This document shows positions 1 to 64,000 of a stretch of 64,000 bases of DNA, piece after piece. Under the pieces are notes generated by a model. It made no database searches and was not told the DNA's origin. It saw only the letters and a list, made by a program, of their open reading frames with translations. Source of the DNA: Mycolicibacterium madagascariense (GTDB taxonomy: Bacteria; Actinomycetota; Actinomycetes; Mycobacteriales; Mycobacteriaceae); assembly GCF_010729665.1 (NCBI RefSeq), contig NZ_AP022610.1, forward strand, positions 1,426,001-1,490,000. Direction: 5' to 3'. The position numbers were made by a program, and so were the translations under genes. Within the stretch, counting starts at the first letter, position 1, and each line of letters opens with the position of its first letter.

Positions 1-283
1 CGGGCACGCCGATCAGGTCGTGCTGCCGCTCCTCGCCAGGATCGAGCCGGTGCGCCGACGACTCCTTCAGCGCGGTCCACGCGGGGTGGTCAGTCAGGTC
101 GTTGTCGGAATTGGTCCGCACGAATGCGACCAGGTCAGCGACGCTTTCGAAGCCGTAGAGGTCGTCGTCCTTGCCGAGGAACGCCTGCCATTCGTCGTCG
201 GCGTCGCGCCACGACGGTGCCCACAGTGTGTACAGATCGCCCTTGGTCAGACCAAGCCTCACAGGCACGATGTCAGCAGCCAT
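1..283 (-). CDS. Rv3311-like conserved hypothetical protein (N-terminal part, cut by window edge)
   Basis: The reading frame is open from an ATG at 283 (minus strand) to the window edge, giving 94 residues of a longer protein. It begins MAADIVPVRLGLTKGDLYTL and contains WAPSWRDADDEWQAFLGKDD. I recognise this as the mycobacterial Rv3311 family, whose function is unknown to me; upp and pmmB nearby fit the Rv3311-Rv3308 gene order. It is acidic and has no signal peptide. A TAGGCT hexamer ends 7 bases before the ATG, so the transcript may be leaderless. Confidence 0.75.
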   Translation of the reverse strand, partial: MAADIVPVRLGLTKGDLYTLWAPSWRDADDEWQAFLGKDDDLYGFESVADLVAFVRTNSDNDLTDHPAWTALKESSAHRLDPGEERQHDLIGVP

Positions 284-290
284 GCGGCAC

Positions 291-296
291 AGCCTA
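291..296 (-). promoter_or_regulatory. Putative -10 element (TAGGCT) of the Rv3311-like gene
   Basis: TAGGCT on the minus strand lies 7 bases before the ATG at 283. This matches the mycobacterial TANNNT -10 pattern and would place the transcript start at or next to the start codon. Inferred from position only. Confidence 0.4.
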
Positions 297-321
297 ACGA
301 CGCACGATGCGCGCGCTGCTG

Positions 322-816
322 TCAGGCGCGGGCGAAGTACCGCTGGCCGTCGACCGCGACCCGACCGAAGGCCACCTTGAGCACGGGAGCCAGCGGAACG
401 AAGGGCAGCGCCAGCGCCCGCTTGGGCTCGATGGCCACGGTCCACGTCAACCGCGACCCGTCACCGTCGGGTTCCACCTCGTAGTCCTCGGCGAAGTGCT
501 GCAGCAGAGGCAGGTTCCCCTCATACGCGGCGAAGGAGTAGCCGCGTCCCTCGTCCCACCGGAAGAACCGTTCGCGGATACGCGTCAGTCCCGGCGCGAG
601 CGTCACCTCGCGAGTCGTGCCGACGCCGAATGGGCGTGGGCTCGTCCAGTTCACCGACGACACCAGCGGGCTCCACGCGCTCAAGGACGCGTCACTGGCC
701 AACGATTCCCACACCGTCTCCGCCGGCGCCGCGAGCCTCTTCTCGTAGCGGAAGACGTGCGGGGCCGCCGTGAAGAAGGCCCCGTCGACGGGTTCTATCG
801 AGTACCAGCGCGTCAT
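322..816 (-). CDS. SRPBCC-family (polyketide cyclase/START-like) protein
   Basis: This 164-residue protein has the SRPBCC/START-like layout: a first strand (residues 20-30, FRYEKRLAAPAETVWESLAS), a central sheet (GVGTTREVTL) and a long C-terminal helix. It has no signal peptide. Family members bind hydrophobic ligands or act as cyclases, but nothing here identifies the ligand. The gene is divergent from the adjacent zinc alcohol dehydrogenase with only 39 bp between start codons, so they may share a control region. The fold assignment is sound; the function is unknown. Confidence 0.75.
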   Translation of the reverse strand: MTRWYSIEPVDGAFFTAAPHVFRYEKRLAAPAETVWESLASDASLSAWSPLVSSVNWTSPRPFGVGTTREVTLAPGLTRIRERFFRWDEGRGYSFAAYEGNLPLLQHFAEDYEVEPDGDGSRLTWTVAIEPKRALALPFVPLAPVLKVAFGRVAVDGQRYFARA

Positions 817-855
817 GGCTCACCAGCATGCCAAAGGACGCGGCACGATGGCCCC

Positions 856-1899
856 ATGCGCGCTGTGGTGTTCGATGAGTTCGGCGGTTCCGTGGACGTC
901 CGGTCGGTCCCCGATCCGGCGCCTTCCCGGGGCGGCGTCGTCGTGGAAGTACAGGCGACGGGCCTGTGCCGCAGCGACTGGCACGCGTGGGCGGGTCACG
1001 ACGACGGCGTCGCGCTCCCGCATGTACCGGGCCACGAACTGGTCGGCGTGGTGGTCGCGGCAGGACCCGACGTTCGGCGCTGGCAGGTCGGCGACCGCGT
1101 GACCACGCCATTCGTCTGCGGTTGCGGCGCGTGCGAGTGGTGCCGCGCCGGTCAGGCCCAGGTCTGCCCGACGCAGACGCAGCCCGGTTTCACGCACTGG
1201 GGCTCCTTTGCCGAGCTCGTCGCACTGCATGCCGCCGACACCAATCTGGTCGCGGTGCCGGACATCGTCGAGGATGCCGCGGCCGCCGGGTTGGGCTGCC
1301 GGTTCGCGACGGCCTACCGAGCGCTGCACGCGCGGGCCGGCGTGCACGCGGGGGAGTGGGTCACGGTCGTCGGCGTCGGCGGGGTGGGGCTCAGCGCCGT
1401 GCAGGTCGCCGTGGCCGCCGGCGCCCGGGTGATCGCCGTCGACCGCACGCGGGCAGCCCTGACCCTCGCGCAGCGGCTCGGCGCCGAGCACACCGTGCTG
1501 GCCGACGGGGTCGACGTCGCGGCCCGCGTGCACGACCTCACGGCCGGCGGCAGCCACGTCGCCATCGATGCCGTCGGCTCACCGGGCACCTGCGCCGACG
1601 CCGTCTACAGCCTGCGCAGGCGGGGCCGTCACGTGCAGGTCGGTCTGTTGCCCTCCGTCGGTGGCCATCCCACCGTTCCGATGGAGCGGGTGATCGGGTG
1701 GGAGCTCGACGTCCTCGGCAGTCACGGCATGGCCGCCGTCGACTATCCCGCGATGCTGGGCCTCGTCGAGGCGGGCACGCTGCGACCCCAGGATCTCGTC
1801 GAACGCGTGGTTGGCCTGTCGGAGGGGGCCCGGCTACTACCGTCGGTCGACACCGCCTCGCCTGCCGGTGTGACGCTGATCGACCCACGGGTGCCCTGA
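856..1899 (+). CDS. Zinc-dependent alcohol dehydrogenase (MDR superfamily)
   Basis: A 347-residue medium-chain dehydrogenase/reductase, predicted to oxidise an alcohol with NAD(P). The catalytic zinc ligands are visible as Cys38 (GLCRSDW) and the GHE motif. The structural-zinc lobe CGCGACEWCRAGQAQVC follows at about 92-108. The Rossmann glycine motif is GVGGVGLSAVQVA near residue 172. Length is normal for the family. I chose the ATG at 856 because the canonical first strand (MRAVVFDEFG) starts there; the frame is open further upstream but that part has no family resemblance. The substrate cannot be told from sequence. Confidence 0.88.
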   Translation: MRAVVFDEFGGSVDVRSVPDPAPSRGGVVVEVQATGLCRSDWHAWAGHDDGVALPHVPGHELVGVVVAAGPDVRRWQVGDRVTTPFVCGCGACEWCRAGQAQVCPTQTQPGFTHWGSFAELVALHAADTNLVAVPDIVEDAAAAGLGCRFATAYRALHARAGVHAGEWVTVVGVGGVGLSAVQVAVAAGARVIAVDRTRAALTLAQRLGAEHTVLADGVDVAARVHDLTAGGSHVAIDAVGSPGTCADAVYSLRRRGRHVQVGLLPSVGGHPTVPMERVIGWELDVLGSHGMAAVDYPAMLGLVEAGTLRPQDLVERVVGLSEGARLLPSVDTASPAGVTLIDPRVP

Positions 1900-1902
1900 C
1901 CG

Positions 1903-2943
1903 TCAGGCCGTCGGCCGCCAGAAACCCTGAAAGTGCTGATCCGCGTTGGTCGTTCGGATCGCCGACAGGTGGACGGGGTCGCCCGCCTCGATCATCATGC
2001 CGTTGCCGACGATCATCGCGACGTGCCCGTCCCACACGGCCAGGTCGCCCGGTCGCAGCGATGAGGCGTCGACCGCGGCGCCCACGTCCTGCTCCTGTGC
2101 GAGCCGTGGAAGGTCAAGTCCCGCTTCGTGATACGCCCACTGGGTGAGTCCGCTGCAGTCGAGACCGACACCGGGGGTGGTGCCGCCCCAGTCGTAGGGC
2201 ACGCCGAGCTGGGTCAGGGCGTGTCGAACGGCGCTCGCCGCAACGGCATTGGGCGCGACCGCCGTGCTGCCGTCGGGAAGGTGGACGGTGACGCCGCTGC
2301 CGAAGACCTCGGGGTCGACGTTCGGCAGCGGGCGGTCGTCCGCCTCGGGCCAGACCGCGCTGACGTGCGCGGCGTGGACGATCGGTGTCGACGCCGGGGA
2401 ACCGTGGCTGGCACCGACGCCCGCCGACAGGCCCATGGGAACCGTCGGCGCAACCGGCGCCATCGGCCCCGTCACCGCGGCCCGATGACCGTCGAGCTCA
2501 TCGCGCAGACCGTCCACGACGTCGTTGGCCTCGTCGAGGGCGCGGCGGGCCTCGACCATCAGTTCGTCGGCGACGCCGGGCTCGTCGATCCGAGCTTCCA
2601 GTGCGGCGGCCTTCGCCTCGAACGCATCGATGATGGCCTGCAGGCGCAGACGCGCACCGGCCACCGCCCCGACCGCATCGGCGGTGGTGGCGCCGAGTTG
2701 GGCCGTGCGTGCGACGAGCTCGTCGATGGCGGCGACGGTGGCCTCGGTGAAGTCAGTGGCGGCCGCCGCGGCCTCGCCCGTCCACGGGACGTCGCGCCCC
2801 GACCGGCCCGTGGCGGCAGCGACGTCGGCCAGGGCGCGACGAATGTCGTGCAACGTCGTCGCCGTGTCCGGCGTGCCGGTGCCCAGCATCGCCTGCACGT
2901 CCCGCAGTGGGGCCGTCAGCTGACTCACCAGGGCGCTGGACAC
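1903..2943 (-). CDS. NlpC/P60 (C40) peptidoglycan endopeptidase with T7SS-type N-terminal domain
   Basis: A 346-residue protein. Residues 1-150 are Ala-rich amphipathic helices of the kind found in type VII secretion (WXG100/Esp-like) substrates. The C-terminal 120 residues are an NlpC/P60 domain with the catalytic Cys263 in GLDCSGLTQWAYHEAG and the catalytic His in GHVAMIVG. NlpC/P60 enzymes cleave peptide stems of peptidoglycan. There is no Sec signal, so export through an ESX-type system is the likely route. The EspC-like gene lies 2 bp upstream on the same strand, which suggests one operon and possibly a co-secreted pair. Confidence 0.85.
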   Translation of the reverse strand: MSSALVSQLTAPLRDVQAMLGTGTPDTATTLHDIRRALADVAAATGRSGRDVPWTGEAAAAATDFTEATVAAIDELVARTAQLGATTADAVGAVAGARLRLQAIIDAFEAKAAALEARIDEPGVADELMVEARRALDEANDVVDGLRDELDGHRAAVTGPMAPVAPTVPMGLSAGVGASHGSPASTPIVHAAHVSAVWPEADDRPLPNVDPEVFGSGVTVHLPDGSTAVAPNAVAASAVRHALTQLGVPYDWGGTTPGVGLDCSGLTQWAYHEAGLDLPRLAQEQDVGAAVDASSLRPGDLAVWDGHVAMIVGNGMMIEAGDPVHLSAIRTTNADQHFQGFWRPTA

Positions 2944-2945
2944 GC

Positions 2946-3242
2946 CTAGGCCCAGGCTCGCTGAATCGACTGTCCCGCATGGCCTTCCGCATCGCGATAG
3001 GCGGCTGCGGTGGCGCCCGCGGTGGCGGTCGCCGCGGTGAGGCGCGCGGCGAGGACGGTAGCGCGATCCGCCGCATGTGCCAGCGCCTCGTTCAAGGCGA
3101 TCAGGTAAGCCGTGCCGACGGAGCCCAGGGCGTCGGCACCGACCGTCGCGGCGGTCAGCGCAGCGGCGATGGCCGCGAGAGCGTCGGCATGGTCGCGGTG
3201 CGTGGCGCCGAGCGCGCGGAGGCCCGAGGTATCGGCGATCAT
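2946..3242 (-). CDS. EspC-like type VII secretion target (98 aa)
   Basis: A small Ala-rich helical protein with the length and pattern of the EspC/T7SS-target family: a first helix, a central GSVGTAYLIALNEAL segment, and a second long helix. It ends with YRDAE, which fits the YxxxD/E export signal of type VII substrates. It starts at the ATG at 3242 and ends 2 bp before the NlpC/P60 peptidase gene, so the two are probably co-transcribed and may be secreted together. The family call rests on size, composition, the export motif and context. Confidence 0.7.
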   Translation of the reverse strand: MIADTSGLRALGATHRDHADALAAIAAALTAATVGADALGSVGTAYLIALNEALAHAADRATVLAARLTAATATAGATAAAYRDAEGHAGQSIQRAWA

Positions 3243-3286
3243 GCGCGTTATGACGTGCGTAGAGCGCGCCCGGTTCCCTCGACGTC

Positions 3287-3292
3287 TAGGGT
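3287..3292 (+). promoter_or_regulatory. Putative -10 element (TAGGGT) of upp, leaderless layout
   Basis: TAGGGT is followed by exactly 6 bases and then the upp ATG at 3299, so transcription would begin at the A of the start codon. No Shine-Dalgarno sequence is present in front of upp. Confidence 0.5.
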
Positions 3293-3298
3293 CGCCGC

Positions 3299-3922
3299 AT
3301 GGACGTCCGCGTTGTCGATCATCCCCTCGCCGCCGCCCGGCTGACCACGCTGCGCGACGAGCGCACCGACAACGCCGGCTTCCGGGCGGCCCTGTGCGAC
3401 CTGGCGCTGATGCTCGTCTACGAGGCCATGCGCGACGCCGCGTCGACCCCGGTGCCGATCCGCACCCCGGTGGCGGAGACCGTCGGGTCCCGGCTGGCGT
3501 CGCCGCCGCTGCTGGTTCCGGTGCTGCGGGCAGGTCTCGGCATGGTGGAGCGGGCCCAGCAGCTCATCCCGGAGGCCAAGGTGGGATTCGTCGGGGTGGC
3601 CCGTGACGAGGAGACCGCCCTGCCCACCCCGTATCTGGAGTCGCTGCCCGACGACCTCAGCACGTGGCCGGTGATGGTGCTCGACCCCATGCTGGCCACC
3701 GGCGGATCGATGGTGCACACCCTGGGCCTGCTGCGCGCTCGCCAGGCCGTCGACGTCACCGCCGTCTGCGTGGTCTGCGCCCCGGAAGGCATTGCGGCAC
3801 TGGAGAAGGCGGCACCTCACCTGACGCTCTACACCGCCGCCATCGACGACGGACTCAATGACGTCTCCTACATCGTGCCCGGCCTCGGCGACGCGGGCGA
3901 TCGTCAATTCGGGCCGCGCTGA
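3299..3922 (+). CDS. upp: Uracil phosphoribosyltransferase
   Basis: The 207-residue protein converts uracil and PRPP to UMP in pyrimidine salvage. The PRPP-binding loop is visible as [14 protein letters not shown], and the uracil-site segment [15 protein letters not shown] is at the C-terminus. Length matches bacterial Upp. The ATG at 3299 begins with the conserved [16 protein letters not shown]. Its last 19 bp overlap the 3' end of convergent pmmB. The gene corresponds to Rv3309c by order and sequence. Confidence 0.96.
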
Positions 3923-5412
3923 AGCAGACCGACCACGTCGGCTCGCAGTGCGTCGAGGCGTTCGGCGGCCTCGCCGCGGGCCGCCGCCACGTCGTCGCGC
4001 GGCGGTAGTCGAATCTCGAAGTAGACCTTGACCTTTGGCTCGGTCCCCGACGGGCGGACCGCCACGCGCACCGACTCGCCGGTGTAGATCAGGGCGTCGG
4101 TGCGGCCCAGCAGATCCGACACCTCGACCAGCTCGCCGGCCAGCCGCGACGGTGGCGCCGTGCGGAGCCGTTGCATCAGGTGAGCGTCCGCAGGGACCGA
4201 CACCGCGGCGGTCACGTGCACGCCGTGACGGAGTGCGAGCGCATCCAACGCATCCGACGGGGTACGCCCCGCGGCGCGCAGCTCGGCCACCAGATCGCAG
4301 GCGAGCACGGCAGCGCTGATGCCGTCCTTGTCGCGGACCGCGGAGGGGTCGACGCAGTGGCCGATGGCCTCTTCGTAGGCGTACACCAGCGTGCTGCCGG
4401 GGAGGTCGGCGTCACCGCGGGCCAGCCACTTGAACCCGGTCAACGTCTCGACGTGCTGCGCGCCGTGAGCGGCGGCGATCGAGGCCAGCATGCGCGATGA
4501 CACGACCGTGCTGGCCACCACGGCGTGGGCGGTCACCACGCCGGGATCGAGCTGGGTGAGGACGTAATCGCCGAGCAGCCAACCGGTTTCATCACCCGAG
4601 AGCATTCGCCACCCGGAGTCGGTGGGGATGCCGACGGCGCACCGGTCCGCGTCGGGATCCAGTGCGATCGCCACGTCGGCGTCGACGTCGGCGGCCAACG
4701 CCAGCAGCAGATCGGTGGCTCCCGCCTCCTCCGGGTTGGGGAAGGCCACGGTCGGAAAGTCGCCGTCGGGCGCGAATTGCTCGGCGACGACGTGCACGTC
4801 GGTGATGCCCGCTTCGCGCAGGACGCGCAGGGCGGGTTCGCCGCCGACACCGTGCATGGGGGTCAACGCCACCCGCACGGGGCTCGTACCCCGCCGCACC
4901 TCGCTCGCCCGCCGGACGTAGTCCGCGATGAGGCCGGTGTCCGAGGGCATCACGTCGGAGCGCGGGACGTCGTGGGGCGCAGCGGCCATCGCGGCCTCGA
5001 TGTCACGGTCGCTCGGCGGGACGATCTGCATGCCGCCGTCGAGGTACACCTTGTAGCCGTTGTCCGAGGGCGGGTTGTGGGACGCCGTGATCTGCACACC
5101 CGCGGCCGCCCCCGAGCGGCGCACCGCGAAGGCCACGACCGGCGTCGGAACCGGATCCGGCAGCAGGACTACCGAAAATCCGTGAGCAGCAAGCACTTCA
5201 GCCGTCGCCAGCGCGAACGCGTCGGAGTGGTGACGAGCATCGCGGCCCACCACGACCGTCGAACCGCCGAGGTGGCGATCGGCGAGGACCTTGGCCAGCC
5301 CCCAGGTCGCCGCGGTGACGGTCTCGACGTTCATGCCGCCGGGGCCGGGCCGCATCGGCCCCCGCAGGCCGGCCGTGCCGAAGGTCAGGGGGGGCTCACC
5401 GGGTGTGCTCAT
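3904..5412 (-). CDS. pmmB: Phospho-sugar mutase PmmB (phosphomannomutase/phosphoglucomutase family)
   Basis: A 502-residue alpha-D-phosphohexomutase that interconverts sugar 1- and 6-phosphates. All four family motifs are visible: active-site serine loop [15 protein letters not shown], metal-binding loop [10 protein letters not shown], sugar-binding EEAIGHCVD and phosphate-binding [13 protein letters not shown] chose the ATG at 5412 ([18 protein letters not shown]) because the conserved fold starts there; a longer in-frame start at 5475 adds 21 unconserved residues. It corresponds to Rv3308. The 3' end overlaps upp by 19 bp in the convergent orientation. Confidence 0.94.
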
Positions 5413-5476
5413 GTGCTCATTGTGACCGGCCGGGCTGGGCTGGCCCGGGGGTGTGCAGGCAGACACGGCAGACACG

Positions 5477-5497
5477 GGCGACTGGGGGCCCGTCGCC
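5477..5497 (-). terminator. Hairpin downstream of the nitroreductase gene
   Basis: GGCGAC (5477-5482) and GTCGCC (5492-5497) form a 6-bp perfect stem with a 9-base loop, 5 bases after the nitroreductase stop codon. There is no T-run, as is common in mycobacteria. Just beside it the 9-mer CAGACACGG is repeated twice in tandem. Confidence 0.4.
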
Positions 5498-5502
5498 GTG
5501 GC

Positions 5503-6156
5503 CTACCGGTCGAGGAAGACGACCGTGTCGTCGATCGACTTGCGCGGGACGTCGAGGTTGTTGGCCGGAAAGTCTTCGACAGCGTATCCGATGGCCAGAC
5601 CGCACAGGATGTCGTACTCGTCCGGGATGAGGAGGGCCTCGCGGACGACGTCGGGGAAACCGGCGATGAGCATCTGAACGCAGGTGCCCAGTCCTCGCGT
5701 GGTCAATCCCAGGATCAGCGTCTGCAGATACATGCCCACGCCCAGACTGTCGACGTGATGGAGGCCGCGGGGCATGCACACGACGCCGGCCAGCGGAGCG
5801 TCGTAGAACCGATAGTTGAGCCGGATGGCCGTTCGACGCGCCTCGAAATCGTCGCGGGTGATCCCGAGGCTTCCGTAAAGCTGTTCTCCCAGTTCGTATT
5901 TGAACCGATTCAAGTCGTCATGTAGCGGAGGTATCGATGGCTCGCGCGTCCGGGACGCGTCGAGCAGCGCGGTGACCAGTCGTTCGCGCGCAGCCCCTTC
6001 GGCAAGTATGAGGTGCCAGGGCTGGGTGTTCGAGTTCGACGGTGCGCGTCGCGCCAGTTCCAACGCCTCGACGACGGCTGATCGGGGCACCGCCTTGTCG
6101 GGGTGGAACAACCTGATCGATCGGCGATCTCGCACCACACGGTCGAACTCGCTCAT
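5503..6156 (-). CDS. Nitroreductase-family FMN protein
   Basis: A 217-residue flavin oxidoreductase of the nitroreductase fold. The FMN-binding N-terminal motif is DRRSIRLFHPDKAV followed by ARRAPSNSNTQPWHLIL. The C-terminal GLGTCVQMLIAGFPDVVREALLIPDEYDILCGLAIGY matches the second FMN and dimer region. Family members reduce nitroaromatics, quinones or similar acceptors with NAD(P)H; the substrate here is unknown. The gene is not part of the M. tuberculosis order and lies at the left end of an insertion between pmmB and deoD. Confidence 0.88.
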   Translation of the reverse strand: MSEFDRVVRDRRSIRLFHPDKAVPRSAVVEALELARRAPSNSNTQPWHLILAEGAARERLVTALLDASRTREPSIPPLHDDLNRFKYELGEQLYGSLGITRDDFEARRTAIRLNYRFYDAPLAGVVCMPRGLHHVDSLGVGMYLQTLILGLTTRGLGTCVQMLIAGFPDVVREALLIPDEYDILCGLAIGYAVEDFPANNLDVPRKSIDDTVVFLDR

Positions 6157-6241
6157 TTCCCACGTCCCCTCACAGCGTTCGGACGACGGTATCCGAGGCG
6201 GTCCGTGCGAGTGCTACACGCAGTCCGTGTCAGCGTTCATC

Positions 6242-6793
6242 ATGGGTGTCGTGGGGTGGACGTTTGGACCGGGTCGCCGGTGGGGGCTGTTGGTCGGCGC
6301 TGTCGTGGGGGTGTTGGCCGTGGTGATCGCTGCAGCGAGCATGCTCCATGCCGTGGTGCCCGGTGAGAAGGCGGCCGTGCCTATTCGCAACCCGATCCCC
6401 ATGGACGAGGAGTTTGCGAACATCAACCGGGTGTCGCACTGGCCGGCGGAGTGGATCGACGCGGTGTGCGAGAGGCCGGTGTACACACTGCGCAATTACA
6501 CGATGCTGCCTCACGCAACGGCCAACTCCTCTTGCCGATCGTTGATCAAGCCTGGCGGAGACGTGGATTATCTGATGATCTCCCGCTTTCCCAGCGAGTT
6601 GCCGATGCAGGTAGACCTGCACAATGCCGGCTACCAGTGGTACGCGTTCGCCTTCGATCACGGCTCGCTGATCGCGTTCGAGACTGTCTCCGACTCCGAA
6701 GTCGTCGGCTCGAATGGGCTGCGTGAGTCTCCGGTCTTGCAGCCGCTCAAGCGATTCGGATTCCACATCTATGCCAACCCCGGACCACCGTAA
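6242..6793 (+). CDS. Hypothetical single-pass membrane or exported protein
   Basis: A 183-residue protein not recognised as a named family. Residues 12-35 form one hydrophobic segment (WGLLVGAVVGVLAVVIAAAS), followed by a soluble domain with two Cys residues (AVCERP and SSCRSL) that could pair outside the membrane. An alternative GTG at 6227 adds five residues; neither start has a good ribosome binding site. Base composition from here to about 7.9 kb is visibly less GC-rich than the flanks, which suggests acquired DNA. Confidence 0.6.
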   Translation: MGVVGWTFGPGRRWGLLVGAVVGVLAVVIAAASMLHAVVPGEKAAVPIRNPIPMDEEFANINRVSHWPAEWIDAVCERPVYTLRNYTMLPHATANSSCRSLIKPGGDVDYLMISRFPSELPMQVDLHNAGYQWYAFAFDHGSLIAFETVSDSEVVGSNGLRESPVLQPLKRFGFHIYANPGPP

Positions 6794-6821
6794 CCCTGAC
6801 CCGCCGTAGTGGGCTTATCCG

Positions 6822-7385
6822 CTAGTCGGCACGGCGGCGGCGTTCGTCGGGGTCGTCGACCCACGTGCGGTACAGCTTGTGGACTCCGCCAGTCTCCATG
6901 AGGCGCGCCTTCCAGTCGTCACATGACGGCTTCGCGCCGAGTTCGATGCATCCCTCGATGATGTCTTCGAGCACGACTCGCGATCCCGGCAGATGGGCTT
7001 TGATGTTGAACGACGGGTGGATGTGCGGTCGCCGTTCGGGACTATTGCCCATCGGGTGCCAATGCCAGCGGATCTGCTGGCCCGTCTGCATTTCCAGTTT
7101 GTAGATGTACTCACGCGTGGAAATTCGGAATTTCTCTGGTGGTCGGTAAGCGCGGTGTTCCTCTGAGGTCGCGACAAGTTCGAATCGTTGTTGAGCATGG
7201 AGGGTGCCGAAGTCTCTAAGGCTCATCCCGTCAGGGCCGTTGAGTATCCATGCGCCGGTATCACCGACTTGGTGGACTCGTTCAGTGAGCCGGACCTTGG
7301 CGACGCCGTCGAGGCACGACAGCGCCGCTTGCAGGGGATCGATGTAGTTGCGCAGCGCTTCGGACGCGGTTCTCCCCGGCAACAA
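6822..7385 (-). CDS. Hypothetical protein, second gene of a toxin-antitoxin-like pair (187 aa)
   Basis: No family recognised with confidence. The N-terminal half resembles small mycobacterial or phage-type unknowns. Residues 100-125 hold a His-rich stretch (RWHWHPMG, PHIHPSFNI) that could bind metal or form an active site. The start is taken as TTG at 7385 because a good ribosome binding site (GAGGGA) lies 5-6 bases upstream; no ATG fits. It follows a 69-residue gene on the same strand after 26 bp. Pairing of a small gene with a larger one in AT-richer DNA suggests a toxin-antitoxin-like unit, but this is inference. Confidence 0.5.
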   Translation of the reverse strand: MLPGRTASEALRNYIDPLQAALSCLDGVAKVRLTERVHQVGDTGAWILNGPDGMSLRDFGTLHAQQRFELVATSEEHRAYRPPEKFRISTREYIYKLEMQTGQQIRWHWHPMGNSPERRPHIHPSFNIKAHLPGSRVVLEDIIEGCIELGAKPSCDDWKARLMETGGVHKLYRTWVDDPDERRRRAD

Positions 7386-7411
7386 GATTTCCCTCGGTCG
7401 CCGGGCTTCAG

Positions 7412-7621
7412 CTAGCGCGCAAACGGTAGCGCTGTGGCCACCTCGGCCAGTCCAGGTACTTCGTCCCAGTTGGTGCCTTCGAATTCGCCTGCATCCCAGC
7501 GACGGAGGAACTCAGTGCCGCTGATGCCCATGTTCTTTTGCGCGATCTGATCGAATAATTCGGCGCTATCGCGGGGGTTCACGTAGTCGACACCACCCGT
7601 GGTCTCGGTCGTTGTCGCCAC
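7412..7621 (-). CDS. Small hypothetical protein, first gene of a toxin-antitoxin-like pair (69 aa)
   Basis: A 69-residue acidic protein containing GISGTEFLRRWDAGEFEG and ending in LAEVATALPFAR, a pattern I associate loosely with small antitoxin-like proteins. The GTG at 7621 is preferred because AAGGGG lies 8 bases before it; an in-frame GTG at 7630 overlaps that ribosome binding site. It is followed after 26 bp by the 187-residue gene, so the two are probably co-transcribed. Function is unknown. Confidence 0.5.
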   Translation of the reverse strand: MATTTETTGGVDYVNPRDSAELFDQIAQKNMGISGTEFLRRWDAGEFEGTNWDEVPGLAEVATALPFAR

Positions 7622-7946
7622 TTTAACCACCCCTTATGTCTTCACGCCCGCTCGGTGAGAGTGCCTGCGGTACCTGATGACGTCTGTTTACCAGTTGGCA
7701 CCGACAATACCTGCGGTGTGCAAGAGGTGACGGCAAGCGTCATACGTCTTGGGCCCGCGTCGGTTAGCAGTATTTGACCCAGTTCTGGACAGAAGTAGGC
7801 GTTCCTGGGATCGTCGTCCGTCAAGAGAGCGGTAAGTGTGTAGACGGTCGCTTTTGTACGGCGGCAACAGCTTTCGATCTAGCAGGCTCAAGAACTGCGC
7901 ACCGGAGCGCCGTAGACCCCCGCCAGTGGCTGGCGGAACGCCGACC
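7622..7946. other. Intergenic region without a supported gene
   Basis: About 325 bases of lower GC than the flanks, between the small-gene pair and marR, both on the minus strand. Only short frames without family resemblance are present on either strand. It holds the promoter side of the small pair and, at its right end, the marR-proximal hairpin. I see no repeat or RNA gene in it. Confidence 0.6.
7920..7936 (-). terminator. Hairpin downstream of marR
   Basis: CCGCCAG and CTGGCGG form a perfect 7-bp stem around a 3-base loop (TGG), 10 bases after the marR stop codon on the minus strand. There is no T-run; assigned by position and symmetry. Confidence 0.5.
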
Positions 7947-8390
7947 TCAGTCGAGGGGGCGCTCGTCGCCGTCGGCGAGCTTGCGCAACACCGGTGCCAC
8001 CAACATCAGCAGGTTGAATTCGAGCTCGGTCAGCGTGTCCAGCATCGCCGCGTTCAGCCACGCGTCGCGTTCGGCCCGGTCGGCTTCCAGGAGCGCGACG
8101 CCGTCAGCGGTCACCTCGACGAGCTGGCGGCGGCGGTCCTCGGGATCGGTCCGGCGGGCGACCAGACCGCGCGACTCCAGGTGATTGAGTCCGTCGGTGA
8201 GCGACTGGGCGCGAACGTGCATGCGGATGGCGAGCTCGGCGGGGGTGGTCACCCCGGCTCTGCTGACTTCGCCGAGCACCTGTTGCTGGCCGAGCGTGAG
8301 GCCGTTGTCGCTGCGGTGGCGCCGGAGCTGTCGGGTCAGCGCCATGATCGATTCGCGCAACTCGGTGGCGTTGGCCATGGTCGAGGTCAT
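7947..8390 (-). CDS. MarR-family transcriptional regulator
   Basis: A 147-residue winged-helix repressor. The DNA-binding region spans about residues 35-95: LTLGQQQVLGEVS, then AELAIRMHVRAQSLTDGLNHLESRGLVAR, then the wing DPEDRRRQLVEVT. The ATG at 8390 is chosen over an upstream TTG because a 20-bp palindrome covers 8391-8410. It is divergent from an AbrB-type permease. The palindrome overlaps its own -10 element, so autorepression and control of the permease are likely. The inducing ligand is unknown. Confidence 0.9.
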   Translation of the reverse strand: MTSTMANATELRESIMALTRQLRRHRSDNGLTLGQQQVLGEVSRAGVTTPAELAIRMHVRAQSLTDGLNHLESRGLVARRTDPEDRRRQLVEVTADGVALLEADRAERDAWLNAAMLDTLTELEFNLLMLVAPVLRKLADGDERPLD

Positions 8391-8410
8391 TACCAAGTTA
8401 TACCTTGGTA
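8391..8410. promoter_or_regulatory. MarR operator palindrome between marR and the permease gene
   Basis: TACCAAG (8391-8397) and CTTGGTA (8404-8410) are perfect 7-bp arms around a 6-base spacer. The element abuts the marR ATG. It contains TATAAC (minus strand, 8397-8402), which sits 6 bases before that ATG and would be the -10 of a leaderless marR mRNA. A dimer bound here would block marR and probably the divergent permease. Confidence 0.75.
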
Positions 8411-8418
8411 TCGCTGTG

Positions 8419-9567
8419 ATGAACGTCGAGTTGATGTCTCAATATGGCAAGCGCATACTTGGAGTCATGTGGAAGTGGGCGCTCCTGGTCGCGATCACGG
8501 TCGCGGTGACCGTGCCGTTGAACGCCATCGGCGTCCCGTCCGCGGCACTATTCGCCGCGCTCATCGTCGCCATCGTGCTGGCACTCGCCTCGCTCGCTCC
8601 CGCGGGTGTCCCGCGCCGGGCGGGCCTCGTCGCGCAGGGCGTGCTCGGGGTGTACATCGGCACGATGGTGCACCGCGACGCGCTGACCGCGCTGGGGTCC
8701 GACTGGCCGATCGTGCTGGCAGTCGCGGTGTGCACGCTGGTGCTGAGCATCGGCGCGGGTGCCCTGCTCGGGCTCAACCGCGGCATCAGTCCGCTCACCG
8801 GATCGCTGGCGTTGGTGGCCGGCGGCGCCTCGGGATTGGTGGCCATCGCGCGCGAACTCGGCGGCGACGACCGCGTGGTCGCCGTCGTGCAGTACCTACG
8901 CGTGGCGCTGATCACCGCATCGATGCCCGTCGTCGTGACCCTCGTCTTCCACGCGCAGAAGCGCAGCGGCGCGGCGGCCGCCGGGTCAAGCGCTACGGCG
9001 CCCTGGTACGTCAGCATCGGGCTGCTCGTCCTCGTCGTGCTGGTCGGAACCACGGCCGGCAAGCTCGCGCGGCTGCCCGGTGCCGGTTTGCTCGGCCCCA
9101 TGGCGCTGACGATCGCGCTGGAGTTGACGGGCACGTCGTTCGGGCTGTCCGTGCCGATGCTGCTGGTGCAGTTGGGGTACGCCGTCATCGGTTGGCAGGC
9201 GGGGGTCGCCTTCACGCGGGAGTCGATGCGCGCCATCGGCCGGGCCCTACCCGCCGCGCTCGGTCTGATCGTGGTGCTCAACCTGGCCTGCGCGGGCCTC
9301 GGCGTCCTGCTGGCCCACGTCACCGGAGTGAGCCTGCTCGAGGGCTACCTGTCGACCAGCCCCGGTGGCATTTACGCCGTGCTGGCCACGGCGGTGGAGA
9401 CGGGCTCCAACGTCACGTTCATCGTGGCCGCGCAGGTGGTCCGGGTGCTGCTGATGCTGTTCGCCGCACCCATGATCTCGCGCGGACTGGCAACGCTGTC
9501 GCAGCGTTCGGCCTACACCCGCGACAGCACCTCGGCGAGCAGGGAACCCATCCGCGTCGCCGACTGA
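8419..9567 (+). CDS. AbrB-family (duplicated-domain) membrane transporter
   Basis: A 382-residue polytopic membrane protein with about ten hydrophobic segments in two similar halves. The repeated [27 protein letters not shown] and [23 protein letters not shown] segments fit the AbrB/YgjV-like putative transporter family. Substrate is unknown. The start is uncertain: ATG 8419 is used, but 8434 and 8467 are in frame and none has a strong ribosome binding site. Divergent marR and the operator at 8391-8410 suggest MarR control. The last 55 bp overlap the 3' end of convergent deoD. Confidence 0.8.
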
Positions 9568-10307
9568 CGCCCCGCCTCGAGCACCTCGAGGTGGTTCAGG
9601 GGTTGACCCGTCATTCCCGCGGCGAGATTCGTCACCAGAGACATCCCCAGCACCTCGGCGCCCGCGGCCCGCGCCGCGATGGTCTCGTGCACCGTCGACA
9701 TGCCGACCAGGTCCGCGCCGAGGGTGCGCAACATCCGGATCTCCGCGGGCGTCTCGTAGTGCGGGCCCGGTAGGCCCGCGTACACGCCCTCGGTCAACGT
9801 CGGATCGACCTGCGTGGCGAGGGCCCGCAGCCGCGGCGAGTAGGCGTCGACGAGGTCGACGAATTGGGCGCCCACCAGTGGTGAGCGCGCCGTGAGGTTG
9901 AGGTGGTCGCTGATCAGGACGGGCTGGCCGACGGCGAAGTCCTCGCGCAAGCCGCCCGCGGCGTTGGTGAGCACGACGGTGCGCGCACCCGCCGCGCACG
10001 CCGTCCGCACGGGGTGCACGACGTGCTGGAGGTCGTGTCCCTCGTAGGCGTGAATCCGACCGAGCAGCACCAGGATTCGCCTGTCACCGATGGCCACCGA
10101 CAGCAGCGAGCCGCCGTGACCGGCGGCCGACGGCGGCGTGAAACCGGGCAGTTCGGACATCGGGACGACGTGTGACGGTGCGCCGAGTTCGGCCGCGGCG
10201 GGCGCCCAACCCGAGCCGAGGACGACCGCCACGTCGAACGCGTCGACGCCGGTGCGCCGCAGGAGTTCGGCGGCCGCGGCGTCGGCCAGATCGCGAGGAC
10301 TGCTCAC
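9513..10307 (-). CDS. deoD: Purine nucleoside phosphorylase
   Basis: A 264-residue trimeric-type purine nucleoside phosphorylase of the Rv3307 family, which splits purine nucleosides with phosphate. Visible motifs are the phosphate loop [33 protein letters not shown] and the base/ribose site [11 protein letters not shown] followed by [12 protein letters not shown]. The GTG at 10307 ([16 protein letters not shown]) gives the normal family length. A TACGCT hexamer lies 8 bases upstream. It is divergent from amiB1 and overlaps the permease 3' end by 55 bp. Confidence 0.94.
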
Positions 10308-10425
10308 AGCCGGGAAGCGTACGGGGGTGCCCGCCGCCGCGTTCAGATGGCGGCCGCGGCTGGCGTGCGCCGGGAGCGCCGTCTGGACCGGCGAACGCTC
10401 CCGCGAAGGTTGCGGCGGTCGATGA

Positions 10426-10431
10426 GATACT
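10426..10431 (+). promoter_or_regulatory. Putative -10 element (GATACT) of amiB1, leaderless layout
   Basis: GATACT ends 6 bases before the amiB1 ATG at 10438. There is no ribosome binding site in that gap, so the transcript probably starts at the ATG. Confidence 0.45.
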
Positions 10432-10437
10432 GCTCCG

Positions 10438-11616
10438 ATGCCCACCGCCGAAGCCTCGACGACCGTCGAGGACGTCGTGCGGCGACGCCGCGGCGACCTC
10501 GTCGAGCTCTCGCACTCCATCCACGTCGAGCCCGAGTTGGCGTTCGCCGAGCATCGCAGTTGTGCCAAGACCCAGGCGCTGGTCGCCGAGCGCGGATTCG
10601 CCGTCACCGCCAAGCCCGGGGGATTGGACACCGCGTTCCGGGCGGAGTTCGGCAGCGGCGCTCTGGTCGTCGGCATCTGCGCGGAGTACGACGCTCTGCC
10701 CGGCATCGGTCACGCCTGCGGACACAACATCATCGCGGCGTCCGCGGTGGGGACGGCACTGGCGCTGGCCGAGGTTGCCGACGAGCTCGACCTCACCGTC
10801 GTGCTGCTCGGCACCCCGGCCGAGGAGTCCGGCGGCGGCAAGGCCTTGATGTTGGAGGCGGGCACGTTCGACGACGTCGCCACGACGGTGATGCTGCACG
10901 CCGGTCCGCTCGACATCGCCAGGGCACGTTCGCTGGCACTGTCCCAGGTCGCCGTGGAGTACACCGGGCGCGCCGCACATGCGGCCGTCGCGCCCTACCT
11001 CGGCCTCAACGCCGCCGACGCGATCACGGTGTCCCAGGTCGCAATCGGTCTGCTGCGCCAACAGCTCGCGCCGGGACAGATGGTGCACGGCATCGTCACC
11101 GACGGCGGGCAGGCCACCAACGTCATCCCCGCGCGCACGGAGATGCACTTCACCATGCGCGCCAACGACTCTCAGTCGCTCACCGAGCTGGAAGGCCGAA
11201 TGTCTGACTGCTTCCTCGCAGGCGCCGTGGCGACCGGCTGCGGCCATCGGGTCGAGGCCACCGAGCCGTCGTACCTCGAGCTGACGCCCGACACGTGGCT
11301 CGCCGACGTATTCCGCGACGAGATGCGGCGGCTGGGTCGCACGCCCGTCGCAGCCGAGTTCGAGGCGGCGCTCCCGCTGGGCAGCACCGACATGGGCAAC
11401 GTCACCCAGGTCATGCCGGGCATCCACCCGATCGTCGGCATCGACGCCGAGGGCGCATCGGTCCATCAGCCGGGCTTCGCCACCGCGGCCGCCGGCCCGA
11501 GCGCCGACGAGGCCGTCGTCGAGGGCGCCGTGATGCTGGCCCGCACCGTCGTCGCCCTGGCCACGACTCCCGCCGAGCGCGACCGGGTGCTGGCGCTGAA
11601 GGCGGCGCGGCCGTGA
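10438..11616 (+). CDS. amiB1: M20-family amidohydrolase AmiB1
   Basis: A 392-residue metal-dependent amidohydrolase/peptidase of the M20D type, orthologous to Rv3306c by order. Metal and catalytic motifs are [15 protein letters not shown] (about residues 83-97) and the base pair [14 protein letters not shown] dimerisation lid domain sits in the middle ([23 protein letters not shown]). Such enzymes hydrolyse N-acyl amino acids or aminobenzoyl-glutamate-like amides; the true substrate is unknown. It overlaps amiA1 by 4 bp (GTGA), so the two are translationally coupled. Confidence 0.9.
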
Positions 11617-12782
11617 GCATCGCCGAGTACGTCGACGCGTGGCTGCACGCCCACCACGGCGACCTGGTGGCCTGGCGCCGCCACATCCACCAGCACCCCG
11701 AACTGGGCAGGCAGGAGTACGAGACCACGCAGTTCGTCGCGTCGCGGCTGGCCGACGCGGGGCTCAACCCCAAGGTGCTGCCCGGCGGTACGGGCCTGAC
11801 GTGCGACTTCGGGCCGGAGAACGCGCCGAGGGTGGCGTTGCGGGCGGACATGGACGCGCTGCCGATGGCCGAACGGACGGGCGCGTCGTTCGCGTCGACG
11901 GTGCCGAACGTCGCGCATGCCTGCGGCCACGACGGGCACACGTCGGTGCTGCTCGGCGCGGGTCTCGCCCTCGCGACGGTGCCGCAGCTCCCGGTCGGCG
12001 TGCGCTTGCTCTTCCAGCCGGCGGAGGAGCTGATGCCGGGCGGTGCGATCGACGCGATCGCGGCCGGTGCGCTCAACGGTGTCTCGCGCATCTTCGCGCT
12101 GCACTGCGACCCGCGCCTGGAGGTCGGCCGGGTCGCCATCCGCCCGGGTCCCATCACCTCGGCCGCCGATCAGGTGGAGATCACGTTGCACTCGCCGGGC
12201 GGGCACACGTCCCGGCCGCACCTCACCGGCGATCTTGTGTACGCCCTCGGCACGTTGATCACCGGCGTGCCCGGCATCCTGTCGCGCCGCGTCGACCCAC
12301 GCGACAGCACGGTGATGGTGTGGGGTGCGGTCAACGCGGGCGTCGCCGCCAACGCCATTCCGCAGACCGGATCGGTCGCCGGCACCATCCGCACGGCCAG
12401 CCGCGAGGCCTGGGTGGCCATGGAAGACCTTGTCCGCGAGATCGTTTCGTCATTGTTGGCACCGCTGAAGGTCGAGTACGGCGTGCACTACCGCCGCGGT
12501 GTGCCCCCGGTGGTCAACGAGGAGACCTCGACGCGGATCTTCACCCACGCGATCGAGGCCATCGGGCCCGACGTGCTCACCGACACCAAGCAGTCCGGCG
12601 GCGGGGAGGACTTCTCCTGGTACCTGGAGGACGTCCCCGGCGCGATGGCGCGACTCGGGGTGTGGTCGGGGCAGGGCCCGCAACTGGATCTGCACCAGCC
12701 GACGTTCGACCTCGACGAGCGGGCGCTGGACGTAGGAGTGCGCGTGTTCACCAACATCGTGGAGCAGAGCGCAGGCCTGTAG
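11613..12782 (+). CDS. amiA1: M20-family amidohydrolase AmiA1
   Basis: A 389-residue paralogue of AmiB1 (Rv3305c family). M20D motifs are ADMDALPMAE, HACGHDGHTSVLLGAG, QPAEELMPGGA and HCDPRLEVG. The C-terminal catalytic segment is SGGGEDFSWYLEDVPGAM. The GTG at 11613 overlaps the amiB1 stop. Tandem paralogues that share an operon suggest either a heteromer or two related amide substrates. The gene ends just before a strong hairpin. Confidence 0.9.
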   Translation: MSIAEYVDAWLHAHHGDLVAWRRHIHQHPELGRQEYETTQFVASRLADAGLNPKVLPGGTGLTCDFGPENAPRVALRADMDALPMAERTGASFASTVPNVAHACGHDGHTSVLLGAGLALATVPQLPVGVRLLFQPAEELMPGGAIDAIAAGALNGVSRIFALHCDPRLEVGRVAIRPGPITSAADQVEITLHSPGGHTSRPHLTGDLVYALGTLITGVPGILSRRVDPRDSTVMVWGAVNAGVAANAIPQTGSVAGTIRTASREAWVAMEDLVREIVSSLLAPLKVEYGVHYRRGVPPVVNEETSTRIFTHAIEAIGPDVLTDTKQSGGGEDFSWYLEDVPGAMARLGVWSGQGPQLDLHQPTFDLDERALDVGVRVFTNIVEQSAGL

Positions 12783-12791
12783 CGCCGTCCC

Positions 12792-12836
12792 GCGAGCGTG
12801 GGCGTCGGCGAGTCGCCCGCACACACGCACGCTCGC
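12792..12836. terminator. Bidirectional hairpin between amiA1 and the Rv3304-like gene
   Basis: GCGAGCGTG (12792-12800) and CACGCTCGC (12828-12836) are perfect 9-bp arms lying between two convergent stop codons (12782 and 12846). The loop holds further short GC complementarity. It can serve both genes as a terminator. Confidence 0.65.
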
Positions 12837-12845
12837 CAGCAGAGG

Positions 12846-13319
12846 TCAGGTGCCGGGGCCCACGTTGATGGACGGTCGGGTGCGCAGATCGTGGACGTAC
12901 TCCTCCGGGGCGCCCGCGATCTCGGCGGCCTCGGACATCACCCCGAGATAGCGTGCCGAGGGCAGGCCGCCCTCCCAGGCGTCGACGACGTAGAGCCAGG
13001 CGAGGACCGGATCGGTGCTGGTGTCGGAGGACTCCCGGTGCACGCGGCAGCGGATCTTCTTGTGGAACCCGAGCTCCGAGCCCTCCCAGCGGTCCAGGTT
13101 CTCCTCGTCCTCCTTCGTCATGTCGTAGAGGACGACGAAGACCTTGGACAGCGGATCCTCGACGAGGGTGGCCAGGGCGCCCTCCCAGCCGAGGTCGGCG
13201 CCGCCGAAGGTCAGGCGCCAGCCGTGCAGCCACCCCGTTCCCGCCATCGGCGAATGGGGTGCTCGCTGAAGCATCTGCTCCGGATGCATGTTCGACCCGT
13301 ACGCGGCGTAGAGCGGCAC
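12846..13319 (-). CDS. Gamma-glutamylcyclotransferase-like protein (Rv3304 family)
   Basis: A 157-residue protein with the gamma-glutamylcyclotransferase-like fold. The N-terminal YAAYGSNMHPEQM carries the YGSN substrate loop, and the glycine-rich GWRLTFGGADLGWEGALATL follows. It matches Rv3304 by order. Enzymatic activity in this mycobacterial subgroup is not known to me. The GTG at 13319 is chosen because a TAGGCT -10 lies 6 bases upstream and the YGSN motif begins right after. It is divergent from lpdA. Confidence 0.85.
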   Translation of the reverse strand: MPLYAAYGSNMHPEQMLQRAPHSPMAGTGWLHGWRLTFGGADLGWEGALATLVEDPLSKVFVVLYDMTKEDEENLDRWEGSELGFHKKIRCRVHRESSDTSTDPVLAWLYVVDAWEGGLPSARYLGVMSEAAEIAGAPEEYVHDLRTRPSINVGPGT

Positions 13320-13325
13320 GGGGCA

Positions 13326-13331
13326 AGCCTA
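13326..13331 (-). promoter_or_regulatory. Putative -10 element (TAGGCT) of the Rv3304-like gene, leaderless layout
   Basis: TAGGCT on the minus strand is followed by six bases (TGCCCC) and the GTG at 13319. It lies back-to-back with the lpdA -10 element 13 bases away. Confidence 0.5.
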
Positions 13332-13344
13332 AGGGGTAAGCGAC

Positions 13345-13350
13345 TAGGTT
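13345..13350 (+). promoter_or_regulatory. Putative -10 element (TAGGTT) of lpdA, leaderless layout
   Basis: TAGGTT is followed by six bases (GGGATC) and the lpdA GTG at 13357. Together with the minus-strand TAGGCT it forms a compact divergent promoter. Confidence 0.5.
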
Positions 13351-13356
13351 GGGATC

Positions 13357-14772
13357 GTGGCTACCCGCATCGTGATCATCGGCGGCGGGCCCGCCGGCTA
13401 CGAGGCCGCGCTCGTCGCAGCGGGCCGCGGCCCCGACGTCGCCCACGTCACCATCGTCGAGTCCGACGGCATCGGCGGCGCCTGCGTGCTGTGGGACTGC
13501 GTGCCGTCCAAGACCTTCATCGCCTCGACCGGGGTGCGCACCGAGTTGCGGCGCGCCGACGGGCTCGGCTTCGACATCAAGATCGAGGACGCGCAGATCT
13601 CGCTGCCCCAGATCCACAACCGCGTGAAGACGCTCGCGCGCTCGCAGTCGGCCGACATCGGCTCCAACCTCCTGCGCGACGGCGTCACGATCGTGCACGG
13701 GCACGGCGAACTCGTCGACGACCTGCCCGGCATGGCGCACCACCGGGTGCGGGTCACCACCTCCGACGGCAAGGTCGGGGTCCTTAAGGCCGACGTGGTG
13801 CTGATCGCCACCGGCGCCCGGCCGCGCGTGCTGCCCAACGCGGTGCCCGACGGGGAGCGCATCCTCAACTGGCGGCAGCTCTACGACCTGACCGAGCTCC
13901 CCGAACACCTCGTCATCGTCGGTTCTGGCGTCACCGGCGCCGAGTTCTGCAACGCCTACACCGAGCTCGGCGTCCAGGTCACCGTGGTCGCCAGCCGGGA
14001 CCAGATCCTGCCCCACGAGGACTCCGACGCTGCCGGCGTGCTCGAGGAGACGTTCGCCGAACGCGGCGTGAAGCTGGTCAAGAATGCGCGCGCGGACTCG
14101 GTCACCCGCACCGCCGACGGCGTCGTGGTCGCGATGGCCGACGGCCGCACCGTCGAGGGCAGCCACGCCCTGATGACGGTCGGCTCGGTGCCCAACACCG
14201 AGAACCTCGGGCTGGAGCGGGTCGGCATCGAGCTGGGTCGCGGCAATTACCTTGCAGTGGACCGGGTTTCGCGCACGACCGCGGCAGGCATCTACGCGGC
14301 CGGGGACTGCACCGGTCTGCTGCCGCTGGCGTCCGTGGCCGCCATGCAGGGCCGGATCGCGATGTACCACGCCCTCGGCGAGGGTGTCTCGCCCATCCGG
14401 TTGCGCACCGTCGCGGCGGCCGTGTTCACCCGTCCGGAGATTGCCGCCGTCGGGGTGCCGCAGACCTCGATCGACAATGGCACCGTGCCCGCGCGCACGC
14501 TGATGCTGCCGCTGACCACGAACGCCAGGGCAAAGATGTCACTGCTGCGCCGCGGCTTCGTCAAGATCTTCTGCCGCCCGGCGACCGGCGTCGTGATCGG
14601 CGGCGTCGTGGTCGCGCCGATCGCCTCGGAACTGATCCTGCCCATCGCGCTGGCCGTGCAGAACCGGATCTCGGTGACCGACCTGGCCCAGACGCTGTCG
14701 GTCTACCCGTCGCTGTCCGGTTCGACCGTCGAGGCCGCCCGGCGGTTGATGGCTCACGACGATTTGGACTAG
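13357..14772 (+). CDS. lpdA: NAD(P)H:quinone reductase LpdA (lipoamide-dehydrogenase-like flavoprotein)
   Basis: A 471-residue FAD disulfide-reductase-family enzyme, orthologous to Rv3303c. FAD motif is IIGGGPAGYEAAL, NAD motif IVGSGVTGAEFCNAY, and the second FAD motif YAAGDCTGLLPLA. M. tuberculosis LpdA is a quinone reductase rather than a lipoamide dehydrogenase. Here the active-site loop reads GGACVLWDCVPSK, so both Cys of a C-x4-C pair are present. The C-terminal His-Glu pair typical of disulfide reductases is replaced by VYPSLSGS. It is the first of a run of four same-strand genes with glpD2. Confidence 0.93.
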   Translation: MATRIVIIGGGPAGYEAALVAAGRGPDVAHVTIVESDGIGGACVLWDCVPSKTFIASTGVRTELRRADGLGFDIKIEDAQISLPQIHNRVKTLARSQSADIGSNLLRDGVTIVHGHGELVDDLPGMAHHRVRVTTSDGKVGVLKADVVLIATGARPRVLPNAVPDGERILNWRQLYDLTELPEHLVIVGSGVTGAEFCNAYTELGVQVTVVASRDQILPHEDSDAAGVLEETFAERGVKLVKNARADSVTRTADGVVVAMADGRTVEGSHALMTVGSVPNTENLGLERVGIELGRGNYLAVDRVSRTTAAGIYAAGDCTGLLPLASVAAMQGRIAMYHALGEGVSPIRLRTVAAAVFTRPEIAAVGVPQTSIDNGTVPARTLMLPLTTNARAKMSLLRRGFVKIFCRPATGVVIGGVVVAPIASELILPIALAVQNRISVTDLAQTLSVYPSLSGSTVEAARRLMAHDDLD

Positions 14773-14828
14773 ACGACGTAGGCTCGAAGGGGCAGTGCTA
14801 CCGATCAGTAACCAGAGGAGCCGTTGGC

Positions 14829-16574
14829 GTGATTGACCCGATCCCCGGTCCGGGCAACGGGCAGACCCTTCTCGGTCCGGAATGGCGCGCCCAGGCATGG
14901 GAACGTCTCGGCAGCGAGCAGTTCGACGTCGTCGTCATCGGCGGTGGCGTCGTGGGTGCCGGAGCCGCGCTCGACGCTGCCACCCGCGGCCTCAAGGTGG
15001 CCCTCGTCGAGGCCCGCGACTTCGCGTCGGGCACGTCGAGCCGGTCCTCCAAGATGTTTCACGGCGGCCTGCGCTACCTCGAACAGCTCGAGTTCGGTCT
15101 GGTCCGCGAGGCGCTGCACGAACGCGAGCTGTCGCTGACGACGTTGGCGCCCCACCTCGTCAAGCCGCTGCCGTTCCTCTTCCCGCTGACCAAGCGCCTG
15201 TGGGAGCGGCCCTACGTGGCGGCGGGCATCTTCCTCTACGACCAGCTCGGCGGCGCGAAATCCGTTCCGGCACAAAAGCATCTGCTGAAGGCGGGGGCGC
15301 TGCGGCTGGCGCCCGGGCTCAAGCGCAGCTCGCTCATCGGCGGCATCCGGTACTACGACACCGTCGTCGACGACGCCAGGCACACCATGACCGTCGCCCG
15401 CACCGCCGCCCACTACGGCGCCGTCGTGCGGACCTCGACGCAGGTGGTGTCGCTGCTGCGCGAGGGCGACCGCGTGACCGGCGTACGGGTGCGCGATTCC
15501 GAGGACGGTGCGGTGACCGAGGTCCACGGCCACGTGGTCGTCAACGCCACCGGCGTCTGGACCGACGAGATCCAGGCATTGTCCAAGCAGCGCGGCCGTT
15601 TTCGGGTGCGTGCGTCCAAGGGCGTCCACATCGTGGTGCCGCGCGACCGCATCGTCAGCGAGGTGGCGATCATCCTGCGGACCGAGAAGTCGGTGCTGTT
15701 CGTCATCCCCTGGGGGACGCACTGGATCATCGGCACCACCGACACCGACTGGAACCTCGACCTGGCGCACCCCGCCGCGACCAAGGCCGACATCGACTAC
15801 ATCCTCGGCCACGTCAACACCGTGCTGGCGACGCCGCTGAACCACGACGACATCGACGGTGTCTACGCGGGCCTGCGGCCGCTGCTGGCCGGTGAGAGCG
15901 AAGAGACCTCGAAGCTGTCGCGCGAGCACGCCGTCGCAAGCCCGTCGCCGGGCCTGGTGGCGATCGCGGGCGGCAAGTACACCACCTACCGCGTGATGGG
16001 GGAGGACGCCATCGACGCGGCCAGCCAGTTCGTCCCGACCAGGGTGGCGCCGTCGATCACCGAGAAGGTGCCGCTGATGGGTGCCGACGGGTACTTCGCG
16101 CTGATCAATCAGACCGAACACGTTGGTGCGCACTACAATCTGCACCCCTACCGCGTCAGGCACCTGCTGGACCGCTACGGCTCGCTGATCGGCGAGGTCC
16201 TCGCGATGGCCGAAGGACGTCCAGAGTTGTTGGCGCCCATCACCGAGGCGCCGGTGTACCTCAAGGTCGAGGCGTGGTACGCGGCGGCGGCCGAGGGCGC
16301 CCTGCACCTCGAGGACATTCTGGCCCGACGGATGCGGATCTCGATCGAGTACCCGCACCGCGGCGTCGACTGCGCGCGTGAAGTCGCCGAAGTCGTTGCG
16401 CCCGTGCTCGGTTGGAGTGCGGAGGACGTCGACCGCGAGGTGGCGACGTACCGGGCGCGCGTCGAGGCGGAGGTACTGTCGCAGACCCAGCCCGACGACG
16501 GATCGGCCGACGCGCTGCGCGCCGCCGCTCCGGAAGCGCGGGCGGAGATCCTCGAGCCGGTGCCGCTGACGTGA
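14829..16574 (+). CDS. glpD2: Glycerol-3-phosphate dehydrogenase GlpD2
   Basis: A 581-residue FAD-dependent, membrane-associated dehydrogenase converting glycerol-3-phosphate to DHAP and passing electrons to quinone. The FAD motif is VVIGGGVVGAGAALDAATRG. Other family segments are SSRSSKMFHGGLRYLEQ, GIRYYDTVVDDARHTM and AGGKYTTYRVMGEDAI. The GTG at 14829 has a clear ribosome binding site (AGAGGAG) upstream. It follows lpdA (another quinone-linked enzyme) and overlaps the pseudouridine synthase by 4 bp. The phoY1 gene that separates these in M. tuberculosis is absent. Confidence 0.95.
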   Translation: MIDPIPGPGNGQTLLGPEWRAQAWERLGSEQFDVVVIGGGVVGAGAALDAATRGLKVALVEARDFASGTSSRSSKMFHGGLRYLEQLEFGLVREALHERELSLTTLAPHLVKPLPFLFPLTKRLWERPYVAAGIFLYDQLGGAKSVPAQKHLLKAGALRLAPGLKRSSLIGGIRYYDTVVDDARHTMTVARTAAHYGAVVRTSTQVVSLLREGDRVTGVRVRDSEDGAVTEVHGHVVVNATGVWTDEIQALSKQRGRFRVRASKGVHIVVPRDRIVSEVAIILRTEKSVLFVIPWGTHWIIGTTDTDWNLDLAHPAATKADIDYILGHVNTVLATPLNHDDIDGVYAGLRPLLAGESEETSKLSREHAVASPSPGLVAIAGGKYTTYRVMGEDAIDAASQFVPTRVAPSITEKVPLMGADGYFALINQTEHVGAHYNLHPYRVRHLLDRYGSLIGEVLAMAEGRPELLAPITEAPVYLKVEAWYAAAAEGALHLEDILARRMRISIEYPHRGVDCAREVAEVVAPVLGWSAEDVDREVATYRARVEAEVLSQTQPDDGSADALRAAAPEARAEILEPVPLT

Positions 16575-17446
16575 GCCGATCCGCACCGCTGCCGATGCGC
16601 GACGGTGTCGGGCCCGCCAGGGTGCGGCTGCGCGGCGGTGCGGTGCTCGTCGAGCTGGCCGACCGCTTCGGTGAGGAAGCCGCCGCGAAAGTGCTTGCGG
16701 GGGAAGTCCTTTGCGCCGATGGCACCGTCGTCGAAGCCGGTACGGTGCTCGCGCCAGGAGCCTTCGTGTACCTGTACCGGGATCTGCCCGACGAGGTGCC
16801 CGTTCCGTTCGACGTGCCCGTGCTGTACCGCGACGAGAACGTCGTCGTCGTCGACAAGCCGCACTTCCTGGCGACGATGCCGCGCGGTGGCCACGTCGTC
16901 CAGACGGCTCTGGTGCGGCTGCGCCGGGCGCTCGACCTTCCCGCGCTGAGCCCGGCCCACCGCCTCGACCGGTTGACGGCCGGCGTGCTGATGTTCACGG
17001 TTCGGCCCGAGGTGCGCGGCGCCTACCAGTCGATGTTCGCCCGCGGCGAGGTGCGCAAGACGTATCTGGCGCAGGCCCGTGACGCCCCCGAGCTCGACCT
17101 GCCCATGGTGATTCGTAGTCGAATCATCAAGCAGCGCAGTCGATTGCAGGCGTTCGAGGAGCCCGGTGAGGTCAATGCCGAGACGCTGGTGGAGCGTATC
17201 GGCGACGGTGAGTATCGGCTCACTCCGCGGACGGGTCGCACGCATCAGCTGCGGGTGCACATGGCGTCGCTGGGGCTGCCGCTGCGCAACGACCCGCTCT
17301 ACCCTGACGTGCTCGATGTGGCACCCGGTGACTTCACCCGGCCGCTCGGACTGCTGGCCCATGGCCTGGAGTTCACCGATCCGGTGACGGGCGAGCACCG
17401 GGTGTTCCAGAGTGCGCGGTCGCTGAGCGACCCCGTGGTCTACTGA
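16571..17446 (+). CDS. RluA-family pseudouridine synthase (Rv3300c-like)
   Basis: A 291-residue pseudouridine synthase of the RluA/RluD type. The catalytic Asp is in AHRLDRLTAGVLMF; VVVDKPHFLATMPRGG and RTGRTHQLRVHMASLG are the other family motifs. The N-terminal 80 residues could hold a small S4-like region but no clear match is visible. The RNA target is unknown. The GTG at 16571 overlaps the glpD2 stop (GTGA). Confidence 0.92.
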   Translation: MSRSAPLPMRDGVGPARVRLRGGAVLVELADRFGEEAAAKVLAGEVLCADGTVVEAGTVLAPGAFVYLYRDLPDEVPVPFDVPVLYRDENVVVVDKPHFLATMPRGGHVVQTALVRLRRALDLPALSPAHRLDRLTAGVLMFTVRPEVRGAYQSMFARGEVRKTYLAQARDAPELDLPMVIRSRIIKQRSRLQAFEEPGEVNAETLVERIGDGEYRLTPRTGRTHQLRVHMASLGLPLRNDPLYPDVLDVAPGDFTRPLGLLAHGLEFTDPVTGEHRVFQSARSLSDPVVY

Positions 17447-17451
17447 CGGGC

Positions 17452-18222
17452 GTGGACCGTACCGCGTTCGACGCACTGTTCGACATGACCGACCGCACCG
17501 TGATCGTGACGGGCGGCACCCGCGGCATCGGGCTGGCGCTCGCCGAGGGCTTCGTGCTCGCCGGCGCCCGCGTCGTGGTGTCCAGCCGCAAGGCCGACGC
17601 CTGCGAGGAAGCGGCCAGGCATCTGCGGCACCTGGATGGCCACGCCATCGGGGTACCCGCCCACGCGGGCAACCTGGATGATCTGGACGCGCTGGTGGGC
17701 GCCGCGGTCACCGAGTTCGGCGGCATCGACGTGGTGGTCAACAATGCCGCCAACGCGTTGGCGCAACCGCTCGGCGAGATGACCGCCGACGCGTTGGCGA
17801 AGTCGCACGACGTGAACGTGCGAGGGCCGGTCTTCCTCGTTCAGGCGGCGCTGCCGCACCTCAGGGCGAGCGCGCACGCCGCAGTGCTGAACATCGTGTC
17901 GGTGGGCGCATTTCACTTCTCGCCGTCGCTGTCCATCTACGCGGCCGCCAAGTCCGCGATGATGTCATTCACGCGATCGATGGCAGCCGAGTTCGCCGCC
18001 GACGGCATCCGCGTCAACGCGATCGCCCCCGGCCCGGTCGACACCGACATGATGCGCGCGAATCCGCAGGAGGCCATCGATCAGATGGTGGGGAACACGC
18101 TGATGAAGCGGCTGGCCACGCCCGACGAGATGGTCGGCGCCGCTCTGCTGCTGTGCTCGGATGCGGGTAGTTACGTCACCGGCACGGTCGTGATCGTGGA
18201 TGGTGGCGGCACACCCCGGTAG
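17452..18222 (+). CDS. SDR-family oxidoreductase
   Basis: A 256-residue classical short-chain dehydrogenase. Cofactor motif TGGTRGIGLALAEG, NNAAN, and the catalytic Tyr-Lys in IYAAAKSAMMS are present; the C-terminus ends SYVTGTVVIVDGGG. It starts with GTG at 17452, 5 bp after the pseudouridine synthase, so it may be the last gene of that operon. Substrate unknown. Confidence 0.88.
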   Translation: MDRTAFDALFDMTDRTVIVTGGTRGIGLALAEGFVLAGARVVVSSRKADACEEAARHLRHLDGHAIGVPAHAGNLDDLDALVGAAVTEFGGIDVVVNNAANALAQPLGEMTADALAKSHDVNVRGPVFLVQAALPHLRASAHAAVLNIVSVGAFHFSPSLSIYAAAKSAMMSFTRSMAAEFAADGIRVNAIAPGPVDTDMMRANPQEAIDQMVGNTLMKRLATPDEMVGAALLLCSDAGSYVTGTVVIVDGGGTPR

Positions 18223-18229
18223 CTCGAGC

Positions 18230-18520
18230 GGGACGAGTCCGGGGGTGAGTGCGTTCCGGTGGCCGTCAACAGATGGTGACGCTGCAGACGGGGAGATCTC
18301 CGACTGTGTCGCGACGCTGCGGGCGTGCGGGACGAGTCCGGGGGTGAATGCGTTCCGGTGGCCGTCAACAAATGGTGACGCTGTTGGCGGGGAGGTCTCC
18401 GACTCTCTCCCCGACGCTGCGGGCGTGCGGGACGCGTCCGGGGGTGAGTGCATTTCGGTGGCCGTCAACAGATGGTGACGCTGCTGGCGGGGAGGTCTCC
18501 GACTGCGTGCCCGGGGACGA
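18230..18520. repeat. Three tandem ~100-bp intergenic repeats
   Basis: Three near-identical direct copies start at 18230, 18329 and 18429 (99- and 100-bp periods), each opening GGGACGMGTCCGGGGGTGA. The third copy decays at about 18520. Each contains CGTCA...TGACG (a 5-bp hairpin around CAACAGATGG-like bases) and GGAGRTCTCC. Differences between copies are mostly single substitutions. On both strands the unit is open in at least one frame, but the resulting peptides are simple repeats, so I treat this as a non-coding MIRU-like element. Confidence 0.85.
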
Positions 18521-18568
18521 CCGCGATGGATCCGGGACCTACAGCTTGGGTCTCTATCATCGTGGGCC

Positions 18569-18982
18569 ATGGCGCCGAGACCACCGGACGACACGACGCG
18601 TGACGTGTCCCGCGCCCCGTGGCACGAACGCCCCGGGGTTCTCGCGGCGGCCTCGGCGCTGGGAATCGCCGCCCTGATGGCGCTGGCGTTCTCGGTGGTC
18701 ACGATGTCGGACCAGTCGACGCACCCGGTGGTGGTCCAGACGCCGCAGGCGCAGACGCCCACCCCCGAGGCGCAGACGCCCACGCCCTCGCCCACGCCGC
18801 AAGCGCAGACGCCGCTGGCGGAGACCCCTCCACCCGCGCTGCCCGCCGCTCCGCCGAGCAGTGCGACGCACTTCGCCGACGGTCCCACCGTCGAGATGAT
18901 GGTCAGGCCTACTCCGCCGGCGCCTGCACCGTTCCGACTGCCGGAGTGGCTGCAACGGCTGCTGCACCCGGGGCCCGGCTGA
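18569..18982 (+). CDS. Proline-rich membrane-anchored or exported protein
   Basis: A 137-residue protein. A hydrophobic segment at residues 27-46 (LAAASALGIAALMALAFSVV) follows a charged N-terminus, fitting a type II membrane anchor. Residues 58-90 are a low-complexity stretch of QTP-TPEAQTP-TPSPTPQAQTP units. The C-terminus LPEWLQRLLHPGPG may form a short amphipathic helix. No family is recognised. TATCAT lies 8 bases before the ATG. It directly follows the tandem repeats. Confidence 0.6.
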   Translation: MAPRPPDDTTRDVSRAPWHERPGVLAAASALGIAALMALAFSVVTMSDQSTHPVVVQTPQAQTPTPEAQTPTPSPTPQAQTPLAETPPPALPAAPPSSATHFADGPTVEMMVRPTPPAPAPFRLPEWLQRLLHPGPG

Positions 18983-18987
18983 CCGAG

Positions 18988-20253
18988 CTACCCGCCGTCG
19001 TAGTGGGCGCGGTCGCCGTTGGCACCGGCCGTGGCGCCGTCGGTGTCGAAGACCCGACCGCGCTGCTCGGCCGCCTTGCTGCCGCTGAACAGAGAGCCAT
19101 CGGACAGGTCGCCGCGCGCACCGATGTCGCGCGCCGAGAGTTCGGACGCGTCACCGCTGAACTGTTCGACCCGCCACCTCGGGAGCGCCCCGGGGTTGGT
19201 GCGCTGCAGCCAGGCCGTGATGCCCTCTCGGACGTGGCAGCGCAGGTCGAACAGGGCGGGCGCATTGGAGGCGCTGACCAGCATCCGGACCCGCAGATAA
19301 CCGCCGACGCAGTCGGTCACCTGCACGATGCCGACCCGGCAGTCCCACAGCTCGTCACCGGACAGCAGCCGTTCGAGCTCCGCGCGCATGGCATCGATCG
19401 GAACGGTGAAGTCCAGGTCGAACTCCGCGGTGCCGAGCAGCTCGGTCGCGTTGCGGGTCCAGTTCTGAAAGGGCTTGGTGGTGAAGTAGGTACACGGCAG
19501 CACCAGGCGGCGCTCGTCCCAGAGATGCACCACGACGTAGGTCAGCGTGATCTCCTCGATGCGCCCCCACTCGTCCTCCAGCACCACGACGTCACCGACG
19601 CGGATGGCATCGGAGAAGGCGATCTGGATGCCCGCGAACACCGCCCCGAGGGACGTCTGGGCCGCCAGGCCCGCGACGACCGACAGCACGCCGGCCGACG
19701 CGAAGAGGGTCTTCCCGATGTCGGTGAACGACGGGAACGTCATCAGCGCCGACGACAGTCCCATCAGGACGACGATTGCGCTGACGACCCGGCGCATCAC
19801 CGTGACCTGGGTGCGGACCTTGCGACGTCGGCGGTCGGCGTCGGTGACCTCGGAGTCGCCACCGCCGAACTTCTTGATGGCCTCGCGCTCGATGACGCGC
19901 ACCAGGCTGACGGCGACCCAGGTGATCGCCGCGATGAACAGGATGAGCAACGCATGGTCGACCCAGCCGCGCCAGGATGCCGACGGGTCGATGACGCGTT
20001 TGACGGCGATTCCGGCCGCCATCACCATCAACGTGACGCGGCCGGGGATGCGGGTGAAGGTCGCGACGTCGGTGATCAGCGTGCTGCGCCTGCCGCGGCG
20101 CAGCAGCACCCAGGAGAGCACCACGCCGAGGAAGTAGGCGACCATTACGGCGGCGGCCACCCAGGCTGCGGTGACGGCGACGTCGGTGAAGGAAGTGAAG
20201 CGATGGGACACGGACTCTCGGCTCCCGTAGATCGGGGTCAGGCGGTCAGCCAT
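18988..20253 (-). CDS. MscS-type mechanosensitive ion channel
   Basis: A 421-residue membrane protein with three or four N-terminal transmembrane segments and an MscS core. The pore helix and beta domain are seen in LSVVAGLAAQTSLGAVFAGI, then IRVGDVVVLEDEWGRIEEI and PFQNWTR. Such channels open under membrane tension to release solutes in hypo-osmotic shock. I chose the ATG at 20253 (MADRLTPIYGSRE); an earlier start adds 16 basic residues. The hydrophilic tail (about 60 residues) is rich in Gly, Asp and Ser. Confidence 0.88.
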   Translation of the reverse strand: MADRLTPIYGSRESVSHRFTSFTDVAVTAAWVAAAVMVAYFLGVVLSWVLLRRGRRSTLITDVATFTRIPGRVTLMVMAAGIAVKRVIDPSASWRGWVDHALLILFIAAITWVAVSLVRVIEREAIKKFGGGDSEVTDADRRRRKVRTQVTVMRRVVSAIVVLMGLSSALMTFPSFTDIGKTLFASAGVLSVVAGLAAQTSLGAVFAGIQIAFSDAIRVGDVVVLEDEWGRIEEITLTYVVVHLWDERRLVLPCTYFTTKPFQNWTRNATELLGTAEFDLDFTVPIDAMRAELERLLSGDELWDCRVGIVQVTDCVGGYLRVRMLVSASNAPALFDLRCHVREGITAWLQRTNPGALPRWRVEQFSGDASELSARDIGARGDLSDGSLFSGSKAAEQRGRVFDTDGATAGANGDRAHYDGG

Positions 20254-20343
20254 CGACGGTACGGCAGGCCCGCGGTTCCGTCGACCCGGACTGCGCACCA
20301 CTGCGACACGCGAATGAGAGCGTCATCACAGTGCGAAAGACGT

Positions 20344-21307
20344 TTAGCCATCGAGGGATTCGTGTGCCGCGAACTCGTCGAGGAACACACCGAGGTGCTC
20401 GGCCATGACGCCGCCCGAGGAGTGTCCACACCCTCGACGACGTGTAGCCGCGCGGCGGGCCACGATTGGGCGAGCTGCCAGGCGACGTCGGGCGGGCCGC
20501 TCAGGTCCAGTCGCCCGTGGATCAGCACCGCGGGCAGGTGGGCGATGCGATCGACGTTGCGCAACAGCTCCCCGTCGGGCAGCCAGGCGGCATGTCGCCA
20601 ATAGTGAGTGACTAAGCGCGCGAAGCACATTCGGTATCTCGGATCGGCGTAACGCGGCGGGGGAGGACGCTGCCCGTCGATGTCGACGTGGCTGGCCTCC
20701 CAGTCGCACCAATCGCGGGCGGCCTTCTCGCGCACCTCCGGGTCGTCGTCGTGAAGCAGGCGCGCGTACGCCTCGGCGAGACTGCCGTCCCGATCCTCGG
20801 CAGGTACGGCGTCGCGGAAGCGGGCCCACTGTGCGGGAAAGAAACAACCGGCAGTACGGGTGATCCACTCGACCTCGCGCGGACCCGTCGTGGTCACTGC
20901 GGTCAGCGCGAGGCCCGACACGCGGGTGGGGTGCCGTTCGGCGTAGGCCAGTGCGAGCGTCGTCCCCCACGACCAACCGACGACGAGCCACCTCGACACC
21001 CCGAGGTGCTCCCGGAGCAGTTCGATGTCGGCGATCAGATGGTGAGTGGTGTTGGCGCTCAAGTCGACTGGATGGTCGGCGGCGTGCGGGGTGCTTCTGC
21101 CGCACCCGCGCTGATCGAACAGGACGATGCGATACACGGCGGGATCGAAGAGCTGGCGCATGCCGGGAACGCAGCCCGATCCGGGGCCGCCGTGCAGGGC
21201 GACCGCGGGAATGCCCTCTGGTTGCCACACGTCTCCCAGTACACGAGATGGCCGTCGCCGACGTCGAGCAGTCCCGACGCGTAGGGCTCGATGGCCGGGT
21301 GGGGCAC
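20344..21307 (-). pseudogene. Proline iminopeptidase (alpha/beta hydrolase) with two single-base deletions
   Basis: The intact product would be about 321 residues. It begins VPHPAIEPYASGLLDVGDGH, with HGGPGSG, nucleophile GWSWGTTLALAYAERHP and catalytic-His segment GHSSGGVMAEHLGVFL. The first part lies in one frame down to YWETCGN. A missing base at about 21220-21221 (a G run on the plus strand) shifts the frame before GIPAVALHGGPGSG. A second missing base at about 20426-20427 shifts it again just before the catalytic His segment. Both deletions lie in short homopolymers, so sequencing error is as likely as true decay. Confidence 0.8.
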
Positions 21308-21394
21308 GTCAGCCGGCCCTTCCGGTAGCGGCCGCCACGTGGGTCGACGCGCTCCCGAAACCGCTACGGCGACAGCGTGTTTGGTGCAGGGTGA

Positions 21395-22081
21395 TCAATG
21401 GCTGCTGCGCCATCCGGTGATTCCGACGATGATCAGCCGCAGCTGCTTGACCGCCGTGTGGCGGATCTCGTCGAGGGCCTGCTGATCGGGGGCATCCTCG
21501 ATGGCCTCGGCGATGGAGATCATCGCGTTGACGAACAGGCTGGAGAGGATGTTGAGGTCCTCGGCGGTCCACTCGTTGAGGCCGGGGAAGCGCGTGAGGT
21601 CGATGGCGAGTTCGGACGTGATCAGCCGTATCTCGGTGCGAATGGCGTAGCGCAGCACGGTGACTCCGCTGTTGCGTTCCCGGCCGATGAAGCGCCAGTG
21701 TTCGCGTCGCTCGTTGACCCCGGCGATGAGGATGTCGACGGTCGACTCGATCACGCGGCTCGGATCCAGCTTGCCCGCGCGCGCACCGCGCAGCATGTCG
21801 CGCAGCGCGCGGAACGACTCGTCGATGAGCACCAGGCCCAGGGCCTCCATCGAGTCGAAGTGCCGGTAGAAGGCCGCGGGCACGATGCCCGCCTCGCGCG
21901 TGACCTCACGCAGGCTGAGCGCGCTGAAGCTGCGTTCCTCGAGCAGGTGCAGGGCCGCTGCGACGATGGCCCGCCGGGTGGCTTCCTTGCGTTCTTCCCG
22001 AGTCAGCGTGTCGCGGGACGAACGCGACGACCCCGAGCGTCCCGACCGGGCCGATCGTGAACTGGGCGTACGATCGTTCAC
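21395..22081 (-). CDS. TetR-family regulator next to the desaturase genes
   Basis: A 228-residue repressor. The helix-turn-helix is at about residues 33-80 (ATRRAIVAAALHLLEERSF, LSLREVTREAGIVPAAFYRHF), after a basic Ser/Arg-rich N-terminus. The start is GTG at 22081. It is divergent from the ferredoxin reductase-desA3 pair. A palindrome overlaps its own start site, so it probably represses itself and may sense a fatty acyl ligand, as DesT/FabR-type regulators do; that ligand is inference. Confidence 0.87.
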   Translation of the reverse strand: MNDRTPSSRSARSGRSGSSRSSRDTLTREERKEATRRAIVAAALHLLEERSFSALSLREVTREAGIVPAAFYRHFDSMEALGLVLIDESFRALRDMLRGARAGKLDPSRVIESTVDILIAGVNERREHWRFIGRERNSGVTVLRYAIRTEIRLITSELAIDLTRFPGLNEWTAEDLNILSSLFVNAMISIAEAIEDAPDQQALDEIRHTAVKQLRLIIVGITGWRSSH

Positions 22082-22094
22082 TGTGTGAAACCTA
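22077..22094. promoter_or_regulatory. TetR operator candidate and -10 element
   Basis: TTCAC (22077-22081) and GTGAA (22085-22089) are perfect arms around TGT, overlapping the tetR GTG start. On the minus strand TAGGTT (22089-22094) sits 7 bases before that GTG as a likely -10 of a leaderless mRNA. Binding here would block tetR transcription. Confidence 0.5.
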
Positions 22095-22150
22095 CCACAA
22101 CCTGGTCAAACGTATTGACGGGTTCGGCCGATGAGGCGCACGGTATACAC

Positions 22151-23221
22151 ATGTTCACTCAAACCAAGACGCTGAGCCTGCGGGACCGGGTGCTGCGGTC
22201 ACCACTGGTCGACCTGCTCACCGGCCCGCACGGCGTCGATCGCTACACGGAGCTCGTCGAGCCCACCTGGACGCTGGGCGACGCCCGCGCCAAGGTGGTT
22301 GCGGTCCGTCGGCAGACGCCTCGCAGCGTCACCCTCACCCTGGAACCCAACGCGGCCTTCGCGGCCGGACCCGCCCTGCGCGCAGGTCAGCACGTCAACC
22401 TGACCGTCGAGGTCGACGGCCGCAGGCAGACCCGCCCCTACTCGCCGGCGAACGCCGAGGGCGACCGCCTGCTCGAACTGACGATCGGCGTGCACGACGG
22501 CGGCCGCGTCTCGCAGCACCTGTTCCGCAACGCCAGGCCCGGCATGGTCGTCGGACTCGACGGCGTCGGCGGCGACTTCACGCTGCCCGCCGTGCGACCG
22601 CAGCGCGTGCTGTTCGTCTCCGGCGGCAGCGGCATCACCCCGGTGCTCTCGATGCTCCGCACCTTGCGGGCGGAGGGCTCCGACCGCGACATCACCTTCA
22701 TCCACTACGCCCGCACCCCCGAGGAGGCGAGCTACCGCGCCGAACTCGACGCCATGGACGGCGTCACGGTCCTGCGCGGGTACTCCCGCTCGCCGGAATC
22801 GGGCGACCTGGTCGGCTACTTCAACCCCGAACACCTGGGCGACGCTACTCCGGACGCGGTGTTCGTCTGCGGCCCGCCCGCCCTCGTCGACGCCGTGCGC
22901 ACGCACTTCCCCGACGCCGCCTTCGAGAGCTTCGTCCCGCCGGTGTTCGCCGTCCCGGCCGAGGCGTCGGGCGGCACCGTGGCGTTCGCCGACAGCGGCA
23001 TCGACGTCACCGACGACGGTCGCTCGCTGCTCGAGCAGGCCGAGGCGGCCGGACTGACGCCGGAGAACGGATGCCGCATGGGCATCTGCCACACCTGCAC
23101 CCGCCGCAAGACCAGCGGCGCGGTCAAGAACCTCGTCACGGGCGCGGTGTCGACGGCCGACGAGGAGGATGTCCAGATCTGCGTGTCCGTCCCGCTCGGC
23201 GACGTCGAACTCGCGCTGTAA
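22151..23221 (+). CDS. Ferredoxin reductase-like electron donor for DesA3 (Rv3230c family)
   Basis: A 356-residue flavoprotein with three parts: an FAD-binding barrel (RPYSPANAEGD), an NAD(P)H domain (VLFVSGGSGITPVLSMLR) and a C-terminal plant-type 2Fe-2S domain with CRMGICHTCTRRK and a later Cys in VQICVS. In M. tuberculosis the homologue passes electrons from NADPH to the stearoyl-CoA desaturase DesA3. The ATG at 22151 is chosen because the family starts there; desA3 follows after 27 bp. Confidence 0.93.
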   Translation: MFTQTKTLSLRDRVLRSPLVDLLTGPHGVDRYTELVEPTWTLGDARAKVVAVRRQTPRSVTLTLEPNAAFAAGPALRAGQHVNLTVEVDGRRQTRPYSPANAEGDRLLELTIGVHDGGRVSQHLFRNARPGMVVGLDGVGGDFTLPAVRPQRVLFVSGGSGITPVLSMLRTLRAEGSDRDITFIHYARTPEEASYRAELDAMDGVTVLRGYSRSPESGDLVGYFNPEHLGDATPDAVFVCGPPALVDAVRTHFPDAAFESFVPPVFAVPAEASGGTVAFADSGIDVTDDGRSLLEQAEAAGLTPENGCRMGICHTCTRRKTSGAVKNLVTGAVSTADEEDVQICVSVPLGDVELAL

Positions 23222-23248
23222 CCCAACCCACCGAGAAGGAGTTCAGAT

Positions 23249-24409
23249 ATGACTGCCATGCTCGAACGGCCCGCCACCATTGAGGGCATCGAGGCCGACG
23301 TCGCCGACGTCCTGCCCGAGCCCGTCCAGCAGGCCATCACCAAGATGGTCCGCGGCAAGCCCGTCACCATGACCCCCGAGATGGCCGACGCCTTCGGCCG
23401 CGAGCTCGACGAGCTGCGCGAGCGCGTAGTCGCCGACCTCGGCGAGCGCGACGCGACCTACATCCGCAACGTCATCAAGGCGCAGCGCGCCCTGGAGGTC
23501 GGCGGCCGGGCCCTGCTGTTCGCCGGCATCCTGCCGCCGGCGTGGATCGCGGGCACGGCCATGCTCGCGGCGTCGAAGATCCTCGACAACATGGAGATCG
23601 GCCACAACGTCATGCATGGCCAGTACGACTGGATGGGCGACCCCGCGCTGACGAGCCGCAACTTCGAATGGGACTCGGCCTGCCCGAGTGACCAGTGGCG
23701 CCACTCGCACAACTACATGCACCACACCTACACCAACATCGTCGACATGGACCGCGACATCGGCTACGGCATCCTGCGGATGAGCGAGGACCAGCGCTGG
23801 GTGCCCTACTACCTCGGCAACCCGGTCTACGCCTTCCTGCTGATGATCCTGTTCCAGTACGGCGTCGCGCTGCACGAGCTGGAGACCGAGCGCATCCGCG
23901 CCGGCGAGATCTCCATCTCCGACAAGCGCGAGGTGCTCAAGGGCATCTGGCGCAAGGTCAGGCGGCAGACGCTGAAGGACTACGTAGCCTTCCCGCTGCT
24001 GGCCGGCCCGTTCGCGCCGTGGGTCTTCACCGGCAACCTGACCGCCAACCTGATCCGCAACATCTGGTCCTACGCGATCATCTTCTGCGGCCACTTCCCG
24101 GATGGCACACAGGAATTCAGCAAGGAGGAGACCGCCAACGAGAGCCGCGGCATGTGGTACTTCCGCCAGATCCTCGGCTCGGCCAACCTCACCGGCGGAA
24201 AGCTCTTCCACGTGATGAGCGGCAACCTGTCCTTCCAGATCGAGCACCACCTGTTCCCCGACATCCCGGCCTTCCGGCACGCGGAGATCTCGGTCGAGGT
24301 GCAGGACATCTGCGAGCGCTACGGCATTCCCTACAACAAGGGTCCGCTGCCGCAGCAGTTCGCCACCGTGGTCCGCAAGATCTGCCGGCTGGCGCTGCCC
24401 TGGCGTTAG
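23249..24409 (+). CDS. desA3: Membrane stearoyl-CoA delta-9 desaturase DesA3
   Basis: A 386-residue di-iron membrane desaturase, which makes oleoyl-CoA from stearoyl-CoA. Histidine boxes are GHNVMH (His119 and His123), RHSHNYMHH (about 150-158) and QIEHH (about 330). Hydrophobic segments lie between them. A strong ribosome binding site (GAAGGAG) precedes the ATG. It forms an operon with its reductase and ends in a 4-bp overlap with the convergent glycosyltransferase-aminotransferase gene. Confidence 0.93.
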   Translation: MTAMLERPATIEGIEADVADVLPEPVQQAITKMVRGKPVTMTPEMADAFGRELDELRERVVADLGERDATYIRNVIKAQRALEVGGRALLFAGILPPAWIAGTAMLAASKILDNMEIGHNVMHGQYDWMGDPALTSRNFEWDSACPSDQWRHSHNYMHHTYTNIVDMDRDIGYGILRMSEDQRWVPYYLGNPVYAFLLMILFQYGVALHELETERIRAGEISISDKREVLKGIWRKVRRQTLKDYVAFPLLAGPFAPWVFTGNLTANLIRNIWSYAIIFCGHFPDGTQEFSKEETANESRGMWYFRQILGSANLTGGKLFHVMSGNLSFQIEHHLFPDIPAFRHAEISVEVQDICERYGIPYNKGPLPQQFATVVRKICRLALPWR

Positions 24410-26199
24410 GCGCGCAGCGAGGAACGTGCGACGAGATCCTCGAGCTCGAACCGCAACACGTCGATGACGTGCTGAGTGGTCGACTCGGGGATCTCGTTCG
24501 TGATGGGCAGCGACAGCATGCGGTCGGCCAGCTGGTCGGTGACCTCCAGCGGTGCGCGGACCAGATGCTTGAACGGCGACATGACGTGCACCGGCCGGAA
24601 GTACGGTCGCGTCTCGATGCGGTTGCGCAGCAGCCGCTCGGCGAGTTCGTCGCGCAGCGCGGGCGATTCGACGACCAGCACGACGTCCTTGGCGGTCCCG
24701 ATCCGATCCGCGACGTGGTGCGGGATCACCCGCAGGTGCTCGAGGTCGGCCAGCCCCTGCTCGTAGTGCGTGGCCGTGCGGCGTCGCGCCACCAGCCACT
24801 CGTCGAGGCGATCGATGCCGGCGAGGGCGAGTCCGGCCGACCACTCGGCCAGCCGGCCGTTCACGCCCGGGGCGACGCAGGAGAAGCTGCCGTCGAGACC
24901 GTAGCGGCCGATCTCGCGCAGCCGGGCCAGGGTGTCGTCGTCGCCGAGGCTCAGGAAGCCCCCTTCGCCCGCGGTCAGCACCTTCGTGCTGCTGAGGCTG
25001 AACATCTCCATGTCGCCGAACGTGCCGACCTTGCGGCCGCCGACCGTCGCCCCCAGAGCGGCCGCGGCGTCGGTGATGAGCAGCGCACCGGATTCGTCGG
25101 CGAGGTCCTGGATCCCGTCGATCTCGCACGGGGCGCCGTGGGCGAGGACCGGCACCAGGGCCAGCGTGCGCTCGGTGACGAGCGGCGCCATCGTGGCCGC
25201 CGAGGCGCAGAGGTTCTCGGGCTCGATGTCGCAGAAGACCGGGGTCAGCCCGGCTCGCACGACGCAGTTGACCGTCGAGGGGAAGGTGTAGCTGGGCAGC
25301 ACGACCTCGTCGCGGTCGTCGGACCGGCTGGCCGCGTAGATCAGGGCCATCCCCAGCGCGGTGTCCCCGCTGGCGGCGGTGATCACGTGCCGCGCGCCGA
25401 TGTACTCGGCGAGACCGGTCTCCAACTTCGCGTTGATGGGGCCGTGGTTGGACAGCTGCCGCGTGTAGGCGATGGCGTCGACCAGCTCGTGCAGGCGCGC
25501 GGTCTCGGGCAGCGATGGCATGGACACCCGCACCCGACCGGTGGCGTCGTCACCGTGCGACACGATTCCCGGGGCAGTCAGCTCGACGACGTGCGCTCCG
25601 GCGTCGCGCATCGCGGTCCACTTGGCGCGCTCGGGCTGACCGTCGGCGTCCCCGGGGAAGTCCGTGTCTTCAGGAAAGTCGACGTCCTGCCATCTCGCGG
25701 CGAAGGCCACGCTGGCGGGCACCGTCTGCAGCGCTCCTGCGGCGTCGACGGCCAGGCCCCCGCCGGTGTTGGGGTCGGACACCGTGACCGGCCCCGCGAC
25801 GAGGTCGGCCGAGGCGGCGCTCATCGCCTGCCGGCTGGCCTCGAGGTGGTGGGGGAGGTATTCGGAGTCCTCGTCGAGCAGGAACAGCGCCGTCCCGGTG
25901 GCCAGCCGCTGCCCGAGGTTCAACGCCCTGGCGCGCGCGGTGGGGCTGCCGCGGCGGACGCCGTCACCGGAGCGTGGCACCTCGACGTAGGTGATCCGGG
26001 GATCGTCGAACCGGGCCACCGCGGCGCGCATCCGCGCGTTGTTCTCGGTGTCGCTGACGACGATGAGCTCCCAGTCGCGGTGGGTCTGGGCGAGCACCGA
26101 CGGGATCGCTCGCGTCTCGACCGCGTACGGCCGCTCGGAGCAGGGCAGCAGAATGCTGACCAGGTTCGCGCCGTCCTTATCTGCGCCTGCGAAGGTCAT
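24406..26199 (-). CDS. Fusion of a GT2-type glycosyltransferase and a DegT/DnrJ/EryC1 aminotransferase
   Basis: A 597-residue two-domain protein. Residues 10-150 are a GT-A glycosyltransferase: VSILLPCSERPY, PSVLAQTHRDWELIVVSD and a metal-binding LLDEDSEYLPHH. Residues 240-590 are a PLP sugar aminotransferase of the DegT/DnrJ/EryC1 class with GARHVITAASGDTALGMAL, DAAAALGATVGGRKVGTFGDMEMFS and the Schiff-base Lys406 in SLSSTKVLTAGEGG. It overlaps the upstream epimerase gene by 23 bp, so the two probably act together on an amino sugar that is made and possibly transferred. I do not know this domain pairing as a common one. Confidence 0.82.
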   Translation of the reverse strand: MTFAGADKDGANLVSILLPCSERPYAVETRAIPSVLAQTHRDWELIVVSDTENNARMRAAVARFDDPRITYVEVPRSGDGVRRGSPTARARALNLGQRLATGTALFLLDEDSEYLPHHLEASRQAMSAASADLVAGPVTVSDPNTGGGLAVDAAGALQTVPASVAFAARWQDVDFPEDTDFPGDADGQPERAKWTAMRDAGAHVVELTAPGIVSHGDDATGRVRVSMPSLPETARLHELVDAIAYTRQLSNHGPINAKLETGLAEYIGARHVITAASGDTALGMALIYAASRSDDRDEVVLPSYTFPSTVNCVVRAGLTPVFCDIEPENLCASAATMAPLVTERTLALVPVLAHGAPCEIDGIQDLADESGALLITDAAAALGATVGGRKVGTFGDMEMFSLSSTKVLTAGEGGFLSLGDDDTLARLREIGRYGLDGSFSCVAPGVNGRLAEWSAGLALAGIDRLDEWLVARRRTATHYEQGLADLEHLRVIPHHVADRIGTAKDVVLVVESPALRDELAERLLRNRIETRPYFRPVHVMSPFKHLVRAPLEVTDQLADRMLSLPITNEIPESTTQHVIDVLRFELEDLVARSSLRA

Positions 26200-27199
26200 C
26201 GCCGAACTCTCCTCGTTCCAGTAGGTGGCGCAAACCCCTCGCCCGGTTGCTCTCCAAGGCCGAGGCCCGTTGCTGCCAATGCGGGCTGCGCAGCCCGTCG
26301 GCCACCTCGGCGACACCGTCCTCGAGGCGGATCGACGGGCGCCGGCAGAAGCGGTGCAGGCGGGTGCCGTCGACGCGGTAGTGACGCCGGTCGGTCGCGG
26401 CGGGGTGGTGCACCACCCGGCTGCCGGGGACGCGTCGCCGGACCATCTCGGCGATCTGGGCGATCGAGTAACCGGTCGACTCGTCGGTGACGTTGAATAC
26501 CTGGCCGCGCATGTCGTCCTCGCCGGACTTCAGCACGTCGAGGATGGTCGACGCGGCGTCGCGGACGTGCAGCAGCGGACGGGACTGCTCGCCCGAGCCG
26601 TGCAGGTTGATCTCCCCGGTCATCTGCGCCGACGCGACCATGGTGTTGACCACCAGGTCGCTGCGCAGGTTGGGGGACAGGCCGTACAGCGTCGCGAACC
26701 GGAGGATGGTCGGAGCGAAGGTCGAGGACGCCTCGGCCTGGATGCCCGCCTCGGCGCTGAGCTTCGACCGGGCGTAGGTCGAGATCGGCGTGCACTGCGA
26801 CGTCTCGTCCGATACGCGGTTGGGCGCCGAGCCGTACACGCTGCAGCTCGACGCAAACACGAACCGGCTGACGCCGGCCTTCTTGGTCAGCCGGGCCAGG
26901 TCGATCGCGGCCGATCCGTTGAGCCGGTCAGACTGGTCGGCGCGCAGGTCGCAGGCCGCGTCGCTGGAGATCGCGGCCAGGTGCACGACGGCGTCGAACC
27001 CCGCGAGGTCCTCGACCCGGAGTTCGCGGAAGTCCGAGAGCGCCGTCGAGCCGTCGCCCGCCGCCACGGGTACGACGTCCGCCGAGGTCTCCTGGTAGAG
27101 GTCCAGGTCGACGCCGTCGACCGCCCAGCCCGCGTCGACCGCCTGCTGCTCCAGGACGGTGCCGACGAAGCCCCTGACTCCGGTGACGAGGATCCTCAT
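26177..27199 (-). CDS. NAD-dependent NDP-sugar epimerase/dehydratase
   Basis: A 340-residue extended SDR. The NAD motif is TGVRGFVGTVLEQQ, with VVHLAAISSD, the SSCSVYGSAPN strand and catalytic YARSKLSAE. The substrate is probably a nucleotide sugar. The ATG at 27199 is fused to the stop of a 20-codon upstream frame (ATGA overlap). The gene's 3' end overlaps the glycosyltransferase-aminotransferase fusion by 23 bp. Confidence 0.87.
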   Translation of the reverse strand: MRILVTGVRGFVGTVLEQQAVDAGWAVDGVDLDLYQETSADVVPVAAGDGSTALSDFRELRVEDLAGFDAVVHLAAISSDAACDLRADQSDRLNGSAAIDLARLTKKAGVSRFVFASSCSVYGSAPNRVSDETSQCTPISTYARSKLSAEAGIQAEASSTFAPTILRFATLYGLSPNLRSDLVVNTMVASAQMTGEINLHGSGEQSRPLLHVRDAASTILDVLKSGEDDMRGQVFNVTDESTGYSIAQIAEMVRRRVPGSRVVHHPAATDRRHYRVDGTRLHRFCRRPSIRLEDGVAEVADGLRSPHWQQRASALESNRARGLRHLLERGEFGDDLRRRR

Positions 27200-27258
27200 C
27201 GAGCGCCACGAACGACGACGACCCCACGGGGCGCCGTGACCAGCGGTGCTACGTTCAT
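27196..27258 (-). CDS. Putative 20-residue leader peptide coupled to the epimerase
   Basis: An ATG at 27258 preceded by AGGGGAGACG, a far better ribosome binding site than the epimerase has, opens a 20-codon frame: MNVAPLVTAP then RGVVVVRGAR. Its TGA overlaps the epimerase ATG as ATGA. This looks like a translational coupling leader. No homologue is known to me and it could be chance. Confidence 0.4.
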   Translation of the reverse strand: MNVAPLVTAPRGVVVVRGAR

Positions 27259-27514
27259 CGTCTCCCCTGTGAGCGTGGGTATGTGGCACAGATCCAGTCG
27301 TCTGGGGATCCTCGCGGAGCACGCAGAACTGCCACGAGTCGGCGTTGAGCTTCGTTGCCAGGTAAGTGTGCCAACGCCGGCGGTGATGCGCAAGCGCTCC
27401 GCACGTGTCGAGCAAACAAAACGCGCCGTGCAGCGACCGGCCCAGGCAAATGTCCGACCGCGCCAATTAGTGGCCGTGTCCCGTCGTTTCGCCGTCGCGC
27501 CTCCGACGCCGTGA
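27259..27514. other. Intergenic region upstream of the leader peptide
   Basis: About 256 bases between the FAD-protein gene stop and the leader peptide, both on the minus strand. It probably holds the promoter of the epimerase-glycosyltransferase operon. It is somewhat richer in A and T than the genes (for example around AGCAAACAAAACG at 27411-27423). I see no convincing gene or hairpin. Confidence 0.4.
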
Positions 27515-29107
27515 TCAGCGCACGGTCGCATCATGGGCGCCTCCGAGGGCTACGGCGCCACCGTCCGGGGACGGCGCACCAGCGAGATCGTTTTCGACGA
27601 CCAAGATCATTTCTCGCGCAATGCTCTTGGCGGCCTCGGGGGCGAGCGACATGATGCGCCGGACGCTCTCGGCATGCCAGACGAGCAGGCGGGGATGGGC
27701 GTTGCCGGCCAGCAGGGGGCCCATGACGTACAGCCCGGGGGCGGCCTGGAATTGCTCGTCGACGCGCAGGCCGGCATCCGAACCGGAGGCCTCGACGATT
27801 CCCGCGTCGAGCAACTGTCGTAGGAGTGGCGCCCCGGTGTGGGAGACGCCCTCGAAACCGACGGCCCCGACGACGGCGGCGTAGCGCACGGGCAGTGCGC
27901 GCTGTTCGCCGCGACCGTCGGCGATCGTCACCTCGAAGGCCCGGCCGACGGGCCGGCAGCCGACGTAGCGGCCGGCCTGGAAGTCGACGGCGCCGCGCTC
28001 GACGAGCGCCTCGAGGACGGCGACGGCGTCTCCGCAGTCCTGCCGCAGCAGGGTCGTGATCGCCATGCCGTGGCGGGTGGCCAGCGCGGACCGCTCGCGG
28101 TCACTCAGCCGGGGGAGGAAGGACGGGATCGCCGGCACCATGGCCTGCACGGCCGCGACGTCCGTTCCCGCGCGGACGGAGTCCCGAAGATCGGCGGCGA
28201 CGGCCTCGAAGAGCTCTGCGGCGGTGAGGTTCTCACCATCGGCGGCTCTGGCCGTCAGCGCCGCCAACGCGGGGAGCTCGGCGACCTCGCCCGGGGTCTT
28301 GCGGCGCCAGTTCCTCGGTCGGCCGCCGGGCGACAGCACGGTCAGGCGGGCCCCGAGCTCGTCGAGGATGCCGCGGCTCGCCAGGACGAACTCCAGCGCC
28401 GAGGCGTTGCCGCCGGCGATGAGGACCCGTCGGTCCTCGGGGGCCGCCGCGCCGAGCTGCTCGCGCAGGCGGGCCAGCGTCTCGTCGAGGCCGGGATCGT
28501 AGAGGTCGTGGACGAGGCCGGCCGCGGTGCCGGAACCGTCGGTCGGCAGCCTGCGCGTCGGTGGGGATCCGGTGGCTAGCAGGACGGCTGCGGTCTCGAT
28601 CCGGGTGTCTCCGGCATTGACGGCGAACCCCCGGTCGGACCGTTCAATCGAGTCGATCTCGGCGGTAAGCAGGGCCACCTCGGCGATGCCCGCCGACCGC
28701 GCCTCGGCGATCGCCGCCGTCGCCTGGGCGGTCAGGTATTCGCCGTACCACCGGCGCGGGACGAACAGCCCGTCCCACCGGCCCGCCTCGGCGTCGCCGC
28801 GGTGACGCTCGGCCCAGCCGGCGTCGGCAGCGGCCAGGAGGCGATCGCGCTCGGCGTCCAGCCACGCGGTGAACCGGGCGCGCTCGTCGTCGGGCAGGAA
28901 TCCGGCGAGGGTGGACAGCGTGAGCGACGCCCGGCCCGAACGGTGTCCGTAGGGGACCCCGGAGAAGAACTGCGGGTCGCGGTCGACGACGAGGATGCGG
29001 ACGGGTCGCGCGGGTCGGGCGGGTGCCGCCGCGAGGTCGCGCAGGAGGGCGAGCAGCGTGTGGGTGGCCGATACCCCGGCCCCCACGATCGTCAGATCAG
29101 TCCTCAC
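27515..29107 (-). CDS. FAD/NAD(P)-binding protein coupled to AlkB
   Basis: A 530-residue flavoprotein of the NAD_binding_9-like group. It starts at GTG 29107 with the FAD motif VRTDLTIVGAGVSATHTLL; a second nucleotide-binding segment is DRRVLIAGGNASALEFVLAS. The start overlaps the alkB stop by 4 bp (GTGA), so translation is coupled. No rubredoxin gene is nearby, so it may support AlkB, but these proteins are not established AlkB electron carriers. Length and both nucleotide folds are clear; the reaction is unknown. Confidence 0.8.
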   Translation of the reverse strand: MRTDLTIVGAGVSATHTLLALLRDLAAAPARPARPVRILVVDRDPQFFSGVPYGHRSGRASLTLSTLAGFLPDDERARFTAWLDAERDRLLAAADAGWAERHRGDAEAGRWDGLFVPRRWYGEYLTAQATAAIAEARSAGIAEVALLTAEIDSIERSDRGFAVNAGDTRIETAAVLLATGSPPTRRLPTDGSGTAAGLVHDLYDPGLDETLARLREQLGAAAPEDRRVLIAGGNASALEFVLASRGILDELGARLTVLSPGGRPRNWRRKTPGEVAELPALAALTARAADGENLTAAELFEAVAADLRDSVRAGTDVAAVQAMVPAIPSFLPRLSDRERSALATRHGMAITTLLRQDCGDAVAVLEALVERGAVDFQAGRYVGCRPVGRAFEVTIADGRGEQRALPVRYAAVVGAVGFEGVSHTGAPLLRQLLDAGIVEASGSDAGLRVDEQFQAAPGLYVMGPLLAGNAHPRLLVWHAESVRRIMSLAPEAAKSIAREMILVVENDLAGAPSPDGGAVALGGAHDATVR

Positions 29108-30300
29108 GCCACGGGGGCGTGCCGGTCGAGCAGGCGCTTCTCGCTTCGCGGGTGCATGGCAACCAACCGGATGTCGCCGCCGTAGTGGGCCAGCACCAGC
29201 GGATCCATGACCCTGCGCCACAGCGGGGGGATGCCGGCCAGCAGCAGCATCGTCGAGTATCCGGCGGGGAGCTGGGGTGCCTCGTCGTCGTGGCGCAGGG
29301 CTTGGTACCTGCGCGACGGGTGGGCGTGGTGATCGGAGTGGCGCTGCAGGTGGAACAGGATGAGGTTGGCGACGACGGTGTTGTTGTTCCAGCTGTGCGA
29401 CGGCCGCACGCGCTCGTACCGGCCGTTGGGGCGGCGTTGGCGCCGCAGCCCGTAGTGCTCGAGGAAGTTGATGGCCTCCATGAGGCAGACGCCCACCACG
29501 GCCTGCCCGATCAGCCACGGCAGGACGTGCAGGCCGAACGCGGCGACCAGCGCGGCGAAGAGCACCAGCGTCATCGCCCACGCGTTGAGGACGTCGTTGC
29601 GGGGGGACCACACCGAGCGGTCGAGGCGGGCCAGCCGCTGACGTTCCAGCCGCCAGGCCGTCCGGACGTTGCCCACCGAGGACCTGACGATGAACGCGTA
29701 GAGGTTCTCGCCCATCCGCGAGCTGGCCGGGTCCTCCGGCGTGGCGACGAGGATGTGGTGCCCGCGGTTGTGTGCGACGAAGAAGTGGCCGTAGCCCACC
29801 TGCGCGAGCGCCAGCTTGCTCAGCCGTTGCTCGGCCTTGGCGCGCTGATGGCCGAGCTCGTGGGCGGCGTTGACCGCGATCCCGCCGATGCCGCCGATCG
29901 TGATCATCAGGCCGATCTCGTCGACGCGGTTCAGCGTGACCCAGCCGCCGCCGGTCCACAGCCAGCAGGCGAGCGCCAGCGAGACGTACTGGATGGGCAG
30001 GTAGAGATAGGTGGCCCAACGGTAGAACCGGTCGTCCTCCAGCTGCGCGAGCGCGCTGTCGGGCGGGTTCTCGGAGTCGCGGCCGACGAGGTAGTCGAGC
30101 ACGGGGATGATGACGAAGGTCAGCAGCGGCCCGGACCACCAGAAGATGCCAAAACCCGTGAGATGGAAGCCAATCCAGGAGAACAGGAACACCGTCGGGG
30201 CGACCAGGCCGAACAGCCACAGGTGACGCTTGGGATCGCGCCACCGGGGCGTCGTGATGAGGTCGTGATTGGGCGAAGTCCTGAGCCGACCATTCGGCAT
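29104..30300 (-). CDS. alkB: AlkB-type membrane alkane/fatty-acyl hydroxylase
   Basis: A 398-residue di-iron membrane monooxygenase with about six transmembrane segments. Histidine boxes are HELGHQ, HNRGHH and LQRHSDHHAHP; EHYGLRRQRR is the family signature. It inserts oxygen at the end of an alkyl chain using reductant supplied by rubredoxin or another carrier. A strong ribosome binding site (GGGAGG) precedes the ATG at 30300. It is the first gene of a coupled pair with the FAD protein, and a palindrome lies upstream. Confidence 0.93.
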   Translation of the reverse strand: MPNGRLRTSPNHDLITTPRWRDPKRHLWLFGLVAPTVFLFSWIGFHLTGFGIFWWSGPLLTFVIIPVLDYLVGRDSENPPDSALAQLEDDRFYRWATYLYLPIQYVSLALACWLWTGGGWVTLNRVDEIGLMITIGGIGGIAVNAAHELGHQRAKAEQRLSKLALAQVGYGHFFVAHNRGHHILVATPEDPASSRMGENLYAFIVRSSVGNVRTAWRLERQRLARLDRSVWSPRNDVLNAWAMTLVLFAALVAAFGLHVLPWLIGQAVVGVCLMEAINFLEHYGLRRQRRPNGRYERVRPSHSWNNNTVVANLILFHLQRHSDHHAHPSRRYQALRHDDEAPQLPAGYSTMLLLAGIPPLWRRVMDPLVLAHYGGDIRLVAMHPRSEKRLLDRHAPVA

Positions 30301-30738
30301 GCTCGCCTCCCATCACGGTGTGCGTTCACGGCCCAGTTAAACCCTGACCCGCAGCAAAGAGTACTCTAAAACAGGGCCCGCGCCGGGTGTTTGCTACGGC
30401 ATCGTGATCTACCGGGTCGCCGCCGCACTGGCGTTGAACTGCAGGTACGCAGGTGTCTATCGGTCAGTTCCCATGGTCTGACGCGTATTCTGGCCGAGCG
30501 GCCAACGCGGCCGGGCAGCGATCGGTGACGATATCGTGACACCTGACGAGCACGTCAAGACCTGCGAAAACTGTATGGGGTCGTTGGTGATAACTTGGGA
30601 AATCCTGCGAACAGCTAATTTTAATTGGGGCATTGATTTGCATGATCGCGTGGTAGGCATTCGATTCCGAAGCTCCCCGGAGCGCCATTGCGGCAGCAGT
30701 GCTCAAGATCAAAGTCCGCGCGCCGCGCTGAGTTTCGC
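30301..30738. other. Divergent intergenic region with AT-rich promoter-like segment
   Basis: About 440 bases between alkB (minus) and the GMC oxidase (plus). The AlkB side holds the palindrome at 30358-30367. The stretch 30570-30650 is notably AT-rich for this genome (GCTAATTTTAATTGGGGCAT) and is the best candidate for the GMC promoter. Short frames on both strands show no family resemblance. Confidence 0.6.
30358..30367. promoter_or_regulatory. Perfect 10-bp palindrome upstream of alkB
   Basis: AGAGTACTCT is self-complementary and lies 58-67 bases before the alkB ATG, in a short AT-richer stretch. It could be an operator for a small regulator; no regulator gene is adjacent. Confidence 0.35.
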
Positions 30739-32361
30739 ATGAGCCCCTACTCGCGACGGCAGTTCCTCTATGGCGCCGCGGCCGCCGTCGGGGCCGGCAT
30801 CGGCGCCGTGGCCTGCAGTGGGACCCGTGATCAGCCGGCGGCCGCGCCGCGGGACCACCACACCGCCATCGTGGTCGGCAGCGGTTACGGCGGCGGCGTG
30901 TCGGCGTTGCGGCTCGGCCAGGCCGGCATCGACACGCTGATCCTGGAGAAGGGCAGGCACTGGGACACCCCCGACGACGACGGCAAGCGGTTCTCGAAGA
31001 TGCTGCCGCCGGACAACCGTGCCACGTGGTTCGGCGCGGTGCCGCCATGCCTGGTCCCCAGCTTCCAGGGCATCTCGATCGAGGACGTCGTGAAGAAGGT
31101 GCCCTCGCCGACCCCGGTGCAGGCGGGGATTTGCGAGAAGGTCACCTACGGCGCCCACAACGTGTTTCGCGGCATCGCCGTCGGAGGCGGGTCGCTCGTC
31201 AACGCCGCGATCGCGGCCATCCCCACCCAGGGTCAGGTGCAGGAGGCCTTCCCCGACATCGACCCCGGCGAGTTCCTCAACACCTACATTCCGCGCGCCA
31301 CCGACATGCTCAAGATCAGCTACCGCGACATGGACTGGTTCGAGCAGACGCCCTGGTTCCAGTACGCCCGTACCGGACGGCAGTACGCGGCGGCGGCCGG
31401 CTACAACGTCGACTACAACGGCAGCGCCTATTCGTTCGACTACATGAAGCAGGAGGAGGCGGGCACGGTGCCCCGCTCGGCCCTCGCCCTGGAATGCCAG
31501 TACGGCAACAACTACGGCAGGTTCGGCAGCGTCGACGCCACCTACGTGCCGGCCGCGTTGGCGACGGGCAAGGTCACGCTGCGTCCGCTGACCGAGGTGA
31601 CCGGGATCCGCCGCGAGCCCTCCGGCGAGTACGTGGTGTCCACCCGCGAGATCGACCGGTGGGGCAAGGAGCTCGGCCGTCGCGAAATCGGTTGCGACAA
31701 GCTGTTTCTCAGCGCCGGCGTGCTCGGCACCAACCAGATCCTGATGCGCGCCAGGGAAACCGGGGGGCTGCACGACCTCAGTCCGGAGATCGGCCGCGGC
31801 TACGGCAACAACGGCGACGTGATGGTCGCCCACCGACTACAGGACAGCGACCCGGCGGGCACCGAGCAGTCGCTGCTGGGGATGATCAACATCGACGGCC
31901 GCGACGACCCCGACAATCCGGTGTACGCCAGCATGTTCTCGATCCCGCTGCCGCTGGAGACCCACACGCTGGCCTACTACGTCATGGTGAAGACCGGTGA
32001 CCGGGCGGACCTCGCCTACGACGCCAAGACCGATGCGATCAGCATCCTCTGGCCCCAGGAGTACACCGATCACCTGGTGGACCGCGCCAAGACGGTGTTC
32101 GACAAGGTGACTCAGGCCAACGGCGTTGACTACCGCGACGACGTGTTCGACGGGCAGGTCTTCGCGCCCAATACCGTGCACCCGCTGGGCGGGTGCGTGC
32201 GCGGTGTCGCGACCGACGGCTTCGGACGGGTCAACGGCTATGACAATCTCTTCGTCAACGACGCGTCGCTGTTCCCCGGATACCTGGGGTGCAACCCGTA
32301 CATGTCGATCACCGCGCTGGCCGAGCGCAACATCGAGGGCATTCTGCAGGGACGCAAGTGA
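30739..32361 (+). CDS. Tat-exported GMC oxidoreductase (cholesterol-oxidase-like)
   Basis: A 540-residue FAD enzyme. The start ATG at 30739 gives a twin-arginine signal SPYSRRQFLYGAAAAVGAGIG, followed by AVAC with Cys26 as a possible but weak lipobox. The FAD motif is IVVGSGYGGGVSALRLGQAG. Cholesterol-oxidase-type signatures are NVFRGIAVGGGSLVN and HPLGGCVRG near the C-terminus. Export as a folded cofactor-bound enzyme is expected. It could oxidise a sterol or other alcohol. The gene ends 7 bp before convergent nei. Confidence 0.86.
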   Translation: MSPYSRRQFLYGAAAAVGAGIGAVACSGTRDQPAAAPRDHHTAIVVGSGYGGGVSALRLGQAGIDTLILEKGRHWDTPDDDGKRFSKMLPPDNRATWFGAVPPCLVPSFQGISIEDVVKKVPSPTPVQAGICEKVTYGAHNVFRGIAVGGGSLVNAAIAAIPTQGQVQEAFPDIDPGEFLNTYIPRATDMLKISYRDMDWFEQTPWFQYARTGRQYAAAAGYNVDYNGSAYSFDYMKQEEAGTVPRSALALECQYGNNYGRFGSVDATYVPAALATGKVTLRPLTEVTGIRREPSGEYVVSTREIDRWGKELGRREIGCDKLFLSAGVLGTNQILMRARETGGLHDLSPEIGRGYGNNGDVMVAHRLQDSDPAGTEQSLLGMINIDGRDDPDNPVYASMFSIPLPLETHTLAYYVMVKTGDRADLAYDAKTDAISILWPQEYTDHLVDRAKTVFDKVTQANGVDYRDDVFDGQVFAPNTVHPLGGCVRGVATDGFGRVNGYDNLFVNDASLFPGYLGCNPYMSITALAERNIEGILQGRK

Positions 32362-32368
32362 GGCGTCG

Positions 32369-33139
32369 CTAGGTCTGACAGTTGGGGCACCAGAACGAGA
32401 TTCGCTCCGTGCCGACGACCTGGTCGCGGTCGGACTCGATGGTCGTGCCGCACCGACGGCACGGGCGTCCCACCCGGCCGTACACCCAGAGGTCGCTGCC
32501 CGACCTGGTGTTGCCGGTCGTCGTGCGATTGACGCGAGAACGGTTCAGCCACAGCATGTCTCGCGCCCGCTGCACGACCCGCAGCGGATCCTTGACAGCG
32601 CTCACCGGCGAACTGGGTAGCCGACCGAGCACGAAGCACAACTCGTTCGCGTAGACGTTGCCCACGCCGGCCAGGTTCCGTTGGTCGAGCAGCGCCTCGG
32701 ACAACGGCCGGTCCGGATCGGCCATCAGATTGGTCGCCGCCGTCCGCGGCTCCCAGTCCTCGCCGAGCAGGTCGGGGCCGAGGTGGGCCACGACGTCCAG
32801 GTCGGTGTCCCGGGGCAGGATCTCCAGCACGCCCAGATCGATGCCGGCGGCCCGGGAGTCGGCCGTTTCCAGGATGATTCGCACCTTGTGCGGCTGCACC
32901 CGGCGGATCTGACCGCCGAGCAGCCAGGCGCCGTCCATCTTGAGGTGCGAATGGATGCTGGCGTCGCCCACCCGGATGAACAGGTGCTTGCCGCGGCTGA
33001 GCACCTCGTCGACGACGCTGCCCGTCAGGTCCACGGTGGCGAACTTGGGCACCCGGACGTCACAGCGCACGAGCGTCTTGCCCGCCAGGGCCTCCCGGAG
33101 CTTGGTCGCCGTCCGGTAGACGGTGTCACCCTCTGGCAT
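32369..33139 (-). CDS. nei: Endonuclease VIII-type DNA glycosylase Nei
   Basis: A 256-residue DNA glycosylase/AP lyase. It has the catalytic N-terminal MPEGDT (Pro2 and Glu3), an H2TH-type segment ([21 protein letters not shown]) and a C-terminal zinc finger [10 protein letters not shown]...CPNCQT. It removes oxidised pyrimidines in base-excision repair. It corresponds to Rv3297 by order. A TAGGTT -10 lies 6 bases before the ATG. Confidence 0.95.
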
Positions 33140-33145
33140 GCCCCC

Positions 33146-33151
33146 AACCTA
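33146..33151 (-). promoter_or_regulatory. Putative -10 element (TAGGTT) of nei, leaderless layout
   Basis: TAGGTT (minus strand) is followed by GGGGGC, six bases, and the nei ATG at 33139. Confidence 0.5.
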
Positions 33152-33201
33152 CCCGTGTTACGCCGAGGTGACGGCGGTGAGCTCCGCATAACCGAAACGT
33201 A

Positions 33202-33225
33202 TTCCGGCGATGACCATCCGGAAAC
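33202..33225. promoter_or_regulatory. GlnR-like box and inverted repeat upstream of the Nit1C cluster
   Basis: ATGAC-CATCCG-GAAAC (33210-33225) fits the actinobacterial GlnR site pattern GTNAC-N6-GNAAC except for the first base. It is embedded in an inverted repeat TTCCGG (33202-33207) / CCGGAA (33218-33223). The element ends 67 bases before the first start codon of the nitrogen-starvation cluster. Assigned by pattern and context. Confidence 0.5.
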
Positions 33226-33292
33226 ACCCACCTCCTTTGATGGGCAGGAGCCATCCACCCATGAAGACCACCCACGAAAACTGGAGCCGGGC

Positions 33293-33814
33293 ATGCCGTT
33301 TGACGAATCGATCGCCGAGAACATCAAGACCTCGGTCGCCGAGATCCCGCATCCCTCGCTGCCGAAGGGATCCACCATCTACGGCGGCACCAAGATCTTC
33401 CCCGACTACCAGGCCGAGGACGGCGAGAGCTACTTCACGCTGGTGCACGGCATCGCGCACGAGTCCTCGGTCAGCTTCGTCGCCGTGCTGCAGGCCACCA
33501 GGGCGCTGCGCAAGGGCTTCGAGTCGGTGCTGTACTTCTACGGCCCGGGTTCCATCAACTGCCTGGCGACGCGCGGATTTCCCAAGACCGGTGACTCCGG
33601 CTTCCCCGGCGAGCAGAACATCAACGACTCCCTCGCGACGTTCATCGGCGAGGGCGGCACGGTGTTCTGCTGCCGCTTCGGCTTGGCGTTGCACGGCGGC
33701 CGCGAGGAGGACCTCATCGAGGGCGTCATCCCCTGCCATCCGCTCGACGTGCAGGACGCGCTCATCTACTTCGCCCGCAAGGGCGCCATCATCAACTCCA
33801 CCTACATGGTCTAG
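33293..33814 (+). CDS. MSMEG_0572/Sll0783-family nitrogen starvation response protein
   Basis: A 173-residue protein of the first Nit1C-cluster family, starting at ATG 33293 (MPFDESIAENIKTS). Family segments include YFTLVHGIAHESSVSF and FYGPGSINCLATRGFPKTGD. It is soluble with no catalytic motif I can name. In Synechocystis the homologue Sll0783 responds to nitrogen starvation and affects polyhydroxybutyrate. It is the first gene of an eight-gene unit and sits 67 bp behind a GlnR-like box. Confidence 0.88.
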   Translation: MPFDESIAENIKTSVAEIPHPSLPKGSTIYGGTKIFPDYQAEDGESYFTLVHGIAHESSVSFVAVLQATRALRKGFESVLYFYGPGSINCLATRGFPKTGDSGFPGEQNINDSLATFIGEGGTVFCCRFGLALHGGREEDLIEGVIPCHPLDVQDALIYFARKGAIINSTYMV

Positions 33815-33817
33815 GTC

Positions 33818-34699
33818 ATGACGAGACTCGCGGCCGTCGCCGCCAACTTCACCCGCGACCTGGAGCAGAACTACGCGCTGATCGAGTCGCTGACCCGGCA
33901 GGCCCGCGACGCGGGCGTCGACTTCATGGTCCTGCCCGAGGCCGCGATCGGCGGCTACCTGTCGTCGCTGGGCAACCACGGTGACACGGTGAAGACGACG
34001 TCGACGTCACTGCCGCCGGCGATCCGCGTCGACGGGCCCGAGATCGCCAGGGTCCAGCAGATCGTCGGCGACCTGTTGATCGCCATCGGTTTCTGCGAGC
34101 TCGACGACGACGGCGAGACGCGCTACAACGCCGCCGCCGTGCTCGACGGGAACCGGGTGTACGGCACCTATCGCAAGGTGCACCAGCCGCTGGGGGAGGG
34201 CATGTCCTACTCACCGGGATCGGCGTACGACGTGTTCGACACGCCCGTCGGGCGCGTGGGTCTGCAGATCTGCTACGACAAGGCCTTCCCCGAGGCCGCG
34301 CGCATCATGGCGCTCAAGGGCGCGCACATCATCGCCAGCCTCTCGGCGTGGCCGGCGGCCCGCACCGCCACCGCCGAGAACCTGCAGGACGACCGGTGGA
34401 CCTACCGGTTCAACCTGTTCGACGCGGCACGCGCGCTGGACAATCAGGTGTTCTGGATCGCCTCCAACCAGAGCGGCACCTTCGGCTCGCTGCGCTACGT
34501 CGGCAACGCCAAGGTCGTCGATCCGGGCGGAAACACCTTGGCGTCAACGCTTCTCGGCAGTGGAATGGCGGTCGCGGAGGTCGACGTCGACGGCACGTTC
34601 CGGGCCATGCGGGCGGGCATGTTCCACCTGCGCGACCGCCGCCCCGACGTGTACGGCCCGGTGACCGAGGCGTGGGGGAGTGACCTCGCCCATGCCTGA
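33818..34699 (+). CDS. Nit1-type nitrilase of the Nit1C cluster
   Basis: A 293-residue carbon-nitrogen hydrolase with the catalytic triad visible: Glu41 (VLPEAAIGGY), Lys120 (TYRKVHQPLGEG) and Cys152 (LQICYDKAFPEA). Nit1C nitrilases hydrolyse nitriles and have been tied to growth on cyanide in Pseudomonas. It follows the first gene by 3 bp and overlaps the next by 8 bp. It is the probable active nitrilase of the cluster; the physiological substrate is unproven. Confidence 0.92.
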   Translation: MTRLAAVAANFTRDLEQNYALIESLTRQARDAGVDFMVLPEAAIGGYLSSLGNHGDTVKTTSTSLPPAIRVDGPEIARVQQIVGDLLIAIGFCELDDDGETRYNAAAVLDGNRVYGTYRKVHQPLGEGMSYSPGSAYDVFDTPVGRVGLQICYDKAFPEAARIMALKGAHIIASLSAWPAARTATAENLQDDRWTYRFNLFDAARALDNQVFWIASNQSGTFGSLRYVGNAKVVDPGGNTLASTLLGSGMAVAEVDVDGTFRAMRAGMFHLRDRRPDVYGPVTEAWGSDLAHA

Positions 34700-34991
34700 G
34701 ATGACGTTCGACGTGCAGTGGCCCGACGGGCGCGTGCAGCGCTGCCATTCGCCGAGTCTGGTGATGCACGACTACCTGAGCACCGGATCGCAGTACACCG
34801 TCACCGAATTCGTCGACCGATGCGGCCGTGCCCTCCAGGAGGCCAGTGATCGGGTCCGGGCGAAGTACGGCTTCGCCTGCAGCTCGGCCGCCTCGACGAG
34901 GCAGGAGATCGTCTCCGCCGCAACGCGATTCGACCCGTCGGCGATGGTGGGCGTGCTGGCGATGCAGCCGGCCCTGGAGGCCTCGTCATGA
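34692..34991 (+). CDS. MSMEG_0570-family nitrogen starvation response protein (small)
   Basis: A 99-residue protein starting MPEMTFDVQWPDG at ATG 34692, a start that overlaps the nitrilase by 8 bp; a GTG at 34680 is an alternative. The conserved core is HSPSLVMHDYL and FVDRCGRALQEASDRVRAKYGFACS. No catalytic motif is recognised. It is a member of the Nit1C cluster; its role is unknown. Confidence 0.86.
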   Translation: MPEMTFDVQWPDGRVQRCHSPSLVMHDYLSTGSQYTVTEFVDRCGRALQEASDRVRAKYGFACSSAASTRQEIVSAATRFDPSAMVGVLAMQPALEASS

Positions 34992-36304
34992 CCGATACCG
35001 AGACGGCCCACGTCACCGTCGCCATCATCGGTGGCGGCCAGGCCGGGCTGTCGGTGAGCTGGTATCTCGGACGGGCGGGCATCGACCACGTCGTCCTCGA
35101 GGCGCACACCCCGGTGCACGCGTGGGCCGACACCCGTTGGGACAACTTCACGTTGGTGACGCCCAACTGGCACTGCAGGCTGCCCGGCTACCACTACGAC
35201 GGGGACGACCCGGACGGCTTCATGACGCGGGACGAGGTCGTCGAGTGGCTGGCCGGGTGGCTGGACACCTTCGACCCGCCGCTGCGCACCCACACCAGGG
35301 TGACGAGGTTGCGACCCCTCCCCGCAGGCGGTTTCGCGCTGACACTGGCGACCGAGACCGGTGAGGAGACGCTGACCTGCGACCACGCGGTCGTCGCCAC
35401 CGGTGGCTATCCCATCCCGGTACTGCCCGCGTTCGCGGGCGCGCTGGATCCGGCCGTCACGCAGCTGCACTCCGAGCAGTACCGCAATGCCGACCAACTG
35501 CCCGACGGCGCCGTCCTGGTGGTGGGCACCGGTCAATCGGGGGCGCAGATCGCCGAGGACCTGCACCTGGCGGGCCGGCAGGTGCACCTCGCGGTCGGCA
35601 GCGCGCCGCGCGTCGCGCGGACCTACCGCGGCCGGGACTGCATGACGTGGCTGGCAGACATGGGTCTCTACGACAAGGCCGTGCCCGAATATCCGGGCGG
35701 CAAGGCGGCGATCGAGAAGACCAACCACTACGTCACCGGCCGCGACGGCGGACGCGACATCGACCTACGTCGCTTCGCCGTCGAGGGCATGCAGCTGTAC
35801 GGCACGCTCACCGACGGCAAGGACACGCGGCTCGCGTTCGCACCGTCCCTGCGCGACGCACTCAATGCGGCTGACGCCGTGTACGACTCGATCTGCGCGG
35901 ACATCGACGCCTTCATCGAACGCGAAGGGCTGCACGCCCCGTCGCCCACCAGGTACGCGCCGGTGTGGGAGCCCGACGCCGAGGTCACCGAACTCGACCT
36001 GACCGCCGCGGGCGTCACCAGCATCGTCTGGGCGATCGGGTACCGGCCCGACTACCGGTGGATCGAGGCCAGTGCCTTCGACGGCGCCGGACGTCCCATG
36101 CAGAACCGCGGCGTCACCGGGGTCGCCGGGCTGACGTTCGTCGGCCTGCCGTGGATGCACACCTGGGGATCGGGCCGGTTCCTCGGCATCGACCGCGACG
36201 CCAGGCACATCAGCGAGACGATCATCGACGATCTCCGCCCGAACGCGCCGGAGCCGTCGGCTCCCCGCGCGAGCGCTCGCCACGGCCTGGCCGTGGCCCG
36301 CTGA
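34988..36304 (+). CDS. MSMEG_0569-family flavin-dependent oxidoreductase
   Basis: A 438-residue flavin monooxygenase-like protein. The first nucleotide fold is VAIIGGGQAGLSVSWYLGRAG and the second VVVGTGQSGAQIAEDL. SIVWAIGYRPDY is the typical late FMO segment. It overlaps the preceding gene by 4 bp (ATGA). It probably oxygenates or dehydrogenates an organic nitrogen intermediate in the Nit1C pathway; this is inference. Confidence 0.9.
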   Translation: MTDTETAHVTVAIIGGGQAGLSVSWYLGRAGIDHVVLEAHTPVHAWADTRWDNFTLVTPNWHCRLPGYHYDGDDPDGFMTRDEVVEWLAGWLDTFDPPLRTHTRVTRLRPLPAGGFALTLATETGEETLTCDHAVVATGGYPIPVLPAFAGALDPAVTQLHSEQYRNADQLPDGAVLVVGTGQSGAQIAEDLHLAGRQVHLAVGSAPRVARTYRGRDCMTWLADMGLYDKAVPEYPGGKAAIEKTNHYVTGRDGGRDIDLRRFAVEGMQLYGTLTDGKDTRLAFAPSLRDALNAADAVYDSICADIDAFIEREGLHAPSPTRYAPVWEPDAEVTELDLTAAGVTSIVWAIGYRPDYRWIEASAFDGAGRPMQNRGVTGVAGLTFVGLPWMHTWGSGRFLGIDRDARHISETIIDDLRPNAPEPSAPRASARHGLAVAR

Positions 36305-36315
36305 GAGGAGCCCTC

Positions 36316-37371
36316 GTGTCCGTCTCGACCCGTGTCGACCTCACCCTCTTGGGAATTCGCGGCCGTCCGCCCGTGAACCGCAGCGCCGGAGCCGGTCCCA
36401 GCGCCGACGGTCACCTGATGATCGACGGCCGGGCCGCCGCCATCCCGTTGAATCCCAAGAGCCCCTTCGTCTTCGACGGCAGCCGCGTGCTACTCGACGG
36501 CGAGGACTCCGGCCTCGACGTCGACGTCATCGACCGGCCGCGGTTCTACGATCTGCAGACCGCAGAGGGCGTCGGCTACGACCGAATCGCGCGCCTGCAC
36601 GGCCGAAACGTGCTCGCCACCACCGTCGTTCAGACGTGCATCCGCTACGGCGTCGAAGAGCGCTGCCGATTCTGCTCGATCGAGGAGTCGCTGCGATCGG
36701 GTGCCACGACCGCCGTCAAGCGACCTGGTGAACTCGCCGAGGTGGCCGAGGCCGCGGTGCGACTCGACGGCGTCGCCAGCATGGTCATGACGACCGGGAC
36801 GTCGGCCGGAAGCGACCGCGGCGCACGACATCTCGCGCGCTGCGTCCGGGCGGTCAAGGCCGTGGTGCCCGACCTGCCCATCCAGGTGCAGTGCGAGCCG
36901 CCCGCCGACCTGTCCGTGCTCACCGAACTGCGCGACGCGGGTGCCGACGCGATCGGCATCCACGTCGAGTCGCTCGACGACGACGTGCGCCGCCGGTGGA
37001 TGCCCGGCAAGGCCACCGTGCCGCTGGCTCGCTACCGCGAGGCGTGGCGGGAGGCGGTGCGGGTCTTCGGCCGCAACCAGGTCTCGACGTACCTCCTGGT
37101 GGGACTCGGCGAGGATCCCGAGGAGCTGGTCGCCGGTGCCGCCGAACTCATCGACCTGGGCGTCTATCCGTTCGTGGTGCCGTTCCGCCCGCACCCCGGC
37201 ACGCTGGCGGTCGACGTCGACGGCGCGACGGCACCCGACGCCGCGACCGTGGAGAAGGTGTCGCGCGAGGTGGCCGCCGCGCTGCGGCGGGCCGGCATGG
37301 CCGGTGCCGACCAGAAGGCGGGCTGTGCGGCGTGCGGTGCCTGCGGCGTGCTGCAAAGCGTCGGCGGCTGA
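36316..37371 (+). CDS. MSMEG_0568-family radical SAM protein with CX8CX2C motif
   Basis: A 351-residue protein starting at GTG 36316 behind GAGAGGAG. The presumed cluster-binding cysteines are Cys108, Cys117 and Cys120 (VQTCIRYGVEERCRFCSIEE), spaced CX8CX2C instead of the usual CX3CX2C. A second Cys set, Cys337, Cys340 and Cys343 (CAACGAC), ends the protein and could hold another iron-sulfur cluster. SAM-fold segments include VQCEPPADLSV and LVGLGEDPEEL. It is part of the Nit1C cluster; the reaction is unknown. Confidence 0.88.
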   Translation: MSVSTRVDLTLLGIRGRPPVNRSAGAGPSADGHLMIDGRAAAIPLNPKSPFVFDGSRVLLDGEDSGLDVDVIDRPRFYDLQTAEGVGYDRIARLHGRNVLATTVVQTCIRYGVEERCRFCSIEESLRSGATTAVKRPGELAEVAEAAVRLDGVASMVMTTGTSAGSDRGARHLARCVRAVKAVVPDLPIQVQCEPPADLSVLTELRDAGADAIGIHVESLDDDVRRRWMPGKATVPLARYREAWREAVRVFGRNQVSTYLLVGLGEDPEELVAGAAELIDLGVYPFVVPFRPHPGTLAVDVDGATAPDAATVEKVSREVAAALRRAGMAGADQKAGCAACGACGVLQSVGG

Positions 37372-37376
37372 CGGGC

Positions 37377-38780
37377 ATGGACGCGCTGTCGATCCTCGCG
37401 GGCACTCGCTCCCACGCCGCGCCCGCAGCGGGCTTCCTGATCCGCCGGGCCGAGAGCGCTGCCGACCTCGCGGCCTACCGGGCGCTGCGGCACGACGAAT
37501 TCGTGCTCGGCCAACACCTCTTCGCGCACTCCGACGCCGACGACGTCGACGACGACCCGCGCACCGTGGTGCTCGTCGCGACCGCTCCGAACGGCACGGT
37601 GCTCGGCGGTGTCCGCCTCGCGCCGAGATGCGATCCCGACCTCGGTTGGTGGACGGGCAGTCGGCTCGTCACCGTCGAGGCGGCCCGGTCGTCGGGCGTC
37701 GGGCCTGCGCTCGTCCGCGCGGCGTGCGCGCACGCGGAGTCCGCGGGCGTGCTGCGCTTCGAGGCCGCCGTGCAGCGCCGGTACGCGCCGATGTTCACGG
37801 CGCTGGGCTGGGAGGACCACGGCGACTGCCCGATCGCGGGTCGGCCGCACGCGCTGATGCGCTGGCCACTGCACCAGATGCAGCGCCTGACCGATGCGAC
37901 CAAGTCGTTCCTCGGCGACGCGCTGGCGCCGCTGCGCGACGTGGCCGGTGGGCTCGGCCCCGCCGGTTTCGTCGGTGACGACGGCGTGCCGCTGCCCGGC
38001 AGCGACGTGATCGCCGCGTGCGATGCGATCATCCCGTCCATGGTGGAGCGCGATCCGGAATGGGCGGGGTGGTGTTCGGTGCTCGTCAACGTCAACGACC
38101 TGACGGCGATGGGCGCCGCGCCGACCGGGCTGCTGGACGCCGTGGGAGCGCCCACCCGTTCGCTGCTGACGCGCATCGTGCGGGGGATCGCGCGGGCGTC
38201 GCAGGCGTGGCGGGTGCCCGTGCTCGGCGGCCACACCCAGCTCGGCGTGCCCGCCTCGCTCGCCGTCACCGCGTTCGGCCGGACGACGCAGCCGATCCGC
38301 GCCGGGGGCGGCGCGGTCGGGGACGCGCTCCGGCTAACGGCCGACCTCACCGGTGGCTGGCGGCCGGGACAGCATGGCAGACAATGGGATTCGAGCAGCG
38401 CCCGCAGCGCCGACGAGCTCGCCCAGCTCGCCACGCTGGTCGCCCGCATGGCGCCGCGCGCCGCCAAGGACGTCAGCATGGCCGGTGTCGTCGGCACCGC
38501 GGGCATGCTCGCCGAGGCCAGCGGGACGGGGGCCGAACTCGACGTGGCGCGCATCCCGCGACCCGCCGACGCCGCGATGGGGGCATGGCTGTCCTGTTTC
38601 CCCGGCTACGCGATGCTCACCGCGGACCGGGTCGGGGCCGTCGCCCCGCCGGCGCCGCCGGGGGTGACCACCGCGGCGTGCGGTCTGCTGAGCGCCGAAC
38701 CCGGGGTGCGGCTGCGGTGGCCCGACGGCGTCGCGACGACGGCGGTGAGCGCGGACGTGACGGGACTGGGCAGGGCCTGA
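37377..38780 (+). CDS. MSMEG_0567/Sll0787-family GNAT-AIR synthase fusion
   Basis: A 467-residue fusion. Residues 15-165 are a GNAT acetyltransferase-like domain (GFLIRRAESAADLAAYRALRH, RLVTVEAARSSGVGPALVRAA). Residues 180-467 resemble AIR synthase/PurM-type ATP-binding enzymes (WCSVLVNVNDLTAMGAAPTG, VLGGHTQLGVPASLAVTAFG, KDVSMAGVVGTAGMLAEASG). In other Nit1C clusters these can be separate genes. It may acylate or activate the pathway intermediate. It follows the radical SAM gene by 5 bp. Confidence 0.87.
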   Translation: MDALSILAGTRSHAAPAAGFLIRRAESAADLAAYRALRHDEFVLGQHLFAHSDADDVDDDPRTVVLVATAPNGTVLGGVRLAPRCDPDLGWWTGSRLVTVEAARSSGVGPALVRAACAHAESAGVLRFEAAVQRRYAPMFTALGWEDHGDCPIAGRPHALMRWPLHQMQRLTDATKSFLGDALAPLRDVAGGLGPAGFVGDDGVPLPGSDVIAACDAIIPSMVERDPEWAGWCSVLVNVNDLTAMGAAPTGLLDAVGAPTRSLLTRIVRGIARASQAWRVPVLGGHTQLGVPASLAVTAFGRTTQPIRAGGGAVGDALRLTADLTGGWRPGQHGRQWDSSSARSADELAQLATLVARMAPRAAKDVSMAGVVGTAGMLAEASGTGAELDVARIPRPADAAMGAWLSCFPGYAMLTADRVGAVAPPAPPGVTTAACGLLSAEPGVRLRWPDGVATTAVSADVTGLGRA

Positions 38781-38781
38781 C

Positions 38782-39621
38782 GTGGGACTCGTCACGATCG
38801 GCGCCGTCGCCGCGCATTTCGGCCGCGACGTGGACCGAGGCGTCAGCAAGGTCGTCGGCATCATCGACGCGGCGGCCCGCGACGACGTCGACCTCCTGGT
38901 GTTCCCCGATGCCTGCCTGGGCGGCTACATCGGCGACCTGCGAGCGCCCGACCCGAACGACCGCCCGCCCGCGCTCGACCCGAACGGCCCGGAGATCGCG
39001 GCCGTCATCGCCGCGGCCGGTCCCATGACGGTGTGCGTCGGCTACGCCGAGGAGTCGGTCGGGGGTCGGTACAACGCCGCGATCTGCGTGACCGGCGACG
39101 GCGTGCTCGGCCACCACCGCAAGGTGCATCAACCGGCGGGAGAGTCGTTGGCGTACTTGGCCGGTGACGCGTTCACCGCCTTCGACACGCCGGTCGGACG
39201 GCTCGGCATGCTCATCGACTACGACAAGACGTTTCCCGAGTCGGCACGGGCGCTGGCCCTCGACGGGGCGGACGTCATCGCGGCGCTCTCGGCGTGGCCG
39301 GCCAGCGTCACCGACCGCGCGTCGCGGCTGCCCGCCGACCGGCAGGCGCGGTTGTTCGACCTCTACGACTGCGCCCGCGCCGCGGAGAACCAGGTGGTCG
39401 TGGTGTCCTCGAATCAGACGGGCGTCATGGGCGCACTGCGCTTCCTCGGGCAGGCCAAGGTCGTCGGCCCCGGTGGCGACGTGCTCGCCAACACCGGGTC
39501 CAAGGGCGGCCTGGCCAAGGTCACCGTCGACGTCGGCGCGGAGATCGCCCGGGCGCGAAAGGTGTTGAACCATCTCGCCGAGCGTCGGGTCGATGCGTAC
39601 CACACCACGGCGGGGAACTGA
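38782..39621 (+). CDS. Nitrilase-fold protein with altered triad (Asp-Lys-Asp)
   Basis: A 279-residue paralogue of the cluster's nitrilase. Aligned to it, the catalytic Glu is Asp43 (VFPDACLGGY), Lys114 is kept (HHRKVHQPAGES) and the nucleophilic Cys is Asp146 (LGMLIDYDKTFPES). The codon is GAC at 39217-39219, so it is not a misread. It should not act as a nitrilase in the normal way. It may bind a ligand, form a heteromer with the active enzyme, or catalyse something else. It starts with GTG one base after the previous stop. Confidence 0.88.
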   Translation: MGLVTIGAVAAHFGRDVDRGVSKVVGIIDAAARDDVDLLVFPDACLGGYIGDLRAPDPNDRPPALDPNGPEIAAVIAAAGPMTVCVGYAEESVGGRYNAAICVTGDGVLGHHRKVHQPAGESLAYLAGDAFTAFDTPVGRLGMLIDYDKTFPESARALALDGADVIAALSAWPASVTDRASRLPADRQARLFDLYDCARAAENQVVVVSSNQTGVMGALRFLGQAKVVGPGGDVLANTGSKGGLAKVTVDVGAEIARARKVLNHLAERRVDAYHTTAGN

Positions 39622-39623
39622 CC

Positions 39624-40712
39624 GTGCGCGTCGCCCTGCTGACCTACTCCACCAAACCCCGCGGCGGCGTGGTCCACACGCTCAACCTGGCCGAGGCGCT
39701 CGCGGAGGCGGGCATCGACGTGACCGTGTGGTCGCTGGCGCGGGCGGGTGATCGCGGTTTCTTCCGCGACGTCGACCCGCGCGTAACGGTGTCGCTGGTC
39801 GACTTCCCCGATCGCGGGGAGGAATCCGTGACGGACCGCATCGTGCGGTCGATCACCCTGCTGCGCGACGCCTTTCGGCCGACCGACTACGACGTCACGC
39901 ACGCCCAGGACTGCATCAGCGCCAACGCCGTGGGACCCTGCATCCGCACCATCCACCACCTCGACGAGTTCACCACGCCGGTGCTGGCCGACTGTCACGA
40001 GAAGGCCGTGGTCGAGCCGTACGCGCGCATCTGCGTGTCGGCCGCGGTGGCCGCCGAGGTCCGCGACGGCTGGGGTCTGACCCCCACGGTGATCCCCAAC
40101 GGCGTTCGTGCGCAACGGTTCGTCGAGGCGGCGTCCGAGGCCGGCCGCCCGGGCCGGGATGCCTGGCGCCGTCGCCTCGGTCGCTACGTGCTGGCCGTCG
40201 GCGGGATCGAGCCGCGCAAGGGCACCATCGATCTCGTCGAGTCGTATCATGTTCTACGACAACGGTTTCCGGATCTGCGATTGGTGATCGCGGGCGGTGA
40301 GACGCTGTTCGACTACCGCGACTACCGCGCCGCATTCGAGCGCAGCTGCACCGACCTGGGGGTCGAGCCGGTCATCCTGGGGGCGGTCGGGGACGACGAA
40401 CTGCCCACGCTGATGGCCGCGTCGGAGGTATTCGCGTTCCCGTCGACCAAGGAGGGCTTCGGCTTGGCCGCGATGGAGGCCCTGGCCGCCGGGCGGCCGG
40501 TCGTGACGCGCGATCTCCCCGTGCTGCGCGAGGTGTTCGGCGACACGGTCTCCTACGCTTCCACGCCGGACGGTTTCGCCGCCGCCATGGGCGCCGAGCT
40601 CGAGTCCGCCGGTGACCCCGGGCCGGGCCGGGCGCTGGCCGCATCGCTGACGTGGGAGCGGGCCGCGCGACGGCACGTCGAGTTCTACGAGGCCAACCCC
40701 ACGCCGCGCTAG
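39624..40712 (+). CDS. MSMEG_0565-family glycosyltransferase (GT4-like)
   Basis: A 362-residue GT-B glycosyltransferase starting at GTG 39624. It has the N-terminal TKPRGGVVHTLNLAEALAEA loop and the C-terminal donor site FPSTKEGFGLAAMEALAAGR, an E-x7-E type motif. It closes the Nit1C unit 2 bp after the pseudo-nitrilase. Why a glycosyltransferase belongs to this cluster is unknown. Its stop shares a CTAG with the stop of the convergent SDR gene. Confidence 0.9.
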   Translation: MRVALLTYSTKPRGGVVHTLNLAEALAEAGIDVTVWSLARAGDRGFFRDVDPRVTVSLVDFPDRGEESVTDRIVRSITLLRDAFRPTDYDVTHAQDCISANAVGPCIRTIHHLDEFTTPVLADCHEKAVVEPYARICVSAAVAAEVRDGWGLTPTVIPNGVRAQRFVEAASEAGRPGRDAWRRRLGRYVLAVGGIEPRKGTIDLVESYHVLRQRFPDLRLVIAGGETLFDYRDYRAAFERSCTDLGVEPVILGAVGDDELPTLMAASEVFAFPSTKEGFGLAAMEALAAGRPVVTRDLPVLREVFGDTVSYASTPDGFAAAMGAELESAGDPGPGRALAASLTWERAARRHVEFYEANPTPR

Positions 40713-41713
40713 CTCGTCATCGAGAGCGAGACCTCCCACAGCCGTTCGGCATTGGCGGGGTCGAGCGCGTAGGGCGCCACACCGCCGGTGCCCGGACCGC
40801 CGCGGCGCTCGACGCGCCGGGCCTCCTGGCAGTCCTCGAAGTAGCGGCCGCCGATGCCGTCGAGCAGTGGCGAGGCGGCCAGCAGCACGGAGGTCGCGGC
40901 GCCCTGCTCGACGGTCTTGAAGTTCGAGCCACCCGCCTTGAACGCCTCGAGGGCCTGCTCGGCGTAGTGCGAGGGCAGGTGGCGCTGCAGTGGGGTATCG
41001 ATGCCGCCCGGCATGAGGGCGTTGGCGAGGATGCCGTCGTCGGCCCAGCGGCGGGTGGCCTCCACGGCGAACAGGACGTTGGCGGTCTTCGACTGGCCGT
41101 AGGCCCCGAACGGGTCGTAGTCGCGGAAGGCGTAGTCGATGTCGTCGAACACCACCGGTGAACGCAGGTGACCGCCGGAGCTGACCGAGACGATCCGGGC
41201 GCCGCCTGCCGCCGCCAGCGCGTCATGCAGCGCCACGGCGAGGGCGAAGTGACCGAGGTGGTTCGTCGCGAACTGCATCTCGTGTCCGCCGGACGAGAGG
41301 GTCAGCTCCTGGATGGCCATCACCCCGGCGTTGTTGACGAGGATGTGCAGCGGGCCCTGCCAGGCCCGCGCGAAGGCGGCGACACTGGCCGGGTCGGCGA
41401 GGTCCAGCGCGGCGACGTCGACGGCTCCGCTGCGGCCGTCGGCCGGGGCTCGGTCGCTGAGATCCGCGGCCACCCGGGCTCCCGCCGCGGTGTCCCGCAC
41501 CGCGAGTGTGACGTCGGCGCCCGCCCCGACCAGCGCCCGCGCGGTCTCGACGCCGATGCCCGAGGACGCCCCGGTGACGATGGCGCGGGTGCCGGACAGG
41601 TCGACGCCCGCGAGCACCTCCGCGGCGGTGGAGGCGAAGCCGAACGGGGTAGTGAACAGGTCGGTGGTCACGCCGTGCCCAACGACGCCGGGCGCCGCAG
41701 TGTTCCCCGTCAC
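40709..41713 (-). CDS. SDR-family oxidoreductase (protochlorophyllide-reductase-like subgroup)
   Basis: A 334-residue SDR with [31 protein letters not shown], the NHLGHFAL motif and catalytic YGQSKTANVLF. This subgroup includes many mycobacterial lipid or retinol-like dehydrogenases. It starts with GTG at 41713. Its stop and the glycosyltransferase stop share the palindrome CTAG. It follows the HadC-like gene by 4 bp on the same strand. Substrate unknown. Confidence 0.87.
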   Translation of the reverse strand: MTGNTAAPGVVGHGVTTDLFTTPFGFASTAAEVLAGVDLSGTRAIVTGASSGIGVETARALVGAGADVTLAVRDTAAGARVAADLSDRAPADGRSGAVDVAALDLADPASVAAFARAWQGPLHILVNNAGVMAIQELTLSSGGHEMQFATNHLGHFALAVALHDALAAAGGARIVSVSSGGHLRSPVVFDDIDYAFRDYDPFGAYGQSKTANVLFAVEATRRWADDGILANALMPGGIDTPLQRHLPSHYAEQALEAFKAGGSNFKTVEQGAATSVLLAASPLLDGIGGRYFEDCQEARRVERRGGPGTGGVAPYALDPANAERLWEVSLSMTS

Positions 41714-41717
41714 GTGC

Positions 41718-42197
41718 TCAGCGCGTGCTGAGGCCGCCGATCGCGACCGTTTCTCCGGCCTGCTGGCCCATCAACGTGGTGAAGGCCTCGAGGACCAGTT
41801 CACCCTTGTCGTTGGTGCAGACGTTCCTGGTGACGACGATGTCCGCGCCGAACCGCTCGTCCACGGAGTCGATCTCCAGGCGGGCCCACAGCTTGTCGCC
41901 GGCGTAGATCGGCTTGTGGTAGATGAACCGCTGATCGACCTGCACGATGTTCATCGTCTCGATGCCGACGTCGACGGTGCGGAAGAAGTCCTGCTGGACC
42001 AGGAGTGCGTACACCGCGGTGAAGGTCAGGGGCGCGAGGATCGCGGGGTGGCCCAGCTCGGCGGCGGGCTTCTCGTCGAAGTTGGCGGCGTCGCTGGACT
42101 GGACGGCCTTCGAGTACTCGCGGATCTTCTCGCGGCCCACCTCGAAGTAATCCGGGTAAATGTGGACCATGTTGCGGATGTCGGTTTTTAGAGCCAT
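41718..42197 (-). CDS. HadA/HadC-like MaoC hotdog (R)-hydratase subunit
   Basis: A 159-residue protein close to the mycobacterial FAS-II dehydratase subunits HadA/HadC: MALKTDIRNM, PLTFTAVYALLVQQDFFR, IVQVDQRFIYHKPI and AGDKLWARLEIDSVDERFGADIVVTRNVCTNDKGELV. HadA and HadC lack the catalytic Asp-His and work with a HadB partner, which is not next to this gene. A very good ribosome binding site (GGAGG) precedes the ATG at 42197. It is a stand-alone paralogue outside the hadABC locus, and could act with a distant HadB or in another complex. Confidence 0.8.
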   Translation of the reverse strand: MALKTDIRNMVHIYPDYFEVGREKIREYSKAVQSSDAANFDEKPAAELGHPAILAPLTFTAVYALLVQQDFFRTVDVGIETMNIVQVDQRFIYHKPIYAGDKLWARLEIDSVDERFGADIVVTRNVCTNDKGELVLEAFTTLMGQQAGETVAIGGLSTR

Positions 42198-42307
42198 GTA
42201 ACTACCTCCGGGGGCAGACCCGGACATGCTCGGACCGGCGGGGTCGGGGGCAGGACGGGGTCTGGGTCGAACACCTTCGTGTCATTCCATTGAAGCAAAT
42301 TCTTTAG

Positions 42308-42349
42308 CGCAGCTCACCTCGAGCCGTCCCGGGACGGGCGTGAGCTGCG
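42308..42349 (-). terminator. Strong nested hairpin downstream of lhr
   Basis: Perfect 10-bp arms CGCAGCTCAC (42308-42317) and GTGAGCTGCG (42340-42349) enclose a 14-bp palindrome CCGTCCCGGGACGG (42324-42337). It lies 11 bases after the lhr stop on the minus strand and is followed by a short AT-rich stretch. This is the strongest terminator-like structure in the window. Confidence 0.7.
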
Positions 42350-42360
42350 GTGATGCGCAG

Positions 42361-45300
42361 CTACCGCAGTCGCAGACCCCGCGGCGTCCGGGAGAATCCG
42401 CTGCCGGTGAGCGCGTCGTGGACGGCCGCGTGGTCGGGCCCCGCCCCCGGGTCCAGCACCGGTACCCCGTTGATGCGCTCGACGAGCAGAGCCTGGAGGC
42501 GACCCGAGCCGACGAGTTCGACGAGCGCGACGCCGGCCGCGGCGTGGGCCTCCGCGTCGATGGTGAACGACAGCAGCGAACGCCCACCGCGTTCGAGGAA
42601 CCACGTCAGCTCACCGTCGACGAGGACGACGAGGGCACCCGCCTTGCGCCCGGGCCGATGGCCCGTCTCGGCTTCGGTGGGCCAGGGGAGAGCAGCGCCG
42701 TACGGGTTCGCTGGATCGGACGCGGCGAGCACCACTGCGTGATAGTCGCGGCGCTGCTGGTCCACCCCGTCGAGATAGGTCCGCAGACGGTCGACCGTCG
42801 AGGCGACCGCGAACTGCGCGCCGCCCAGCGACTCGACGAAGTACCCCCGCTGACACCGGCCGACGTCTTCGAACGCAGTCAGCACCTTGTAGAGCATCGC
42901 GAAGCCACCGGGCACGCCCTCGGCCGAGCCCTTCGTCAGCACGCCGTACCGGTTGAGGAGGAGTTCGGCCGTGAAGTGGGTCCTGATCGTCGAATCCAGC
43001 TCCGGTGGTGGCAGCGCGCTCCACCGGCCCGCCACGGTCGCATCGGTCGTCCTGGCCTGGGCATGGGCGACGCTGTAGCGACTGAGCCGCGGCGGACGCT
43101 GTCGCTGTCGGTGCGTGCCGCCGCGCTTGCCGGAGCCGGCGAGCAGCGCCCGCACCGGGGCGAAGGTGTCACCGGTGACCCAGCCGGCCCAAATCAGTTC
43201 CCACAGCGCCTGTTTCACCGTCGAGGTCGGATCGCCCACACCCGCGCCGTCGGTGAGCTGGCGGAAGAAGTACGCGCCGCCATGGCCGAGCGTGGCCATG
43301 ATCTCGCGGTGGACGTCGGTGAACTCGATCTCGACGGGTGCGGCCAGCGTCAGCGGCGCCGTCTCGGCCGAGTGGAACGCGATCCAGCCGTCACCGCTGC
43401 TGATCGACCCGGCGCCCGACCACGTCACCTCCCCCGAGGCCAGCAACTCGTCGAGCATCGCCGGCTGATAGTTGCGCACCCGCTGCGCGAACACCAGCGG
43501 CTCGATCGCCGACGCCGGCATCGGCACACCCGCCAGCTGGTCGATCACCGACGCGAGCCCGTCGACGCCGGTGCTCTTCTCGGTGCCGACCTGCTGCCAG
43601 GCGGGCAGGAATCTCGCATAGGCGGTCGTGCTGACGGGCTCGACCTGGGCGCGCAGCGCGGCCAGCGACCGGCGTCGCAGGATCTTGAGAACGTCTGCGT
43701 CACACCACTGTTCGACGTCCTGCACGGTGAACTCGCCGCGCACCAGCCGACGGTCGGCCGCCATCCGGCCCAGCACGTCGGCCGCCACCCGCAACCCCAA
43801 CCCGAAGCGCTCGGCGGCGTCGCGGGTGGTGAATGGCCCGCGGGTGCGGGCGTAGCGGCCGAGCAGTTCGCCGAGTGGATCGGCCACCGTCTCGGTGAAG
43901 CTGGCCGGGACGCCGACGGGCACCGCGATGCCGACGCCGTCGCGCAACAACCCGACGTCCTCGATGGCCACCCACCACATCGCCCCGGCGAACGAGACGG
44001 TCAGAGCGCGCCGGGCCGCGTACAGCCCCTCCAGCCAGCCGTTGACGTCGTCGGCCGTCGACCGTTGCGCCACTTCGTCTTCGGTGAGCGGGCCGAGCAT
44101 CCGCAGCAGGTCGGCCACACCCTCGGCGTCGCGCACCTTCCTGTCCTCGGCCAGGTGCTGCAGCTGCGCGACGGTCGACTCGATGACGCGCTGGTCGAGC
44201 AGCTCGCGCAATTCGACGCGGCCCAGCAGTTCGGCGAGCAGCGTGCTGTCCAGCGACAGCGCCGCGGCCCTGCGCTCGGCCAGCGGGCTGTCGCCCTCGT
44301 ACATGAAGGCGCCCACGTACCCGAACAGCAGGGAGGCCGCGAACGGCGACGGCGTGGGCGTCTCCACCTCGAGGATGCGAATGCTGCGCTGCGCCACGCG
44401 ACTCATCAGCTCACGCAGCATTGGCACGTCGTAGACGTCCTGCAGGCACTCCCGCACGGTCTCCAGCACGATCGGGAAGTCCGGGTACTTACGCGCGATG
44501 TCGAGTAGCTGCGCGGCCCGCTGGCGCTGATGCCACAGCGGGGACCGCTTGCCCGGATGGCGCCGCGGCAGCAGCAGGGCGCGCGCCGCGCACTCCCTGA
44601 ACCGGGCCGCGAACAGCGCCGAGCCGCCGACCTCGTCGGTGACGATGGGGTCGATCTCGTCGGCCTCGAAGACGAACAGTTCGGCGCCGGGGGGTGTGTC
44701 CTCGGTGTCGGGCAGCCGCACGATGATGCCGTCGTCGGACGCGGTCGGCTTCTCGTCGATGCCGTAGCGCTCCCGCAGCCGACGGGCCACCGCGAGCGCG
44801 AGCGGCCCATGCACACGCAGACCGTAGGGCGAGTGCAGGATGACCCGCCAGTCGCCGAGCTCGTCGCGGAAGCGTTCGACGATGAACGTGGTGTCGGTGG
44901 GAACGGTCCCGGTGGCCTCGCGCTGATCGGCGATGAGTTGCCACAGGTTGTCGGTGGCGAAGTCGTTGAAGCCCATCGTGTGGCAGCGCTCGTCGAACTC
45001 GCGGCGGCCCAATCCGGCCAGCACGCCGGTGAACTCGCCGATCGCGGCGCCGAGCTCCGCGGGTCTGCCCACGCTGTCACCGCGCCAGAACGGCAGCCGG
45101 GCGGGCTGGCCCGGCGCCGGGAGGACGAGCACGCGGTCGTGGGTGATCTCGGTGATCCGCCAGCTGGTCGCGCCGAGGGCGATGACGTCGCCCGGCCGCG
45201 ACTCGTAGACCATTTCTTCGTCGAGTTCGCCGACGCGAGAAGGCTTGTCGGTGTCCGCCGACGAGGCCAGGTACACCGTGAACAGACCGCGGTCGGGGAT

Positions 45301-46896
45301 CGCACCGCCGGAGGTGACTGCGAGCCGCTGGGCGCCGGGGCGTGCGGTGAGGGTGCCCGCGTCGCGGTCGTACACCAGCCGTGGCCGCAGCTCGGCGAAC
45401 TCGGTCGAGGGGTACTTCCCGCTCAGGAGGTCGAGGGTGGCCTCGAACGCGCTGCGCGGCAGCGTGGCGAACGGTGCGCTGCGCCGGATCGCGTCGAACC
45501 AGCGGTCGGCGTCGAGCGGTTCGAGGGCTGCGGCGGCGACGGTGTGCTGTGCCAGGACGTCGAGCGGGTTGGTGGGCACCTTCATGGTCTCGATCTCGCC
45601 GGCCAGCATGCGCTGCACCGTGACCGCGCAGTCGATCAGATCGGTGCGGTGCTTGGGGAACAGCACTCCCTGGCTGACCTCGCCGACCTGGTGGCCCGCG
45701 CGGCCGATGCGCTGCAGGCCGCTCGCGACCGAGGGGGGCGACTCCACCTGGATGACGAGGTCCACCGCGCCCATGTCGATGCCGAGTTCGAGGCTCGAGG
45801 TGGCGACGACCGCCTTGAGCCTGCCGGTCTTGAGGTCCTCCTCGACGAGCGCGCGCTGCTCCTTGCTGATCGAGCCGTGATGCGCCTTGGCCAGCAGCGG
45901 CTCGGCGCCGAGGGCGACGCCGCTGCCCATCACCTGTGCCGGCGCGCCGCCACCCACCTTCGGGTTGGGGGTCTCGGTGACCTCACCGCCGAGGCGTTCG
46001 GCGTGAATCTCGTTGAGGCGCGCGGTGAGTCGCTCGGCCAGCCGCCGCGAGTTGGCGAACACGATCGACGATCGGTGCGACTCGATGAGGTCGACGATGC
46101 GTTCCTCGACGTCGGGCCAGATGCTGTTGTTCTCCAGGTTGGCCATGTCGGGCACCGGCACGTGCACCGACAGGTCGAAGGTCTTGGCGGCCATCGGGGC
46201 CACGATGGTCGTCTTCGCCTGGCCCGACAGGAACCTCGCCACCTCCTCCGGCGGCCGCACGGTCGCCGAGAGGCCGATCCGCTGGGCCGGGACGTCCAGC
46301 AGCTGATCGAGCCGCTCCAGCGACAGCGCGAGGTGGGCGCCGCGCTTGGTCGCCGCGACGGCGTGCACCTCGTCGACGATCACGGTCCGCACCTCGGCCA
46401 GCGTCTCCCGCGCCGCCGAGGTCAGCATGAGGAACAGCGACTCGGGGGTGGTGATGAGGATGTCGGGCGGGCGGGCGATCATCTCGCGACGGCGGTTCGG
46501 CGGGGTGTCACCGGAGCGGACCCCGACGGTGATGCTGGGCGCAGGGACGCCGCGGCGGTGGGCGACGCGGCCGATGCCCGTCAGCGGCGTGCTCAGGTTG
46601 CGCTCGACGTCGACGGCCAGCGCCTTGAGCGGGGAGACGTAGAGGACCTTCGTGCCCTTGCCCGTCGACCCGGTGGCCTCCGGCGGTTCGGCTGCGGCCA
46701 ACCGGTCGATCGCCCAGAGGAACGCGGCGAGGGTCTTTCCGGAGCCCGTCGGGGCCACGACCAGGGTGTTCTCGCCATTGGCGATGGCCTCCCACGCCTC
46801 GGTCTGGGCGGCCGTCGGCGCGGAGAACGTCCCCGTGAACCACTCCCGCGTCAGCTCACTGAAGCGGGCCAGGGGTGGGGCGGTGCGACTGGCCAT
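42361..46896 (-). CDS. lhr: Large helicase-related protein Lhr
   Basis: A 1511-residue superfamily-2 3'-5' DNA helicase, the same length as M. tuberculosis Lhr (Rv3296). Walker A is VVAPTGSGKTLAAFLW, the DEVH box is VIVDEVHAV, and motif SATVRPPEEVARF follows. The second RecA fold carries SSLELGIDMGAVDLVIQ and IGRAGHQVGEVSQG. The large C-terminal part is Lhr-specific. It is induced in DNA damage responses in mycobacteria. The ATG at 46896 is chosen because the frame upstream has no family resemblance. Confidence 0.96.
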   Translation of the reverse strand: MASRTAPPLARFSELTREWFTGTFSAPTAAQTEAWEAIANGENTLVVAPTGSGKTLAAFLWAIDRLAAAEPPEATGSTGKGTKVLYVSPLKALAVDVERNLSTPLTGIGRVAHRRGVPAPSITVGVRSGDTPPNRRREMIARPPDILITTPESLFLMLTSAARETLAEVRTVIVDEVHAVAATKRGAHLALSLERLDQLLDVPAQRIGLSATVRPPEEVARFLSGQAKTTIVAPMAAKTFDLSVHVPVPDMANLENNSIWPDVEERIVDLIESHRSSIVFANSRRLAERLTARLNEIHAERLGGEVTETPNPKVGGGAPAQVMGSGVALGAEPLLAKAHHGSISKEQRALVEEDLKTGRLKAVVATSSLELGIDMGAVDLVIQVESPPSVASGLQRIGRAGHQVGEVSQGVLFPKHRTDLIDCAVTVQRMLAGEIETMKVPTNPLDVLAQHTVAAAALEPLDADRWFDAIRRSAPFATLPRSAFEATLDLLSGKYPSTEFAELRPRLVYDRDAGTLTARPGAQRLAVTSGGAIPDRGLFTVYLASSADTDKPSRVGELDEEMVYESRPGDVIALGATSWRITEITHDRVLVLPAPGQPARLPFWRGDSVGRPAELGAAIGEFTGVLAGLGRREFDERCHTMGFNDFATDNLWQLIADQREATGTVPTDTTFIVERFRDELGDWRVILHSPYGLRVHGPLALAVARRLRERYGIDEKPTASDDGIIVRLPDTEDTPPGAELFVFEADEIDPIVTDEVGGSALFAARFRECAARALLLPRRHPGKRSPLWHQRQRAAQLLDIARKYPDFPIVLETVRECLQDVYDVPMLRELMSRVAQRSIRILEVETPTPSPFAASLLFGYVGAFMYEGDSPLAERRAAALSLDSTLLAELLGRVELRELLDQRVIESTVAQLQHLAEDRKVRDAEGVADLLRMLGPLTEDEVAQRSTADDVNGWLEGLYAARRALTVSFAGAMWWVAIEDVGLLRDGVGIAVPVGVPASFTETVADPLGELLGRYARTRGPFTTRDAAERFGLGLRVAADVLGRMAADRRLVRGEFTVQDVEQWCDADVLKILRRRSLAALRAQVEPVSTTAYARFLPAWQQVGTEKSTGVDGLASVIDQLAGVPMPASAIEPLVFAQRVRNYQPAMLDELLASGEVTWSGAGSISSGDGWIAFHSAETAPLTLAAPVEIEFTDVHREIMATLGHGGAYFFRQLTDGAGVGDPTSTVKQALWELIWAGWVTGDTFAPVRALLAGSGKRGGTHRQRQRPPRLSRYSVAHAQARTTDATVAGRWSALPPPELDSTIRTHFTAELLLNRYGVLTKGSAEGVPGGFAMLYKVLTAFEDVGRCQRGYFVESLGGAQFAVASTVDRLRTYLDGVDQQRRDYHAVVLAASDPANPYGAALPWPTEAETGHRPGRKAGALVVLVDGELTWFLERGGRSLLSFTIDAEAHAAAGVALVELVGSGRLQALLVERINGVPVLDPGAGPDHAAVHDALTGSGFSRTPRGLRLR

Positions 46897-46937
46897 GCCG
46901 CCATACTGCCCGCACCCACCGACAAGCCCGTCCGGGT

Positions 46938-47591
46938 CTACTGCGGCGTGGGGATTCCCGGCATCCGGGCCACGGCGTCGAGCAGGGCGTGGGCGCACGT
47001 GTCGGCGACGGTGCCGGCATCGATCGTCGGGTCGACGACGCGCTGCCGGCACATCTCGAAGGTGAAGGCCAGCCAGCCGTAGACGACCACCCGCAGGTCG
47101 CGTCGAGCGTCGGCGTCGAGCGGCTCGTCGAGCACGCCGGTGATGCGGTCGACGATGCGGTTGGCCTGGCGGTCGTTGTCGACGTCGTCGATGCCGCGCA
47201 GCACCGGGTCCGAACGGCCCATGCCCATGTAAGCGGCCCAGGCGCCGTGCGGATGCGCCTCGTCGTAGTGCAGGTAGGCCAGCACGCCCGCGCGGATCTG
47301 CTCGAAGAGACCCTGCCCGGGCTGCGGGGGAGTGTTGGTGGCCGCGAAGAGCCGCTCGCCCTCGGCCCGCACGACGGCGGCGAAGAACGCCCGCTTGTCG
47401 GGGAAGTAGTGGTACATCAGGGCTCGCGAGACTCCGGCGCGCTCGGCGATCTCGTCGATGCGGACCTCGTCGTAGGGCCGCTGTCCGAAGACCTCGGCGC
47501 CCAGCGTCAAGAGTTCGCTGCGCCGATCCTCCGGCGACAGCCGCCGCCGGGACGACGCGCCGCGGGCGCGAAGGGCATCCTGGTCGGCCAC
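46938..47591 (-). CDS. TetR-family regulator (Rv3295-like)
   Basis: A 217-residue repressor with HTH at about residues 20-65 (EDRRSELLTLGAEVFGQ, VRIDEIAERAGVSRALMYHYF). It is the neighbour of lhr as in M. tuberculosis. It starts at GTG 47591, and TAGACT lies 6 bases before, so the message is probably leaderless. Target unknown. Confidence 0.88.
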   Translation of the reverse strand: MADQDALRARGASSRRRLSPEDRRSELLTLGAEVFGQRPYDEVRIDEIAERAGVSRALMYHYFPDKRAFFAAVVRAEGERLFAATNTPPQPGQGLFEQIRAGVLAYLHYDEAHPHGAWAAYMGMGRSDPVLRGIDDVDNDRQANRIVDRITGVLDEPLDADARRDLRVVVYGWLAFTFEMCRQRVVDPTIDAGTVADTCAHALLDAVARMPGIPTPQ

Positions 47592-47597
47592 CCCGGC

Positions 47598-47603
47598 AGT
47601 CTA
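47598..47603 (-). promoter_or_regulatory. Putative -10 element (TAGACT) of the Rv3295-like gene, leaderless layout
   Basis: TAGACT (minus strand), six bases GCCGGG, then the GTG at 47591. Confidence 0.5.
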
Positions 47604-47617
47604 GTGAGGGCGTCCGC

Positions 47618-48424
47618 TCAGCCGAGCGTGCCCTGGTAGCGGCGCATGCCCGCGATCCAGCGCTCGTAGTCGCTGCCCTTGTGGCGGTACATGTCGAGGA
47701 CGGCCGGATGCGGCAGCACCAGGAACCGACCGTCCTCGATGGCCTGGACCGTCAGTTCGGCGACCCGATCGGGTCCGATGATCTCGCCCGCCCCGGCGAC
47801 GGCCGCGCCCGCCATCCGCGCCGTGGGGTCCTCGGCGTTGATGACGTCGTTCAGCAGGGGCGTGTCGACGCCCATCGGGCAGACGCACGACACGCCGATT
47901 CCCTTGTCGCCGTAAGTGATCGACAACCATTCGGCGAAGCCGACGGCCGCGTGCTTGGTCACGGAGTAGCCGGCGGCGCCGAGCTGGGTCAGCAGCCCCG
48001 CGGCCGACGCGACGCCGACGAAGTGGCCCGCACCCCGCTGCAGCCATTCCGGCACCAGGGCCTTGGCCGCCCGCACGTGGGCGCGCAGGTTCACGTCGAT
48101 GATCGCGTCCCAGTCGGCCTCGTCGTCCCCGAGGCCCGGCGCGCCCATGATCCCGGCGTTGGCGACGTAGACGTCGACGGGTCCGAATCGTTCACGCGCA
48201 CAAGCGATCAGCGTGGCGATGCCCTCGGTCGTGGCGGCGTCGGCGCCGACTCCCACCGCCGCGCCGCCCGCGTCGACGATGCTCGCGGCCGTCTCCTCGA
48301 CACCGGTCGCGGCGAGGTCGCCCGCCACCACGGAGGCGCCGGAGGCGGCCAGCGCCGTGGCGATGGCCCGCCCGATTCCCGAACCGGCCCCGGTGACGAC
48401 GGCGACGCTGCCCGTGATGTGCAT
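47618..48424 (-). CDS. SDR-family oxidoreductase
   Basis: A 268-residue short-chain dehydrogenase with TGAGSGIGRAIATALAASGA, VANAGIMGAPGLG and catalytic YSVTKHAAVGFAEW. It begins 9 bp after the stop of a TetR gene on the same strand, so they are probably one operon. A TAGACA hexamer 6 bases before the ATG could provide a second, leaderless start. Confidence 0.88.
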   Translation of the reverse strand: MHITGSVAVVTGAGSGIGRAIATALAASGASVVAGDLAATGVEETAASIVDAGGAAVGVGADAATTEGIATLIACARERFGPVDVYVANAGIMGAPGLGDDEADWDAIIDVNLRAHVRAAKALVPEWLQRGAGHFVGVASAAGLLTQLGAAGYSVTKHAAVGFAEWLSITYGDKGIGVSCVCPMGVDTPLLNDVINAEDPTARMAGAAVAGAGEIIGPDRVAELTVQAIEDGRFLVLPHPAVLDMYRHKGSDYERWIAGMRRYQGTLG

Positions 48425-48433
48425 GGACCCTGT

Positions 48434-49126
48434 CTACCGCACGGGCGTGGACGCGCCGCCCTCCGGCGCCAGGACCCGCTCCAACCCGGCGATGACGACC
48501 GTCAGATCGAACTCGAGCTGGCCGTGGTCGGGGGTCTGGCCCTCGCGGGAGGCGAGCACCTCGCGCAGGACGGGAAAGTCGTCGGATGCCGCGCCCTGCA
48601 GCGCGCTGACCACCTCGGGCACGTTCGGGTGCACGCGGTTCTGGGCGACGAGGACCGCCGCCCGCCCCGCGGTGTACGCCGTCTCGGTGATGAGCGTCAG
48701 TGCCCGGCCGGCCTGCTCGACGTCGAAGCCGGCGTCGAGCAGCGACCGAAGCACGCGCTCGACCGGGGCCAGCGCGCCGAGGCCACTCGCGGCGGGCAGG
48801 TGAAACGAGGTGGCCAGCACTCCCAGCCGAATGAACGCGTCGCGCAGCGCCGCGGCGTAGGACCGCACCACCAGTCGCCAGTCGCCATCGGCGGGAAGTT
48901 CGACGCGGCGCAGTTCGGTGGCGAACACGTCGAAGGCCACCAGAGCGCGCAGTCCCTCGCGGTCGCCGACGTGGTAGTTCAGTGCCTTCGGATCGACCCC
49001 GAGCGCCTCGGCGACGGCCTGCATCGTCATTGCCTCCGGCGCCAGACGTCGTGCGGCCAGCACGATCCGCTCGCGGTCGAGCCGACGTGGACGGCCCCGC
49101 TGACGATGCGTCGAATCGACGGTCAC
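48434..49126 (-). CDS. TetR-family regulator of the thiolase/ACAD operon
   Basis: A 230-residue repressor. The HTH spans about residues 15-65 (RERIVLAARRLAPEAMTMQAVAEALGVDPKALNYHVGD). I chose the GTG at 49126 (VTVDSTHRQRGRPRR); a longer open frame upstream is antisense to thiolase and has no family resemblance. It is divergent from a six-gene catabolic operon with a palindrome between. It probably controls that operon and its own SDR partner. Confidence 0.87.
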   Translation of the reverse strand: MTVDSTHRQRGRPRRLDRERIVLAARRLAPEAMTMQAVAEALGVDPKALNYHVGDREGLRALVAFDVFATELRRVELPADGDWRLVVRSYAAALRDAFIRLGVLATSFHLPAASGLGALAPVERVLRSLLDAGFDVEQAGRALTLITETAYTAGRAAVLVAQNRVHPNVPEVVSALQGAASDDFPVLREVLASREGQTPDHGQLEFDLTVVIAGLERVLAPEGGASTPVR

Positions 49127-49133
49127 GCTCGGG

Positions 49134-49158
49134 AGTCTATGTTTTTTCCCGTTCGGGA
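49134..49158. promoter_or_regulatory. Operator/promoter region between tetR and the thiolase operon
   Basis: TCCCG-TT-CGGGA (49147-49158) is a perfect palindrome. On the minus strand TAGACT (49134-49139) sits 7 bases before the tetR GTG. TCGGGAGT occurs twice as a direct repeat around it. This is the likely binding site of the TetR encoded alongside. Confidence 0.5.
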
Positions 49159-49225
49159 GTGGAGTTATGCGGCAGTGGGTTAGCGTGCAGGAGATGGCCA
49201 TCAGCAGGCGCCGAGGAGCGTTCCC

Positions 49226-50461
49226 GTGCCCATGAGCAGTGCCTGGATCGTCGACGTCGTCAGGACGCCGCGCGGCAGGGGTCGCGTGGACGGCGGCCTG
49301 CACGGCATCCATCCGCAGGCGCTGCTGGCGCAGTGTTTGCAGGCCCTGCACACCCGCGTCGGGTTCGACCCGTCGGACGTCGACGACGTCGTGGCGGGCA
49401 ACGGGATTCTCGCCGGTGACCACGGCGACGACGTCGCCAGGCTCGCGCTGCTGCTGGCCGGGTGGCCGGAGACGGTGCCCTGCATGACGCTCAATCGGTT
49501 CTGCGGGTCGGGTCAGCAGGCGGTCACGGTGGCCGCGATGGGCGTGGCCAGCGGCGCCCAGGATCTGGTGATCGCCGGAGGCGTCGAGTCGATGTCGCGG
49601 TGGAACGTCGCCGCGGGCTCGGTGACCATCGACGGCGGAAATCCGGCCCTGCGCGAGCGGTATCCGACCGTCCCGCAAGGTGTTTCGGCAGACCTCATCG
49701 CCACGCTCGAGGGCTTCACCCGAGCCGACGTCGATGCGTACGCCGTCGAGAGCCAGCGGCGGGCCGCCGTGGCGATCGCCGAGGGACGGTTCGCCGGATC
49801 GCTCGTCCCGGTGACCGACGCCGACGGTGCCGTCGTGCTGGAGCGCGACGAGCACCCGCGCGCGGACACCAGCCTGGAGGGGCTGGCCAGGCTGCGCCCG
49901 GCGTTCGGCCGTCTGGGTACCGACCGGGCCGACGGCGAGACCCGTTCCTACGACGAGACGTGTCTGCATCGCTACCCCGGCATCGACCACGTCGAACACG
50001 TTCACCACGCCGGCAATTCGTCGGGCGTGGTGGACGGGGCCGCGGCCGCCGTGGTGGCGTCGGACCGCTGGGTGGGCGCGCACGGCGTGACGCCACGCGC
50101 GAAGGTCGTCGCGACGGCGGCCGTCGGGTCCGAGCCGATCATCATGCTGACCGCGCCGGGCCCGGCCGCCGAGCGGGCACTGGCCAAGGCGGGCATGGCC
50201 GTCGGCGACGTCGATCTGTGGGAGGTCAACGAGGCCTTCGCCGCGGTCCCGCTCAAGACGATGCGCGACCTGAAGCTCGACCACGAGCGCGTCAACGTCA
50301 ACGGGGGCGCCATCGCGCTCGGGCACCCCATCGGTGCGACGGGTGCGATGCTCATCGGCACCGTGCTCGACGAGTTGGAGCGCCAAGACCTGACCACCGG
50401 GCTCGTCACGATGTGCACCGGTGCTGGCATGGGCACCGCCACGATCGTCGAGCGGGTCTGA
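49226..50461 (+). CDS. Acetyl-CoA C-acyltransferase (thiolase)
   Basis: A 411-residue thiolase. The nucleophilic Cys is in LNRFCGSGQQAVTVA; the second active-site segments are NVNGGAIALGHPIGATGA and CTGAGMGTA. It cleaves 3-ketoacyl-CoA to acetyl-CoA and a shortened acyl-CoA. GAGGAG precedes the GTG at 49226. It is the first gene of a six-gene operon. Confidence 0.92.
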   Translation: MPMSSAWIVDVVRTPRGRGRVDGGLHGIHPQALLAQCLQALHTRVGFDPSDVDDVVAGNGILAGDHGDDVARLALLLAGWPETVPCMTLNRFCGSGQQAVTVAAMGVASGAQDLVIAGGVESMSRWNVAAGSVTIDGGNPALRERYPTVPQGVSADLIATLEGFTRADVDAYAVESQRRAAVAIAEGRFAGSLVPVTDADGAVVLERDEHPRADTSLEGLARLRPAFGRLGTDRADGETRSYDETCLHRYPGIDHVEHVHHAGNSSGVVDGAAAAVVASDRWVGAHGVTPRAKVVATAAVGSEPIIMLTAPGPAAERALAKAGMAVGDVDLWEVNEAFAAVPLKTMRDLKLDHERVNVNGGAIALGHPIGATGAMLIGTVLDELERQDLTTGLVTMCTGAGMGTATIVERV

Positions 50462-50462
50462 G

Positions 50463-51236
50463 GTGACGCAGACGCTGGTGGTCGAGAGGCCCGTGCCCGG
50501 CGTTGCGGTGCTCCGCCTGGATCGCCCCAGGCAGCTCAACGCGATCGACGAGGTCATGGTCGGCGAATTGGGCAGGGCCTGCACGGAATTGGGCGCCGAT
50601 GCCGACGTCCGTGCCGTCGTGCTGACCGGCGCCGGGCGCGGGTTCTGCTCCGGCATCGACATGCGCGCCTTCGGGCCGGGCATGCTCGAGGCCAGCGCGC
50701 CCGCCATCGATCGGCTCCGGTTCCAGGAGGCGATGGCCGCACTACCGCAGGCGCTTCGGGCGATGCCGCAGCCGGTGATCGCGGCCGTCAACGGCCCGTG
50801 CGTCGGGGCGGGGCTCGCGCTCTGCCTGGCCGCCGACATCCGAATCTGTTCGGCCGCAGCCTCGTTCGGCAACGCGGCCATCCTGCTCGGGCTGTCAGGT
50901 GCCGAAATGGGGATGAGCTATCACCTGCCCCGCATCGTCGGCACCAGCGTGGCCGCCGACTGGATGCTGACCGGGCGCATGGTGTCCGCGGCGGAAGCCG
51001 ACCGCCGAGGCCTGGTCAGTGAGGTCGTCGAGCCAGAGGCGCTGGAGCAGCGAGCGCTCGAACTGGCCACGGGGATCGCCGGTCTCGCCCCCCTCGGCGT
51101 CCAACTGACGAAGCGGGCCCTGCAGGTCAACACCGACGCGCCCGGGTTCAGCCAGGCGGTCGAGCTGGAGAACCGCAATCAGGTACTCACCCATGCGACC
51201 GACGACGCCGCCGCCCGGCGCGCGACATGGTCGTGA
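50463..51236 (+). CDS. Enoyl-CoA hydratase/isomerase family protein
   Basis: A 257-residue crotonase-fold protein with GAGRGFCSGIDMRAFG (the oxyanion-hole region) and VNGPCVGAGLALCLAADIRI. The start is GTG at 50463. The usual second catalytic Glu region reads LLGLSGAEMGMSYHLPRIVG. It works between the dehydrogenase and the thiolase of this operon. Confidence 0.88.
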   Translation: MTQTLVVERPVPGVAVLRLDRPRQLNAIDEVMVGELGRACTELGADADVRAVVLTGAGRGFCSGIDMRAFGPGMLEASAPAIDRLRFQEAMAALPQALRAMPQPVIAAVNGPCVGAGLALCLAADIRICSAAASFGNAAILLGLSGAEMGMSYHLPRIVGTSVAADWMLTGRMVSAAEADRRGLVSEVVEPEALEQRALELATGIAGLAPLGVQLTKRALQVNTDAPGFSQAVELENRNQVLTHATDDAAARRATWS

Positions 51237-51254
51237 CGACGGAAGGACATCGAC

Positions 51255-52565
51255 GTGTCGTGGGACTTCACCACCGATCCCGAGTGGGCCGAACAACTCT
51301 CCTGGGTCGAGGACTTCGTCCGCACCGAGTGCGAGCCCATCGACTACGTGGTCAAGGAGTCTCACGATCTGACCGACCCGGTGCGCCAGGCGTTGATCCC
51401 GCCGCTGCAGCAGATCGTCAAGGACCGCGGACTGTGGGCCACGCACCTGGGGCCGCATCTCGGTGGGCCCGGATACGGTCAGGTCAAACTGGCCCTGCTG
51501 AACGAGATTCTCGGCCGATCGGAGTGCGCACCGATCGTGTTCGGTTCGCAGGCACCCGATTCCGGCAACAGCGAGATCCTGGCCCACTACGGCACGCCGG
51601 AGCTCAAGGAGCGCTACCTCGAACCGCTGCTCGACAACCGGATCATCTCCTGCTTCTCCATGACCGAACCGCAGGGCGGCGCCGACCCGAAGGTGTTCAC
51701 CACCAGCGCCGTCCAGGATGGCGACCACTGGGTCATCAACGGGGAGAAGTGGTACTCGTCGTTCGCCTCGTCGGCGTCGTTCCTCATCGTGATGGCGGTG
51801 ACCGATCCCGAAGCCCCGCCGTATCAACGGCATTCGATGTTCGTGGTGCCCGGTGAGACGCCGGGCATCAACCTCCTGCGCGACGTGGGCCTCGGCTACC
51901 AGCCGCTCGGCGGAGGCGGCCGCGAGGGCTACGTGCGATACGAGAACGTACGGGTCCCCGCCGATCACATGCTGGGTCCGCGCGGTGGGGCGTTCGTCGT
52001 CGCCCAGACCCGGCTCGGCGGCGGGCGAATTCACCACGCCATGCGCACGGTCGGACTGGTACGCCGGATCTACGACATGATCTGCGAGCGGGCCGTGTCG
52101 CGCTACACCCAGGGCGAGGTCCTCGCCGACAAGCAGATGGTGCAGGAGATGATCGCCGACTCCTGGATGGAGATCGAGGCCTTTCGACTGCTCACCCTCC
52201 AGACCGCCTGGAAGATCGACGAGTTCAACGACTACAAGGCCGTGCGCGCCGACATCTCGGCGGTGAAGGCGATGATGCAGAAGGTTCTGCACGACGTCTC
52301 CGCGCGGGCGTTGCAGATCCACGGTTCCCTCGGCACGTCGCACGAGATGCCCTTCGTGCAGTACCTGACGGAGTCGTTCGTGCTCGGGCTCGCCGACGGC
52401 CCCACCGAGGTGCACAAGGTGACCCTCGCCCGGCAGCTGCTCAAGGACGTCAAGCCTGCTCCCGACGTCTTCCCGACCGAGCACCTGCTGCGTCAGCGCC
52501 AAGCGGCCGAGGCGAAGTTCGCCAGTCGGCTGGCGGGCATTCCGCGCACCCGAGCCGCGTCGTGA
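51255..52565 (+). CDS. Acyl-CoA dehydrogenase, ACAD10/11-like
   Basis: A 436-residue flavin dehydrogenase. FAD and substrate motifs are CFSMTEPQGGADPKVF and VINGEKWYSSFA. The C-terminal region RLGGGRIHHAMRTVGLVRRIYDMICERA resembles the ACAD10/11 type. The usual YEG catalytic segment reads LADGPTEVHK, placing Asp in the base position, as in that family. It is preceded by GGAAGGA and begins at GTG 51255. An APH-type kinase gene is in the same operon, matching the kinase-dehydrogenase pairing of ACAD10/11. Confidence 0.88.
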   Translation: MSWDFTTDPEWAEQLSWVEDFVRTECEPIDYVVKESHDLTDPVRQALIPPLQQIVKDRGLWATHLGPHLGGPGYGQVKLALLNEILGRSECAPIVFGSQAPDSGNSEILAHYGTPELKERYLEPLLDNRIISCFSMTEPQGGADPKVFTTSAVQDGDHWVINGEKWYSSFASSASFLIVMAVTDPEAPPYQRHSMFVVPGETPGINLLRDVGLGYQPLGGGGREGYVRYENVRVPADHMLGPRGGAFVVAQTRLGGGRIHHAMRTVGLVRRIYDMICERAVSRYTQGEVLADKQMVQEMIADSWMEIEAFRLLTLQTAWKIDEFNDYKAVRADISAVKAMMQKVLHDVSARALQIHGSLGTSHEMPFVQYLTESFVLGLADGPTEVHKVTLARQLLKDVKPAPDVFPTEHLLRQRQAAEAKFASRLAGIPRTRAAS

Positions 52566-53347
52566 CGGGGGAGTGTCACGGCAGGGTCGCCCTGGTCACC
52601 GGCGGCAGCCGGGGACTCGGCAAGGCCATCGCGCAGCGGTTCGCCGCCGAGGGTGCAACGGTGGCGATCACCGCCCGGACCATGGACCCCGATCCGAAAT
52701 ACCATGGCTCCCTGCGCGAGACGTGCGAGGAGATCGCCGCGGCCGGCGGCACCGCCGTCGCCGTGCAGGCAGACCTGTCTCGATCGGAGGAGCGCGTACG
52801 GCTGTTCGACGAGGTGGTCGACCGGGTGGGCGCACCGGACATCCTCGTCAACGACGCTGCCGTGACGTTCCTGCGGCCGCTCGACGGCTTCCCCGAGAAG
52901 CGGGCGCGACTCATGGTCGAGATGCATCTGATCGCCCCACTGCACCTGACCCAGCTCGCGATTCCCGCCATGCGCGAACGCGGTCGCGGCTGGGTGCTCA
53001 ACCTGACGTCGGTCGGCGGCGACCTGCCCGACGGGCCACCGTTCGCCGAGTTCGACACCGACGCCGGGTTCGGGATGTACGGCACCGTGAAGGCGGGTCT
53101 GAATCGGATGACGAAGAGCCTTGCCGCTGAACTGTATTCCGACGGCATCGCCGTCAACGCCGCGGCCCCCACCAACCCGGTGGCCACCCCCGGCGCAGGG
53201 ACCCTCGACCTTGCGAAGACCGATACCGAGGACATCGAGCTCATCGTCGAGACCGTCTTCCGACTGTGCACCGGCGACCCGAAGACGTCGACGGGCCGCA
53301 TCGCGCACACCCAAACGTTCCTGCGCGAGGTCGGATGGCTGGGCTGA
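52562..53347 (+). CDS. SDR-family oxidoreductase
   Basis: A 261-residue SDR with GGSRGLGKAIAQRFAAEGA, VNDAAVTFLRP and catalytic MYGTVKAGLNRM. It overlaps the dehydrogenase by 4 bp (GTGA) and the APH gene by 13 bp, so it belongs to the operon. It may reduce or oxidise a hydroxyacyl intermediate; this is inferred from context. Confidence 0.87.
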   Translation: MTGECHGRVALVTGGSRGLGKAIAQRFAAEGATVAITARTMDPDPKYHGSLRETCEEIAAAGGTAVAVQADLSRSEERVRLFDEVVDRVGAPDILVNDAAVTFLRPLDGFPEKRARLMVEMHLIAPLHLTQLAIPAMRERGRGWVLNLTSVGGDLPDGPPFAEFDTDAGFGMYGTVKAGLNRMTKSLAAELYSDGIAVNAAAPTNPVATPGAGTLDLAKTDTEDIELIVETVFRLCTGDPKTSTGRIAHTQTFLREVGWLG

Positions 53348-54339
53348 CCCCTCCGCAGTTCGATGCCCTGTCGGCCCGACTGCAGTCGCTCGACGTCACC
53401 GGTCTGAGTCCGCTGCCGGGAGGGGCGTCGAGCGTGACGCTCGTGGGGCAGCGCGACGGGCAGCGGGTGGTCGTGAAGGTGGCCCCGCCGGGCAAGGCGC
53501 CGACGCTGAACCGCGACGTCTTGCGGCAGGCCTACGTCATTCGCGCGCTCGGCCCCTCGGGGGTGCCGCTTCCCGAGGTGCTGCTGGAGGACGCCGGCGA
53601 CCCTCCCGAGGTACCGCCGCTGTTCGCGATGTCCTTTCTCGACGGTACGTCCGTCGAGCCGCTGTTCGATCGCGACGTCGCGCCCGTGGACACCGACGTC
53701 ATGGCCGAGCGACTGCGGGCCGCCGCGCGGGTGCTGGCGCGGCTGCATCGCGTCGATCCCGCGTCGGTGGGCCTCGCCGCCGAGCCGGTCGTCACGCCCG
53801 CCGAGGAAGTCGCGCGGTGGTGTCGACTGCTGGAGACCGTCGACCCCACGCTGGTGCCCGGCTGGCAGGACGTCGCTGCGCAGCTGCGGGATTCGGTCCC
53901 CACCGCGCTTCGACCCGCCATCGTGCACGGCGACTTTCGGCTGGGAAACTGCCTCGCCGACGGGACGCACGTCACCGCCGTCATCGACTGGGAGATCTGG
54001 TCGATCGGGGACCCGCGGGTGGACCTCGGCTGGTTCCTGATCAACGGTGATCCGGCGACCTACCGTCGCGAGACTCCCCATTCGGGTTGCCTCCCAACGC
54101 CTTCCGAGCTTACCGAGGTCTACGGCACCGACGTGCCCCGGCTGGCGTGGTTCCAGGGCCTGGCCTGCTTCAAGTCGGCAGCCACGTGGTCGCTGATCGT
54201 CAAGCACGACCGCCGCCGAGTCCCTCCCGACCCGCAGTTCGAGGAGATGGCCGGGATATTGCCCTGGCTACTGGCCCGGGCCGAGCACTTCATCAAGATC
54301 GATGCGGGACAGGGCATTCACGCGGACGGAGAACGGTGA
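53335..54339 (+). CDS. APH-family phosphotransferase, LvaA/ACAD10-11 kinase-like
   Basis: A 334-residue aminoglycoside-phosphotransferase-fold kinase. It has the catalytic HGDFRLGNCLADG (HxDxxxxN) and the metal site VIDWEIWSIGDPRVDLGW. Bacterial LvaA and the kinase domains of ACAD10/11 have this fold and phosphorylate 4-hydroxyacyl-CoA. Its position next to an ACAD10/11-like dehydrogenase supports that role over antibiotic resistance. The ATG at 53335 overlaps the SDR gene by 13 bp. Confidence 0.85.
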   Translation: MAGLTPPQFDALSARLQSLDVTGLSPLPGGASSVTLVGQRDGQRVVVKVAPPGKAPTLNRDVLRQAYVIRALGPSGVPLPEVLLEDAGDPPEVPPLFAMSFLDGTSVEPLFDRDVAPVDTDVMAERLRAAARVLARLHRVDPASVGLAAEPVVTPAEEVARWCRLLETVDPTLVPGWQDVAAQLRDSVPTALRPAIVHGDFRLGNCLADGTHVTAVIDWEIWSIGDPRVDLGWFLINGDPATYRRETPHSGCLPTPSELTEVYGTDVPRLAWFQGLACFKSAATWSLIVKHDRRRVPPDPQFEEMAGILPWLLARAEHFIKIDAGQGIHADGER

Positions 54340-55175
54340 TGGTCGAATGGTTCCTCTACATGTCGCAGTACCGCATGCCGATCGACGAGTTCGTCGTGCG
54401 ATCACAGGCAGCCGAGGGCAGCGGCTTCGGCGGCGTCGCGTTCTTCGATCACCTCGAAACACCCGGCATGCCCAGCTCGCCCGTATGGGAGGCCATGGGC
54501 ATCGCGACCTGGGTGGCCGCCAAGACCAGCCGGATCACCGTCGGTCACCTGGTGCTGTGCGACGCATTCCGCCACCCCGCCGTGCTGGCCAAGCAGGCGG
54601 TCACGCTGGCCGAGGCGTCGGGAGGACGGTTCGAACTGGGCATCGGCTCCGGATCGATGCCCACCGAACTGGCGACGTTCGGACTGCGCACTGGCGACGC
54701 GGCACACCGCATCGACCGACTCGATCGCGATCTGACGCTGCTGAAGGAGTACTGGGGCGGCGCCCAATCACCCGCTCCGACGAAGCCCATCCCGATCGTC
54801 GTCGGTGGCACCGGCCCGAGGACGATGGAGGTCGTCCGCAATCACGCCGACTGGTGGAACCTGCCCGGACCGCAGCTCGGTAGGCTGCCAGAGTTGTTGC
54901 CCGCCATCGGTGCTGCGCGCGCCTCGGTGCAGCAGATGGTCGGCTTCGCCCGCCGGGGGAGCGACCCGCGCGAGGTCGCCGAGACCAGCCGCAAGCGGTG
55001 GGGCCAGCTCGGACCCGGGCTGGTCACCGGCACCGCCGACGAACTCGTCGAGTTCTTCACCGGGCTGTCCGAGCAGGGCGTGCAACGGTTCTACGTCTGG
55101 TTCTCCGATTCGGCGCAACCGGACGCGATCGAGGAGTTCGGCGAGACGGTGATCGGTCGCTTTCCTACCGCGTGA
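54339..55175 (+). CDS. LLM-class flavin oxidoreductase (luciferase-like)
   Basis: A 278-residue TIM-barrel enzyme of the luciferase-like monooxygenase/F420-dependent class. Visible segments: VAFFDHLETPGMPSSPVWEAMG, TSRITVGHLVLCDAFRHPAVLAKQAVTLAEASGGRFELGIGSG. It starts at ATG 54339, overlapping the kinase stop (TGATG), or at GTG 54336. In mycobacteria such enzymes often use F420. Its 3' end overlaps the convergent acyl-CoA synthetase by 11 bp. Confidence 0.86.
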   Translation: MVEWFLYMSQYRMPIDEFVVRSQAAEGSGFGGVAFFDHLETPGMPSSPVWEAMGIATWVAAKTSRITVGHLVLCDAFRHPAVLAKQAVTLAEASGGRFELGIGSGSMPTELATFGLRTGDAAHRIDRLDRDLTLLKEYWGGAQSPAPTKPIPIVVGGTGPRTMEVVRNHADWWNLPGPQLGRLPELLPAIGAARASVQQMVGFARRGSDPREVAETSRKRWGQLGPGLVTGTADELVEFFTGLSEQGVQRFYVWFSDSAQPDAIEEFGETVIGRFPTA

Positions 55176-56640
55176 GCCGCTCCCGCAGCTCGCGTTTGAG
55201 GACCTTGCCGTAGCTGTTCTTCGGCAGCTCCTCCAGATACTCGTACCGCTTGGGTCGCTTGAACCGGGCGATGCGCTCGAGCAGGTGCGCATCGAGCTCG
55301 GCCGCCGAGGCCGTACCGACGACGAAGGCCACGACGACCTCGCCCCAGTCGGGATCGGGCGTGCCGACGACGCACGCCTCGGTGACGTCGGGGTGCTCGA
55401 TCAGCACCTCCTCCACCTCGCGCGGATAGATGTTGCTTCCGCCACTGATGACCACGTCCTTGGACCGGTCGCGCAGCGTCAGGTACCCGCGCCCATCGAA
55501 CGAGCCCATGTCGCCGGTGCGCAGCCAGCCGTGCCGAAGCGTCGCGGCGGTGGCGGCATCGTTGCGCCAGTACCCGGACATGACGACGTCACCGCGACAG
55601 ACGATTTCGCCGACCTCACCCACCGCGACCGGCACGTCGTCGGCGTCGACCACCGCCACGTCGACACCGGAGCGGGCATACCCGACGGAGCCGAGCGTGG
55701 CGTCCTCGGCGTCGAGGTGGTCGGCCCGCCGCAGCCCCGTGATCGTCATGGGCGCCTCGCCCTGGCCGTACAGCTGGACGAAGATCGGCCCGAAAGCCTT
55801 GAGCGCCTTCTTCATCGAATCCACGTACATGGGGCCGCCGCCGTAGACCACGGTGCGCAGGTGGGCCGGTCGCGGGCGACCGGTGTCGACCAGACGCTGC
55901 ACCATGGTCGGGGCGAGGAACGCGCTGCTGCCGGGGTGGTGGTCGCACAGGTCGAGGAACTCGCCCGGTTCGAAGGCGGCCGACCGTGGAATCACCTGGC
56001 GCGCACCGCGCAGCACGTAGGGCGCGATGTACAGGCCCGAGCCGTGTGACATCGGCGCGCCGTGCACGAGGCTGCAGCACTCGTCGGGATCGTCGAAGTC
56101 CGCGAGATGGGACACCGTCATCGCCATCAGGTTGCGATGCGACAGCATGGCGCCCTTCGAGCGCCCCGTCGTGCCGCTGGTGTAGAACAGCCACGCCAGC
56201 GAGGCGGGGTCGGTGTCGCGCGGCGGCGCGGAAGGCGGTGCGGCCAAACGATTCTCGTAGTCAGGCAACGCCAGCGTCAAGAGGGGCACGTCGGTCACGG
56301 GCCGCAGCTCCGCGGCGATCTTGGGCGAGGCGAACACCACGCTCGCCCCCGAGTCGTCGAGGATCTGCTGCATCTCCAGGGGGTGCAGCTTGTAGTTGAT
56401 GGGCACGTACACCCGCTCGGCGGCCCAGACGGCGAACAGCAGCTCGACGAGCTCCGGCCGGTTCTCGCTGGCGACGGCGATCCGATCGCCGGGCCGGCCG
56501 ACGGCACGAAGCGACGCCGCCAATCGGAGTGCCCTGTCCCGCAATTCAGCCCACGTGTGGACGCACTGCTCGCCGAGGTACACCGCGCCGCGGTCGCCGT
56601 GGCGGGCCGCGGTCTGGTCCAGGACGGAGAAGACGTTCAC
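55165..56640 (-). CDS. Acyl-CoA synthetase (AMP-forming)
   Basis: A 491-residue adenylate-forming enzyme. AMP motif is [18 protein letters not shown], then [14 protein letters not shown], the hinge [35 protein letters not shown], and the catalytic Lys in [12 protein letters not shown]. It starts at GTG 56640, overlapping the SDR stop by 4 bp. It is the last gene of the GntR operon. Confidence 0.9.
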
Positions 56641-57419
56641 CGGGGAACCCACTCCGAGGACAGTGCGTGCTCCGAAAGGTACTTGGTGGAACTCCACCCG
56701 CCGTCGACGACGATGGTCTGACCGTTGATGAAACTGCCACCCGGAGAACACAGGAACGCCACGGTGCTCGCGACGTCCTCGACGGTGCCGAGCCGCTGGT
56801 GCGGTGTCATCTCGGCGTTGATCTTCCGGAAGCGCTCGTCGTCGAGGCGTTGGGCCACCATCGGGGTCAGGGTGACGCCGGGCGCGACGGCATTGCAGCG
56901 GATGCCCTGCGCGCCGTACTGACAGGCGATGTGGGTCGTCAGCGCCGTGAGTCCACCCTTGGCCGCGGAGTACGCGCCGCCCCGCAGCCCGCCGACGACC
57001 GCGAACGTCGACGTCACGTTGATGATCGCGGACCCGGGCGCCAGGTGCGGAATGACCTCGCGCGCCAGTCGGAACGGCGCGCGCAGCATCAGGCCGAGGA
57101 AGTAGTCCAGCGAGTCGTCGTCGGTCTCGTGCAGGGGCTTGGGGCTGCCCGCGCCCGCGTTGTTGACCAGGACGTCGACGCGGCCCCAGCGCTGCATCGC
57201 GGCATCGACGATGCGGTGCGGCGCATCGTCGGCGACGAGGTCGACGGCGAGCGTCGCGATGCGATCGGGATCGCCGACGGCCGTGGCGAGTTCGGCCAAT
57301 CGGGCCGCGTCGCGCGCGGTGCCCAGGACGGCCATGCCCTGCTCGGCGAGCTTGACCGCGGTGCCGAAGCCGATCCCACTGCTGGCGCCCGTGACGACCG
57401 CCACCCGCACGTCGCTCAT
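56637..57419 (-). CDS. SDR-family oxidoreductase
   Basis: A 260-residue SDR with [31 protein letters not shown] and catalytic [14 protein letters not shown]. It overlaps both neighbours by 4 bp (ATGA at 57416-57419 and GTGA at 56637-56640), so it is in the middle of an operon of coupled genes. Confidence 0.88.
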
Positions 57420-58954
57420 CCCGCGCTCAGGGTGGCGCGGATCGCGTGCTTGAGCACCTTGCCGGCATCGTTCTTGGGCAGCTCGGGCCAAATGGCTACC
57501 TGCTCGGGCACTTTGAACGTCGCCATACCACTCGCCTTCAGGAAGTCGCGGAGTTCGGAGACGTCGGGTCCGCGGCCGTCGACGGGGACGATGACCGCGC
57601 AGGCCCGCTCACCGGTGCGGTCGTCGGGTAGGCCGACGACCGCCACCTCGGCGATCCCGAGATGACCCACCAGCACGTCCTCGACCTCCTTGGGGGAGAT
57701 GTTCTCCCCGTTGCGGATGATGAGGTCCTTGGCCCGCCCGGTCACGACGAGGCAGTCGCCCTCCCAGCGGCCGAGGTCGCCGGTGCGGAAGAAGCCGTTG
57801 TCGTCGAAGGCATCCGCGGCGTCCTCGGGATGGCGGTACCCGACCAGCATCTGCGGACCGCGCGCACGAATCTCGCCGTCGACGAGGCGGACGCCGGCGA
57901 TGCCTGGCCTGCCGTCGGTGTCGGCGGCGCTGTCGGCGTCGTCGAGCGCACCGACGGTCGTGACGGGAACCTCGGTGGAGCCGTACACCCGGCTCACCGC
58001 CGCCTGCTCGAAATAGGCTGTCGCCCTGCGGATGAGCGATGGCGGCACCCCGGCGCCGCCACAGATGAAGACCTCGAGGTCGGGCAGCCGGGTGTCCGCC
58101 GCCTCGGCAGCGGCGAGGAGTCGTTCGAGGAACGGGGTGGCGCCTGCCATGTGGGTGATGGACTCGGCGGTCATCAGGTCGACCGCCGTCGCGGCGTCCC
58201 AGCGGTCCATCAGGACCGCGGTCGACCCAGCCAGCAGCGGACATTCGAAGGCGTAGATCGAACCACCGATGTGCGCGATCGGTGACGGGACCAGGAACCT
58301 GCTGCCATGGTCGATGCGCCAGTGGTCCCGCAGCTGACGGATCAGCGCATGCAGTGAATTGTGGCTGTGCAGCACGCCCTTGGGCCGGCCGGTGGTGCCG
58401 GAGGTGTACATGATCATCCGGACCGCGTCGGGGTCGAGGTGATCGGGACACTCGCCCATCGGCGCGGTGACGAGATCGTCGTAGGCGGTGTGCGGGCCCG
58501 GCTCGCCGCGCACGACGACGACCTCGGGAGCATCGTCCATCGCCGCGGTGACGCGACTCAGCATCGCCGCATAGTCGTGACTCCGAAAGACGTTCGGCAC
58601 GAGGATCATTCGGGCCTGGGCATCGGTGAGGATGAACCGCAGCTCGCGGTCGCGCAGGGACGGCAGGATGGGGTTGACGACCATCCCCGCCAGGGTCGCT
58701 GCGTGATAGACGACGGCCGCCTCGTGCCAGTTCGGCAGCATGAACGACACCACGCTCCCCGGCGCCATCCTGGCCGCGAGCGACGCCGCGAGTCGGTGGG
58801 CGTTGGCGTACAGGCTCGCGCAGTCGACGCGGACGTTCCCGTCCACCAGGACGATTCGGTCGGGGGTCTCCCGCGCCGCCGCGCGCAAGGCGTCGGCCAG
58901 CGTGGTGTCGACCCACAGACCGCGGGCGTAGGCATCGTCGTCGCCTGTCGTCAT
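57416..58954 (-). CDS. Acyl-CoA synthetase (AMP-forming), second copy
   Basis: A 512-residue adenylate-forming enzyme with [66 protein letters not shown] and the catalytic Lys in [12 protein letters not shown]. It is clearly different in sequence from the other synthetase in this operon, so two acid substrates, or two steps, are likely activated. It starts 7 bp after the gntR stop. Confidence 0.9.
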
Positions 58955-58961
58955 CGCGCGG

Positions 58962-59699
58962 TCAATCCTTGACCCGCCGCAGCGTCATCGAGTGGCGGAA
59001 CCGCGATGCCGGGTGGGTGTTGATGGTGACCTGGGCGACCTCGTCGTCGGAGGTCTTGTACGTGCGGTGCACCTCGACCGCCGGGGAGCCCGCGTCGACC
59101 TTGAGCCGTTGTGCGAGTTCGGGTGTCACCAGGACCGCGCCGATCTCCTGGTACACCTCGACGACGCTGATGCCAAACAGATCCTCGATGAGCGGAAAGA
59201 TCGGGCCGGTGTGCCGCTGCAGCAGTCGACCGACCGCCGCGAACGAGCGGTTGACGTAGTACTCGGTCCAGCAGTGGGTGTACTCGGCGCCGACGGCCTC
59301 CCGAAATCCGAGTACGACGAGCCACTCCTCGCCCTCGGGCAGCCCGGTGCGGGCGGCGAGGTCGGCGTCGATGCGCGTCATCCGCGTCGACTCGATCTCG
59401 AACGCCGCGCCGCTGGCGAAGGCGAGCAGATCGTCGATCGTCATGTTGTCCTGGGCGTAGGAACTCGCCGACACCCTCGGCACGACCATGGTGCCCGCGC
59501 GCGGCCGCGACGAGACGAGGTTGTCGTCGCGCAGCCGGCGCAGCGCTTCGCGCACGGTGTAGCGGCTGACCGAGAATCGTTCGCACAGTTCGTGTTCGGT
59601 GGGCAGCTGCGAACCGACGGGGTACACGCCGTCCACGATCTCCTTGCGCAGCGTCCGCGCCACCTGCAGGTAGCGGTGATCGGCGGACGTGACCGTCAT
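58962..59699 (-). CDS. GntR-family regulator (HutC/UTRA type)
   Basis: A 245-residue regulator: winged HTH at residues 8-75 (LQVARTLRKEIVDGVYPVGSQLPTEHELCERFSVSRYTVREALRRL) and a C-terminal UTRA ligand-binding domain. It overlaps the SMP-30 gene by 4 bp (ATGA). It probably binds the TTGTCCGGACAA palindrome upstream of the divergent operons and is released by a pathway intermediate. Confidence 0.9.
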   Translation of the reverse strand: MTVTSADHRYLQVARTLRKEIVDGVYPVGSQLPTEHELCERFSVSRYTVREALRRLRDDNLVSSRPRAGTMVVPRVSASSYAQDNMTIDDLLAFASGAAFEIESTRMTRIDADLAARTGLPEGEEWLVVLGFREAVGAEYTHCWTEYYVNRSFAAVGRLLQRHTGPIFPLIEDLFGISVVEVYQEIGAVLVTPELAQRLKVDAGSPAVEVHRTYKTSDDEVAQVTINTHPASRFRHSMTLRRVKD

Positions 59700-61282
59700 G
59701 CGCGCTCCCGGGTGAGCACGAGCACGCTGCCCTCGCCGTCGGCGGAGACGTAGAGCGTGCCGTCCGGACCCGCCGCGATTCCCGCGAACGGACCCTGTGG
59801 CCCCGAGAAGGGCGGCATGCCCCGCAGCGGCTTGGGTTCCACGCCCGGCGGCGGTCCGATGGGCAGTCCGCTGGCCAGCACGGTTCTGGCCCCACTCGTC
59901 AGGTCGACCGAGAGCACGGCCTGTTCGCCGGCGTCTACGACGACCAGCTCGCCGCCGCGCGCCAGTAGTCCCTGCGGACGCCGAAGACCGTCGACGACCG
60001 TCTCGACGCCCGCGGGGGTCACCCTGACGACGCGACCGGACTCGGCGACGAGGACGTCACCGCCGGGCGTGACCGTGACGCCGACGGGACGATCGAGGCC
60101 CTTCGCGACGACCTCCACCCCGCCGTGCCCGTCGACCGACACCACCTGCCCGGTGCCCTGCTCCACGGCCACCACCCCGCCGGGAGTCAGGGCGATGCCG
60201 TACAGCTGGTCGAAACCGGCTGCGAGAACGTCGCTTTCGTCGGTCGCCGGGCGATAGCGGGTGATCTGGCCGCCAGAGGTGGTGACGACGAACTCGCCGG
60301 GACCCGACCGCACCAGCCCGCGCAGGAAGCCGGGATAGCCCGGTGAGAACAGCATGCCGACGGTCTGCAGCGACCCGTCCGGCCCGACCGCGTAGAGGTA
60401 GGTGCCGTCGGCGACGTACACGCGACCGTCGTCGCCGACCTCGAGATCCAGCGGCCAGTTCAGGGCGCCGGGCAGCGTCGTGCGCGTCGCCCCGTCGCCG
60501 AGGATCTCGGTGATCTCGCCGGTGAAGTTCGACACGAACAGGCGACCGTCGGCGAAGGTGCAGTTGTCGAGGCCAGGAGTCAACTGGGCCAGGACGGTCT
60601 GGGCGCCGGTGCGCGGGTCGATGCGCAGCACCTGACCGCTGGCCACCTGCGTCGAGACGATGAACCCGTCGGCGTCGAACTTGACCGAGTCGGGGACGCC
60701 GAGCCCGGTGGCCACGATCTCGACGTGGGAGCCGTCCGGGTCGATGCGCCAGATCTCGTTGGCGCCCATCACCGGGAAGTAGAGCAACCCGTCGGGGCCG
60801 ACCTCCATGGCATTGGGCGACGGCACGTCCTCCAGCAGGATCCGCGGCGGGCCGCCGTCGGGGTCGAACTCCATCAGCCTGCCGCCCTCGCGGCACTCGC
60901 CGATGAAGAGCCTGCCCCGATGGAACGTGATGCCGTTGGCCGAGGGCACGTCGTCGCGCAGGACGCGGGTGGTCCCCTTGGCGTCGCGCACGCTGACGCG
61001 ACCGTCCATCACCTCGGTGGCGAACAGGTTGCCGCGGATGTCGAAGGCAACGTCGTCGGGGGCGATGATGTCGCCGCCCTTGGCGCTGACGGTGGCGAGG
61101 TCGCCGGTGTCGACGTCGAGCGCGCTGATCTGACTGCCGGTGACCTGGGCGATGTAGACGCGGCCGTCGGGACCCGTGCGCAGGCCGTTGGCGCCGAACA
61201 GCCGACTGGCCGCGGTGAGCCGGGTGAGGTGCCAGCCGTCGGCCACCGTCGGCGACGTCGGGACACCGTAGCGAGTCTGCAC
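59696..61282 (-). CDS. SMP-30/gluconolactonase-like beta-propeller protein
   Basis: A 528-residue protein made of repeated four-stranded blades, such as GLRTGPDGRVYIAQVTG, NGITFHRGRLFIGECREGG, PNAMEVGPDGLLYFPVMG and PLDLEVGDDGRVYVADG. It fits the SMP-30/NHL lactonase-like family, whose members hydrolyse lactones with a metal ion. It is longer than the typical ~300-residue family member, suggesting two fused propellers or extra blades. It starts at GTG 61282 and leads the GntR operon. Confidence 0.82.
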   Translation of the reverse strand: MQTRYGVPTSPTVADGWHLTRLTAASRLFGANGLRTGPDGRVYIAQVTGSQISALDVDTGDLATVSAKGGDIIAPDDVAFDIRGNLFATEVMDGRVSVRDAKGTTRVLRDDVPSANGITFHRGRLFIGECREGGRLMEFDPDGGPPRILLEDVPSPNAMEVGPDGLLYFPVMGANEIWRIDPDGSHVEIVATGLGVPDSVKFDADGFIVSTQVASGQVLRIDPRTGAQTVLAQLTPGLDNCTFADGRLFVSNFTGEITEILGDGATRTTLPGALNWPLDLEVGDDGRVYVADGTYLYAVGPDGSLQTVGMLFSPGYPGFLRGLVRSGPGEFVVTTSGGQITRYRPATDESDVLAAGFDQLYGIALTPGGVVAVEQGTGQVVSVDGHGGVEVVAKGLDRPVGVTVTPGGDVLVAESGRVVRVTPAGVETVVDGLRRPQGLLARGGELVVVDAGEQAVLSVDLTSGARTVLASGLPIGPPPGVEPKPLRGMPPFSGPQGPFAGIAAGPDGTLYVSADGEGSVLVLTRERA

Positions 61283-61289
61283 GGATCGG

Positions 61290-61319
61290 ACAGTAGCAAG
61301 CCCGTACTAGTCCAGACAA
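61290..61319. promoter_or_regulatory. Promoter and degenerate GntR site of the SMP-30 operon
   Basis: TACTGT (minus strand, 61290-61295) lies 7 bases before the GTG at 61282 and fits a -10 element. TAGTCCAGACAA (61308-61319) differs from the strong palindrome at 61403 by two bases and covers the expected -35 position. Confidence 0.5.
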
Positions 61320-61402
61320 TAGCGATATCAGCCGGACCTACGACCTTGACGAGTGCATCGTGGCTGCGGAATAGTGTTCTCCAATTGGAAGAGCAACATA
61401 TC

Positions 61403-61414
61403 TTGTCCGGACAA
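61403..61414. promoter_or_regulatory. Perfect GntR operator palindrome
   Basis: TTGTCCGGACAA is fully self-complementary, 14 bases before the SDR ATG at 61429, and overlaps the expected transcript start after a TATCTT -10-like hexamer (61399-61404). Together with the weaker copy at 61308 it makes a two-site control region for the two divergent operons. Confidence 0.65.
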
Positions 61415-61428
61415 TACGGAAGCGAGCC

Positions 61429-62271
61429 ATGGATCTCCTGCGTCTCGACGGTCGGATCGTGGTGGTGTCCGGCGCGGGTGGGGGCGGCATCGGCACGACG
61501 GTGACCGCGATGGCCGCCGAGGCCGGAGCCACCGTCGTCGCCGTCAGCCGATCCAAGGAGAACCTCGACGAGCACGTCACGCCGCTGGCGCAGCGCGGAC
61601 TGTCGGTCATCCCCGTCGCGGCCGACGCGTCGACCGACGAGGGCATCGCGACCGTCATGGACCAGGTGCGGCGCACCGAGGGAGATCTGTACGGGCTCGT
61701 CAACGTCGCGGGCGGGGCGGCGCCCTCGACCTGGATGCCGTCGACGCGGGTGTCGCGGTCGGACTGGCGCGAACTGTTCACCGCGAACCTCGAGACGGCC
61801 TTCTTCACCAGCCAGGCCGTCGCCACCGAACTCCGCTCCCAGGGCAAGCCGGGCTCGATCGTCTCGATCAGCTCGATCAGCGGCATGAACACGGCGCCGT
61901 TCCACATCGCCTACGGCTCGGCGAAGGCCGCGGTCGTCGCGATGACGCGCACGATGGCGCTCGAGCTCGCCGTCGACGGCATCCGCGTCAACGCCGTCGC
62001 CCCCGGCGTCACCGCGACCGCCGCCTCGGCGACCTACACCGACGCCGACCCCGAGCGCGACCGCGCCGCTATCGCGATGGGCCGGCGCGGGCGACCCGAG
62101 GAGCAGGCGGGCGCCATCCTCTTCCTGCTGTCGGACCTGTCGAGCTACGTGACCGGCCAGACCCTGCTCGTCGATGGCGGCATGAATCTCAAGTGGAGCC
62201 ACCTGGCTCCCGACCACACGTCGCTGTTCCTCAAGGACGAGGCGTTCCGCGAACAGATCAGGAGGCCCTGA
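61429..62271 (+). CDS. SDR-family oxidoreductase
   Basis: A 280-residue SDR with SGAGGGGIGTTVTAMAAEAG, VNVAGGAAPSTWM and catalytic IAYGSAKAAVVAM; end SSYVTGQTLLVDGG. It is the first gene of the plus-strand operon and sits 14 bp behind the GntR palindrome. Its stop overlaps the Rieske oxygenase ATG (TGATG). Confidence 0.88.
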   Translation: MDLLRLDGRIVVVSGAGGGGIGTTVTAMAAEAGATVVAVSRSKENLDEHVTPLAQRGLSVIPVAADASTDEGIATVMDQVRRTEGDLYGLVNVAGGAAPSTWMPSTRVSRSDWRELFTANLETAFFTSQAVATELRSQGKPGSIVSISSISGMNTAPFHIAYGSAKAAVVAMTRTMALELAVDGIRVNAVAPGVTATAASATYTDADPERDRAAIAMGRRGRPEEQAGAILFLLSDLSSYVTGQTLLVDGGMNLKWSHLAPDHTSLFLKDEAFREQIRRP

Positions 62272-63647
62272 TGACCGACACCAGAGAAGACGTCGTCGCC
62301 GAAGTCGTCGAGGAACTCGCCAGCCCCATGACGATCGGCGTCGAAGCCTACGTCTCCGAGGCCTACGCCCGCGCCGAGCGGGACAGGCTGTGGCGCAAGG
62401 TCTGGCAGCAGGTCGGCCGCGTCGAGGAGATCCCCGAGGTCGGTAGTTACCTGACCTACGACATCCTCGACGACTCGATCATCGTCGTCCGTACCGGGCC
62501 CAACGAGTTCCGCGCCCACCACAACGTGTGCATGCACCGCGGCCGCAAGCTGGTCGACGTACCCGCCGGCGCCAAGCACGCCTGCGACCGCACCCGCAAG
62601 TCGTTCGTCTGCGGATTCCACGGCTGGACATATGGTTTGGACGGCGCCTGCACGCACATCCGCGAGCAGGACGACTGGCAGGGTGCGCTGACGCCCGAGA
62701 ACACCCACCTGGCCCACGTCAACGTCGACACCTGGGGCGGCTGGCTGTTCGTCAACATGGACGTCGATCCAGAACCGTTGGCCGACTACCTCTTTCCCGC
62801 CGCCAAGATCCTCGATCCCTTCGGCCTGGAGAACATGCGCTTCAAGTGGCGCAAGTGGCTGAACTTCGACTGCAACTGGAAGGTCGCGCTGGAGGCCTTC
62901 AACGAGACCTACCACGTCTTCACGACGCACCCGGAGTTCAACAAGTTCGGCGAGTTCAAGGGCTGGGCCAAGGCGCAGGGTAGGCATAGCAACATCGGCT
63001 ACGACGCGCCAAAGGGGTTGGACGAGACCAAGTCCAAGATCCGGCTCGGCTCCGGTGACCCGCGCATCTCGACCGCTGAGATGCAGGTGTACACCATGGA
63101 GGAGACCAACGCGACCACCACGCAGACCCTGGTGAACGCCGCCAAGCGCCTGGTCGACGAATTGCCCGAGGGCACACCCGCCAACAAGGTGCTCGAGCAT
63201 TGGCTGACCTCGGCGCGCAACGACGATGCGGCGCGCGGGGTCATCTGGCCGACCATTCCCGCCGACATCCTCGGCCAGAGTGGCACGGCGTGGCAGCTGT
63301 TCCCCAACTTCCAGATCGGCCAGGGCCTGACGAGCGCCCTCTGCTATAGCGCCCGCCCCGACCCGAGCTACGACCCGAACAAGTGCATCTTCGAGGTCGC
63401 GGTGTTCGAGCTGTACCCGAAGGGCCAAGAGCCGCAGACCGAATGGGTCTACACACCCGTCGGCGACCCGAACTGGCTGTCGGTGCTGCCGCAGGACTTC
63501 TCGAACATGGCCGCCGTGCAGCAGGGCATGAAGTCACTCGGCTTCCCCGGCACCAAGCCCAATCCGTACCGCGAACGCAGCACCGTCAACCTCCACTATC
63601 AGCTGTCCAAGTACATGGGCACCGGCGCACCGCAGGATCTCGCGTGA
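62271..63647 (+). CDS. Rieske non-heme iron oxygenase, alpha subunit
   Basis: A 458-residue aromatic-ring-hydroxylating oxygenase-like protein. The Rieske 2Fe-2S ligands are in NVCMHRGRKLVDV and FVCGFHGWTYGLDG. The mononuclear iron ligands are in NETYHVFTTHPEF. It starts at ATG 62271 with AGGAGG in front. The reductase partner is not in the window. It probably oxidises the ring or side chain of the substrate handled by this regulon. Confidence 0.93.
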   Translation: MTDTREDVVAEVVEELASPMTIGVEAYVSEAYARAERDRLWRKVWQQVGRVEEIPEVGSYLTYDILDDSIIVVRTGPNEFRAHHNVCMHRGRKLVDVPAGAKHACDRTRKSFVCGFHGWTYGLDGACTHIREQDDWQGALTPENTHLAHVNVDTWGGWLFVNMDVDPEPLADYLFPAAKILDPFGLENMRFKWRKWLNFDCNWKVALEAFNETYHVFTTHPEFNKFGEFKGWAKAQGRHSNIGYDAPKGLDETKSKIRLGSGDPRISTAEMQVYTMEETNATTTQTLVNAAKRLVDELPEGTPANKVLEHWLTSARNDDAARGVIWPTIPADILGQSGTAWQLFPNFQIGQGLTSALCYSARPDPSYDPNKCIFEVAVFELYPKGQEPQTEWVYTPVGDPNWLSVLPQDFSNMAAVQQGMKSLGFPGTKPNPYRERSTVNLHYQLSKYMGTGAPQDLA

Positions 63648-63711
63648 TTCGTGTCGGTTCGGGAGCGGTGCCCGCAACGAATACTCCACAAATCCTCGAA
63701 AGGGAGCAGTC

Positions 63712-64000
63712 ATGAAGGTCAATCTCGGCACTGGAGCGCAGAACTCGCACGATTGGGACCGCGTTCTGGCGGGGAACTTCAGCAGCCCGGCGGAAACCCC
63801 CGACTGGCAGTGCGTCGAGGGCGCCTTGGCGCTCGGTGATCTCGCCGAACCGCTGGGCTTCGACGGGATCTGGTTCCCCGAGCACTGCGGCACGCCATAC
63901 GGCATGACGCCCAACCCGATTCAGGCTCTGACCTACTTCGCGGGCCGTACCGAGCGCGTCGGGCTCGGCACGTTCGTGGCCGTGGCCCCGTGGTGGAACC
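63712..64000 (+). CDS. LLM-class flavin oxidoreductase (N-terminal part, cut by window edge)
   Basis: The first 96 residues of a luciferase-like TIM-barrel protein from ATG 63712, which has AAAGGGAG upstream. Segments such as LALGDLAEPLGFDGIWFPEH and YFAGRTERVGLGTFVAV fit the class. It follows the Rieske oxygenase by 64 bp on the same strand and is likely part of that operon. Confidence 0.82.
   Translation, partial: MKVNLGTGAQNSHDWDRVLAGNFSSPAETPDWQCVEGALALGDLAEPLGFDGIWFPEHCGTPYGMTPNPIQALTYFAGRTERVGLGTFVAVAPWWN

Follow-up and report, generated by a model that had tools for sequence, protein, structure and literature searches.

What can a nitrilase homologue do once aspartate occupies the position of its catalytic cysteine? 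The question is raised by one of two CN hydrolase genes in the window, the 64,000-nucleotide stretch of Mycolicibacterium madagascariense DNA analyzed here. Both belong to a run of eight genes, ordered MSMEG_0572-, 0571-, 0570-, 0569-, 0568-, 0567-, 0566-, and 0565-type, which is organized as follows:

33157..33172, + strand: GlnR-box-like site GTTACGCCGAGGTGAC, upstream of the cluster (pattern match)
33293..33814, + strand: MSMEG_0572-type gene, first of the cluster (reading frame; homologues annotated as MSMEG_0572/Sll0783 family in plasmid locus L001)
33818..34699, + strand: Cys-type nitrilase paralogue (MSMEG_0571-type) with Glu41, Lys120, Glu127, and Cys152 (open reading frame and alignments)
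34680..34991, + strand: MSMEG_0570-type gene (TIGR04042, 121.4 bits, cut-off 79.85)
34988..36304, + strand: MSMEG_0569-type flavin oxidoreductase (TIGR04046, 638.7 bits, cut-off 498.35)
36349..37371, + strand: MSMEG_0568-type radical SAM protein (TIGR04043, 508.8 bits, cut-off 303.7); start uncertain, maybe slightly upstream
37377..38780, + strand: MSMEG_0567-type GNAT/AIR-synthase-like fusion (TIGR04050 and TIGR04045, both above cut-off)
38782..39621, + strand: Asp-type nitrilase homologue (MSMEG_0566-type), open reading frame with a GTG start, 279 aa
39624..40712, + strand: MSMEG_0565-type glycosyltransferase (TIGR04047, 458.5 bits, cut-off 259.85)

The run contains all eight gene kinds of the gpr cluster of Mycobacterium smegmatis (MSMEG_0565-0572), with the 0572-type gene assigned by frame and homologues, and has the same GlnR setting; judged by gene place, MSMEG_0566 is the orthologue of the Asp-type gene. 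The sequence GTTAC-N6-GNNAC, which we take to be the GlnR-box motif, occurs twice in the window, and the site at 33157-33172 lies in the gap that separates the cluster from a divergently oriented DNA-glycosylase-like gene. GlnR of M. smegmatis binds upstream of msmeg_0572, and a nitrogen-starvation table gives values of 48.04 for msmeg_0571 and 8.94 for msmeg_0566 (PMC4222082); the values in PMC4617892 are 4.06 and 2.96, respectively. The eight genes were named gpr for peroxide resistance, with MSMEG_0566 as a putative aliphatic amidase (PMC6039565), and the available sections of PMC4222082 and PMC6039565 describe it as an aliphatic amidase with no mention of a missing Cys. The window cluster also resembles the Nit1C cluster (Nit6803/NitC) of Proteobacteria and Cyanobacteria (PMC1199592, PMC11049912), sharing the 0572-, radical SAM, GNAT, AIR-synthase-like, 0570-, and flavoprotein genes. 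However, Nit1C has one TIGR04048 nitrilase, whereas the window cluster codes for two CN hydrolases outside the Nit6803/NitC family, the Asp-type protein scoring 32.4 bits and its paralogue 30.4 bits against a curated cut-off of 502.6.

The original prediction, that Asp replaces the catalytic Cys in the second of these homologues, is borne out by BLASTP, which aligns the two proteins over nearly their full length (44% identity, 123/279 columns) and pairs Cys152 with Asp146, Glu41 with Asp43, and Lys120 with Lys114, exactly as numbered; Glu127 faces Glu121. The aligned motifs P[E/D]A, RKVHQP, I[C/D]YDK-FPE, and LSAWPA are common to both, in keeping with the proposal that flanking motifs and fold are retained. 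The paralogue is the fifth gene upstream of the Asp-type gene, not six genes away. The site residues are coded as follows:

38908..38910, + strand: Asp43 codon, at the place of the catalytic Glu; the residue varies among homologues (Asp, Gly, Gln, His, Asn, once Glu)
39121..39123, + strand: Lys114 codon, the retained catalytic Lys, present in all Asp-type rows aligned
39142..39144, + strand: Glu121 codon, the second acidic site residue; Glu, or Asp in one sub-branch
39217..39219, + strand: Asp146 codon GAC, at the position of the catalytic Cys (alignments and codon reading)

Enzymes of the nitrilase family work by a thio-acyl mechanism. The Asp-type protein has the alpha-beta-beta-alpha CN_hydrolase fold of the superfamily, with a single domain spanning nearly the whole protein, together with the catalytic Lys and second Glu (Lys114 and Glu121, in 120/120 of the best close homologues), but lacks both the catalytic Cys (Asp146) and the general base Glu (Asp43). 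With Asp146 instead of Cys, it is a homologue and not a canonical enzyme of the superfamily, and the absence of a thiol and of a fixed general base would exclude the usual thio-acyl hydrolysis. The Cys-type paralogue has an intact Glu-Lys-Glu-Cys set, which is present in 120/120 of its homologues (best 120 of 4684), and is presumably active. The genome from which the window comes (5.9 Mb) has eight CN_hydrolase matches, and the Asp-type protein is the sole one without Cys at the aligned place (Cys in 7/8). PH0642-type amidase and N-carbamoylputrescine amidase have the catalytic Cys and are 23 to 27% identical to the Asp protein, and the C146A and C158S entries among them are laboratory mutants. 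Members of the nitrilase superfamily are described as all sharing an E-K-C-E site (PMC4700190), and among the open-licence papers listed in a literature search none pointed to a superfamily member with Asp in the Cys position.

Loss of both nucleophile and general base with retention of the pocket motifs is consistent with a stand-alone, non-catalytic ligand sensor or regulator (a pseudoenzyme) of the nitrogen-starvation operon, as is GlnR control of the corresponding M. smegmatis operon reported in PMC4222082. However, the one CN_hydrolase domain leaves the protein without an effector domain, and the gene is paired with that of a Cys enzyme, such that a sensor role is unlikely.

The substitution is common to many genomes. 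Close homologues (best 120 of 4487, 80 to 95% identical) have Asp43, Lys114, Glu121, and Asp146 in 120/120 cases, and the closest of them, where a source is named, come from Mycolicibacterium/Mycobacterium or unspecified Actinobacteria. Distant homologues (best 120 of 3996, identified with a query from another class, L086, and 54 to 71% identical to the window protein) have Asp146 and Lys114 in 120/120 cases, with Glu (83) or Asp (37) at residue 121 and Asp (115), His (3), Asn (1), or Glu (1) at residue 43. The proposed check, whether Asp is conserved among MSMEG_0566-type proteins, thus finds Asp146 throughout both sets, which are the nearest rows and hence biased to the Asp clade. DNA loci were also picked by similarity, with no filter on residue 146 and with matches of <200 query residues or with internal stops discarded beforehand; of the 256 rows retained (255 after removal of near-identical sequences, plus the window protein, which duplicates L003), 135 have Cys at residue 146 (9 of them far outgroup rows), 120 have Asp, and 1, a fragment, has Gly. 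All 119 distinct Asp-type genes at these loci have Asp146, and Lys114 is present in every Asp row. Glu is at the residue-43 place in 135/135 Cys rows and 0/120 Asp rows (112 Asp, 7 Gly, 1 Gln), and the changes at positions 146 and 43 therefore go together. The Asp-type clade is represented in Actinomycetes and, outside that class, by one genome from elsewhere in the phylum. Retention of Cys by most homologues, which the original prediction took as the sign of a local mutation, is absent from the orthologous clade and is seen in its sister clade, and these alignments confirm that Asp for Cys is kept across many related bacteria and is more than a local mutation.

The same alignments bear on a thiol hydrolase with a relocated nucleophile, either Cys45 or Cys85, for which there is very little probability. 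Cys85 is present in 119/120 Asp-type rows (the window counted twice), but it is also common to relatives with the normal Cys (14/14 of the f32 lineage, 4/4 free-standing, and 2/2 f94), showing it to be an inherited residue, and it falls in a predicted strand (83-92); it is unlikely to be catalytic. Position 45 is Ala (73), Thr (5), or Ser (2) at the best 80 loci of a scan of named genomes, and Cys45 is rejected as a moved nucleophile.

A careful tree of 66 representatives, with columns 43, 45, and 146 left out, groups the 26 Asp-type genes together, set apart from all others by a single branch (ultrafast bootstrap 98, SH-aLRT 94), and a quick tree of 75 sequences with far outgroups agrees (96), although its long outgroup branches carry a warning. 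Rooting on four Cys-type genes of other classes makes the Cys-type nitrilases coded in the actinobacterial MSMEG_0565-0572 (gpr, Nit1C-like) operon the sister group of the Asp clade, and members of the two clades usually share an operon. On these trees the Asp clade is old and of single origin, and Asp as the ancestral state is rejected because the Cys-type genes from other classes fall outside the two clades altogether. A cluster from another class that has only the Cys gene (L089, L093) takes a basal position in the Cys clade; its lineage may have lost the Asp gene, or the cluster may have moved between lineages.

The Asp-type gene is under purifying selection. When the 88 loci that have both genes are compared with one another, identity is higher for the Asp protein than for the Cys protein in 87% of 3828 locus pairs, with mean identities of 79% and 75%, respectively. 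In the 2748 pairs with limited saturation, the Asp gene has a median dN/dS of 0.23 and the Cys gene one of 0.26 (lower for Asp in 1890/2748 pairs); the loci are related and mostly from the best-80 scan, and these counts are not independent. In a ranking of seven cluster proteins by mean distance across 87 loci, the Asp protein comes second in conservation, on a par with the radical SAM protein. A local mutation, sequencing error, or decaying duplicate is rejected, its probability being negligible: Asp is invariant across many genera, Cys to Asp requires two base changes (TGC/TGT to GAC/GAT), dN/dS is below that of the sister, and nothing was found in its favor. The clade (80 named loci and many more) has neither the Cys nor a conserved Glu, but conservation is higher in it than in the Cys-type sister, and the protein seems to be either a selected partner or another kind of enzyme rather than the product of a broken gene.

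The Asp- and Cys-type genes are commonly found together. In the scan of named genomes, which covers the 80 loci most similar to a Prauserella-type query protein and favors close arrangements, the two genes are adjacent and followed by the 0565 gene in 80/80 loci, with the Cys gene reading in pieces at one of them (L139). In 44/79 measurable pairs, the Asp gene overlaps the end of the Cys gene or begins directly after it, with a 4-base overlap in 33/79, start codons being chosen by a simple rule. Two genes intervene between the pair in Rhodococcus plasmids and four in the window. Of 394 genomes drawn evenly from the class, 49 have matches (E 1e-40), 32 of them two and 17 one; both types are present in 32, the Cys type alone in 16, and the Asp type alone in 1. 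In this draw, residue 146 was read for each of the 33 Asp-type genes and each of the 16 Cys-type genes that occur singly; among the 32 partners in two-match genomes, Cys was read directly in 22, and the other 10 were assigned from their score. The exceptions are of both kinds: G087, a 98% complete genome, has a lone Asp-type gene and neither a Cys paralogue nor a radical SAM gene of the cluster's family, whereas G097 and G285 (complete, single-contig genomes) have most of the cluster and the Cys gene without the Asp gene, as do 14 f32 genomes with much of the cluster, and the Asp gene is likewise missing from L101 and L102, clusters that belong to another class. Pairing is near-constant but not strict.

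Two plasmid loci and one rearranged cluster are of note. Large Rhodococcus plasmids (L001, which is Rhodococcus qingshengii plasmid pLP1, and L002) carry the cluster with both paralogues, and that of L001 is flanked by IS3-family transposase genes. The non-mycobacterial genome G285 codes for a Cys-type protein ∼75% identical to that of the window within a rearranged cluster (L057), for which horizontal transfer is possible.

One-operon pairing, gene overlap, and high conservation favor either a partner subunit or an enzyme of other chemistry without deciding between them. The original list of a pseudo-enzyme, a ligand sensor, a subunit of a mixed nitrilase complex, or new chemistry is supported, with these two the more likely. 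Our tentative preference, at slightly less than an even chance, is that the Asp protein serves the Cys enzyme as a modified partner subunit that does not itself hydrolyze. Both proteins would join as a mixed dimer or higher oligomer in which the Cys subunit cuts the C-N bond, while the Asp subunit would keep a pocket, with Lys, Glu, and Asp in its lining, that may bind substrate, product, or a pathway intermediate, setting specificity or activity. This reading draws on the adjacency in all 80 best-scan loci with overlap or abutment in 44/79 pairs, on the 32 drawn genomes with both genes versus 1 with Asp alone, on persistence of the pair in one operon despite two to four intervening genes (Rhodococcus and the window), and on the greater likeness of the Asp protein in 87% of locus pairs. 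Of six cluster genes, the Cys gene gives the Asp protein its highest partial distance correlation (0.30), a weak signal near the next values (0.23 and 0.22). Ten positions are fixed differently between the two proteins, four of them in a predicted helix (187-203); this is counted in favor of a partner, but the ten may be pocket residues. An obligatory complex is disfavored by the clusters without an Asp gene and by the lone Asp gene of G087, and strict conservation of Asp146 and Lys114 exceeds the needs of a scaffold. A relaxed signature in Cys proteins that have lost the partner was considered as proof and dropped: Trp188 is present in 10/14 and Met262 in 8/14 f32 Cys-type proteins compared with 103/103 other cluster Cys rows, but the relaxation is absent in G097 and G285, and f32 is one lineage.

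Paired paralogues of this type have parallels elsewhere. In type II polyketide synthases, the ketosynthase and chain-length factor are neighboring paralogues, both conserved, in one of which the catalytic Cys is replaced; the fold is unrelated, and the likeness to the Asp-Cys pair is by analogy only. Grass NIT4A and NIT4B are two paralogous nitrilases acting as a mixed complex (PMC6214922, PMC5154151), comparable to the proposed Asp-Cys pair, although these heteromeric nitrilases are eukaryotic and the available portions of both papers mention no Cys-to-Asp change.

The second reading, that the Asp protein is a separate enzyme with Asp146 acting as nucleophile or as acid/base with Lys114 and Glu/Asp121, is possible although less than probable. 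Thiol-free hydrolysis, hydration/dehydration, or decarboxylation of an operon pathway intermediate are examples. Asp146 and Lys114 are present in all Asp-type sequences read, down to about 54% identity, residue 121 is invariably acidic, position 43 drifts as expected with no thiol to deprotonate, conservation is stronger than in the Cys sister, and Asp146 is retained even in the lone gene of G087 (L076, 6342-7205). However, the substrate and reaction are hypothetical, pairing and overlap with the Cys gene exceed the needs of a separate enzyme, and the cluster occurs without the Asp gene in some genomes. A bolder version, somewhat doubtful, is a branch of the nitrilase superfamily re-centered on the invariant Asp-Lys-Glu/Asp that would catalyze a thiol-free step of the nitrogen-starvation pathway beside its Cys sister, either with Asp as the nucleophile or by acid/base catalysis of the lyase or decarboxylase kind. 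The "aliphatic amidase" label in the nitrogen-starvation (gpr) operon becomes doubtful, and the Asp/Cys pair offers a simple two-protein test case for bacterial mixed nitrilase complexes or for new chemistry on the nitrilase fold.

Several cluster variants are also present. A different FAD protein (Pfam DAO/FAD_binding_3; L042, 5519-7117) is in or near clusters missing the MSMEG_0569-type flavoprotein, including all of L042-L055, as well as L060, L098, and L080, and in 14/14 f32 loci without an Asp gene it lies between the Cys gene and the 0565 gene. A tie between Asp-gene loss and this flavoprotein swap is rejected, as L060 and L098 have both the Asp gene and the other FAD protein. Locus L080 (at 8461, genome G047) contains an additional nitrilase copy that is degenerate: Asp takes the place of the Glu, Gly takes that of the Cys, and the alignment lacks the Lys region.

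The Cys-type gene of the window ends with a TGA stop (34697-34699) that is overlapped by the ordinary MSMEG_0570-type gene (TIGR04042; region 34680-34720). It has been proposed that the UGA of MSMEG_0571 is decoded as selenocysteine, reading into the next genes (PMC6039565), but the overlapping MSMEG_0570-type gene would explain frames continuing past the TGA more simply.
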